Source of the DNA: an uncultured Gammaproteobacteria bacterium
GTDB taxonomy: Bacteria > Pseudomonadota > Gammaproteobacteria > Pseudomonadales > Litorivicinaceae
Length of the DNA: 38,329 bases
NCBI GenBank assembly: GCA_913042205.1
Contig: CAJWIY010000016.1
Span: forward strand, 1-38,329
Direction: 5' to 3'
A model generated the notes under the pieces. It searched no databases. It was not told the origin of the DNA and saw only the letters and a list, made by a program, of their open reading frames with translations. A program made the position numbers and the translations under genes. Shown here piece after piece: positions 1 through 38,329 of the stretch. Numbering within the stretch: the first letter of the stretch is position 1; every line of letters starts with the position of its first letter.

Positions 1-114
1 ACCTTGGGTGACGATGATGATGGTGACGGCATTGAGGACTACGCCAGCATGGCGGCGAGGGACAACGACTCTGTCAAATTTGTTGTGGGGTATGCGCTAG
101 ACTTCGAACTTTGA
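1..114 (+). CDS. C-terminal end of an outer-membrane protein (TorF-like putative porin)
   Basis: This is the last 37 codons of a gene that begins before the window; frame 1 is open from base 1 to the TGA at 112-114. The visible tail has an acidic Asp/Gly-rich turn (residues 4-12 of the fragment) that resembles a calcium-binding DxDxDG loop. It is followed by an alternating hydrophobic strand, VKFVVGYALDFEL, of the kind that closes an outer-membrane beta-barrel. TorF-family putative porins often sit directly upstream of a P-II gene and an ammonium transporter in proteobacteria, and that is the context here. The assignment rests on the tail and the neighbourhood only. It could be another barrel or calcium-binding exported protein. 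Confidence 0.55.
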   Translation, partial: TLGDDDDGDGIEDYASMAARDNDSVKFVVGYALDFEL

Positions 115-130
115 AAGGTCGGGCGTGTGG

Positions 131-500
<370 letters not shown>

Positions 501-545
501 ACCGATTTTTTTTAATTTAAGAACGAACTTCGCAGGAGAGTTTTT

Positions 546-1814
546 GTGAACGATATAGCTACAGTGAGCGGTGATTTAGCCCAGTTGGCTTACGCCCTCG
601 ACACTTTTTATTTCCTTTTGATGGGTGCTTTTGTCATGTGGATGGCAGCTGGCTTTGCCATGCTTGAAGCTGGCATGGTCAGAGCCAAGAATACGACAAC
701 TATTTTGACGAAAAATGTTCTTCTGTATTCGATCGCATCAGTTATGTATTTGTTGATTGGATACAACCTCATGTACATCAACGATTCTTGGACCGGGGTC
801 GTTCCAGATGTTGGATTTTTGATCGGTGACGAAAATACAGCTGATTCGGTCTTGGCTGGAGGGGATGATGCTCCCTATTATTCGGCACGCTCAGACTTCT
901 ACTTCCAAGTAGTATTCGTAGCGACTGGTATGTCAATAATTTCGGGCGCTATTGCTGAACGGATGAAGTTGTTCACATTTCTCGCCTTCGCAGTGATATT
1001 CACCGGTTTCATATATCCCATACAAGGTTCTTGGAGTTGGGGCGGTGGATTCTTATCTGAGGCCGGGTTTAGTGACTTCGCTGGATCGGGGATTGTACAC
1101 ATGTGCGGGGCCGCCGCTGCTCTTGCCGGCGTCATAGTGCTTGGAGCTCGTAAAGGTAAGTATGGTCCAAATGGCGAAATAAACGCGATCCCTGGGTGCA
1201 ACATGCCTTTGGCGACTCTTGGTACGTTCATTCTGTGGTTGGGGTGGTTCGGGTTTAACGGTGGCTCTGAATTAATGGTGTCCAACGTTGATGAAGCCAA
1301 TGCAGTTGCGCAAGTATTTTTAAACACGAACATGGCGGCGGCTGGCGGTGCTATCGCTGCAGCAGTTTTGACTAAGATTCTTTACGGTAAAGCTGATCTG
1401 TCCATGGCTCTAAACGGTGCTCTAGCCGGTTTAGTCTCGATCACGGCAGAGCCATTGGCTCCTAGTGCCGAGCTCGCAACTGTCATTGGGATAATTGGCG
1501 GTGTTATCGTGGTGTTTTCAATTGTGGCTCTCGACAAAATGAAGATTGATGATCCTGTCGGAGCTATTTCTGTGCACGGGGTTGCAGGTATATGGGGACT
1601 GTTTGCGGTTTTGCTCTCCAACTCAGATGCAACGATGGGTGCACAATTGTTGGGGATAGTCAGTATCTTTGCGTTTACGTTCATTGTATCTCTTGTAATC
1701 TGGTTAATTCTGAAAGCAGTCATTGGTATCAGAGTATCTGAGGAAGAAGAGGAAGCCGGGGTAGACGCATCCGAGATGGGTATGGAAGCGTATCCAGAGT
1801 TTAAACGTGCTTAG
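546..1814 (+). CDS. amtB: Ammonium transporter AmtB
   Basis: A 422-residue inner-membrane Amt/Rh-family ammonium channel that forms trimers. Eleven hydrophobic segments are expected, and the N terminus extends straight into the first (residues 16-40). The paired pore histidines are visible as His185 (IVHMCGAA) and His344 (SVHGVAG). The cytoplasmic tail ends with the conserved region GVDASEMGMEAYPEF (about 405-419), which contacts GlnK. An acidic insert EEEEEAG precedes it. The start is GTG with AGGAG just upstream (534-538). The gene lies directly behind glnK and is followed by a strong terminator, which closes the operon. There is no fused extra domain, and the length suits a plain transporter rather than a sensor. 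Confidence 0.96.
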   Translation: MNDIATVSGDLAQLAYALDTFYFLLMGAFVMWMAAGFAMLEAGMVRAKNTTTILTKNVLLYSIASVMYLLIGYNLMYINDSWTGVVPDVGFLIGDENTADSVLAGGDDAPYYSARSDFYFQVVFVATGMSIISGAIAERMKLFTFLAFAVIFTGFIYPIQGSWSWGGGFLSEAGFSDFAGSGIVHMCGAAAALAGVIVLGARKGKYGPNGEINAIPGCNMPLATLGTFILWLGWFGFNGGSELMVSNVDEANAVAQVFLNTNMAAAGGAIAAAVLTKILYGKADLSMALNGALAGLVSITAEPLAPSAELATVIGIIGGVIVVFSIVALDKMKIDDPVGAISVHGVAGIWGLFAVLLSNSDATMGAQLLGIVSIFAFTFIVSLVIWLILKAVIGIRVSEEEEEAGVDASEMGMEAYPEFKRA

Positions 1815-1834
1815 AATCCTTCTGGGACTGTATT

Positions 1835-1860
1835 AGGGCGGCTTAGCCGCCCTTTTTTTA
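1835..1860 (+). terminator. Rho-independent terminator of glnK-amtB
   Basis: GGGCGGC (1836-1842) and GCCGCCC (1846-1852) pair perfectly across a TTA loop and are followed by seven T residues. It lies 21 bases after the amtB stop. It is the clearest intrinsic terminator in the window. Confidence 0.93.
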
Positions 1861-1912
1861 TTTTAAATTTTGCGTAAACTTTTGGCCTCCTTAAAACATT
1901 AGAGGAAAATCT

Positions 1913-2872
1913 GTGCGCGCTGTATTTCTTGATTATCAGTCTATGAAGCCCGAGGAATTAGATTTTGAGAGGCTTGCAGGCGCCACAAGTGAATTCGTCA
2001 CCCATGCTGCGACACCACCTGAACTAGTGATTGAACGAATTCGGAAGTTTGATGTCGTGATTTTGAATAAGGTGAAGTTCGAGCGTTCGCATTTTGAGGC
2101 ATCACCGGATCTGAAATTGATTCTTGTATCAGCAACAGGGACGGATAATGTGGATAAACAGGCAGCCGTCGATCACGGAGTCGTGGTATGTAACGTCGCG
2201 GCTTACGGGACCTCTTCAGTTAGTCAGCATACGTTAATGTTGATGCTAATGGTCGCGACCCAGGCTGAGCGCTATCGGAACGATGTGAGAGCGAGTCGTT
2301 GGTCTAAAAGCTCTATGTTCTGCTTGATGGACTATCCAATTATTGAGCTCGAGGGCCGGACACTTGGGATAATTGGCTTTGGTGAACTTGGTAAAGCGGT
2401 GGGGAAGCTCGCAGAAGCATTTGGTATGCGGGTAATTGTGATGGGTCGCGATGGTATTGACTACGCTAATAATTCTGAGCGAGTAAGTTTCGATAGACTA
2501 CTTGAGCAATCCGATTTTGTCAGTTTGCATGGCCTGTTGACTGAAAAGACGCAGAAAATGATGAATCATGAGGCTTTTCAGAAAATGAAACAGGGCTCAT
2601 ATTTCATCAATACCGCTCGGGGTGCACTGGTTGATGAGGATGCGCTTTGTGATGCGCTAGAATCTGGGCACTTAGCTGGCGCTGGTCTGGATGTAGTCGT
2701 TACTGAGCCCCCAGCAGAAGAGTCAAGACTTCTTAAGTGTACGCATCCAAATCTTGTAATCACACCGCACTCGGCATGGGCAAGCCTCGAATCACGTCAA
2801 CGGATCGTCGATATCATGCAGATCAACCTCGAAGCTTTTGTTGAGGGTGCACCGGTCAACCGTGTTGCTTGA
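1913..2872 (+). CDS. hprA: D-2-hydroxyacid dehydrogenase (hydroxypyruvate reductase-like)
   Basis: A 319-residue NAD(P)-dependent D-2-hydroxyacid dehydrogenase. The family reduces 2-keto acids such as hydroxypyruvate or glyoxylate to the D-hydroxy acid. The Rossmann motif GFGELG sits at about 155-160. The catalytic triad is visible as Arg236 (NTARGAL), Glu265 (TEPP) and His286 (TPHSAW). Length and the AYGTSSVSQH segment best fit glycerate dehydrogenase, but substrate choice cannot be read with certainty; phosphoglycerate or formate dehydrogenase-like members are alternatives. The start is GTG with AGAGGAA (1901-1907) upstream. The gene stands alone on the plus strand, and its 3' end overlaps the convergent yigB by 17 bases. 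Confidence 0.88.
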   Translation: MRAVFLDYQSMKPEELDFERLAGATSEFVTHAATPPELVIERIRKFDVVILNKVKFERSHFEASPDLKLILVSATGTDNVDKQAAVDHGVVVCNVAAYGTSSVSQHTLMLMLMVATQAERYRNDVRASRWSKSSMFCLMDYPIIELEGRTLGIIGFGELGKAVGKLAEAFGMRVIVMGRDGIDYANNSERVSFDRLLEQSDFVSLHGLLTEKTQKMMNHEAFQKMKQGSYFINTARGALVDEDALCDALESGHLAGAGLDVVVTEPPAEESRLLKCTHPNLVITPHSAWASLESRQRIVDIMQINLEAFVEGAPVNRVA

Positions 2873-3560
2873 GAAGATGTAAGAGCTGCCTCAGATCGGT
2901 GATCACGTAGTCTGCGAGGACATCATCCTCCGGCGATCGATTATTCATGTTGAACCAAACGGTTTTCATGCCAACTTGCCGCGCGCCCATCACATCATGT
3001 TCGATATCATCGCCAACGTGCATGCATTCATGAGGATGAACCTTTAAGCGCTTTAATGCCTCTTCGAACATAACCGGGGCTGGTTTCGGCTTCGGAAAAT
3101 TCTGAGACTGCAGGGAAAACTGAAAATACCGTCCGATTTGCATCGCCATCAGATCGGCATTGCCATTGGTGATCGCTCCTAGCTTGAAGTTTTTGTATAG
3201 CTGCCCGAGTGTTGCTACAGTCCCCGGGTAGGGCGTCACATTTTGCCGTTCCTTGTAAAAAATCTGAAATCCTTCGTTTGCTAGGTCTTCGGCTACAGCC
3301 CTTGTTGCGCCACGGTTTTCAAACCAACATTTCAAGGTTTCCTTGCGAATAACTGTCAGATTGTGAGCAATTTGGGGCTGCTCTCGGACTATCTCTTTTC
3401 TCATCGCGTGAAACGTATCGAGGTTGAAATCTGCCATCCATCTAGCAGGTGTTAAGTCTCTCAAATGGCGTACCATGGCATCTTCTGCGCGCAGGATAGA
3501 TATATTGGTTTCCCAGAGTGTATTGTCTAAATCAAAAGTAAGTGCGCGGATAGGTTTCAT
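2856..3560 (-). CDS. yigB: HAD-superfamily phosphatase, YigB-like
   Basis: A 234-residue cytoplasmic HAD hydrolase. Motif I DLDNTLW carries the nucleophile Asp10 and acid Asp12. Motif II is the ITNGN segment, motif III the lysine of KPKPAP, and motif IV HVGDDIEHD. Residues 16-110 form the helical C1 cap. Its place directly after xerC matches E. coli yigB, whose product dephosphorylates FMN and other small phosphates. FMN phosphatase activity here is inferred from that synteny. The ATG overlaps the xerC stop (ATGA), so it is translationally coupled and is the last gene of the lptM operon. Its end overlaps the convergent dehydrogenase gene, and I see no terminator hairpin between them. Confidence 0.88.
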   Translation of the reverse strand: MKPIRALTFDLDNTLWETNISILRAEDAMVRHLRDLTPARWMADFNLDTFHAMRKEIVREQPQIAHNLTVIRKETLKCWFENRGATRAVAEDLANEGFQIFYKERQNVTPYPGTVATLGQLYKNFKLGAITNGNADLMAMQIGRYFQFSLQSQNFPKPKPAPVMFEEALKRLKVHPHECMHVGDDIEHDVMGARQVGMKTVWFNMNNRSPEDDVLADYVITDLRQLLHLLKQHG

Positions 3561-4453
3561 GATTTCGACTTAGCTCGTGGATGAGCCTCGTCATAGACCT
3601 CAGCCAACCGTTGAAAATCTAAGTGTGTGTAGATTTGCGTGGTCGATAGGCTCTGGTGACCCAAGAATTCCTGAATTGCTCTCAAATCGCCAGAGGATTC
3701 CAACAGATGAGTCGCGACTGAATGTCTTAAAACATGAGGATAGACATGTTGATCGAGACCGACTGCTCGAGCGCGAATACCAAGCCGACGTTGGACTGTT
3801 CGTGATGAAACGCAAGTTCCTTTCTTCGTGAGAAAGACAGAATCTACAAATCCTGAGTCCCATTCCTTACGGTGTTCCAACCAGATGGCTAGTGCTTCCC
3901 GCGCTTTTTTTCCAACAGGAACTATTCTTTCTTTACCACCTTTACCGAGAATTTTGAGTTCCTCCGGATTATCGAGCACTTGCTGAAGTTTAAGTCCCAG
4001 TACTTCAGCTAGGCGAAGACCGGAAGAATAGAGTAGTTCGAAAATCGCCTGATCACGCAGAGCTTCGAGGTCACCGAAGTCAAAGGGTGCATCGAGCAGT
4101 CTTTGTATGGCATCAGGGCTTAATGTATTGGGAAGATATTTTACTGCCTTCGGAGCACGAACATTTACCGCTGGATTTGTCTGAATAATCTTTTGGTTTA
4201 CAGCTTCCTGGAATAAACCACGAAGAGCAGAAAGTTTTCTACAGATGGAACGGCCAGCGATATTTTTTACGCTCAATGCTCTAATCCAACCAATGACAGA
4301 TAGTGTATCGAGCGACTGAATGTCAGCAGATTCCCCGAAAAACGCTACAGCCTGTCTTAAATCCCTGGAATAGGCTTCGATTGTTTTTTCGCTTCGTCTT
4401 TGTGTTTGGCGCATGCTGTTGAGATAGCGTGAGACAAATGCATCGAAGGTCAC
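3557..4453 (-). CDS. xerC: Tyrosine recombinase XerC
   Basis: A 298-residue tyrosine recombinase that acts with XerD at the dif site to resolve chromosome dimers. The N-terminal SAM-like DNA-binding domain covers about 1-95 and the catalytic domain about 108-290. All six catalytic residues are present: Arg147, Lys171, His240, Arg243, His266 and the nucleophile Tyr275. These agree with E. coli XerC to within one residue. The start is GTG at 4453, three bases after the DUF484 stop. It sits between DUF484 and yigB as in E. coli and Pseudomonas, which supports housekeeping XerC rather than an integron or phage integrase. Confidence 0.96.
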   Translation of the reverse strand: MTFDAFVSRYLNSMRQTQRRSEKTIEAYSRDLRQAVAFFGESADIQSLDTLSVIGWIRALSVKNIAGRSICRKLSALRGLFQEAVNQKIIQTNPAVNVRAPKAVKYLPNTLSPDAIQRLLDAPFDFGDLEALRDQAIFELLYSSGLRLAEVLGLKLQQVLDNPEELKILGKGGKERIVPVGKKAREALAIWLEHRKEWDSGFVDSVFLTKKGTCVSSRTVQRRLGIRARAVGLDQHVYPHVLRHSVATHLLESSGDLRAIQEFLGHQSLSTTQIYTHLDFQRLAEVYDEAHPRAKSKS

Positions 4454-4456
4454 GAC

Positions 4457-5137
4457 TTAACCATCCTGATCCAGTAGTCGTGGAAGGATCATAGCCAATG
4501 CTTCCCCGATATGTTCAAGGAATAGAGTGTCCTGGCTAGATTGGAAGTGCGTCGCATCCGGGTGCCCCAAAGCCAATAAGCCATATGTATGTCCACGGAT
4601 TAACGCCAGTGTTGCACAACTCTCAACAGCTTGTGATTCTTTGCCGAATAATTGCTTTCTTCGATCTGCGGTTAAACGTCCAACCCATGGCTCTTTGTCT
4701 GAGATTGCACGGGCAAGATTCCCTCCTTCTTTGAATTCTTGTGCTTTGATTGGGCTAATCAAAGCGATGCTATCGGGGATATTAAATTGATCAGACAATA
4801 GAAGTCGAACAATTGGAATATCAAAGCCATTTGCTAATTTTTCATCGAGTACTACTGAGAGATCGTCAAGGTCGCCCGCGTTCAACAAAGATAAAACTAG
4901 GGCCCGTGTCTTCTCAAACAACACACTGTTTATCCGAGCCGTCTCAATCATGTGATCGTTTTCGCGTTCGAGCAACTGGATCTGTTCTCTCAGTTTTCGA
5001 AGCTGAAACTCTACTAAAGAGACGGCCACGCCAGAATCGGTCGGAATTTTCAGTTCGCGGACTAATTCGGGGTGGTCGTAGAAAAAGTTCACATGATCTT
5101 GAAGATAAGCTATGACTTGTTCAGCCTTTATTTTCAC
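4457..5137 (-). CDS. DUF484 family GAF-like protein
   Basis: A 226-residue cytoplasmic DUF484 protein (YigA family). The N terminus has the typical VIAYLQDHVNFFYDHPELV motif. A charged, Leu-rich stretch likely to form a coiled coil follows (about 45-80), then a GAF-like domain to the end that includes the segment RGHTYGLLALGHPDATHF. The family has no firm biochemical role; its constant position between dapF and xerC is the main clue. The start is GTG and overlaps the dapF stop as GTGA, and xerC begins three bases after its stop, so expression is tied to both neighbours. Confidence 0.88.
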   Translation of the reverse strand: MKIKAEQVIAYLQDHVNFFYDHPELVRELKIPTDSGVAVSLVEFQLRKLREQIQLLERENDHMIETARINSVLFEKTRALVLSLLNAGDLDDLSVVLDEKLANGFDIPIVRLLLSDQFNIPDSIALISPIKAQEFKEGGNLARAISDKEPWVGRLTADRRKQLFGKESQAVESCATLALIRGHTYGLLALGHPDATHFQSSQDTLFLEHIGEALAMILPRLLDQDG

Positions 5138-5973
5138 AGGCGAAACTCTCCATCAAATACTGACTCGGCGGGCCCTGTCATTTTTAGATCACACCCGACC
5201 CCCTCCCACTCAATCTGAAGGTTTCCGCCACGAGTTGCAACTGTCACTTTGGGACCTAAACGTCCAAGCAAGCGACCGTATGTGACAGCCGAACATGCAC
5301 CCGTTCCACATGCGAGGGTTTCGCCAACTCCGCGTTCAAACACTCTTAGGCGAATTTCGGTTTCTGAAATGATTTCCATGAAGCCAACATTGACTGAGTC
5401 GGAGAATTGTCGAAGTTGTTGAACGGCACTCCCAATCGATGCTACATCGCTTGTATCTATCGAATCGACAATCGTTACTGCATGCGGATTACCCATGCTG
5501 ATCAAGCCGAATTCGAGAGGACCTTTTGGTGTATTTAGTGAAACCGTCTGTGTCTCATCAGGAAGTGGTGGTACTTTGTAGGGAAGAGCCTCGGTATCGA
5601 GTATCGGTTTGCCCATATTGACGCTGATAAGTCCGCTTTCTGAAATAGCAAGCTCTATTAGACCGCTTACAGTGTTCACGGTGATGGTGGGCTTAGCGGT
5701 TAACTTTCTGTCGGTAACAAATTTTGCTAAGCAGCGTGCGCCGTTACCGCAATGCTCTACTTCACCACCATCAGAGTTGAAAATTCTGTAATCAAAGTCG
5801 GCGTCTGGACGTGAAGGTGGCTCAATGAGCAATAATTGGTCAAAACCTATACCAGTGTGACGATTGGCCAGCTTTTGGATTTGGCTTGGGCGAAGACTCA
5901 CGTGTTGGCTGACCGCGTCGATAATAAGGAAATCGTTGCCAAGACCATGCATTTTGGTGAATTGAATTCTCAT
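5134..5973 (-). CDS. dapF: Diaminopimelate epimerase DapF
   Basis: A 279-residue enzyme that converts LL-diaminopimelate to meso-diaminopimelate for lysine and peptidoglycan synthesis. It needs no cofactor and uses two cysteines, visible as Cys75 in HCGNGARC and Cys222 in ACGTGACS. The two pseudo-symmetric halves are of normal length. I chose the ATG at 5973 because it gives the canonical N terminus MRIQFTKMHGLGNDF and overlaps the lysA stop as ATGA. The reading frame extends upstream to 6132, but that part is the lysA 3' end read out of frame. Confidence 0.96.
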   Translation of the reverse strand: MRIQFTKMHGLGNDFLIIDAVSQHVSLRPSQIQKLANRHTGIGFDQLLLIEPPSRPDADFDYRIFNSDGGEVEHCGNGARCLAKFVTDRKLTAKPTITVNTVSGLIELAISESGLISVNMGKPILDTEALPYKVPPLPDETQTVSLNTPKGPLEFGLISMGNPHAVTIVDSIDTSDVASIGSAVQQLRQFSDSVNVGFMEIISETEIRLRVFERGVGETLACGTGACSAVTYGRLLGRLGPKVTVATRGGNLQIEWEGVGCDLKMTGPAESVFDGEFRL

Positions 5974-7232
5974 GATGATTCGTCTACCAATTTTTCGAGA
6001 GCCCAGAGGCTTTCTAATGATTCGCGTTCGCGGATGACGTGGGTCTGAGACTTGTCGACGAGAATTTCTGCAGCTCGTCCGCGGGTGTTGTAGTTGGATC
6101 CCATGACAAATCCATATGCACCAGCGGAGCACACAGCGAGCAAATCACCCTCTTTTAATTTTAGAAGACGGCCTTTACCTAAAAAATCGCCCGATTCGCA
6201 CACGGGTCCTACAACATCAAAAAAGGCCTCAATCTGGCCTGGTCTATCAGTCTTCTCGACCGGGACAATGTTCTGCCAGGCTCCGTATAGGCTGGGCCGT
6301 ATCAAGTCATTCATTGCCCCATCGACAACCGCGAAGTACTGATCTTGGTTCGTTTTTGTCAAAATTATTTGGGTGACAAAAATACCAGCGTTTGCTGCAA
6401 TAGATCGCCCTGGTTCTAGAATCAGATTGAGAGCTCGATCTTTCAAGCGCTCTCTAACAATAGACAAGTATTCCGAAGGATGCGGTGGTTTTTCCTGATC
6501 ATATGTCACACCTAGCCCTCCACCAAGATCAATATGTTTGAGAACAATGCCAAGGTCAGCCAATTCATCAATTACGTTCAAGAGCTTGTCGAGTGACTCA
6601 ATGAGCGGAGAAATATCGGTCAATTGACTCCCGATGTGGCAGTCGATACCAACCGGATTTAATCCGGGTAACGCATGGGCGCGTTGGTAGGCTGCAATGG
6701 CATCTTGGTGGGCGATACCGAATTTGTTCGCTTTTAGTCCGGTGGAGATGTAGGGATGTGTTTTCGGATCAACATCTGGATTGATTCTTAGTGACACAGG
6801 CGCAACCATGTCCAGTTCAGATGCTACTGAATTAAGTTGCTCTAACTCTGCGAGCGACTCGACGTTGAAACAGTGAATGCCAACCTGCAGCGCTCTTTGC
6901 ATCTCGTGGCGTTGTTTACCAACCCCAGAGAACACAATTTTGCGGGGGTCGCCACCGACTTTGATGACCCTTTCGAGTTCTCCGACCGACACGATATCGA
7001 AGCCAGCGCCCTCTTTGGCTAGCAACTGTAATACAGCGAGGTTGGAGTTCGCTTTCATGCCGTAGCAAATCAAATGTGGAACATCACTTAATGCATCCGC
7101 ATAGGCGTGATAGTGTCTAACAAGTGTTGCTCTGGAGTAAATAAAGCAAGGTGTCCCGTGTTCGTTGGCAATTTCGGAAACCGGCACATCTTCGGCGTGT
7201 AAGACACCCTCACGATACTGGAAGTGATCCAT
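5970..7232 (-). CDS. lysA: Diaminopimelate decarboxylase LysA
   Basis: A 420-residue PLP-dependent fold-type III decarboxylase that makes L-lysine from meso-diaminopimelate. The PLP lysine is Lys60 (CYGMKANSN). His199 (CHIGSQ), the phosphate-binding GGGLG loop near 237-241, EPGR at 273-276 and the active-site Cys345 (GPVCESGDF) are all in place. The start is ATG, two bases after the lptM stop. lysA-dapF adjacency places the last two steps of lysine synthesis together, so epimerase and decarboxylase are co-expressed from the lptM promoter. Confidence 0.96.
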   Translation of the reverse strand: MDHFQYREGVLHAEDVPVSEIANEHGTPCFIYSRATLVRHYHAYADALSDVPHLICYGMKANSNLAVLQLLAKEGAGFDIVSVGELERVIKVGGDPRKIVFSGVGKQRHEMQRALQVGIHCFNVESLAELEQLNSVASELDMVAPVSLRINPDVDPKTHPYISTGLKANKFGIAHQDAIAAYQRAHALPGLNPVGIDCHIGSQLTDISPLIESLDKLLNVIDELADLGIVLKHIDLGGGLGVTYDQEKPPHPSEYLSIVRERLKDRALNLILEPGRSIAANAGIFVTQIILTKTNQDQYFAVVDGAMNDLIRPSLYGAWQNIVPVEKTDRPGQIEAFFDVVGPVCESGDFLGKGRLLKLKEGDLLAVCSAGAYGFVMGSNYNTRGRAAEILVDKSQTHVIRERESLESLWALEKLVDESS

Positions 7233-7234
7233 GA

Positions 7235-7357
7235 TTAGTCCCGCCCGTCTACCGTCTTATTCGGCTGATCTGGCAGGAACAAGGGGCCTGTCTGTCCGCA
7301 CGCTCCGAGCAACAAACTTAAACCCAGTATTGCGATACTAGCTAGAATTGTTTTCAT
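7235..7357 (-). CDS. lptM: LptM-like small lipoprotein (YifL family)
   Basis: A 40-residue lipoprotein. It has a hydrophobic signal peptide and the lipobox LLLGAC, with acylation expected at Cys20, followed by the family signature GQTGPLFLP. LptM (YifL) stabilises the outer-membrane LptDE complex that inserts LPS. I chose the ATG at 7357 because it gives a compact signal peptide; the frame stays open to 7441, but that would add an implausible leader and run into thiD. No Shine-Dalgarno sequence is evident before it. It is the first gene of the minus-strand operon leading to yigB, the same placement as in many gammaproteobacteria. Confidence 0.85.
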   Translation of the reverse strand: MKTILASIAILGLSLLLGACGQTGPLFLPDQPNKTVDGRD

Positions 7358-7364
7358 GGTTTGA

Positions 7365-7370
7365 AGTATA
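7365..7370 (-). promoter_or_regulatory. Possible -10 element of the lptM-yigB operon
   Basis: On the minus strand the sequence reads TATACT, a 5/6 match to the sigma-70 -10 box, eight bases before the lptM start codon. I see no good -35 at 16-18 bases. If used, transcription would begin at or just before the ATG, giving a leaderless mRNA. That fits the missing Shine-Dalgarno sequence but is unproven. Confidence 0.35.
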
Positions 7371-7421
7371 CCCAGATTTGTACTGAAACCGGCTAAACTG
7401 TTTTCAACCAAAGGATAGAAA

Positions 7422-8228
7422 ATGGCGACAAATATTCTCACGATTGCAGGTTCTGACTCAGGTGGTGGTGCTGGTATTCAAGGAGACCTCAAGTCTATCT
7501 CAGCGACCGGTGCATATGGCTTGAGTGTGATCACGACGTTGACTGCGCAGAATACGATGGGTGTCGACGCGATCTATCCGGTTGACATTTCTTTTCTCAA
7601 GGAGCAGTTGCAGGCAGTCGCGGGGGATATTCAGATTGATGCTGTGAAAATTGGAATGTTAGGAACATCCGAAGTGATAGCGGCCGTAGCAGAATTTGTT
7701 GCCGGGCTTCGATGCCCAATCGTTGTGGATCCTGTCATGGTGGCTAAAAGCGGAGATCGATTATTGCAAGCAGATGCAGTTACCTCACTTCGGGAGTTGC
7801 TGATACCAAAAGCATCCTTGGTAACGCCCAATTTACCTGAAGCCGCGGATTTACTGAGTGTAGCAGAAGCGTTCGACCGTGAAAGCATGCTCAATCAAGC
7901 AAAGGCTCTGCTGAGATTGGGTCCGGGTGCAGTACTTTTAAAAGGTGGTCATCTGTCGACATACGAATCACCTGATTTATTGGCTCTGGGTGATGGTCAT
8001 ATTTGGTATGAAAGTGAGCGTATTAAGACCATGAATACGCACGGTACGGGATGCACGCTCTCTAGTGCGCTTGCTTCATTTATGGGGCAAGGATTAGATA
8101 TTCCTGAGGCGGTATCGAAGGCAAAGACCTACATCAGAGGAGCGATTACTGAGGCTAAGCGTTTAAATGTGGGTAAGGGCCATGGCCCGGTGCATCACTT
8201 TTGGGCTCTTTGGGGGGACGATGGCTGA
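7422..8228 (+). CDS. thiD: Hydroxymethylpyrimidine/phosphomethylpyrimidine kinase ThiD
   Basis: A 268-residue ribokinase-fold enzyme that phosphorylates 4-amino-5-hydroxymethyl-2-methylpyrimidine twice for thiamine synthesis. The N-terminal substrate motif ILTIAGSDSGGGAGIQ (about 5-20), VKIGML, DPVMVAKSG and the C-terminal anion-hole/catalytic motif NTHGTGCTLSSALA (about 205-218) are complete. AAAGGA precedes the ATG by about six bases. It is divergent from lptM with a 64-base spacer and overlaps nudF by 8 bases. No other thiamine gene is nearby, so its partners must lie elsewhere. No TPP riboswitch can fit in the short leader. Confidence 0.95.
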   Translation: MATNILTIAGSDSGGGAGIQGDLKSISATGAYGLSVITTLTAQNTMGVDAIYPVDISFLKEQLQAVAGDIQIDAVKIGMLGTSEVIAAVAEFVAGLRCPIVVDPVMVAKSGDRLLQADAVTSLRELLIPKASLVTPNLPEAADLLSVAEAFDRESMLNQAKALLRLGPGAVLLKGGHLSTYESPDLLALGDGHIWYESERIKTMNTHGTGCTLSSALASFMGQGLDIPEAVSKAKTYIRGAITEAKRLNVGKGHGPVHHFWALWGDDG

Positions 8229-8835
8229 TTGGCCAGAGCCGACATTTGGCTGCACGGATTGGACACTTGAGGGTACCGAGTGTCTTGCTGATGGGTTTTT
8301 TCGGCTGGATGAACTTCGACTGACACATCGAGGATATCAGAGGGAATCGGTTGGCCCAATGTGCCGTGAACTGCTTGTTCGCGCACCGGCAGTCGCTGTA
8401 ATCTTATGCGATCTAGATCGGCAGCAGGTTGCGATGGTTGAACAGTTCAGAGTTGGTCCCGCGATGTCAGAGCTGGATGATAGTCCTTGGATGCTTGAAT
8501 GGGTGGCTGGCATTTGCGAGGCCAATGAACCTCCCCTTGAAACATGTCATCGTGAAGTATTTGAAGAAACTGGTTTATCGCTTGAGGCGGATCCTCAGTT
8601 AGTATTCACGTATTACCCAAGTCCCGGTGGTTCGAACGAGTTGATATTTTTATATTTTGCTCCTTGTGATCTGACAAAGGTTGAGCGGTTTCGAGGCCAG
8701 ACCGGCGAGTATGAGGATCTGAAAGTACACGTGATTTCCATTGCTTCGGCTTTGGAAGCGTTGCAGACTAAAAAAATGAATAACGCGGCCACAATTATCG
8801 GTCTGCAGTGGTTGCAGTTAAATTTACGAGAGTGA
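8221..8835 (+). CDS. nudF: ADP-ribose pyrophosphatase NudF (Nudix hydrolase)
   Basis: A 204-residue Nudix hydrolase that cleaves ADP-ribose to AMP and ribose 5-phosphate. The Nudix box runs from GICEANE to REVFEETGL (about 100-122) and keeps all the Glu residues that bind magnesium. The domain-swap N-terminal region and the proline-rich YYPSPGGSNE turn that follows are typical of NudF. I chose the ATG at 8221, with a G-rich ribosome binding site at 8212-8217 and an 8-base overlap with thiD; an in-frame ATG at 8167 lies inside thiD. NudF followed by DUF1249 and then parE is a gammaproteobacterial order. Confidence 0.93.
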   Translation: MADWPEPTFGCTDWTLEGTECLADGFFRLDELRLTHRGYQRESVGPMCRELLVRAPAVAVILCDLDRQQVAMVEQFRVGPAMSELDDSPWMLEWVAGICEANEPPLETCHREVFEETGLSLEADPQLVFTYYPSPGGSNELIFLYFAPCDLTKVERFRGQTGEYEDLKVHVISIASALEALQTKKMNNAATIIGLQWLQLNLRE

Positions 8836-8852
8836 ATGAGAAGGAGTGCGAC

Positions 8853-9335
8853 TTGTCTACCAAGACCTGCCACGTACCAAATTTACAAAGACATCATGCG
8901 ACCTGTGGTCTGAACTACAGTTTGCTAATTCGGCTTGCGCGTCGCTTTGGCTCGGAGAATTCACTACAGTTCATTCTTCCATTCGGTGGACAGGATTGTC
9001 TGGTCAGGATGGGTTTTAGGGATCTTGGACCCTACACGGGCCTCTGCGACAGTCAGTGTAGTTTGTTAGATGGCCAGAGTACTTGGGTGCCTTTGCCCGC
9101 ATTTACTGTGCGGTTGTATCACGATATGCAGCTTGCTGAAGTTACTGATGAGAGTTCATCCGATTTTATTCAGGGGGCCTATCCCTATCCAAATCCATCC
9201 ATGGTTCAACCCAACGAGAGAGAGCAACTGGATCAATTCTTAAGTGAATGGCTGTCCTATTGTTTGCACCATGGTCTGGCTGATCTTTCAGCATACGGAA
9301 TCGACACAAATGAGTTATCAGGCACAGGATATTGA
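8853..9335 (+). CDS. yqiB: DUF1249 family protein (YqiB-like)
   Basis: A protein of about 160 residues that matches E. coli YqiB over most of its length. Recognisable parts are the N-terminal NYSLLIRL region, the core FTVRLYHDMQLAEV, YPYPNPS, and the C-terminal QLDQFLSEWLSYCLHHG. The function is unknown; it looks cytoplasmic, with no signal or membrane segment. I chose the TTG at 8853 because AAGGAG (8841-8846) stands six bases upstream. The frame is open to an ATG at 8808 inside nudF, so a longer form is possible. The 3' end overlaps parE by 26 bases. Confidence 0.85.
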   Translation: MSTKTCHVPNLQRHHATCGLNYSLLIRLARRFGSENSLQFILPFGGQDCLVRMGFRDLGPYTGLCDSQCSLLDGQSTWVPLPAFTVRLYHDMQLAEVTDESSSDFIQGAYPYPNPSMVQPNEREQLDQFLSEWLSYCLHHGLADLSAYGIDTNELSGTGY

Positions 9336-11202
9336 GGTCCTTTCTGGGCTGGATCCAGTAAAACGACGGCCTGGCATGTACACCGATACGACACGCCCAA
9401 ATCACTTGGTGCAAGAAGTTGTTGACAATTCTGTCGATGAGGCACTGGCAGGCTACGCAAATCGTATTGACGTGACGCTGGGCACTGATGGTTCCGTGTC
9501 AGTTGCCGACAATGGCCGTGGTATGCCGATTGATCTGCATCCTGAGGAGGGAGTCGTTGGCGTCGAGTTAATCTTGACGAAGCTACATGCAGGTGGAAAG
9601 TTTTCAAAAAGAAATTACCAGTTTTCTGGTGGCCTTCATGGGGTGGGGGTCAGTGTTGTCAATGCTCTTTCGACTTCGGTAGATGTTGAGGTCCGGCGGG
9701 ATGGTAAACGATACGACATTGGTTTTGCGAATGGTAATAAAATTCGTGATTTAAGCGAGGCGGGTACCTGTATGAAAAAGGATACAGGGACTACTGTGCG
9801 CTTTATACCGGATTTACGATATTTCGATTCCCCAAATATTTCGGTTGTTCGTTTGCGGCACTTATTACGAGCGAAGGCTGTATTGTGCTCAGGTCTTACA
9901 ATCTGCCTGCATAACGGCAAGACGGAAGAAGCTGAGACGTGGTATTTTGAGAATGGTCTTACCGATTATTTGCAAGCAGAGATTGGTGAGTCAGTTTCTG
10001 TACCGGACGTTCCTTACATAGGTAATTTTGCGGCTGAGCACGAGGCGGTTGAATGGGCACTGACATGGCTTCCCGACGGAGGCGAACTTACCACTGAATC
10101 CTACGTAAATTTGATCCCTACCATCCAAGGTGGAACTCACGTAAATGGGTTACGCACCGGTTTAATGGAAGCCCTTCGGGAATATTGTGAATTCCGTAAC
10201 TTGGTTCCTCGCGGACTGAAACTGTCCCCGGATGACCTCTGGGAGCATTGCGCCTACGTTCTCAGTGTAAAGTTGGAAGATCCACAATTTTCCGGACAAA
10301 CCAAAGAGCGTTTGAGTTCGCGAGAATGTGCAGTGTTTGTCAGCGGTGTTGTTCGCGACGCGTTCAGTTTGTATCTTAATTCGAATACAGCAATTGGTGA
10401 TCAATTAGCAGAGATTGCCATAGCTGCTGCTCAACGGCGGCTAAAATCTCGGAAGCAGGTCGCTCGTAAAAAGGTGACGCAGGGTCCCGCTCTACCCGGA
10501 AAACTGGCTGATTGTGCCGGTGGCGACGCCCTTGCAGGGGAGTTATTTCTGGTTGAGGGTGATTCAGCTGGCGGTTCTGCTAAGCAGGCTAGAGACCGAG
10601 AATTTCAGGCAGTAATGCCGCTGCGAGGGAAAATATTGAATACATGGGAGGTGCAGTCGGATGAGATCCTCTCGTCTCAAGAGGTGCACGATATCGCAGT
10701 TGCCTTGGGTGTCGACCCTAGTTCAGCGGATTTAAATGGTCTTAGATACGGAAAGGTCTGTATTTTGGCAGATGCTGATAGCGACGGGCTGCATATTGCG
10801 ACCCTTCTATGTGCTTTGTTTGTGAAGCATTTCCGCCCGCTGGTTGAGCAAGGGCATGTGTTTGTAGCGATGCCGCCTCTGTACCGGATCGATATTGGTA
10901 AAGATATTTTTTACGCTTTAGATGATGCTGAAAAACAAGGGATCTTAGATCGTCTATCTGCAGAGAAGCGGGGTGGGAAAGTCAGTGTCACGCGCTTCAA
11001 AGGGTTAGGTGAGATGAATCCGAGCCAATTACGAGTAACAACAATGGATCCAGATACACGTCGATTGGTTCAATTGGTGCTCGATGATTCGGATGAATCA
11101 GCCGGGACCGATGAGGTTATGGATAGATTACTCGGTAAAAAACGTGCGTCCGATCGCAAACAGTGGCTCGAGGCGAGCGGCCATATGGCTGATATTGCAT
11201 AA
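9310..11202 (+). CDS. parE: DNA topoisomerase IV subunit B ParE
   Basis: A 630-residue type IIA topoisomerase ATPase subunit, the same length as E. coli ParE. It decatenates daughter chromosomes together with ParC. In order: the GHKL ATPase with EVVDNSVDEALAGY (Asn40 binds magnesium), DNGRGMP and GGLHGVGVSVVNAL; the transducer domain; and the TOPRIM domain with the acidic site LVEGDSAGGSA and ADADSDGLHI. The absence of the 170-residue insert found in many GyrB proteins and the ADSDGLHIATLL wording favour ParE over GyrB. I chose the ATG at 9310, inside the DUF1249 gene, because it gives the conserved start MSYQAQDIEVLSGLDP. Upstream codons back to 9244 are not family-like. No strong Shine-Dalgarno is seen, so coupling to DUF1249 is likely. 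Confidence 0.95.
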   Translation: MSYQAQDIEVLSGLDPVKRRPGMYTDTTRPNHLVQEVVDNSVDEALAGYANRIDVTLGTDGSVSVADNGRGMPIDLHPEEGVVGVELILTKLHAGGKFSKRNYQFSGGLHGVGVSVVNALSTSVDVEVRRDGKRYDIGFANGNKIRDLSEAGTCMKKDTGTTVRFIPDLRYFDSPNISVVRLRHLLRAKAVLCSGLTICLHNGKTEEAETWYFENGLTDYLQAEIGESVSVPDVPYIGNFAAEHEAVEWALTWLPDGGELTTESYVNLIPTIQGGTHVNGLRTGLMEALREYCEFRNLVPRGLKLSPDDLWEHCAYVLSVKLEDPQFSGQTKERLSSRECAVFVSGVVRDAFSLYLNSNTAIGDQLAEIAIAAAQRRLKSRKQVARKKVTQGPALPGKLADCAGGDALAGELFLVEGDSAGGSAKQARDREFQAVMPLRGKILNTWEVQSDEILSSQEVHDIAVALGVDPSSADLNGLRYGKVCILADADSDGLHIATLLCALFVKHFRPLVEQGHVFVAMPPLYRIDIGKDIFYALDDAEKQGILDRLSAEKRGGKVSVTRFKGLGEMNPSQLRVTTMDPDTRRLVQLVLDDSDESAGTDEVMDRLLGKKRASDRKQWLEASGHMADIA

Positions 11203-11268
11203 ATCTCCTTGAAATTTCAGTCAATTTCTCTAAGATTTGCGGCCGAAATTTGAATAGAGGATACGGTT

Positions 11269-12426
11269 TTGATAGACGTATTGCCACGTGAATCCGCGTC
11301 GACCTGGCTCGACTTGGTGGAGACTACGCCGTCATTAGTTTTTGACCCAGCAATGTGTCGTCATAAGTGGGGTGCTTTAACCAAAGCACTGCCTGACATA
11401 ACACTTCACTATGCTGTGAAATCCAATCCCTATCCTGATTTGCTGCAGACGATTGCGGCTGAAGGCGGCTGTTTTGATGTTTCGAGTTCGGCCGAGATCA
11501 AAATACTCGAATATCTGGGAATCCATCCCTCAAGGATGATCCACACGCATCCTGTTAAAACCGATGTAGAGATCGAAAGGGCAGTCGCTTCAGGAGTGAC
11601 AACCTTTGTAGTCGACAATGTGGACGAATTATGGAAGTTGATTCCTTATCGTCACGTGATCCTAGTCATGTTAAGACTATCTTTCATTGCGCCAGATGCA
11701 CCGATAGATTTGAGCCGTAAGTTTGGAGCACCTGTTCAGGATGCTCTCAGTATTCTTGATGTAGCTAAAGACTCTGGTATTCGAATCGATGGTTTGTGTT
11801 TTCATGTCGGATCTCAGGCAGCCACCGCCAACACGCACGCAGATGCTTTGGCGACATGTTTAGAATTGTGTAAAAAAGTTAGAGAGAAAGGGTTGCCAGA
11901 GATCGTTAGGATCGACATCGGTGGGGGGTTTCCGGCACGTTATACCGGTGAACCGGTTGATTTTGAATCGTTTTGTGCGCCAATCCGCGAAGTGCTTACG
12001 AATGTCCCCGATCATATCCAAATTTTGGCAGAGCCTGGTCGTGCAATTTCGGCACCGTCAATGGCACTAGTTTGTAAAGTGATTGGTCGTGCGAAACGTC
12101 GAGATGGGTGGTGGTTTTATCTCGATGATGGGGTATACGGAGCACAATCAGGCCGAATATTCGATGGAATGCGTTACCGGATGTCGGTATTCACGTCGAG
12201 TAACGAGCAATCAGCGTGCGTATTTGCTGGACCAACTTGTGATTCGGTTGATGAACTTGGAAGGTATCCAGAGTTCCCAGTTCTCAACATGAACGATATC
12301 GTCATATTTCATGAGATGGGCGCCTACACACTGGCGAGCGCAACACACTTTAATGGAATCTCGCCACCTTCTGTCGTGACTAGGGCGCTTCCAGATCAGG
12401 TCCAAGAGCATAGGCTTAGTTTTTGA
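11269..12426 (+). CDS. PLP-dependent decarboxylase, ornithine/diamino acid type (fold III)
   Basis: A 385-residue fold-type III PLP decarboxylase of the eukaryotic-like ornithine decarboxylase group. The PLP lysine is Lys51 (YAVKSNP). His179 (HVGSQ), the phosphate-binding GGGFP loop at 218-222, EPGR at 255-258, Cys324-Asp325 (GPTCDSVDE) and the GAYT/FNG tail motif (351-363) are present. The family removes the carboxyl group from ornithine, lysine or carboxynorspermidine-type substrates; which one cannot be decided here. The start is TTG, with AGAGG (11256-11260) eight bases upstream. It is followed, with a 4-base overlap, by an amino-sugar kinase and nagA, an unusual pairing for a polyamine enzyme. 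Confidence 0.87.
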   Translation: MIDVLPRESASTWLDLVETTPSLVFDPAMCRHKWGALTKALPDITLHYAVKSNPYPDLLQTIAAEGGCFDVSSSAEIKILEYLGIHPSRMIHTHPVKTDVEIERAVASGVTTFVVDNVDELWKLIPYRHVILVMLRLSFIAPDAPIDLSRKFGAPVQDALSILDVAKDSGIRIDGLCFHVGSQAATANTHADALATCLELCKKVREKGLPEIVRIDIGGGFPARYTGEPVDFESFCAPIREVLTNVPDHIQILAEPGRAISAPSMALVCKVIGRAKRRDGWWFYLDDGVYGAQSGRIFDGMRYRMSVFTSSNEQSACVFAGPTCDSVDELGRYPEFPVLNMNDIVIFHEMGAYTLASATHFNGISPPSVVTRALPDQVQEHRLSF

Positions 12427-13283
12427 AATTAACTGCCTTCGTTGATGGTGGAGGGACCAAGACACGAGTTCGTCTAGTGGATACTTTGGCGGGTGCTATA
12501 GCCGAGGATATTATTGTGGGGCCTGCCAATCTAGGATTGGGCTTTGAAGCGTGTTGGAATCAAATCGAGCATGCGATTGATATTGCTGGATTGGATCCGC
12601 CAGAAAGGTACGTAGTGGGAGTAGCTGGTACCGAATACATTAGAGAGCGACAAAATTTCTTGGCATCAGCGCCTTATCCAACTGTTTTAGTTTCTGATCG
12701 TGACGCAGGTCTATTTGGTGCTCATAGTGGGCGTCCCGGAGGATGTTTAACCGTTGGAACGGGCGTCTCATTTGCGTGGTTAAATTCACAAGGTGCTGTG
12801 ACTCGACGTGGTGGTTTTGGTTTTATGCTTGGCGACCAAGGGGGAGGTGCGTGGATGGGTCAGCGATTGCTGTGCGCACTGACTCGCTTGGCGGATCGAG
12901 GCGACTTGCTGCCTTCTCATATCAAACTGATCGAATCTCTGGAGATTGGCTGCACTCCGAACGAATGGATTACCTTTGCAAATCAGGCTACGCCACTTGA
13001 CTTCGGGTCTTTAGCGCCAAGTGTTTTGGATACAAGATTCTCACTTTCAGTGAGCGCTAATATAATTACTGAAGGGGCTACCGAACTTGAGTCCCTCGTA
13101 GACGAATTTCCAAAGGCCCTCCCGCTGGCGCTTGTTGGGGGCTTGGCCCACGTTTACGAGAAACATCTCGATGCTCTGGGTTATGAAGTTGTGACCGCTG
13201 ATGGTAATGCACTTGATGGTCTGTCATATATCGATCAACATCTCAGTACGTTGAGGATTGACCGATGGAAATCAGATGACTGA
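12423..13283 (+). CDS. BadF/BadG/BcrA/BcrD-type ATPase, likely N-acetylglucosamine kinase
   Basis: A 286-residue ASKHA-fold kinase. The phosphate-1 motif FVDGGGTKTRVRLVD is at residues 6-20, an acidic catalytic segment VSDRDAGLFGA lies near 90-100, and the phosphate-2 loop TVGTGVSFAW follows at about 112-121. GDQGGGAWMG is typical of bacterial and eukaryotic GlcNAc kinases of this family. The nagA gene immediately downstream supports phosphorylation of GlcNAc or a related amino sugar at C6. The start is TTG, overlapping the decarboxylase stop as TTGA. The protein is cytoplasmic and has no sign of truncation. BadF-family activators of dehydratases are the alternative, but their partner subunits are absent. 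Confidence 0.82.
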   Translation: MKLTAFVDGGGTKTRVRLVDTLAGAIAEDIIVGPANLGLGFEACWNQIEHAIDIAGLDPPERYVVGVAGTEYIRERQNFLASAPYPTVLVSDRDAGLFGAHSGRPGGCLTVGTGVSFAWLNSQGAVTRRGGFGFMLGDQGGGAWMGQRLLCALTRLADRGDLLPSHIKLIESLEIGCTPNEWITFANQATPLDFGSLAPSVLDTRFSLSVSANIITEGATELESLVDEFPKALPLALVGGLAHVYEKHLDALGYEVVTADGNALDGLSYIDQHLSTLRIDRWKSDD

Positions 13284-14355
13284 GTTAACGGGACGTATCG
13301 TGACTGCGAACGGGTTGGTAGAGGGCTGTCTCCAATTTGACCAGTCAATCGTCTCGATTAATGAAATAGCTTCCAGTGATCAACGAATCATTCTGCCTGG
13401 GATGATCGACTGCCACGTCCACGGGGGTGGTGGTGGCGATGTCATGGATGGATTACCGGGGATTCGGTCCCTTGGTCGGACCCATGCACAGTTCGGTTTG
13501 ACCGGTTTTCTAGCGACTACGGTGACTGCAGACTACGCCTCAATCGAACGAGTATTGGATGCTGCCACTCAGGTGATGGACCATCGCGAGCCGACAGATG
13601 CAAGGTGCTTAGGGGTTCATCTTGAAGGCCCCTATTTAAGTGATGGTAAGCTCGGGGCACAGCCACCAAGCACCCGTTTGGTTGACCCGATGGAAGCTGA
13701 GGCTTGGTTTCAGCACGGTTGTGTCAAGGTTATGACTTACGCTCCCGAGCGGGATCCCGATAATGTCCTTCCCGAAATTGCTAGGGCCCATGGTGTGAAA
13801 CTTCAAATCGGTCACTCTGGGTGCGATTATCATCAGGCGTCTGAATTATTTGGTTGTGGTTGCGGAGTCACACATTTATTCAACGCGATGTCAGGCTTGC
13901 ATCATCGAGATCCCGGTGTTGCCTTTGCAGCGCTTTCAACCGCTGAGTACGCTGAGATTATCTGCGATGACGTGCATGTGACAGAGCCAGCATTTCAATT
14001 GGCGAGAGGACGTATTCCTCAGCTTTATTCAGTGACCGATTCAACATCGGCTGCCGGAATGCCTGACGGTGAATACCAGCTAGGTACACACGAAGTATAT
14101 AAAAAGAACGAGGCCGTGACGCTGAGAGATGGCACCCTTGCGGGTAGTGCCGCGACTGCGGACCTGGTGGTTAAGACACTCCGAAAGTTCGGATTGGATT
14201 GGGTAGAAATCGGTCTGATGACGAGTACGCGCCCAGCAAACTGGCTTGGGTTGGATAATGTTGGACAGATTGAACCCGGCGCTCTTGCTGATCTGGTGAC
14301 CTACCGTGATGGAGAGCTTGAATCTGTGTGGATTGGGGGTTCTAAGGTCTTTTAA
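13276..14355 (+). CDS. nagA: N-acetylglucosamine-6-phosphate deacetylase NagA
   Basis: A 359-residue amidohydrolase that removes acetate from GlcNAc-6-phosphate. Metal and catalytic residues are visible: His47-x-His49 (DCHVHG), Glu117 (HLEGPY), His180 (IGHS), His200 (THLFNAMSGLHHRDPG) and the catalytic Asp255 (SVTDSTSAAGMPDG). The N- and C-terminal beta-sandwich halves are complete. I chose the ATG at 13276, which overlaps the kinase stop by 8 bases and gives MTELTGRIVTANG; a TTG at 13258 would add six residues. No nagB or transporter is adjacent, so further steps are encoded elsewhere or the route serves cell-wall recycling. Confidence 0.94.
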   Translation: MTELTGRIVTANGLVEGCLQFDQSIVSINEIASSDQRIILPGMIDCHVHGGGGGDVMDGLPGIRSLGRTHAQFGLTGFLATTVTADYASIERVLDAATQVMDHREPTDARCLGVHLEGPYLSDGKLGAQPPSTRLVDPMEAEAWFQHGCVKVMTYAPERDPDNVLPEIARAHGVKLQIGHSGCDYHQASELFGCGCGVTHLFNAMSGLHHRDPGVAFAALSTAEYAEIICDDVHVTEPAFQLARGRIPQLYSVTDSTSAAGMPDGEYQLGTHEVYKKNEAVTLRDGTLAGSAATADLVVKTLRKFGLDWVEIGLMTSTRPANWLGLDNVGQIEPGALADLVTYRDGELESVWIGGSKVF

Positions 14356-14423
14356 CTCATCTAGGGGCGACAATACGCACTCATTCATGTTCAATAGGAG
14401 AATTTTTGGTGAAAGGATTAAAT

Positions 14424-14888
14424 ATGAGACTAATAACAATAATTTTAATTTCGCTCAGTTTATCTGCGTGTTCAATGGTGCCGGGGGCCTCAAGGTTAGG
14501 TTCTGTGTTCCCAGAGTCCCTTAAATTTGACTTTAAATTTTGGGATTCTGATGAGGAAAAAACGGTCGTCGAATCCGTTATTGATGGTCAGTCTGCCGAG
14601 GGGGTAGATACCGTTGAGGTTTTATCCAATAAAGAAATCGTGCCAGAGCTTGATGCGGGCCAACTCGCACTTGTTGAAGTTGGACAAACAAAACAGCAGG
14701 TATTGGCGATTCTGGGACCATCAGCTGATGTAGGTACAGGAGAAACGCTTGCCGATCATTACGTGAAGGACGGTGAGGTTTACGATGTTCTTTATTTTCG
14801 AACGAATGTGAGCGGAGTTAAAGATATTCGGGCTTTGTTATTTAAATCTGACAAGTTGATTGGTATTGGTTGGACCGCCCTCAACTAA
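14424..14888 (+). CDS. BamE-like (DUF3192-type) lipoprotein
   Basis: A 154-residue predicted lipoprotein. The signal peptide ends in the lipobox SLSAC, giving Cys16 as the lipidated residue. An acidic low-complexity linker (about 35-85) follows. The C-terminal 75 residues contain VGQTKQQVLAILGPSADV, the hallmark of the BamE/SmpA/OmlA fold, and end in a beta-hairpin LLFKSDKLIGIGW. DUF3192 lipoproteins share this layout. The exact role is unknown; a periplasmic envelope-assembly or scaffolding role is inferred from the fold. The ATG at 14424 is chosen because AAGGA (14413-14417) lies seven bases upstream. It is a monocistronic unit between nagA and the iron transporter. Confidence 0.72.
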   Translation: MRLITIILISLSLSACSMVPGASRLGSVFPESLKFDFKFWDSDEEKTVVESVIDGQSAEGVDTVEVLSNKEIVPELDAGQLALVEVGQTKQQVLAILGPSADVGTGETLADHYVKDGEVYDVLYFRTNVSGVKDIRALLFKSDKLIGIGWTALN

Positions 14889-14902
14889 TAATTACTAAAT
14901 CG

Positions 14903-14943
14903 AAATGCGAATGTATTACATTTAGATTTTCGTTTGGTATGAT
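14903..14943 (+). promoter_or_regulatory. Fur-box-like site over the fbpABC promoter
   Basis: Bases 14903-14923 match the 21-base extended Fur operator (AAATGATAATNATTATCATTT) at 15 of 20 defined positions, with both AAATG and CATTT ends intact. It overlaps a plausible -35 ATTACA (14915-14920). A -10 TATGAT (14938-14943) follows after exactly 17 bases. The ferric-iron importer starts 30 bases further on. Iron-loaded Fur binding here would block transcription; that is the expected logic for this transporter. Confidence 0.68.
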
Positions 14944-14973
14944 CTCCTATGTCAAAAAAGGAGGTCATCAATA

Positions 14974-15984
14974 ATGTTAATGCGTTTCGTTATATTGGCA
15001 TTTTTCGGCATGTGTTCGTTATCTGCGGCCGCAGCCGAAGTTAATGTGTACTCATCACGCAAAGATGTACTGATCGTTCCGCTACTCGAGCAGTTTGAAA
15101 AACAAACTGGCATTGAAGTGAACCTGATTACAGGGAAGGCAGGTGCCTTATTGAGTCGGATTCAGTCCGAGGGAGCAGCGTCACCCGCTGATGTGTTGGT
15201 TACTGTTGATGCTGGTAATTTGCACCGAGCCAAAGCGGCGGATCTTGCGCAAACAATTCAAAGTAAATTGCTTGAATCACGCATTCCCTCGGCCCTACGT
15301 GATCCACAAATGAATTGGGTCGGCTTGACGCAGCGTGCACGAACGATCTTTTATGCTGAGGATCGTGTGGATCCAAAGGCGCTTTCGACGTATGAAAACT
15401 TAGTGGATGGCGAATGGAAGGGTCGGATATGTATAAGATCCTCAAGCAATATATATAACCAGTCGCTGGTTGCTTCATTGATAGAGGTTCACGGAGAGTC
15501 GTTTGCTGAAAGCTGGGCTAAGGGAATCGTTGCTAATATGGCGCGTAAGCCAACGGGGGGCGACACGGATCAGCTTCGAGCAGTTGCTGCAGGCCAATGT
15601 GATTTGGCGATTTCGAACACATATTATTACGGTCGGCTGCTGGATTCGGAGAGAGCCGAAGACAAGAAGGTTGTAAATACTGTCAAGGTGTTTTGGCCTA
15701 ACCAGGGTGATCGGGGAGTGCACGTGAATATTTCTGGTGCGGCTATCACAAAATATGCGCCGAATTATGACGAGGCGATAAAGTTACTGGAGTTTATGGT
15801 GTCTGACGAAGTTCAAGCATACTATGCAAAAGTAAATCACGAGTTTCCTGTCGTAGATTCGGCGACAGTGTCTGCCACTATTCAGTCTCTGGGGTCTTTC
15901 AAAGCCCACGATTTGAATCTGAGTATTCTTGGCGAGAATAATAAACGTGCGGTTATGGTTATGGACCGAGCTAATTGGCAGTAA
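14974..15984 (+). CDS. fbpA: Ferric iron ABC transporter, periplasmic binding protein
   Basis: A 336-residue FbpA/FutA-type solute-binding protein. A signal peptide runs to about residue 21 (SLSAAAA, then EVNVYSSRKD). The mature fold shows the iron-binding family signatures: VYSSR near the N terminus, a hinge, and the tyrosine cluster NTYYYGRL in the second lobe that coordinates ferric iron. A perfect AAGGAGG (14959-14965) precedes the ATG, the strongest ribosome binding site nearby, which suits a binding protein made in excess. The permease start overlaps its stop by 10 bases. A Fur-like operator lies upstream. Confidence 0.92.
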   Translation: MLMRFVILAFFGMCSLSAAAAEVNVYSSRKDVLIVPLLEQFEKQTGIEVNLITGKAGALLSRIQSEGAASPADVLVTVDAGNLHRAKAADLAQTIQSKLLESRIPSALRDPQMNWVGLTQRARTIFYAEDRVDPKALSTYENLVDGEWKGRICIRSSSNIYNQSLVASLIEVHGESFAESWAKGIVANMARKPTGGDTDQLRAVAAGQCDLAISNTYYYGRLLDSERAEDKKVVNTVKVFWPNQGDRGVHVNISGAAITKYAPNYDEAIKLLEFMVSDEVQAYYAKVNHEFPVVDSATVSATIQSLGSFKAHDLNLSILGENNKRAVMVMDRANWQ

Positions 15985-17621
15985 CAGGCAAAGATCGTAT
16001 AAGCTATTTTCGAGTTTTTCGTCTAAATGGTTTTTTGGTTGCAACTTTCGGTGTCGCGCTCTGCGTGGCACTTCCTCTCTGTGTTGTCCTTTCATTCTTA
16101 GCGACGACGAGTTCTGATGTCTGGCAGCATCTGGTCGACACGCTTCTACTGCGATATATCTCAAACACACTACTTCTCTCCTTCTATGTCACCATTGGCG
16201 TAGTCTGTATTGGTGTACCAACTGCGTGGGTTATCGCTTTTTACCGTTTCCCGGGTCGACAGACTCTATCGTGGCTCCTATTGCTACCGATGGCCTATCC
16301 CGCCTATATTTTGGCCTACACCTACACTGGTGTATTGGAGTATGCTGGCCCTGTACTGACTTGGATGCGGGCATCTAATATGCCCGACTGGGTAATGTCA
16401 CCTTTCCTCAATATACGATCGCTATTGGGTGCGGCTTTGATGTTAAGTCTGGTGTTGTATCCTTATGTCTACCTGCTAGCCCGAGCTGCTTTCTTGCAGC
16501 AATCTGCCAACCTTATGGAAGCAGGTTATACCCTTGGCCAAAGCCGACTTTCAGTATTTCGTCGCATCGTTATCCCGATGGCGCGGCCTGCAATTGCAGC
16601 AGGCGCACTGTTGGCGATTATGGAGACAGTCGCTGACTTTGGGACAGTACAGTTTTTCGGCGTGCAAACTTTCACGACAGGCATCATTAGGACCTATTAC
16701 GGATTCGGTGATACGCCAGGCGCGGCCCAGCTTAGCTCGGTGTTACTCGGTTTCGTTGCTATTCTGGTCATTCTGGAGCGTCACTCAAGAAATCGAATTA
16801 GATATTACTCAGACCAAATGCGCCGATTAGACCAAGCCGCACAGCATTTGACTGGATTCTCGGCGTTTGCAGCACAAGTCTTGTGTGCCCTCCCAATTCT
16901 GTTTGGGTTCCTAATACCAACGACGCTGCTGGTAAACTGGACCATCTTTGACGCACAACTCCAGTCATTATGGCAATTGGCGTGGAATAGTTTCGCACTT
17001 GCTGGAGGATCATCATTCTTGATCGTAGGTGTCGCGTTGCTTATTGCGTACGCCAATCGACTGTTCCCAACGCGAAGCCTCTCGTATATGACCACCTTTA
17101 TTGGCCTCGGTTACGCGCTTCCCGGCGTTGTTGTGGCAATAGGGATATTAATCCCGTTTGGAATATTTGACGCATGGATTTCCGAGCTACTCACATCATG
17201 GGCTGTCAAGCCACAACTCTGGTTATCCGGTACCTTGTTTGCGGTAATTTTCGCTTATTTGGTTCGTTTTCTAGCCGTGGCCAACGGAAATGTCTTTAGC
17301 GGGTTGTCACGTATACGCCCGAGTATCGACCAGAGTGGACGATTACTTGGTTTGTCCCAAACTGGCGTGTTAACGAGAATTCATATACCTCTGATGCAAG
17401 GGTCCGTGCTGACAGCCATTTTGGTTTGTTTTGTTGATATCCTGAAGGAATTACCTGCCACGTTGATCTTGCGTCCATTCGATTTCAACACGCTTGCTGT
17501 GCGTGCCTATGAGCTGGCGGGTCAAGAGCGTTTGATAGATGCTTCTCCGGCCTCACTATGTATCGTATTGGTAGGGCTTGTTCCTGTCATTCTGCTAAAT
17601 CGTTCAATCGGAAAGCTATGA
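15975..17621 (+). CDS. fbpB: Ferric iron ABC transporter, fused permease
   Basis: A 548-residue inner-membrane permease made of two tandem halves of about six membrane segments each, as usual for FbpB/SfuB. Both cytoplasmic EAA loops that contact the ATPase are visible: EAGYTLGQSRLSVFRRIVIP (about 181-200) and SGRLLGLSQTGVLTRIHIP near 453-471. The start is TTG at 15975 within the fbpA 3' end; no ATG stands close to the first membrane segment, so coupled re-initiation is likely. The stop overlaps the ATPase ATG. Confidence 0.92.
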   Translation: MAVTGKDRISYFRVFRLNGFLVATFGVALCVALPLCVVLSFLATTSSDVWQHLVDTLLLRYISNTLLLSFYVTIGVVCIGVPTAWVIAFYRFPGRQTLSWLLLLPMAYPAYILAYTYTGVLEYAGPVLTWMRASNMPDWVMSPFLNIRSLLGAALMLSLVLYPYVYLLARAAFLQQSANLMEAGYTLGQSRLSVFRRIVIPMARPAIAAGALLAIMETVADFGTVQFFGVQTFTTGIIRTYYGFGDTPGAAQLSSVLLGFVAILVILERHSRNRIRYYSDQMRRLDQAAQHLTGFSAFAAQVLCALPILFGFLIPTTLLVNWTIFDAQLQSLWQLAWNSFALAGGSSFLIVGVALLIAYANRLFPTRSLSYMTTFIGLGYALPGVVVAIGILIPFGIFDAWISELLTSWAVKPQLWLSGTLFAVIFAYLVRFLAVANGNVFSGLSRIRPSIDQSGRLLGLSQTGVLTRIHIPLMQGSVLTAILVCFVDILKELPATLILRPFDFNTLAVRAYELAGQERLIDASPASLCIVLVGLVPVILLNRSIGKL

Positions 17622-18673
17622 ATCAACAAAATAAAGACGCGCTTACGATTCGTGACTTGACTCTGTACTATGGTGCGAGCCGGGCTGTCTATGATGTGAA
17701 CTTCGTACTTAAACCGCTGGAGCTGGGGTGTCTACTTGGTCCCAGTGGTTGTGGTAAGTCGACCCTTTTGCGGGCGATAGCTGGCTTTCAGCCATTGACT
17801 TCAGGCGAAATTTGGCTCGATGGTAATCTTCTGACAGGCCCGAGTGTCTCGGTTTCGGCGGAGCGTCGAGGGGTTGGGATGATGTTTCAAGACATCGCAC
17901 TATTTCCTCATCTCACGGTAGATCAGAACATTGGGTTCGGTTTGGAGGATTGGCCTGAATCAAAAGCGGAGCAACGAATTCATGAATTACTTGATCTTAT
18001 TGGCCTACATAACTTGGGTTCCAGGTATCCACATCAACTTTCAGGTGGACAGCAACAGCGAGTAGCGCTAGCACGATCGATGGCGCCTAAGCCTAAGCTA
18101 TTGTTACTTGATGAACCTTTTTCTGGTCTTGACACGGAGATGCGTGGCCGCCTAGCCAGCGAGGTGAGAGCTATTTTAAAAAGCGATGGAATTTGTTCTT
18201 TGCTCGTGACCCATGATCAACGTGAGGCGTTCGATTTTGCAGATCGTATCGCTGTGATGAGCGACGGATGTATTCGTCAGTTCGATACTCCCTTCAACTT
18301 GTATCATGAACCAAAAAGCCCCTTCGTGGCCCACTTTGTAGGCCCAGGCGAGATGGTTGACGCGAAAGTGAGCGACCCCCGTTCCGTGCTAAGTCCATTG
18401 GGCATTCTGACTAATGATACCGACCTTGGTTTCGAGACGGGATCTGATGTGAAAATTTTTCTTCGTCCAGATGATTTGGTTCACGACGACGATTCCAGTT
18501 ATACAGCGATTCTGGTGGAGAAACACTTTAGAGGCGCTCATCATCTATATCAGGTACGGCTCGACAATGGTGTTGTCCTGGGTTGTTTTGCACCTTCGCA
18601 TCATGATCATAAGATCGGTGAAAGAATCGGTGTGAGTCTTGATATCGAACATTTGGTTGTATTTCCACAGTAA
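17618..18673 (+). CDS. fbpC: Ferric iron ABC transporter, ATPase
   Basis: A 351-residue ATP-binding subunit. Walker A GPSGCGKST, Q-loop MMFQDIALFPHLTV, signature LSGGQQQRVALARS, Walker B LLLLDEPFSGLD and the H-loop VTHDQREA are in normal order. A TOBE-like regulatory domain occupies the last 110 residues. I chose the ATG at 17618, which overlaps the permease stop as ATGA; an in-frame ATG at 17558 lies inside fbpB and gives no family sequence. The three genes form one transcription unit, and no strong terminator follows. Confidence 0.93.
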   Translation: MNQQNKDALTIRDLTLYYGASRAVYDVNFVLKPLELGCLLGPSGCGKSTLLRAIAGFQPLTSGEIWLDGNLLTGPSVSVSAERRGVGMMFQDIALFPHLTVDQNIGFGLEDWPESKAEQRIHELLDLIGLHNLGSRYPHQLSGGQQQRVALARSMAPKPKLLLLDEPFSGLDTEMRGRLASEVRAILKSDGICSLLVTHDQREAFDFADRIAVMSDGCIRQFDTPFNLYHEPKSPFVAHFVGPGEMVDAKVSDPRSVLSPLGILTNDTDLGFETGSDVKIFLRPDDLVHDDDSSYTAILVEKHFRGAHHLYQVRLDNGVVLGCFAPSHHDHKIGERIGVSLDIEHLVVFPQ

Positions 18674-18815
18674 CCAAATCCACAAAACCGGATGTTTTTA
18701 CGTGTAGGTTTGTTCAGCTACACTACCCTCCGTGTGTTATGCGGCTTTTGTAAACGCTTCGGTGAGTTAGTTAAACAATTTTGTTAATTTAGAAAAGCTC
18801 GGTACAGTCACCACT

Positions 18816-19613
18816 ATGAATAAACGATTATTCTTTTTGGCACTTTGCCTCTTTCTCAGTGCGAATTCGATCGCGGACGGTCTTTACCGTTCGGTAGTCA
18901 CCTATGTTCCTGCTGGTTCCCGGCAAGCGGAGTTAGATAGGCTGTTAGCTATTGAGACTCCATCCGAGCAGCAATACTTGACATCAATCGCTTTGCAAAA
19001 ACCACAAATTTTCGAGAGGCAACTTAAGCGCGCAAGAGAAATCCTCACGGCTGACAGCGATGCGGAAGCGGGCCAAATAGAATCACGTCTGAGGGCCGAG
19101 GGTTTTTATTCTAAAGATATTCATAAAATTCTGAGGGAATTTTATGCGAGCATTCATCCCGACGATGAAATAACTAGTCTTAGGGTTATAGAGTTTTTGA
19201 TGCGACTGAACGTGGAGGCAGGTCATTGGAATTACTTGTTTTCCGAATCCCAAACGCTCGACGATTACTCGGCGCTTGAATGTGGTTTGGGGGTGGCACC
19301 ATCTGAGCTTTTGGGCCCCGTTGAGCACCAATATCTGGTGAAAGTAGCACACCCAAACATGCAGTTGTCGTTGTGGCGTTTTGATCCGAAAGAGGCGCTG
19401 ACCTACCCAGTTGCCACCCTAGTCGAGACAACCGTTGACTACTATCGCTTTGTCGATCGGTTCGGTAATGAATTTGGTTTACTTAGTCGCGACGACCTAA
19501 CTATGCAAATATCTGATAGTGAGCAGTTACAGTGTCAGAAGGTTGATTCCGTAGTTATGAGAGCTTACCAAGATCATCGCCGTGAAATCATTCTTTCTGA
19601 AAAGCAACTTTAA
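18816..19613 (+). CDS. Exported protein of unknown function
   Basis: A 265-residue protein I do not recognise. The first 20 residues (MNKRLFFLALCLFLSANSIA) are a clear Sec signal peptide with likely cleavage after SIADG or SIA. The mature part starts with a charged helical section (about 35-125) containing the repeat-like ERQLKRAREILTADSD. It continues into a mixed section with two cysteines (positions about 154 and 239) that could form a disulfide in the periplasm. There is no lipobox or membrane anchor. A weak promoter (TTGTTA 18781-18786, 16 bases, TACAGT 18803-18808) would start transcription almost at the ATG, and no Shine-Dalgarno is visible. It converges on, and overlaps by four bases, the Rap1a-like gene. 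Confidence 0.72.
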   Translation: MNKRLFFLALCLFLSANSIADGLYRSVVTYVPAGSRQAELDRLLAIETPSEQQYLTSIALQKPQIFERQLKRAREILTADSDAEAGQIESRLRAEGFYSKDIHKILREFYASIHPDDEITSLRVIEFLMRLNVEAGHWNYLFSESQTLDDYSALECGLGVAPSELLGPVEHQYLVKVAHPNMQLSLWRFDPKEALTYPVATLVETTVDYYRFVDRFGNEFGLLSRDDLTMQISDSEQLQCQKVDSVVMRAYQDHRREIILSEKQL

Positions 19614-19963
19614 CTGTCATCCCGGCATGGAAAGCGGTTCATTATTGCTACCCGAATAACACCTTGGGCAGGAGCCTTGAGATCAGGGTTCCGGTCGCTA
19701 ATATAGTCTTTTACGATCCCCATAAGGTTTTTGATTTGCATTTGATCTGGGGGAGCGTTGAAGCAAAGGTCCGGAAACCTTGATTCTTTTCGGTTATTCC
19801 AACTATGAACCACACCTGCTAAAAATCCATGTGCGAGCATATTTGGTGGTGTGCCGAATCGTTGATTAGCTTGGGATAGCCATAGTTCGCCTGAATATGC
19901 TGATGCATAGTTACTGCAGACAGCGGCAAGCCCGAAGACGAGCATGCGAATCGGATGTTTCAT
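19610..19963 (-). CDS. Rap1a/Tai-like small exported protein
   Basis: A 117-residue secreted protein. The signal peptide ends near NYASA, then the mature domain shows the Rap1a/Tai immunity-protein layout: a GFLAGVVHS helix, a cysteine in DLCFNAPPDQMQIKNLM, a helix IVKDYISDRNPDL, and the closing AIMNRFPC with a second cysteine. Those two cysteines are the usual disulfide pair. Family members block periplasmic amidase effectors of type VI secretion, but many genomes hold orphan copies with no effector nearby, as here. The function is therefore open. The ATG at 19963 is the first in frame, and the gene has its own 160-base upstream region. Confidence 0.68.
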   Translation of the reverse strand: MKHPIRMLVFGLAAVCSNYASAYSGELWLSQANQRFGTPPNMLAHGFLAGVVHSWNNRKESRFPDLCFNAPPDQMQIKNLMGIVKDYISDRNPDLKAPAQGVIRVAIMNRFPCRDDS

Positions 19964-20179
19964 TGAAACCTCATAACCAATTTCTTATTCAACTTATCGG
20001 CTAAATTATCGATACATTTACCACGAATCATCGTTTGTTGGCAGTTGCCTAGCCGCAGCCACTTTTTATTTACCTACTAGAATGGTTGAAACAGTCGACA
20101 ATCTAGCGAACAATAATGAGTCAGGTTGGATGCGACAACTCAACAGACGAGTCTCCAATTTGGTGGAAGGTCGAAACGA
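19964..20179. other. Divergent intergenic region between the Rap1a-like gene and the M23 peptidase gene
   Basis: This is the longest non-coding stretch in the window (about 216 bases if the peptidase starts at 20180). It must hold both divergent promoters. TTGAAA at 20086-20091 is a fair -35 on the plus strand, but no good -10 stands 16-18 bases away. GGCAGTTGCC (20040-20049) is a short palindrome. I see no convincing operator or RNA. Confidence 0.4.
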
Positions 20180-21469
20180 GTGAGATACATGCAGGCAGCT
20201 TTTCAGAAACTAATTGCTCGCTTTCCCGAACGGTCACTAGTGCTTCGGTCAGGTTCTCACACCCGATATATTGTGTTGAAGACCTGGCATCAAGTAGCTG
20301 CCACGAGCGCAGTAGTAGTTTTTTTTCTTTGGACCGCAATTGCGTCGATAGGATTTTCTTGGAATCACAACGAACGATTACTTGTCGAAGCTGAACTCGC
20401 TACAACTGTCGCTGCGAATAAAGAATTTATTGCACAACTTGAGAATGATCAGAAAAATGCCTATGAACTCCGTCAATCATTCAATGAAGAAGTCAGAAAA
20501 AATGAGGAATGGGCGTCACGATTCAAGACTTTTCGTGACCTGTCAAACGATGTTCTAAACAAGACCTCTCCTGAGGTTGTTTCAGCATTTATCCCATGGT
20601 TCCAAGATCAGTTGGCGGTACGAATCCGTTTGGTTGAGCAAACTAACGCAGATCTGACCGACCTCGTGATGGATATGAGCGCGTCAGTTGCTGAAATTTC
20701 AGGCCACCAGCCGCCACAATCTGTGGAAGATGTGGGTGCTTGGTTGACTAATGTGGCTGGGGATATAACAGAAGCATACGAGACTCAATCAAAAGCCATG
20801 GAAGTGCTACATGATACGATGACTCTCACATTATCTAAGGGGTTCGCCACAATTGATGGGACGCCATTGGCCGACCCGGAATTCGCGGGATTCTCCCCAT
20901 CCTTTGGTGCCGGTGGGCCAGGGCACGAGGCTGCTAAATTTGGTCACGTTTTTGAGCGATTTCAGGACCGATCAGATCGTCTGATGGTTTTGAGCCAAGA
21001 TTGGCAGGCATTGCGATCGATGCTCGAGTGTGCGCCACTCTCTCCACCGGTGGATTACTACAACCTGACCAGTCCATACGGCAAGCGGAAAGATCCCTTC
21101 ACTAAGAAGCCGGCTTGGCATGAAGGAGTTGACCTTGGCGCATGGCCCGGTACCCGGGTTCGAGCGACTGCTCCGGGTACTGTAACTTTTGCCGGGCGTA
21201 AAGGCGGCTATGGTCGTTTCGTCGTGGTGGACCATGGGTGCGGCATTGAGACCGCCTATGGACATCTCAAAAAGATCTACGTTAAAAAAGGCGCTACTAT
21301 TGATTATCGAGAGACTTTAGGCGAGGTGGGCAGTACCGGTCGTTCTACCGGTCCTCATGTGCACTATGAAGTTCGTATTCAGGGTAAACCAGTCGATCCA
21401 TATCAATTCATAAAAGCAGGACGTTATGTTTTCAAAGAACAGAAACTCGCTGTCGCAGACGCGAAGTGA
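20180..21469 (+). CDS. M23 family peptidoglycan endopeptidase, membrane-anchored
   Basis: A protein of about 429 residues. A short cytoplasmic N terminus with FPERSLVLRSGSHTRY is followed by one membrane segment (about 39-60), a periplasmic helical region likely to form a coiled coil (about 65-160), a linker, and a C-terminal LytM/M23 zinc peptidase domain. The zinc and catalytic residues are His314 and Asp318 (WHEGVDLG), His362 (YGH) and His393-x-His395 (PHVHYEV). It should cut peptide cross-links of peptidoglycan. I chose the GTG at 20180, preceded by GGAAGG; TTG 20126 (longer by 18 residues) and ATG 20189 are alternatives. A bactofilin follows, overlapping its 3' end, a pairing seen in cell-shape modules of curved and stalked bacteria. 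Confidence 0.88.
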   Translation: MRYMQAAFQKLIARFPERSLVLRSGSHTRYIVLKTWHQVAATSAVVVFFLWTAIASIGFSWNHNERLLVEAELATTVAANKEFIAQLENDQKNAYELRQSFNEEVRKNEEWASRFKTFRDLSNDVLNKTSPEVVSAFIPWFQDQLAVRIRLVEQTNADLTDLVMDMSASVAEISGHQPPQSVEDVGAWLTNVAGDITEAYETQSKAMEVLHDTMTLTLSKGFATIDGTPLADPEFAGFSPSFGAGGPGHEAAKFGHVFERFQDRSDRLMVLSQDWQALRSMLECAPLSPPVDYYNLTSPYGKRKDPFTKKPAWHEGVDLGAWPGTRVRATAPGTVTFAGRKGGYGRFVVVDHGCGIETAYGHLKKIYVKKGATIDYRETLGEVGSTGRSTGPHVHYEVRIQGKPVDPYQFIKAGRYVFKEQKLAVADAK

Positions 21470-21941
21470 TACTAGGAGCTCATCAATGACATCGCCCAAT
21501 GACACCTTTGCGGTTCTCGCCCCAAACCTTGTCGTTTCAGGAAACTTAGTTTCTGAAGGGAATATTCATATTGACGGCACTGTTGAGGGCGATGTCCAGA
21601 CTGTGCATCTTACGATTGGCTCATCAGGTGTTGTCAAAGGCCGTATATTCGGTCGAGAGGTAAAAATTTCTGGCCGCGTTATAGGGTCAATTACGGCGTG
21701 TGAACTGGAACTGGAGGAGTCGGCTGTAATCGAGGGCGACATCCATTATCAGTCGCTGTCAGTCGCTCGTGGTGCTCGAATGAATGGTAATTGTCAGTAT
21801 TCGCAAGCTGATTTGGACATCATGGTTTTGAGCGGTAAAAAACCTGTTAAAAAAGCAGAAGATGCGCTTGCATTCGGTGACGCTGCGATAGAGGCAACAA
21901 CGGCTCAGAAGGCTACACCAAAAGCCAAGACCGCCCAGTAA
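21426..21941 (+). CDS. Bactofilin (CcmA/BacA-like cytoskeletal protein)
   Basis: A 171-residue bactofilin that self-assembles into nucleotide-free filaments. The central right-handed beta-helix runs from about 30 to 125 with repeating short strands (VVSGNLVSEGNIHIDGTVEGD, then VKGRIFGREVKISGRVIGS). A Lys/Ala-rich disordered tail follows. Two starts compete. ATG 21426 overlaps the peptidase gene by 44 bases and gives MFSKNRNS, close to the membrane-targeting MFSK N terminus of Caulobacter BacA. ATG 21486 has a strong AGGAG (21474-21478) seven bases upstream. I favour the long form but both may be made. Its product probably localises the preceding peptidase. Confidence 0.9.
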   Translation: MFSKNRNSLSQTRSDTRSSSMTSPNDTFAVLAPNLVVSGNLVSEGNIHIDGTVEGDVQTVHLTIGSSGVVKGRIFGREVKISGRVIGSITACELELEESAVIEGDIHYQSLSVARGARMNGNCQYSQADLDIMVLSGKKPVKKAEDALAFGDAAIEATTAQKATPKAKTAQ

Positions 21942-21947
21942 CCAGTT

Positions 21948-22832
21948 ATGGCTCGCGATTCAGTGATTCAAAAACTTGTCTCGTCAGAGGCATTGTTTCA
22001 TCGTTTTGCGGACTTCTTTCGTGGTTTATTCCTTGTTTGTTTTGCGCTACTGGGAGCGCTGGGTCTAACTGGGACAGCATACTTTGCTGCGAAGGTCGTT
22101 CTTTCTGACATGCCAAATGCGCCTGCCCAAATAGCAGTTACACGATTTAGCGGGCCAAATGTTTCAGAGTTTGAAACTTTTTCAGATCGACTGCTGAAGG
22201 GTGAAATTCTTTGGCCACAGGCGGTTATTCCAATCGGCGCCGCAAGAGCTGAACTCACCGAAAAAGAGCGTAAAGCAATTCAGGCGGGATCTGCGTTACT
22301 AGAGTCCTTATTGGCATCGCGAGGTGTCGAGAAGGATGAGGAGCGCCGGCAGCGGGTTGTCCGTTTGATTGAGCACACACACCAACGGTTGAGCCTTCAG
22401 CCTGGAATCCCAGACCTTTCCTTCGCCACTTTGTTGTTTGACCATATAATGGAAGCGTCATTAAAGCCTGCATTTTTTCCAAAGAAAGCATCGGTCGCAG
22501 GACAGGCACGTGAGCGTGTCGACCGCTATCTCATCGAGTACCCGTTACTCCACGTGCAGTGGTTTGCAGAGCAAGTATCTGACCGTGCGTTGACGATGGC
22601 TCATGGGTCAGACCAGCAAGCGTCAGCGATGGCTGATTATCAGCTAGCGCTTGCCGTTTCAGACCAAAGGATGCAGAGAAACGCGATACTTACTTTGGTT
22701 TCTTTGGTAATGTTTTCTTTGAGTGCACTGCTCTTTTTGTTGATCCGCATTGAACGCAATCAGACTCTTCAGACACAGTACATGGCCAATCGCTATGTTA
22801 TGTACATGCCCACTCCGCAGGCAGACTCGTAG
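21948..22832 (+). CDS. Two-helix membrane protein of the bactofilin-peptidase cassette
   Basis: A 294-residue protein I cannot assign to a named family. It has one membrane segment near the N terminus (about 25-50) and one near the C terminus (about 243-266). A periplasmic domain of about 190 residues lies between, Arg/Glu-rich and mainly helical (LTEKERKAIQAGSALLESLLASR, VSDRALTMAHGSDQQASAM). Both ends are then cytoplasmic. It starts six bases after the bactofilin stop, so it is almost certainly co-transcribed. Position suggests it links bactofilin filaments to the wall enzyme, but this is inference. Confidence 0.78.
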   Translation: MARDSVIQKLVSSEALFHRFADFFRGLFLVCFALLGALGLTGTAYFAAKVVLSDMPNAPAQIAVTRFSGPNVSEFETFSDRLLKGEILWPQAVIPIGAARAELTEKERKAIQAGSALLESLLASRGVEKDEERRQRVVRLIEHTHQRLSLQPGIPDLSFATLLFDHIMEASLKPAFFPKKASVAGQARERVDRYLIEYPLLHVQWFAEQVSDRALTMAHGSDQQASAMADYQLALAVSDQRMQRNAILTLVSLVMFSLSALLFLLIRIERNQTLQTQYMANRYVMYMPTPQADS

Positions 22833-22873
22833 CCGCTTGTCCGTGGACACAGCTGTGATCTGCTAAATCATCC
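22833..22873. other. Short convergent intergenic region with two palindromes
   Basis: TGTCC-GT-GGACA (22838-22849) and the perfect palindrome CACAGCTGTG (22848-22857) overlap between the ends of the two-TM gene and the PCu(A)C gene. They could act as a bidirectional terminator, but neither strand has a T-run, so the role is uncertain. Confidence 0.25.
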
Positions 22874-23368
22874 TCAGTGATGCATTTTTTTGATTGAGAC
22901 CACAGGTACCGAAATATCGAGGATTTGCCCGGAATCGAATTCCAGTGTGAGATCAATCATTTCGCCAGCTATTAATTGTTTATGCAGTCCCATTAACATA
23001 ATGTGATGTCCACCTGGCCTCATAACCGTGGGCTGACCCGGATTAATCACGAGCCCCCCTTCTTTCTTACGCATGCGCATAACACCGTCATCGTTGATAT
23101 GTTCATGCAGTTCTGCCATCGAAGCGAAAGAAGTTGACACGCCGATCAATCGGTCGGGCTTGACAGCCCGTATCTCGCCATAGATTCCTGAATTTTTGGT
23201 GCGACCGATGCTTGCGCGTGCCTGAAAGTTAGATAGGGTGATGCCATTCGATTCAATTCGTTTGAACTGTATATGTTGGCCTCCGTGATCCATGTTATGT
23301 CCATTGTTCATCGCAAAACTTGCGACAGACATTAGGGCTGCCGTAAGTCCAATTAATATGATTTTCAT
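22874..23368 (-). CDS. PCu(A)C family periplasmic copper chaperone
   Basis: A 164-residue exported copper-binding protein. A signal peptide covers residues 1-19. An extra His/Met-rich stretch NNGHNMDHGGQH follows at 21-32. The cupredoxin-like domain carries the family copper ligands: His88, Met99 (ten residues apart), then His121-His122 and Met124 in PGGHHIMLMGL. Such proteins deliver Cu(I) to cytochrome c oxidase or buffer periplasmic copper. AGGAGA stands five bases before the ATG. It lies 34 bases downstream of a DUF2946 gene, a common pairing, and both should share the promoter before DUF2946. Confidence 0.9.
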   Translation of the reverse strand: MKIILIGLTAALMSVASFAMNNGHNMDHGGQHIQFKRIESNGITLSNFQARASIGRTKNSGIYGEIRAVKPDRLIGVSTSFASMAELHEHINDDGVMRMRKKEGGLVINPGQPTVMRPGGHHIMLMGLHKQLIAGEMIDLTLEFDSGQILDISVPVVSIKKMHH

Positions 23369-23402
23369 GCGTCTCTCCTGAGTAAGTGATATTGGTTATC
23401 GT

Positions 23403-23768
23403 TCAGGAGGTTGGGGGTGGCCCTCGTGGAAGAGTTGTCTTGTAGTTCCGTTCTGGAAGGTTGTAAGAAAAGTAGGAGGATTCGAAGAGGGAATTACCTG
23501 CGGGAAAAAGAATTGGCCCAGGGAAAGATAAAATACTAAGTTGGAGCAGAGAAAAGGGGCAGTCATAGATGCTTTCAATGGTATGGCTTTTAGTAGGCAC
23601 CGTTTTGCCTGTGTCTAAGCATGCGACGAACTGGACTGAACCTTCGTGATTTACGTGGGGCATATATCCGTGTGGGATTATTGATGTTGCTAAAAATAAT
23701 CCAAGATAAATGGCGCTAAGATAGCTTCTTATTACAAATCCGATTTGGTTGGATGATTGGGTAATCAT
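23403..23768 (-). CDS. DUF2946-like membrane protein
   Basis: A 121-residue protein. A hydrophobic N-terminal segment (about 8-30) leads into the IIPHGYMPHVNHEG motif, then a cysteine in VACLDTGK, a second in IYDCPFSLL, another hydrophobic stretch, and a short proline-rich tail LPRGPPPTS. This layout (a G-Y/F-M-P turn, a Cys, then CPF, ending near RxPP) is that of DUF2946, often next to PCu(A)C chaperones or TonB copper receptors. The function is unknown, presumably copper or metal handling in the envelope. The ATG at 23768 lies 30 bases after a perfect 20-bp palindrome that probably controls this two-gene unit. Confidence 0.7.
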   Translation of the reverse strand: MITQSSNQIGFVIRSYLSAIYLGLFLATSIIPHGYMPHVNHEGSVQFVACLDTGKTVPTKSHTIESIYDCPFSLLQLSILSFPGPILFPAGNSLFESSYFSYNLPERNYKTTLPRGPPPTS

Positions 23769-23788
23769 TGATTCAGTGTACGCTTTCC

Positions 23789-23817
23789 ATTATCTAGCGA
23801 ATCACCCGGGTGATTCG
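23789..23817 (-). promoter_or_regulatory. Promoter with perfect 20-bp palindromic operator before DUF2946-PCu(A)C
   Basis: Bases 23798-23817 read CGAATCACCCGGGTGATTCG, a perfect palindrome with no loop, as expected for a dimeric regulator site rather than a terminator. On the minus strand it is followed by GATAAT (23789-23794), a 5/6 match to a -10 box, so the operator would sit between or over the -35 and -10. No T-run follows. I do not recognise the motif as a known Fur, Zur, CueR or CsoR site. Confidence 0.5.
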
Positions 23818-23886
23818 GATTGAATACTAGCAGTAATATTTCCGAAAGTGATATACCGACGGATTCCACGTTAGTAGTTCTGAGTG

Positions 23887-25083
23887 CTAAGCGTTGGCCT
23901 GTAAAACGCCACGTTGATGTAATAGAAATAGAGCCGCAAGACAGCTGACACCAACAGGGAATGCGATCCAATTCATAGTTTCCCAGCCAATAAATTCATA
24001 GGCTATTCCAGAGCCTAGACTTCCAATCGCTACGGAACTGAAAAGAATTGTATCGTTCAGCCCCTGTGCGGTGTGTTTTTCGTGTGCTTCATAGGTCCCA
24101 GTTAAAAGTGCTGTTGAACCAATAAAACCAAAATTCCAACCTAGACCTAATAATATCAGGCTAATATAAAACTGCTCGATTGAAATCCCGGATAAGGCAA
24201 CGATTGAGCAAAGCATTAGCATGACTAAACCCGTAGCAATGATTGAGAGCGCTCCAAAGCGACTAATAAGTTTTCCTGTGAATAGGCTGGGTACGAACAT
24301 GGCGAGAACATGCCACTGAATACCCAGTGCGGCTTCGGCCACTTCAAAGCCGCAGCCAACCATCGCTAGGGGCGCCGCAGTCATTACGAACGCCATCAGA
24401 GCGTAGCTACTGGTCCCACATAGCAAGGCGGTAACAAAGGTTTGATCTTGGATAAACTCTTTCCTTGTTCTCCCTTCTTTTCGATGAGCCTTTCGTATCT
24501 CAGGAATTTGAGGTGGTAGAAGGATCATCATCAAAAAACCGATAATAAAAAGTCCGGCACCACTCAAAAATGCGCCGGCAAAAGGGACTGGATACAAAAG
24601 ATCTTTGTTGTGCATGACAATCTGTGGGCCGATGACGCCAGCCGCAATACCTCCGATGAGTACGCGGGAAATTGCCTGTGATTTGATTGTATCTTGCACA
24701 TAATCGGACGCGGCAAATCGATACTGCTGCACGAAACTATTGGCACCGCCGGCCATCACTAGCCCGATGCAGAACAACAAAAAACTACCCTTCACGATTG
24801 CCATGCTGGCGACTGTGATACCCAGAATACCAAGGAGAGCACCAGCCATGAATCCTCTCTGGCGACCAATTTTGAACATAAGAAGTGACGCTGGCCCGGC
24901 CACAAGAGCGACACCGATGTTGAAGCTGCTAACCGGCAGAGTTGCGAGAGATTTATCCTCAGTGAGTAAATATGCCCCGGCCAGCCCGCCTAGTGAGATC
25001 ACAATGGGTGCGACTGAAGCATTGATTGCGCTCAAAAGTGCATATAGGTTTGCGATGGCTAGGGTATTGGCGGGAAATTTCAT
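23887..25083 (-). CDS. MFS transporter
   Basis: A protein of about 398 residues with twelve hydrophobic segments typical of the major facilitator superfamily. A basic loop FKIGRQRGFMAG after the second segment corresponds to motif A, and a long charged cytoplasmic loop (PEIRKAHRKEGRTRKEF) separates the two six-helix halves. The substrate cannot be inferred. I chose the ATG at 25083, giving MKFPANTLAIANLYALLSA; the frame is open to a TTG at 25146, which would add 21 polar residues. It is divergent from fdhD, so the short space between them must hold both promoters. A link to formate, nitrate or molybdate transport is possible by position only. Confidence 0.85.
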   Translation of the reverse strand: MKFPANTLAIANLYALLSAINASVAPIVISLGGLAGAYLLTEDKSLATLPVSSFNIGVALVAGPASLLMFKIGRQRGFMAGALLGILGITVASMAIVKGSFLLFCIGLVMAGGANSFVQQYRFAASDYVQDTIKSQAISRVLIGGIAAGVIGPQIVMHNKDLLYPVPFAGAFLSGAGLFIIGFLMMILLPPQIPEIRKAHRKEGRTRKEFIQDQTFVTALLCGTSSYALMAFVMTAAPLAMVGCGFEVAEAALGIQWHVLAMFVPSLFTGKLISRFGALSIIATGLVMLMLCSIVALSGISIEQFYISLILLGLGWNFGFIGSTALLTGTYEAHEKHTAQGLNDTILFSSVAIGSLGSGIAYEFIGWETMNWIAFPVGVSCLAALFLLHQRGVLQANA

Positions 25084-25174
25084 GGGTATTTGATTGGCTC
25101 GAGTTTTTCCACTGGATGGCTTGAAGTGCAGTAGGATAAACCCCAACCACTACGAATTATACAGATGAGCCTCT

Positions 25175-26062
25175 ATGCCGACATTAGACAACACTAGTTT
25201 CTATAGAATTCAGCCTAACCCAGAGGATCCAAGGCTTTCGCGAGGGATATCTGGAGTGGACCAACACGGCATACCAATGGCAACGTCGGTGATCGAAGAG
25301 CGTCCTCTAACGATTTATCTTAACGCACAGGAAATTATAACGGCGATGACAATCGGCGATTATCCTGAGTACCTCGCGGTTGGCTTTTTGAAAAATCAGG
25401 GGATGTTGAAAGCGGATGATGTCATTGAATTAGTCGAGTATGACGACGAACTCGAGGTGGTGGTTGTCCGGACTCAGCACGAGTCTAATTATGAGGAGAA
25501 GCTAAGCAAGAAGACGCGAACCTCAGGGTGTGCGGTGGGGACTGTCTTTGGGGACATGATGGAGGGGTTGGATCAGGTTGAGTTAGCCTCCACGCCGTTA
25601 CACACTTCCTGGATTTATCGTTTGTCTAGCCTGATAAACCGGACCCCAAGTTTGTATTTGGAGACGGGCGCGATTCATGGGACTGTTTTGTGCGAGAGCG
25701 ATCAACCGCTGGTGTATATGGAGGATGTCGGGCGCCATAACGCTGTCGACAAAATATCTGGCTGGATGTACCTCGAAAGCGTAACACCTGAAAATAAAAT
25801 TTTGTATACCACCGGTCGTCTGACGTCAGAAATGGTTATAAAAACGGCGTTGATGGGTATCCCGGCGCTTGTTAGCCGTTCAGGGTTTACGGCCTGGGGG
25901 GTCGACATTGCCAAGCAAGTTGGCTTGACTTTGATCGGTCGCATGCGGGGTCGTAAATTTGTGTGCCTGAGTGGCGAGGACCGATTGGTCTACGACACCG
26001 ATCCTGACTCTGTCCCGGAGGAGGATAAAAAGTACCGTCGGAAGAGCGCCTCTGATGGGTGA
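25175..26062 (+). CDS. fdhD: Formate dehydrogenase accessory sulfurtransferase FdhD
   Basis: A 295-residue FdhD. The protein passes sulfur from a cysteine desulfurase to the Mo-bis-MGD cofactor, making the sulfido ligand that formate dehydrogenase needs. Conserved segments are EERPLTIYLNAQEI, DYPEYLAVGFLKNQG, the cysteine loop RTSGCAVGT with Cys119, EDVGRHNAVDKISGW, and the cofactor-binding TTGRLTSEMV. The second cysteine of the E. coli CxxC loop is replaced by Gly122, as in a number of single-cysteine FdhD proteins. It heads the fdhD-mobA-mobB-moeA operon, with 8-, 4- and 8-base overlaps. This matches the FDH catalytic gene at the right edge. Confidence 0.95.
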   Translation: MPTLDNTSFYRIQPNPEDPRLSRGISGVDQHGIPMATSVIEERPLTIYLNAQEIITAMTIGDYPEYLAVGFLKNQGMLKADDVIELVEYDDELEVVVVRTQHESNYEEKLSKKTRTSGCAVGTVFGDMMEGLDQVELASTPLHTSWIYRLSSLINRTPSLYLETGAIHGTVLCESDQPLVYMEDVGRHNAVDKISGWMYLESVTPENKILYTTGRLTSEMVIKTALMGIPALVSRSGFTAWGVDIAKQVGLTLIGRMRGRKFVCLSGEDRLVYDTDPDSVPEEDKKYRRKSASDG

Positions 26063-26681
26063 GAGTATTCTGGGGGTTGTACTTGCCGGCGGATTAGCAA
26101 CGCGAATGGGGGGAACCGATAAGGGGCTACTGTCGCTTGGTCATCGGACAATATTGGATGAGGTTCTGAATCGTCTTTTACCTCAAGTCGATGTGATGAT
26201 CATTAATGTAAATGGTGATCCGGCTCGCTTTTCGAGCTACCCGTTACCATGCATTCCTGACTCGATAAGTGGATACCTCGGTCCGCTCGCTGGCGTTCTC
26301 GCCGGACTTGAGTATGCGCGAGAGAACGGGTTCGAGTGGATTGCTTCGGTAGCGGCAGATACGCCATTTTTTCCCAAAGATTTCGTCTTTAGGGCAAGAG
26401 CCGCCGCGGATGAATACAATGCTCCTGTGGTCTTGGCATCAAGTTTCGATTTTGAGAGATCTAAGTGGATGCGCCATCCAACATTTGGAGTATGGCACGT
26501 GTCACTTGAACAGAATTTGCGTGATGCATTAACGGACGGAATCCGCAAAATCGTGCTGTGGACCGATGCCGTTGGTGGCGCTGACGTTCGATTCGAGCAC
26601 AAACAGGGTGCGCTGGATCCATTTTTTAATGTGAATACACCGGATGAATTAGTGATTGCTCAAGAAGGAGCACATCTTTGA
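26055..26681 (+). CDS. mobA: Molybdenum cofactor guanylyltransferase MobA
   Basis: A 208-residue nucleotidyltransferase that attaches GMP to molybdopterin to form the MGD cofactor. The signature VLAGGLATRMGGTDKGLL spans about residues 9-26, the magnesium-binding SVAADTPFFP lies near 97-106, and NVNTPDEL is near the C terminus. I chose the ATG at 26055, overlapping fdhD by 8 bases; an upstream in-frame ATG at 25971 would add 28 residues that do not resemble the family. mobB follows with a TTGA overlap. Confidence 0.95.
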   Translation: MGESILGVVLAGGLATRMGGTDKGLLSLGHRTILDEVLNRLLPQVDVMIINVNGDPARFSSYPLPCIPDSISGYLGPLAGVLAGLEYARENGFEWIASVAADTPFFPKDFVFRARAAADEYNAPVVLASSFDFERSKWMRHPTFGVWHVSLEQNLRDALTDGIRKIVLWTDAVGGADVRFEHKQGALDPFFNVNTPDELVIAQEGAHL

Positions 26682-27178
26682 ATACAAAAGTTTTTGGAGT
26701 GGTTGGTTGGAAAAATTCAGGTAAAACGACATTGACGGAGCGGCTGATCAAAGAGTTTTCAATGCGTGGCCAAAACGTGTCGATGGTTAAGCACACGCAC
26801 CACAATGTGGATGTTGATCGTTCGGGCACCGACAGTTACCGCCATCGCGCTGCGGGTGCGCAGGAGGTCATGCTGGCAGGGGGCTCTCGATTTGCTTTGA
26901 TGCATGAATATCGAGAAAGGTCAGAGTTTGAGCTAGAAGATTTGCTCGCACGAATGTCCCCCTGTGATCTGGTTCTTGTCGAGGGCTTTAAAAGAACGCC
27001 TATTCCAAAGTTGGAAGTCCAGCGAGAGGAGCGACAGGTTGATCTTTTGGCTAATACGGATGAAATGATTCTCGCAGTAGCCGCTGACTATGAGATTCCA
27101 AACCTCGATATCCCAGTCTTTAATCTTAACGATACAGTAGCCATAGCAGACTTCATTTGGGATCACCTTCATGCCTGA
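26678..27178 (+). CDS. mobB: Molybdopterin-guanine dinucleotide biosynthesis protein MobB
   Basis: A 166-residue P-loop GTPase that assists MobA. Walker A GWKNSGKTTL is at residues 10-19, followed by the family motif VKHTHHNVDVDRSGTDSYRHRAAGA and LVLVEGFKRTPIPKLEVQR. The start is TTG, overlapping the mobA stop as TTGA, with an AGAAGGAG ribosome binding site nearby. Normal length, no fusion. It overlaps moeA by 8 bases. Confidence 0.94.
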   Translation: MNTKVFGVVGWKNSGKTTLTERLIKEFSMRGQNVSMVKHTHHNVDVDRSGTDSYRHRAAGAQEVMLAGGSRFALMHEYRERSEFELEDLLARMSPCDLVLVEGFKRTPIPKLEVQREERQVDLLANTDEMILAVAADYEIPNLDIPVFNLNDTVAIADFIWDHLHA

Positions 27179-28457
27179 AATTAAGCCCCCACCACTTCGA
27201 AATGATTGTTTTGCGCTACCTCCGGGTGTCGATTGGACGCCTGTTGATGAAGCGAAGGCATTATTGAAAAATGCCTTATCCGCTGTTGTGTCTTCCGGTA
27301 TCCGTATCCCAGTTGACGACGGATTTGATCGCATCTTATCGAGTAACGTGGACGCGATTCGCTCAAATCCATCCGGCTCAAACTCTGCCGTTGACGGTTT
27401 TGGTTTTGCAGGCCCCATCCCAGAGGGTCCACAGGTCATGAAGCTTTGCGAGGGTCGGGCGGCAGCAGGTGTACCTTTTCCCGGTCGAGTGCAATCCGGG
27501 CAAGCTGTACGAATTTTAACAGGTGCGATTCTCCCTGATGGAGTGGACACGGTCGTTCTTGAGGAAGACTGCACAATCGAATCTGATCGAATCGCCTTCA
27601 ATGGCCCGCTGAAACAGTGGTCAAATACTCGTGAGGCCGGCGAGGATGTCATTGCTGGTGCGTCAATTTTCAAGGCTGGCCGACGACTGACATCTACAGA
27701 TTTATCGTTGTTGGCATCCGCGGGGGTCGATCAAGTCGATGTGTATTCTCGACTGCGGGTTGGAGTCTTATCGACAGGTGATGAATTACGGTTGCCTGGG
27801 CAGTCAGCGGAGTACTGGCAGATCTACGACGCTAATCGTCTGATGTTATTGTCGATGGTTAGAGATCTCGGATTTGAGGCAGTGGATCTTGGCCTGGTTG
27901 AGGATTCACGCGATACCGTTCGCGAAGCATTAAACACGGGGGCGGAAGCGTGTGACTTGATCATTACCTCAGGTGGTGCATCTGCGGGTGACGAGGATCA
28001 CATTTCGGCCATCTTAAAGGCTGAAGGGCAGTTAACGAGTTGGCGTATTGCGCTTAAGCCTGGTCGCCCACTCGCTTTAGGGGTTTGGAACGAAACTGCT
28101 GTCATCGGTCTGCCAGGAAATCCCGTGGCAGCTTGGGTATGCACCATGGTTTTTGGTAGACCTGCGATGGAAGTTCTTGCGGGTGGGGTTTGGAGAGAGC
28201 CACGTGGATACGAGGTGGTTTCAGATTTCACCAAAAAGAAACGTCGCGGTCGGTCAGAATATCTCCGTGCCAGACTAAACCAGCGTGGTCGCGTGGAAGT
28301 CTTTCCTTCTGAGGGATCAGGCAGAATTTCGAGTGTTAGTTGGTCTGATGGTTTGGTTGAGATCGGCTTTGAAGAGGAGATGATCGAACCTGGGTCAGCG
28401 GTTCGGTATGTCCCCTATGCAGAATTTCTGAGGCCTTCTCAGTCGACCGACCCGTGA
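27171..28457 (+). CDS. moeA: Molybdopterin molybdenumtransferase MoeA
   Basis: A 428-residue enzyme that inserts molybdate into adenylylated molybdopterin. Domains run in the usual order: an N-terminal part with SNPSGSNSAVDGFGF, an insert domain, the MoCF/MogA-like domain with STGDELRLPG, SGGASAGDEDH and IALKPGRPLALG plus GLPGNPVAAWV, then the C-terminal beta-barrel. The segment SAVDGFGFAG differs from the usual SAMDGYA but keeps the key Asp. It ends the cofactor operon, and its last 19 bases overlap the convergent DUF6505-like gene. Confidence 0.94.
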   Translation: MPEIKPPPLRNDCFALPPGVDWTPVDEAKALLKNALSAVVSSGIRIPVDDGFDRILSSNVDAIRSNPSGSNSAVDGFGFAGPIPEGPQVMKLCEGRAAAGVPFPGRVQSGQAVRILTGAILPDGVDTVVLEEDCTIESDRIAFNGPLKQWSNTREAGEDVIAGASIFKAGRRLTSTDLSLLASAGVDQVDVYSRLRVGVLSTGDELRLPGQSAEYWQIYDANRLMLLSMVRDLGFEAVDLGLVEDSRDTVREALNTGAEACDLIITSGGASAGDEDHISAILKAEGQLTSWRIALKPGRPLALGVWNETAVIGLPGNPVAAWVCTMVFGRPAMEVLAGGVWREPRGYEVVSDFTKKKRRGRSEYLRARLNQRGRVEVFPSEGSGRISSVSWSDGLVEIGFEEEMIEPGSAVRYVPYAEFLRPSQSTDP

Positions 28458-28915
28458 ACCGCAAAGGCGTCTAGTGACGCGCTCTGAGGGTTGTTGTACC
28501 TAAACGATTCGTGGACACCGGAGTCGCCTAGACTTCGGCTTACCATTAAGAGTGTGTTGTCGTCGTGATCTTCGCACATGCCTTGCATGTGGTCGACTTC
28601 ATCTTTAGCGATAGGTAAAGCGGCTTCGAGGTTGGGCGCGCCGTAGTGGTCGACGAAGTGTTGTGCGAGTTTTTCGATAAGTAATTGATATTCAGTTTCG
28701 GTTATCGAAGCTACTGCTACGAAGGTCGCCCTGCCAAATGAATCCAGCGAAAGCCAGCCGTTTGAGAAGGCTTGCCTGGGCTTGCCAGTCAAGTTTTTTT
28801 CATCCCAGTTCGAGAATTCAAATCCACCACTGATGGCCCACTCCCCCGCATCTGCAGGTGTTTCGAAAACATTGTCATCTGACTCGTCGAGCCGAACGGT
28901 GCGTGCGAGTTTCAT
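28439..28915 (-). CDS. DUF6505-like protein of the formate dehydrogenase cluster
   Basis: A 158-residue soluble protein. Its features match what I recall of DUF6505: an N-terminal KLARTVRLDESDDNVF, the central GEWAISGGFEFSNW, and GKPRQAFSNGWLSLDSFGRATFVAV, then AQHFVDHYGAPNLEAA and a His/Asp-rich segment VDHMQGMCEDHDDNTLL. No signal peptide or membrane segment. The function is unknown; the family is encoded with formate dehydrogenase accessory genes. The ATG overlaps the upstream ligase-like gene stop as ATGA. It is the last gene of the minus-strand operon. The DUF number is from memory and should be confirmed by profile search. Confidence 0.72.
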   Translation of the reverse strand: MKLARTVRLDESDDNVFETPADAGEWAISGGFEFSNWDEKNLTGKPRQAFSNGWLSLDSFGRATFVAVASITETEYQLLIEKLAQHFVDHYGAPNLEAALPIAKDEVDHMQGMCEDHDDNTLLMVSRSLGDSGVHESFRYNNPQSASLDAFAVHGSVD

Positions 28916-29631
28916 GGCGTCATCTCGTCGATCAAGTGGTGAATGCTTGTCATGCCGTCACGCTTCAGCAAGAGACTTCCTTGGCCATCAGTACCCACGA
29001 ACGTGCCTTCAGCGGGGCGGGTTATATCTGACCCGATTGAGTCACACTTTGCACGCCAGTGGTCTTGGATAGCCTTATACCCAGCATCTTCAAACGAATT
29101 TAACCAGACCAGCGAGTGTCTTGACCAACTCTCGATGACCTGCGGGATGGTTAACTCAATACAACCCTCCTCGTGTAGCCATGTCCGTGATGGATCTGAG
29201 CCAGATTCAACCGACTCGGGTCTAACAAATGGAATTGATATCCCGACAACGATCCAATCTGGGATTGTTTCCGGGTCAGTAGTCGATGCCTTAAATTGTA
29301 GCTCACCACATCGCGCCGCGTTTATTTTGAATTGAGAGGGCCACACGAAATGAATAGCAAGCTCGGGTGGGCCCAGAGCCCCCAGGCTATCGGCGGCTGA
29401 GAGCATCAGGGCGTGAGCCACAGATATACTGTCTTTCAGCGGGACCTCTGGGGCAAGGGTTATCGCAGCTTTCAGTGTGCCGGGATCCTCCGCATAGAAA
29501 ACGATACCGGGATCACAGCCGATCATAGAGGCGCTAACTGCCTTGATGAAAGGATCAACGTCCTTGGCCAGTTTTTCGCCTGTGAGAAGTGGTGGGAAGG
29601 TTGGATCTGTTACTAATTCATCGTAGATCAC
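28912..29631 (-). CDS. Degenerate biotin/lipoate-protein ligase-like protein
   Basis: A 239-residue protein of the biotin/lipoate-ligase superfamily branch found in formate dehydrogenase clusters. The segments LAPEVPLKD, IHFVWPSQFKINAARCGELQF and VVGISIPF follow the order of the BirA catalytic core. The catalytic KWPND-like motif is changed to VWPSQ, so the ligand lysine is missing. No glycine-rich GRGRxGR adenylate loop is visible. The C-terminal half ends in GTFVGTDGQGSLLLKRDGMTSIHHL, like the C-terminal domain of ligases. It probably binds something without ligating biotin. The start is GTG, overlapping the mrp stop; DUF6505 follows. Confidence 0.75.
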   Translation of the reverse strand: MIYDELVTDPTFPPLLTGEKLAKDVDPFIKAVSASMIGCDPGIVFYAEDPGTLKAAITLAPEVPLKDSISVAHALMLSAADSLGALGPPELAIHFVWPSQFKINAARCGELQFKASTTDPETIPDWIVVGISIPFVRPESVESGSDPSRTWLHEEGCIELTIPQVIESWSRHSLVWLNSFEDAGYKAIQDHWRAKCDSIGSDITRPAEGTFVGTDGQGSLLLKRDGMTSIHHLIDEMTP

Positions 29632-30479
29632 GCCAATACCTCACTCGCGATCAGTTGGTCAGCGATGTCAAGAAATGCTTTGGCCTGTGGGCTCGATGGT
29701 TTAGAGACCACCATCGGAACGCCGCCGTCGGATGCAACTCGTATGTTGAGGTCCAGGGGTATTTCTCCCAGGAACGGGATTTCTTGTTTTTCGGCTTCCG
29801 CCTTCGCACCGCCGCGACCGAACGGATGATGCTCCTTTCCGCAACTGTCGCACACGAACGATGCCATGTTTTCCACAAATCCGAGGAGTGGCACGTTCAT
29901 GCGTCTGAACATGTCGATCCCTTTTTTAGCATCCAACAAGGCAATATCTTGGGGTGTCGAGACAATTACAGCACCTGTCACGCTGACCTTTTGGCTCAAC
30001 GTCATCTGTACATCCCCGGTTCCTGGGGGTAAATCGACTAACAGCACATCCAGTTGGCCCCATTGTACCTGACCCAGCATTTGCTGTAGCGCACCCATTA
30101 ACATTGGGCCGCGCCATATTAATGCCTCATCATCAGGCATCATCAGTCCTAACGACATAACTGTTACGCCATGATTTCGTAAGGGCAGTATCGTTTGCCC
30201 ATCAGGGCTTGAGGGTCGACCGCTAACGCCCAGCATCCGCGGTTGACTTGGACCGTAGACATCTGCGTCAAGTAAACCAACCTTCAAGCCGCGCATTGCA
30301 AGCGCAATGGCTAGATTTGCGGAGACGGTCGATTTTCCAACGCCGCCTTTGCCTGAGGCTACGGCGACAATATGTTTAACTCCTTTCACTTCTAAAGGTG
30401 GTTGCGCAGCTTTCTTTGGGCCTTGTCCACCGCCATCCGTAGCGATGACTCCTGCATCTTTAAATTCGGGATTACTCAC
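29628..30479 (-). CDS. mrp: Mrp/NBP35-type Fe-S carrier ATPase
   Basis: A 283-residue P-loop ATPase of the Mrp/ApbC/NBP35 family, which binds and transfers [4Fe-4S] clusters. The deviant Walker A SGKGGVGKST is at about 42-51, DADVYGPS follows near 71-78, then DLPPGTGD, and the cluster-binding CxxC in FVCDSCGKEHHPFG near 211-214. The N-terminal DUF59 domain of E. coli Mrp (369 residues) is missing, replaced by a short linker. The start is GTG. The operon with formate dehydrogenase accessory genes suggests a dedicated role in loading clusters into FDH subunits or the polyferredoxin. Confidence 0.9.
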   Translation of the reverse strand: MSNPEFKDAGVIATDGGGQGPKKAAQPPLEVKGVKHIVAVASGKGGVGKSTVSANLAIALAMRGLKVGLLDADVYGPSQPRMLGVSGRPSSPDGQTILPLRNHGVTVMSLGLMMPDDEALIWRGPMLMGALQQMLGQVQWGQLDVLLVDLPPGTGDVQMTLSQKVSVTGAVIVSTPQDIALLDAKKGIDMFRRMNVPLLGFVENMASFVCDSCGKEHHPFGRGGAKAEAEKQEIPFLGEIPLDLNIRVASDGGVPMVVSKPSSPQAKAFLDIADQLIASEVLA

Positions 30480-30499
30480 TACAATATCCTGTCGCGTGG

Positions 30500-30697
30500 T
30501 TATGGGAGCTCAATTGTGCCCGTGACTTCGTGGTTTAGGCTTACTTCGTCGCTATGCAGAGTAACGGTGACATTGATACTGCTGAGGCCGGAATTTGATT
30601 CTAATTCACGAACCGCTTCCTCGATTTTCTGTTGTGATGTCACACCAACGGATTTCAAAAACTTACGCATCGATAGATTAAAGTTGTCTTCGCTCAT
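30500..30697 (-). CDS. Small DUF6494-like protein
   Basis: A 65-residue protein with FNLSMRKFLKSVGVTSQQKIEEAVRELESN, then a beta-rich tail (INVTVTLHSDEVSLNHEVTGTIEL). This matches my memory of DUF6494, which travels with formate dehydrogenase accessory genes. The function is unknown. I chose the ATG at 30697, with AGGAAGA about six bases upstream; the frame remains open to 30736. It is the first gene of the minus-strand operon DUF6494-mrp-ligase-like-DUF6505 and is divergent from the cytochrome gene. Confidence 0.75.
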   Translation of the reverse strand: MSEDNFNLSMRKFLKSVGVTSQQKIEEAVRELESNSGLSSINVTVTLHSDEVSLNHEVTGTIELP

Positions 30698-30755
30698 GGC
30701 ATCTTCCTGTGTCAATATAAGGATGGCTTGTCTCAAAGTTACGAGGTGGTGTCAA

Positions 30756-31517
30756 TTGATTAGAAAAACAATAAAACTTTTTGTTGTATCTTGGATCGGC
30801 TCTTTTCTGATTACTCCGACTACTGCGCTTGCGCTTAGTTTGTCGCACGAAGAGATTGTTCCTGTCGATTTGGTGCAATACATTCTGCCGAGATTCTCCC
30901 TGAAAACGCGAGTCCGTTTTGATCGGGTTGAAACCTCTGGTGATATTCACTTCTCGGCAGAAGAACCGGAAGTGGGGACTGCGGTCTTCACGCTTAAATC
31001 CGGGACAGTCATATATATCGGAACTAGTACCTCGCTGGGTGAGGATTCTGATTATATCGCTCTGGTAGACTGGCTTTTGAGTGAACCCGGACGTGCCACC
31101 ATTGCCGATTTCCGACAGGAGGGATCGCAGGTTGCTTTTCCAGTCGAGGCAGTTGAGGCTGCTACTGTCGAGGTCGTGATTGTTGGTGATCTTGAAAATG
31201 GACGTGAGCTATCAACCAATCATTGTAGGCGCTGTCATAAAGTGGATCGAGCGGACAAATACGCGGGTATAGGAAACTCGCCATCTTTTCATGCGATGCG
31301 CTCGTTTGAAGATTGGTACACTCGGTTCTCAGCGTTTTACGCCGTGTCCCCCCACAAAGCACTAATCTCTGTAGAAGGGTCTGGTATTGAAAAAGACCGA
31401 GATCTGATCACGATCGCCCCGATTGACCTCAAGATGAGCGACATCAATGATATCGTCGCGTTCGTGCACTCGTTAACGCCGCTCGATCTGGGTAAACCGA
31501 TTCAGGTTAACCCCTAG
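30756..31517 (+). CDS. Exported monoheme c-type cytochrome
   Basis: A 253-residue protein. A signal peptide ends near TALALS (about 27). Residues 30-145 form a beta-rich domain without heme motif (FDRVETSGDIHFSAEEPEVGTAVFTLKSG). The C-terminal 105 residues carry CRRCH at 157-161 and a Met181 (SFHAMRSF) that could be the distal ligand. It is probably a periplasmic electron carrier for the exported formate dehydrogenase. I chose the TTG at 30756, with ACGAGGTGG upstream, giving MIRKTIKLFVVSWIG; an ATG at 30723 would add 11 residues and lacks a ribosome binding site. The stop overlaps the convergent ferredoxin gene by four bases. Confidence 0.83.
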   Translation: MIRKTIKLFVVSWIGSFLITPTTALALSLSHEEIVPVDLVQYILPRFSLKTRVRFDRVETSGDIHFSAEEPEVGTAVFTLKSGTVIYIGTSTSLGEDSDYIALVDWLLSEPGRATIADFRQEGSQVAFPVEAVEAATVEVVIVGDLENGRELSTNHCRRCHKVDRADKYAGIGNSPSFHAMRSFEDWYTRFSAFYAVSPHKALISVEGSGIEKDRDLITIAPIDLKMSDINDIVAFVHSLTPLDLGKPIQVNP

Positions 31518-33517
31518 CTATCAAGGTAATCATCAGTGGTTCGGACACGTGGACGGTCTGGGCCCCTGAGAGGTGCATTTTCGTCATGATATTGCGCGTT
31601 GACACGACAGTCATCGCACATTTTGACGAGTCTCGTGTTGTCCGAGTCGGTATACATCCAGTGCTTACCTTCCAGCTTCTCGATGATTCGCTCAATCGTT
31701 GATTTGACCCCAAACGGGCGTCCACATTCGATGCACTCGAACGGATCTTCTCCATGCAACGATGCTTGTTCGAGTGCTTGCTTGCCAAAGCTCATTTGCG
31801 GTTTTAATACGATCGCTTGTTCCGGACAAGTATTTGCGCAAAGCCCGCACTGGATACAGGCATTTTCGACAATATTGATTTCTGGTCGGTCCGAACGATC
31901 ATTGAGTGCACCCGTAGGACACTGCGATACGCACGCAAGACAAAGAGTGCATTTATCACTATCAACCTCGATCACGCCATAGGGGTCTCCAGATTCAAGC
32001 GGGATCGAGAGAGGTGATTCACCGTCGTGATCTATAAAAGCTGCCATGACGTTTTTTGCAACTTCACGACGACCACCTAACAATGCAATTTCTTCATGTT
32101 CCAGCGGAGGCATACGAGTCCCGTAAAGGGCGGTCTCTAGGGCCTCAATATCCTCGATACTGACGATTCGGATGCGAGACAGGTCAATATCAGTCGGCAT
32201 TAACAGGCGATGGGCGAGCCCAACTTGATTTACGATGGCCGTTTCGGCTGTTCGTGGTGACTTCAGGATCAATGCCTCACTCGCGCCTGAGGCTAAGGTT
32301 GCAAGCAACTCTGCGTGGCCAATTAATTCAACGTTGTCTACCTCGTACGGAATGACGTCACTCGGAAGTCCTTTGTTGAAGCGAGCGGCCTCGGTAATGA
32401 GGCCGCGTCCGAACGTCCGATCGATAAACAGTATGCGTGGCGGTATTTCTGCGTGTTTTTCGAATGTTTGGACCAACGTTTTTAACCGGGTGACCATAAA
32501 TTCAAATGGTGGATCGTCATACACGATTGCTCCGGTGGGACACATGGAGGCACAGCCGCCACAGCCGCCACACATATCAGGATCAACGTAGACACCGTCT
32601 CCGTTAGGCCGAATCGCCTTTGCTCCACACGTGTCGATACATCGGGTACAGCCAGTCTTCTGCGATCTTGAGTGTGCGCATATCGATCCCTCATATTTCA
32701 CATACAGAGGTTTATCAAACGTGCCAACAAGAGCTTTGGCTTGGGCACCAATAAGTGACAATTTAAGCGGGTCTGCATTCGGGGCCCGGAGATAACCATC
32801 ACGGGTTGCTTCTGCTGCTAATATCGATTCGTCGGAAACAAGGTCAATAACTATGTCACACGTGGAACTGGCTTGATCTTTTGGTGTCGTAAATTGGGTT
32901 GCACCGCGGCCGGTTGCAACCAGTGTCGAAAAGTTTTCGAAGGTCACGTCAAACGCGCCTAGCCCGCCAGATATTGAGCAGATTTGCCCTACGGCTAAGT
33001 CATAACTTGCAGAGGGACTAACGCGTTTTGGTGCGGTCTGAATCACGCAGGTAACCGCGAGCTCCTGTCCGAGAGTCTCCGCAAACGGCAGCACCGACTC
33101 ATCTTTACCGATAATCAAGCATGTACCCGCCGAGGATATCTCTCGGATTTTTGTTCCAGGTCGGTCGAGCGTGGCATCGGCGAGAAGAGCCAACTGTTTT
33201 GCTTGCACCCAAGCCCCTTTCTCGTTGTCTCCTGTCCATCCCGCGCGGTCCCGGAGATCAATCAGATCTAGAGACGCTTTCAGCGACTGTTCAGATTGCA
33301 ATTCTTCAGTTAACTGCTCGAAGATCTGGGCTTGCTGTTCGCAAGCAAAAACGACCTGATCTCTCTGCGTTAGGGCTGCAACTGCAACATCAAGATCACT
33401 CCCACAGAGCTGGTCAGTGCAAATAACATCATCAAAGCCTTGAGATTTAAAGGCCTCGGGAACGTAGGTGATACTGTTGTCACAGCTGCATAGGATCAAA
33501 GTCTTATCACGTTTCAT
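31514..33517 (-). CDS. Multi-cluster 4Fe-4S ferredoxin protein (FDH-associated)
   Basis: A 667-residue iron-sulfur protein. The N-terminal part has scattered cysteines (Cys10, Cys12, Cys33, Cys38, Cys59) and resembles heterodisulfide-reductase-like electron carriers. Two ferredoxin modules follow. The first has Cys290, 293, 297 (with Cys280) and Cys316, 319, 322, 326; the second has Cys523, 526, 529, 533 and Cys554, 557, 560, 564. That is room for four [4Fe-4S] clusters. A final quartet Cys595/598 and 634/637 could bind a metal. No signal peptide or membrane segment, so it is likely cytoplasmic. I chose the ATG at 33517 (MKRDKTLILC); the frame is open to 33571. A Fur-like site lies 50 bases upstream. 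Confidence 0.88.
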   Translation of the reverse strand: MKRDKTLILCSCDNSITYVPEAFKSQGFDDVICTDQLCGSDLDVAVAALTQRDQVVFACEQQAQIFEQLTEELQSEQSLKASLDLIDLRDRAGWTGDNEKGAWVQAKQLALLADATLDRPGTKIREISSAGTCLIIGKDESVLPFAETLGQELAVTCVIQTAPKRVSPSASYDLAVGQICSISGGLGAFDVTFENFSTLVATGRGATQFTTPKDQASSTCDIVIDLVSDESILAAEATRDGYLRAPNADPLKLSLIGAQAKALVGTFDKPLYVKYEGSICAHSRSQKTGCTRCIDTCGAKAIRPNGDGVYVDPDMCGGCGGCASMCPTGAIVYDDPPFEFMVTRLKTLVQTFEKHAEIPPRILFIDRTFGRGLITEAARFNKGLPSDVIPYEVDNVELIGHAELLATLASGASEALILKSPRTAETAIVNQVGLAHRLLMPTDIDLSRIRIVSIEDIEALETALYGTRMPPLEHEEIALLGGRREVAKNVMAAFIDHDGESPLSIPLESGDPYGVIEVDSDKCTLCLACVSQCPTGALNDRSDRPEINIVENACIQCGLCANTCPEQAIVLKPQMSFGKQALEQASLHGEDPFECIECGRPFGVKSTIERIIEKLEGKHWMYTDSDNTRLVKMCDDCRVNAQYHDENAPLRGPDRPRVRTTDDYLDS

Positions 33518-33560
33518 AATTTGGCCACTTTCTCTCTGAGACTTGTTTCGCAGTCTTTTA

Positions 33561-33588
33561 CATAAATGCAAATGAATATCATTCGCAA
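33561..33588. promoter_or_regulatory. Fur-box-like palindrome, copy 1 (before DUF3305 and the ferredoxin gene)
   Basis: The near-palindrome GCAAATGAATATCATTCGC (33568-33586) has the core AATGA-N3-TCATT found in the 19-bp Fur operator. On the minus strand it lies between a possible -35 (TTGCGA) and -10 (TATGTA, 18-base spacer) of the ferredoxin gene. It also precedes DUF3305 on the plus strand. A second copy at 34943-34970 is identical at 27 of 28 bases. Confidence 0.6.
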
Positions 33589-33685
33589 GTATCTGAAATT
33601 TAACTTTTTTTTTCTGGCTTTAGCACCATAGACTACTCGAGTTAGGGACAAAAACGCTAAATAGAAGACCTTTGGAAAAAAATCT

Positions 33686-34291
33686 GTGACTCACAACAAG
33701 ACTTCGCTAGACCACTCTGACCTATTTGCAGCCCGGACAATATCGATGCCGGTGGGGATTGTCGTTGCAAAACATCCCGGCGTTACGCGGTGGGCTACCG
33801 AAATATGGAAACCATGCGGCTTAATACCGGGCGCAGAGATCGCTCATTGGGTTGAGTTACGAACCGAGGACTCCGCCACTTTGTATCACGCCAGGACAAT
33901 GGACCTAAACCTATACCGCTCCGATGTTGAAGCCTACCGAGTCGCACTTTCGATGGACGTACCATCTGCTTTTGTGATCATGGACGAGGACGAAGTGGGC
34001 GAGTCACCGGGGGGCTGGCAGGTGACAGATGTGACCTTGTCCCCGTACGAAGCACAAGATTTGTTGGACAGTGGCTTCAGCTTAGTCGAGCCCGTCCCAA
34101 TCCCACCGGTGATCGTTAGCTGGGCTCAGCAATTTGTTGATCAGCATTTTAAGGAAGAGCCGTTCAAGAAACGCAAAAGGGATCGGCTCGACATTGAGCA
34201 GGTTGATGATGGAATTGGAGACCCGCGGATTAGTCAGGTAAGCGATGTCTTTATGTCGCCCGCATCTTTACGGAATAGGAAAAAGCATTGA
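33686..34291 (+). CDS. DUF3305 family protein
   Basis: A 201-residue soluble protein with the DUF3305 signatures ISMPVGIVVAKHPGVTRWA and YHARTMDLNLYRSDVEAYRVALSMDVPSAFVIM. A C-terminal VSWAQQFVDQHFKEEPFKKRKRDR tail follows. DUF3305 and DUF3306 are paired next to formate dehydrogenase genes, and the function is unknown. The start is GTG with a weak purine stretch upstream. DUF3306 begins inside its stop (TTGA overlap). The Fur-like box 100 bases upstream may regulate it. Confidence 0.86.
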   Translation: MTHNKTSLDHSDLFAARTISMPVGIVVAKHPGVTRWATEIWKPCGLIPGAEIAHWVELRTEDSATLYHARTMDLNLYRSDVEAYRVALSMDVPSAFVIMDEDEVGESPGGWQVTDVTLSPYEAQDLLDSGFSLVEPVPIPPVIVSWAQQFVDQHFKEEPFKKRKRDRLDIEQVDDGIGDPRISQVSDVFMSPASLRNRKKH

Positions 34292-34947
34292 TCGAAGATA
34301 AGGGCTTTTTATCTCGCTGGTCGGACCGCAAGCTCAAAAACGAGACCGATGTCCCCTCGGCTGTCGAGGCAGATAGTAACGAGGAGACATTGGGCGAAGA
34401 TGAGTTTGAAGGAAAGTCTGACGATGAAATTCTATCGATCTTGGAACTGCCAGACCCTGAAAAATTAAAACTCGGTGACACAGTCGAGAAATTTATGGAT
34501 GGCCGCGTGCCTGAACGTATACGAGCGCGAGCGCTACGTGCATTTTGGAAAACAAACCCTGTGCTCGCGAATATCGATGGGCTTGATGAGTATTGCGACG
34601 ATTACACGGATGCAGCGACGGTAATTGAAAATTTACAAACAATTTATGAAGTCGGTAAAGGCTACGCAGAGCAGGCTCTCGATGCGCTAGAGTCATTGGC
34701 TGATGACGATACGTCGACCGATGATGAGTTGGGGTCAGAGATCGTTGCCCAGGTCGATACCCGCCTTGAACATGAGGAGCCTGTCGAGCTAGAAGAGACC
34801 CCCGTTGAGTCTGATGTAGCTGATCAGGAAGCCGCGCCCCAGAATCATTCGTTATTGCTGAACAATGACATTCCAGAAGAAATAGTGACGATCGCACCTC
34901 GGCCACGACGAATGCGTTTCGACGAGCCCTCAAATAGTAATTCATAA
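34288..34947 (+). CDS. DUF3306 family protein
   Basis: A 219-residue acidic protein. The N terminus FLSRWSDRKLK and the central ALRAFWKTNPVLANIDGLDEYCDDYTDA identify DUF3306. The rest is rich in Glu and Asp and looks disordered, ending in a basic APRPRRMRF. No signal or membrane segment. It is probably a partner or chaperone-like factor for DUF3305; the function is unknown. The start is TTG with AATAGGA upstream, and it overlaps the DUF3305 stop as TTGA. Its stop codon lies inside the second Fur-like repeat. Confidence 0.85.
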   Translation: MIEDKGFLSRWSDRKLKNETDVPSAVEADSNEETLGEDEFEGKSDDEILSILELPDPEKLKLGDTVEKFMDGRVPERIRARALRAFWKTNPVLANIDGLDEYCDDYTDAATVIENLQTIYEVGKGYAEQALDALESLADDDTSTDDELGSEIVAQVDTRLEHEEPVELEETPVESDVADQEAAPQNHSLLLNNDIPEEIVTIAPRPRRMRFDEPSNSNS

Positions 34948-34970
34948 ATGCAAATGAATCTCATTCGCAA
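34943..34970. promoter_or_regulatory. Fur-box-like palindrome, copy 2 (before the TorD-fdhA genes)
   Basis: GCAAATGAATCTCATTCGC (34950-34968) repeats copy 1 with one change. Similarity continues downstream to 34994, giving 44 of 52 identical bases overall, ending in a T-run. The perfect 6-1-6 palindrome AAACGTaACGTTT (34978-34990) follows directly and is not conserved in copy 1. The repeat overlaps the DUF3306 stop, so it probably serves the downstream chaperone and FDH genes. Confidence 0.6.
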
Positions 34971-35005
34971 ATGATTGAAACGTAACGTTTTTTTGTTGAA
35001 AACAC

Positions 35006-35033
35006 TTGCCTCTTTGGGTCAAAACGGTAGGAT
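35006..35033 (+). promoter_or_regulatory. Weak sigma-70-like promoter before the TorD-like gene
   Basis: TTGCCT (35006-35011) and TAGGAT (35028-35033) stand 16 bases apart, each a 4/6 match. They lie 54 bases before the start codon and just downstream of the Fur-like copy 2. The match is modest. Confidence 0.3.
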
Positions 35034-35086
35034 TGCATCTAACGAAAAAGATAACGCTCAGGAAGAGCCGCTCAGATAGGAATTGA

Positions 35087-35710
35087 GTGACAATAATGAC
35101 TGTGGAAGCGACCATAGAAATGAATACTCAGCCCGTAACGCCTGAAGATCAGGTCCGGGCAGAACTGTACTCTTTAATCGGTAATTTGTTACTCGCAGTG
35201 CCGAGCCAAACTACTCTTGATCAACTGAGCCAACTGCAGGGTGAGGACGGTGACGTTGGGTCGGTTGTCAATGCCCTCGCGCAAGTCGCTAAATCAATGA
35301 ATCCTGCCGCCGTTGAGCGTGAATTTAATATCTTGTTCATTGGAATGGGGCGTGGAGAAGTATTGCCTTATGCCAGTTATTACCTGACTGGATTTCTGCA
35401 TGAAAAACCGCTCGCTGATCTTCGCAACAGTATGCGAAAGCATGGTATTCAACGGAAAGATGGAATCCCTGAGCCAGAAGACCACCTCGGGTCATTATGT
35501 GAAATGATGGCCGGCATGATCACAGGTGGTTTTGGACAAGTGATGCCACTGCAGGCCCAGAAAGAATTTTTCAATGCGCACCTTGCCCCATGGGCGGCGC
35601 ATTGTTTCAGCGATCTCGAAAAAGCGGAAAGTGCTGTGCTTTATGCTCCAGTCGGCTCTTTGGGCCGCCTATTGATGGAGATTGAGCAAGAATCTTTCCG
35701 TATCGAGTAG
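35087..35710 (+). CDS. TorD/DmsD-family chaperone for formate dehydrogenase
   Basis: A 207-residue all-helical cytoplasmic chaperone of the TorD family. The segments RAELYSLIGNLLLAVPS, EREFNILFIGMGRGEVLPYASYYLTGFLHEKPLADLR and EPEDHLGSLCEMMAGMI are hallmarks. These proteins bind the Tat signal of molybdoenzymes and hold the apoenzyme until the cofactor is in. Its client here should be FdhA, three hundred bases downstream. The start is GTG at 35087 with AGGA six bases upstream; ATG 35096 is an alternative. It leads the plus-strand unit with the small Tat protein and FdhA. Confidence 0.92.
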   Translation: MTIMTVEATIEMNTQPVTPEDQVRAELYSLIGNLLLAVPSQTTLDQLSQLQGEDGDVGSVVNALAQVAKSMNPAAVEREFNILFIGMGRGEVLPYASYYLTGFLHEKPLADLRNSMRKHGIQRKDGIPEPEDHLGSLCEMMAGMITGGFGQVMPLQAQKEFFNAHLAPWAAHCFSDLEKAESAVLYAPVGSLGRLLMEIEQESFRIE

Positions 35711-35755
35711 GCCGAAAGGCGAAAAAAGTGTGAAAGCACAGTAAAGGAGATGTTC

Positions 35756-35950
35756 ATGAGTGAACAGAAAGTAAACCAGGCAGGGCGCCGTGGCTTTTTG
35801 AAGCTTGTTACCACTGGGTTACCGGTCGCAGCAGTGGCTGCAACAGCCGGAACACAGGCATTAGCAAGCCCGGAAAGCGAGATTCGTCAAGTGAGTGGTC
35901 TTCGTAAGAATGATCATTACAAAACCTATCTCAAGACAGCACGGTTCTAA
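35756..35950 (+). CDS. Small Tat-signal protein of formate dehydrogenase regions
   Basis: A 64-residue protein. Nearly half is a twin-arginine signal: GRRGFLKLVTTG at 12-23, then a hydrophobic stretch ending ALASPES near 39-43. The mature part is only about 25 residues and ends HYKTYLKTARF. Such small Tat proteins are typical directly before formate dehydrogenase alpha genes; the role is unknown. I chose the ATG at 35756, with AAAGGAG (35743-35749) at the right distance, over ATG 35750, which touches the ribosome binding site. Confidence 0.88.
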   Translation: MSEQKVNQAGRRGFLKLVTTGLPVAAVAATAGTQALASPESEIRQVSGLRKNDHYKTYLKTARF

Positions 35951-36021
35951 TAAGAAATGAATGACCTCAGGTTGCGATTGGCCCTGATTAGTTATTCACA
36001 TAAATCCTTAGGAGGATTTTC

Positions 36022-38329
36022 ATGTTAAGGAAAAAGGCGAATGGGGTAGCAGTTGGCTCCCGTGTGTCATCCTTACTGAAAAATGTAGCTTCTCACAAAA
36101 TGGATCGGCGGACTTTCTTGCGTTCGACTGGTCTGGCAGTGGGTGGTTTGGCTGCATTTTCAATGACACCGCGTTCGGTAGAAGCTGCTGCTTCTGCATC
36201 GACGGACGCAAAAACAGAAATTAAGAAGAGTGTGTGTACGCATTGCTCGGTCGGCTGTACAGTCATGGCCGAAGTGCGTGATGGTGTTTGGGTCGGGCAA
36301 GAGCCTGGCTGGGACTCACCGTTTAACCTTGGGGCACATTGTGCCAAGGGCTCATCGGTGCGAGAGCTTGGCCATGGTGAGCGTAGGTTGAAGTATCCAA
36401 TGAAGTTGGTTAACGGCACCTATACGCGCATTTCTTGGGAGCAAGCGATCAACGAAATCGGCGATCAAATGCTCAAGATCCGCGAAGAGAGTGGTCCAGA
36501 CAGTGTTTATTGGTTGGGCTCAGCCAAGACTAATAACGAGCAATCGTACCTGTATAGGAAGTTTGCAGCGTATTGGGGCACAAACAACGTTGACCATCAG
36601 GCTCGGATCTGTCACTCAACCACAGTAGCAGGTGTTGCGAACACGTGGGGTTATGGTGCGATGACTAACTCGTACAATGATATCCACAAGTCGAAGGCAA
36701 TTTTCCTGATTGGCGGTAACCCAGCTGAAGCGCATCCTGTGTCGCTTATGCACATCATGAAGGCGAAAGAGCAAAATAATGCTCCTGTGATCGTTTGTGA
36801 TCCGCGGTTTACTCGGACAGCTGCTCACGCAGACGAGTATGTCCGTTTCCGGCCGGGCTCAGATGTCGCATTGATCTGGGGCATCTTGTGGCACATATTT
36901 GAGAACGGTTGGGAGGATAAAGAGTTTATCCGTACCCGTGTCTGGGGCATGGACGATATCAAGAAAGAAGTCGCTAAGTGGAACCCAGAAGAGACTGAGC
37001 GTGTAACCGGAACACCGGGCTCACAACTAGAGCGCGTCGCGAGGACTCTTGCGAATAATCGGCCGGGAACTGTTATCTGGTGTATGGGTGGTACTCAGCA
37101 CACCAACGGAAATAACAACACACGCGCCTATTGTATCTTGCAGCTAGCGCTGGGGAATATGGGCACCACTGGTGGCGGTACTAACATCTTCCGTGGACAC
37201 TGTAATGTCCAAGGTGCGACCGATCTTGGCGTTCTCGCCAATACGTTGCCCGGATACTACGGCTTGAAGCCAGGGTCATGGGCCCATTGGGCACGTGTCT
37301 GGGAAGAAGACCTCGATTGGTTGAAGGGTCGTTTTGCGACCATGAAGACCAAGGATGGTAAAGACAAAGCCATGATGAACCAGACCGGTATCCCAGTGTC
37401 GCGTTGGATTGACGGTGTGTTGGAGGCCAAAGAGAACCTTGGGCAACCGAACAACACTCGGGCAATGGTTCTTTGGGGACACGCTCCGAACTCGCAGTCG
37501 CGTATGCCGGACATGAAGAAAGCGATGGGCAAATTGGATTTGCTCGTTGTAGTTGATCCACACCCAACGGTCTCTGCGGTGTTGCACGATCGTCAGGATG
37601 GTGTTTATCTCCTTCCGACGACTACGCAGTTTGAGACACGTGGATCAGTCACTGCTTCCAATCGTTCGATTCAGTGGCGTGAGCAGGTTGTCGATCCATT
37701 GTTCGAGTCGAAGCCTGATCACATCATCATGAAGCTTTTCGCTGACAAGTTCGGATTCAGTGACCGTCTGTTCCGTAATATCAAAGTCGAGGGTGATGAG
37801 CCGTTGATTGAAGATATCACTCGCGAAATCAATCGCGGAATGTGGACCATTGGTTACACCGGGCAATCTCCGGAGCGCATTAAGTCGCACATGGCAAACC
37901 AGCACACGTTTGACAAGACTACCTTGCAAGCGGTCGGTGGTCCGTGTGATGGGGACTTTTATGGTATGCCGTGGCCATCTTGGGGTACGCCTGAGATGAA
38001 ACACCCAGGCACGCCGAACCTTTACGATATGTCCAGACCTGTCTCGAAAGGCGGTCTGACCTTCCGTGCCCGGTTCGGTGTCGAGAGAAACGGGGAAAAC
38101 CTCCTCGCTGAGGGCGTTTACTCTCAAGGTTCTGAGATCAAGGACGGCTATCCAGAGTTCACTATGCAGATGCTGATGGACTTAGGCTGGGACAAGGATC
38201 TTACTTCCAAAGAGCGTGCGGCAATCAAGAAGGTGGCTGGTGCTAAGACTAACTGGAAGACCGACCTGTCGGGTGGTATCCAGCGTGTCGCGATCAAGCA
38301 CGAGTGTGCCCCGTTTGGTAACGCGAAAG
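36022..38329 (+). CDS. fdhA: Formate dehydrogenase catalytic subunit (Tat-exported, truncated by window end)
   Basis: The first 769 codons of an FDH-N/O-like alpha subunit; the gene runs off the window. A Tat signal MDRRTFLRSTGLAV (27-40) shows export to the periplasm. The [4Fe-4S] ligands are Cys72, 75, 79 and 107. The molybdenum ligand is Cys197 with His198 (QARICHSTTVAG), where E. coli FdnG has selenocysteine, so no Sec machinery is needed here. GGGTNIFRGHCNVQGATDLGVL near 393 is typical of periplasm-facing formate dehydrogenases. Beta (ferredoxin) and gamma (cytochrome b) subunits are expected beyond the edge. AGGAGG (36010-36015) precedes the ATG. The product oxidises formate to carbon dioxide with the bis-MGD cofactor made by the mob/moe genes upstream. 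Confidence 0.95.
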   Translation, partial: MLRKKANGVAVGSRVSSLLKNVASHKMDRRTFLRSTGLAVGGLAAFSMTPRSVEAAASASTDAKTEIKKSVCTHCSVGCTVMAEVRDGVWVGQEPGWDSPFNLGAHCAKGSSVRELGHGERRLKYPMKLVNGTYTRISWEQAINEIGDQMLKIREESGPDSVYWLGSAKTNNEQSYLYRKFAAYWGTNNVDHQARICHSTTVAGVANTWGYGAMTNSYNDIHKSKAIFLIGGNPAEAHPVSLMHIMKAKEQNNAPVIVCDPRFTRTAAHADEYVRFRPGSDVALIWGILWHIFENGWEDKEFIRTRVWGMDDIKKEVAKWNPEETERVTGTPGSQLERVARTLANNRPGTVIWCMGGTQHTNGNNNTRAYCILQLALGNMGTTGGGTNIFRGHCNVQGATDLGVLANTLPGYYGLKPGSWAHWARVWEEDLDWLKGRFATMKTKDGKDKAMMNQTGIPVSRWIDGVLEAKENLGQPNNTRAMVLWGHAPNSQSRMPDMKKAMGKLDLLVVVDPHPTVSAVLHDRQDGVYLLPTTTQFETRGSVTASNRSIQWREQVVDPLFESKPDHIIMKLFADKFGFSDRLFRNIKVEGDEPLIEDITREINRGMWTIGYTGQSPERIKSHMANQHTFDKTTLQAVGGPCDGDFYGMPWPSWGTPEMKHPGTPNLYDMSRPVSKGGLTFRARFGVERNGENLLAEGVYSQGSEIKDGYPEFTMQMLMDLGWDKDLTSKERAAIKKVAGAKTNWKTDLSGGIQRVAIKHECAPFGNAK

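Follow-up and report, generated by a model that had tools for sequence, protein, structure and literature searches.

Duplicated Fur-type operators at a formate dehydrogenase gene cluster of a gammaproteobacterium and a proposed link to iron supply

Two near-identical DNA elements flank the DUF3305 and DUF3306 genes of a formate dehydrogenase (FDH) cluster in the analysed stretch of 38,329 nucleotides, referred to below as the window. We read these elements as duplicated Fur-family operators, by which holo-Fur would activate both FDH units in an iron-dependent manner, and assign to this reading a probability of about 0.6. That they are Fur-type operators with Fur itself as the binder, whether activating or repressing, we hold to be quite probable. 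The elements are, judging from the genomes searched, specific to a lineage, and most of the close relatives are without them.

Results

Gene identities were confirmed with Pfam, and the features are listed in Table 1. The 4Fe-4S protein gene (start at 33517, minus strand) and DUF3305 (start at 33686) are divergent, with element 1 in the gap between them, and element 2 begins 2 bases ahead of the DUF3306 stop codon (34945-34947), upstream of torD. The FDH alpha protein, truncated by the contig end, had TIGR01591 as its best match, at a score below its cut-off.

Table 1. Genes, repeat copies, palindromes and predicted promoter elements of the FDH region, in window coordinates.
Feature	Position	Strand	Basis or remark
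667-aa protein with several 4Fe-4S domains (Fer4), first gene of the leftward unit	31514..33517	-	Pfam Fer4, Fer4_7, others
Repeat copy 1 (element 1): putative Fur-type operator and T-tract	33561..33612	+	Between Fer4 gene and DUF3305
Palindrome 1, TGCAAATG-AATAT-CATTCGCA	33567..33587	+	
Predicted -10-like hexamer TAGACT, tentative, in a block conserved among relatives	33629..33634	+	IG1 alignment
DUF3305 gene	33686..34291	+	PF11749, E 4.3e-34
DUF3306 gene	34288..34947	+	PF11748, E 1.8e-19; middle part closer to G019 than expected
Repeat copy 2 (element 2): putative Fur-type operator and T-tract	34943..34994	+	Upstream of torD, overlaps DUF3306 stop codon
Palindrome 2, TGCAAATG-AATCT-CATTCGCA	34949..34969	+	
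Predicted core promoter of the torD-fdhX-fdhA unit, TTGCCT-N16-TAGGAT	35006..35033	+	IG2 alignment
TorD/DmsD-like chaperone gene	35087..35710	+	PF02613; conserved start of relatives is ATG at 35096
FdhX-like small Tat-signal protein of FDH regions	35750..35950	+	TIGR02811, E 3.6e-8, below its cut-off
Formate dehydrogenase alpha subunit, Cys type, cut by contig end	36022..38328	+	PF00384, PF04879, translation

An initial annotation of this DNA had described near-identical 28-base elements starting at 33561 and 34943, each with an AATGA-N3-TCATT core, as a duplicated regulatory region. The repeat search of the window recovered them as one family of direct repeats of 52 bp with 85% identity (44/52 overall, 27/28 in the best 28 bases), and the core was exact in both copies. 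The duplication was supported by dinucleotide shuffles of both intergenic regions (n = 2000), in which the maxima of 33/52 and 21/28 stayed far below the real repeat. The core alone, with one mismatch tolerated, was not more frequent in the window than expected by chance. The specific part of both elements is a longer palindrome, TGCRAATG-N5-CATTYGCA, present in each copy as TGCAAATG-N5-CATTCGCA, i.e., with arms of 8 bp, a centre of 5 bases and one arm mismatch per copy. The genome, a small one of 2.02 Mb from a gammaproteobacterium and 98% complete, was scanned as a whole by pattern searches. Matches to GCAAATGANNNTCATTNGC were the two element sites only, with none in the reversed control, and TGCRAATG-N5-CATTYGCA with one mismatch still returned nothing beyond the same two sites. 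Chance origin was rejected, for the repeat on the shuffles and for the palindrome on the genome search.

A short repeat or a terminator, bound by no regulator and spread through recombination, would also give such a pair. In favour of this, a T-tract is found in both copies, folding is possible for the palindrome's minus strand (-11 kcal/mol, z -1.74) and the promoter/terminator scan gave a terminator-like match on the minus strand at 33587. However, folding of the plus strand was no better than that of shuffled sequences (z -0.27 and -0.30), on which ground an intrinsic terminator was rejected; moreover, the T-tract is 17-18 bases away from the stem, and the genome has no further copies. Together with the conserved arms and changed flanks seen in relatives, described below, this makes an inert repeat very improbable.

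Iron loci of the same genome carry sites related to the elements. With a 21-mer as a Fur-type query and up to 3 mismatches allowed, three genome sites were obtained, namely the two elements and C47:13682. The latter site ends 14 bp before the start codon of bfd, which encodes bacterioferritin-associated ferredoxin, and it follows two ferritin-like genes and adjoins a Fur-family gene. Its sequence, AATGCAAATGATTATCATT, is identical to element 1 in 18 of 19 bases and to element 2 in 17 of 19, and the box is kept in all three other genus members from which the bfd promoter was recovered. In six genus genomes the divergent fur2/DUF4856 promoter carries AATGCAAAT-C-ATTCGCATT or a closely similar sequence; these have the half-sites of the elements, set at 7-1-7 spacing. 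A strict 7-1-7 search across the genome found the bfd and fur2/DUF4856 sites plus one inside a coding region, and nothing else. In a genome of the same order, TGCAAATGAGAATGATTTGCA is located between an apparent PepSY-type gene and a TonB-dependent receptor gene, both judged by eye. A true Fur is encoded on contig C34 (NF006999, 155 bits at a cut-off of 146; E 2.6e-43 against P. aeruginosa Fur 1mzb).

The rule cited in PMC6922518 asks for at least 14/19 matches to the E. coli consensus GATAATGATAATCATTATC and for an inverted repeat with a stem of 7-12 and a loop of 5-9. The 8-bp arms and 5-base centre of both palindromes fall within the stem and loop limits, and the consensus is matched by element 1 at 14/19 and by element 2 at 13/19. 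Ten positions in the window reach 13/19 or more, and the counting of consensus matches was discarded as a non-discriminating test. The dimer centre AANNNTT, reported to be conserved in all Pseudomonas Fur boxes compared (PMC6922518), is absent on either strand from TGCAAATGAATATCATTCGCA and TGCAAATGAATCTCATTCGCA and present in the bfd site. No such palindrome was found at the four TonB-dependent receptor loci of the genome, not all of which need be iron carriers.

Weighing the bfd and fur2 matches and the presence of a true Fur against the AANNNTT, consensus and TonB-receptor negatives, we call the elements Fur-type operators; at the level of sequence matching, the assignment to Fur has good support. 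The Fur operator named in the initial annotation is in this way retained for its half-sites and its bfd and fur2 matches, but in neither element does it have the strict dimer centre. The annotation had also regarded a 28-mer occurring at FDH genes only as evidence against Fur. Taken literally that is the distribution found, but it weighs less given that the iron-mobilisation promoter of bfd repeats 17-18 of the 19 bases of the element core, and the fur2/DUF4856 promoter the half-sites.

Several side sites were recorded in this genome and in relatives. The fur2 gene of the present genome (G000:C47:12990-13702) encodes a Fur paralog of 140 aa, approximately 32% identical to the true Fur, in a neighbourhood of bfd, two ferritin-like genes and a DUF4856 gene with conserved Fur-type sites in both intergenic regions. 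Close orthologs of fur2 (81-93%) were found in five other genus members only. A tie of the element to fur2 was rejected, as the element is missing from G004, which possesses fur2 and FDH, and is present in G019, where fur2 went undetected in a genome 72% complete. In G003, TGCGAATGCATATCATTCGGA (C42:7439-7459) is positioned upstream of another, diverged Fur-family gene that has bfd and a ferritin-like gene as neighbours. An exact match to the 21-mer of element 1 occurs at G011:C4:3577-3597, approximately 100-130 bp upstream of a pseudoazurin-like gene of the plastocyanin/azurin family.

A rival reading is a regulator other than Fur, which would recognise TGCRAAT half-sites spaced by 7 bases and control FDH together with pseudoazurin, as an electron-transfer or C1 regulon. 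Such a regulator would account for the exact 21-mer in G011, for the dimer centre of the strict Fur box, which the bfd and fur2 sites keep and every FDH and pseudoazurin site has lost, and for the lack of sites around the four TonB-receptor genes. Yet the half-sites match those of the Fur-type iron sites of the genus exactly, in sequence as in orientation, and element 1 differs from the bfd box in 1 of 19 bases; we regard this explanation as unlikely. Still tentative, although less so, is the wider proposition that the lineage either rewired FDH to an iron regulator, acquiring an operator with an adjacent gene segment by recombination and copying it to the second promoter, or, more radically, has a 7-base-spaced site read by an unnamed Fur-family or other regulator linking FDH and pseudoazurin. 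In G011 the flanks of the 21-mer differ from those of element 1, which points to an operator more than to a repeat.

DUF3306 was detectable in 12 genus genomes. The element was found in the present genome, at both places, and in G019, where it stands before torD only; the 10 other DUF3306-bearing genus members had none. Nor was any similar site seen at 25 DUF3306 loci from other genera of the order; some of the loci in these two sets are cut by contig ends. The element as a general rule of FDH loci was rejected on these two sets. A scan of named genomes returned two relatives only, both gammaproteobacterial MAGs. In the element-free relatives the intergenic regions are shorter and hold similar promoter-like blocks. 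BLAST of the torD promoter region matched G019 at 82% over approximately 90 bases, with no other good FDH-locus match in the genus. In the G019 copy, 16/16 arm positions are kept and the centre reads ACTTG in place of AATCT, a pattern compatible with a protein site that argues against an inert repeat.

Identities over 34450-35050 of the window, a stretch running from DUF3306 up to the torD promoter, are patterned in a way consistent with recombination involving the G019 lineage. At the FDH locus G019 and G008 are 83% identical in fer, 89% in DUF3305 and 98% in fdhX. In the middle of DUF3306, G019 is 87% identical to the present genome versus 79% to G008. Because G019 is here nearer to the present genome than to G008, and G008 is without the element, the simplest reading would be that a segment from DUF3306 to the torD promoter, carrying the element, was exchanged between genus lineages. 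Element 1 looks like a later duplicate of element 2, because no relative, G019 included, has an element at its position. Elements 1 and 2 match the G019 copy equally well (42/52 each), and the proposed direction of copying therefore comes from the distribution.

A simple sigma-70 scan found no promoter at either FDH region, and the promoter positions given here, drawn from conservation, are tentative for this reason. For the torD unit, the TTGC and TAnnnT positions of the predicted core promoter recur in most genus members, the operator-free ones included, and the centre of element 2 would lie at approximately -81 from the predicted start near 35040. The centre of element 1 would lie at approximately -64 if ACCATAGACTAC holds the -10 (predicted start near 33641). 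Hardly any change is seen across the genus in the block ACCATAGACTAC...TTAAGGGC (33618-33690), which separates the divergent genes Fer4 and DUF3305 and may serve as a promoter in both directions or as the site of another regulator. The bfd box, in contrast to the FDH elements, covers part of the presumed -10, which is the usual position for repression.

Activation by holo-Fur is suggested because the operators are upstream of the predicted core promoters and not over them. Under the opposite sign, holo-Fur would block transcription of both the FDH unit and the Fer4/DUF3305 unit when iron is replete, and iron starvation would induce them. Most Fur sites do repress. The Fer4 start codon is only approximately 60 bp away from element 1, which separates it from any promoter in the conserved block; for the leftward Fer4 gene the site would be in the 5' leader and could serve as a roadblock. 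Furthermore, the FDH promoters are only predicted, and real ones could overlap the elements. Against repression, the core promoter block of the element-free relatives lies downstream of the element, unlike the bfd box with its overlap of the presumed -10, and induction of an Fe-S-rich enzyme under iron shortage is at odds with the usual iron-sparing logic. It is also at odds with the behaviour of FDH elsewhere, the transcripts of which drop under iron stress in marine bacteria and communities (PMC11069385) and in A. pleuropneumoniae (PMC1832192). We consider repression improbable. One observation speaks against activation as well, namely the identical 21-mer at a copper protein gene in G011, which is no obvious target of iron activation.

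Discussion

The scheme of iron-dependent activation that we infer extends from Fur binding, promoter positions and activation to the direction of duplication. Iron-loaded Fur from C34 would most likely bind both elements, and the 21-bp palindrome could accommodate two overlapping Fur dimers, with the outer half-sites TGCAAAT/ATTCGCA strong and the inner ones weak. Recombination between genus lineages would have brought element 2, along with a part of DUF3306, to the region of the torD promoter, and element 1 would be a second copy made after that. Holo-Fur would then turn on both units under sufficient iron, and the Fe-S-rich formate dehydrogenase and its maturation proteins would be made only if iron can be spared. 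As the elements are missing from most close relatives, the coupling of formate oxidation to the iron supply seems to be a recent step in this lineage.

Neither Fur boxes, nor activation by Fur from sites upstream, nor the FDH gene set is new. Among the papers searched, which covered little of the subscription literature, no report of a direct pair of Fur boxes at an FDH cluster was found. If the proposed reading is true, the lineage has its formate oxidation wired directly to iron status, and Fur would probably act as an activator, which has been reviewed as a rare mode. The regulatory gain would then be recent and brought about by recombination and duplication, and one genus would hold a paired set with and without it. 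The genus constitutes a natural experiment, in which the same FDH cluster with similar core promoter blocks is found with two, one or no operators.

Operons of the dmsD-fdhGHI type with DUF3305 and DUF3306 have been described (PMC4464133). The operon in the window shares with them DUF3305, DUF3306, a NarJ-family chaperone, a Tat peptide, the FDH alpha subunit and a 4Fe-4S protein, and differs in the Fur-type operators that flank DUF3305-DUF3306, none of which were seen at the examined loci of other genera of the order. The Fur box has been described as 7-1-7, 6-6-1-6 and 9-3-9. Compared with the gammaproteobacterial box (GATAATGATAATCATTATC), the elements share the AATGA-N3-TCATT core, the inverted heptamers and the two-dimer overlap, whereas their outer arms are TGCAAAT/ATTCGCA instead of TGATAAT/ATTATCA and the central AANNNTT is not retained. 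Pseudomonas bfd carries a Fur box and is under Fur repression, and P. pseudoalcaligenes bfr is Fur-activated with an upstream box, as proposed here (PMC6922518). In the Fur-activated norB, aniA and nuoA of N. meningitidis, ompT of V. cholerae and oorB of H. pylori, the boxes are approximately 90-130 bp upstream of the start (PMC3788343), and in the Neisseria genes and ompT the box is likewise upstream of the presumed core promoter. In our case the boxes are predicted to be at approximately -64 and -81, and the target, an iron-rich respiratory one as is Neisseria nuoA, is a formate dehydrogenase.
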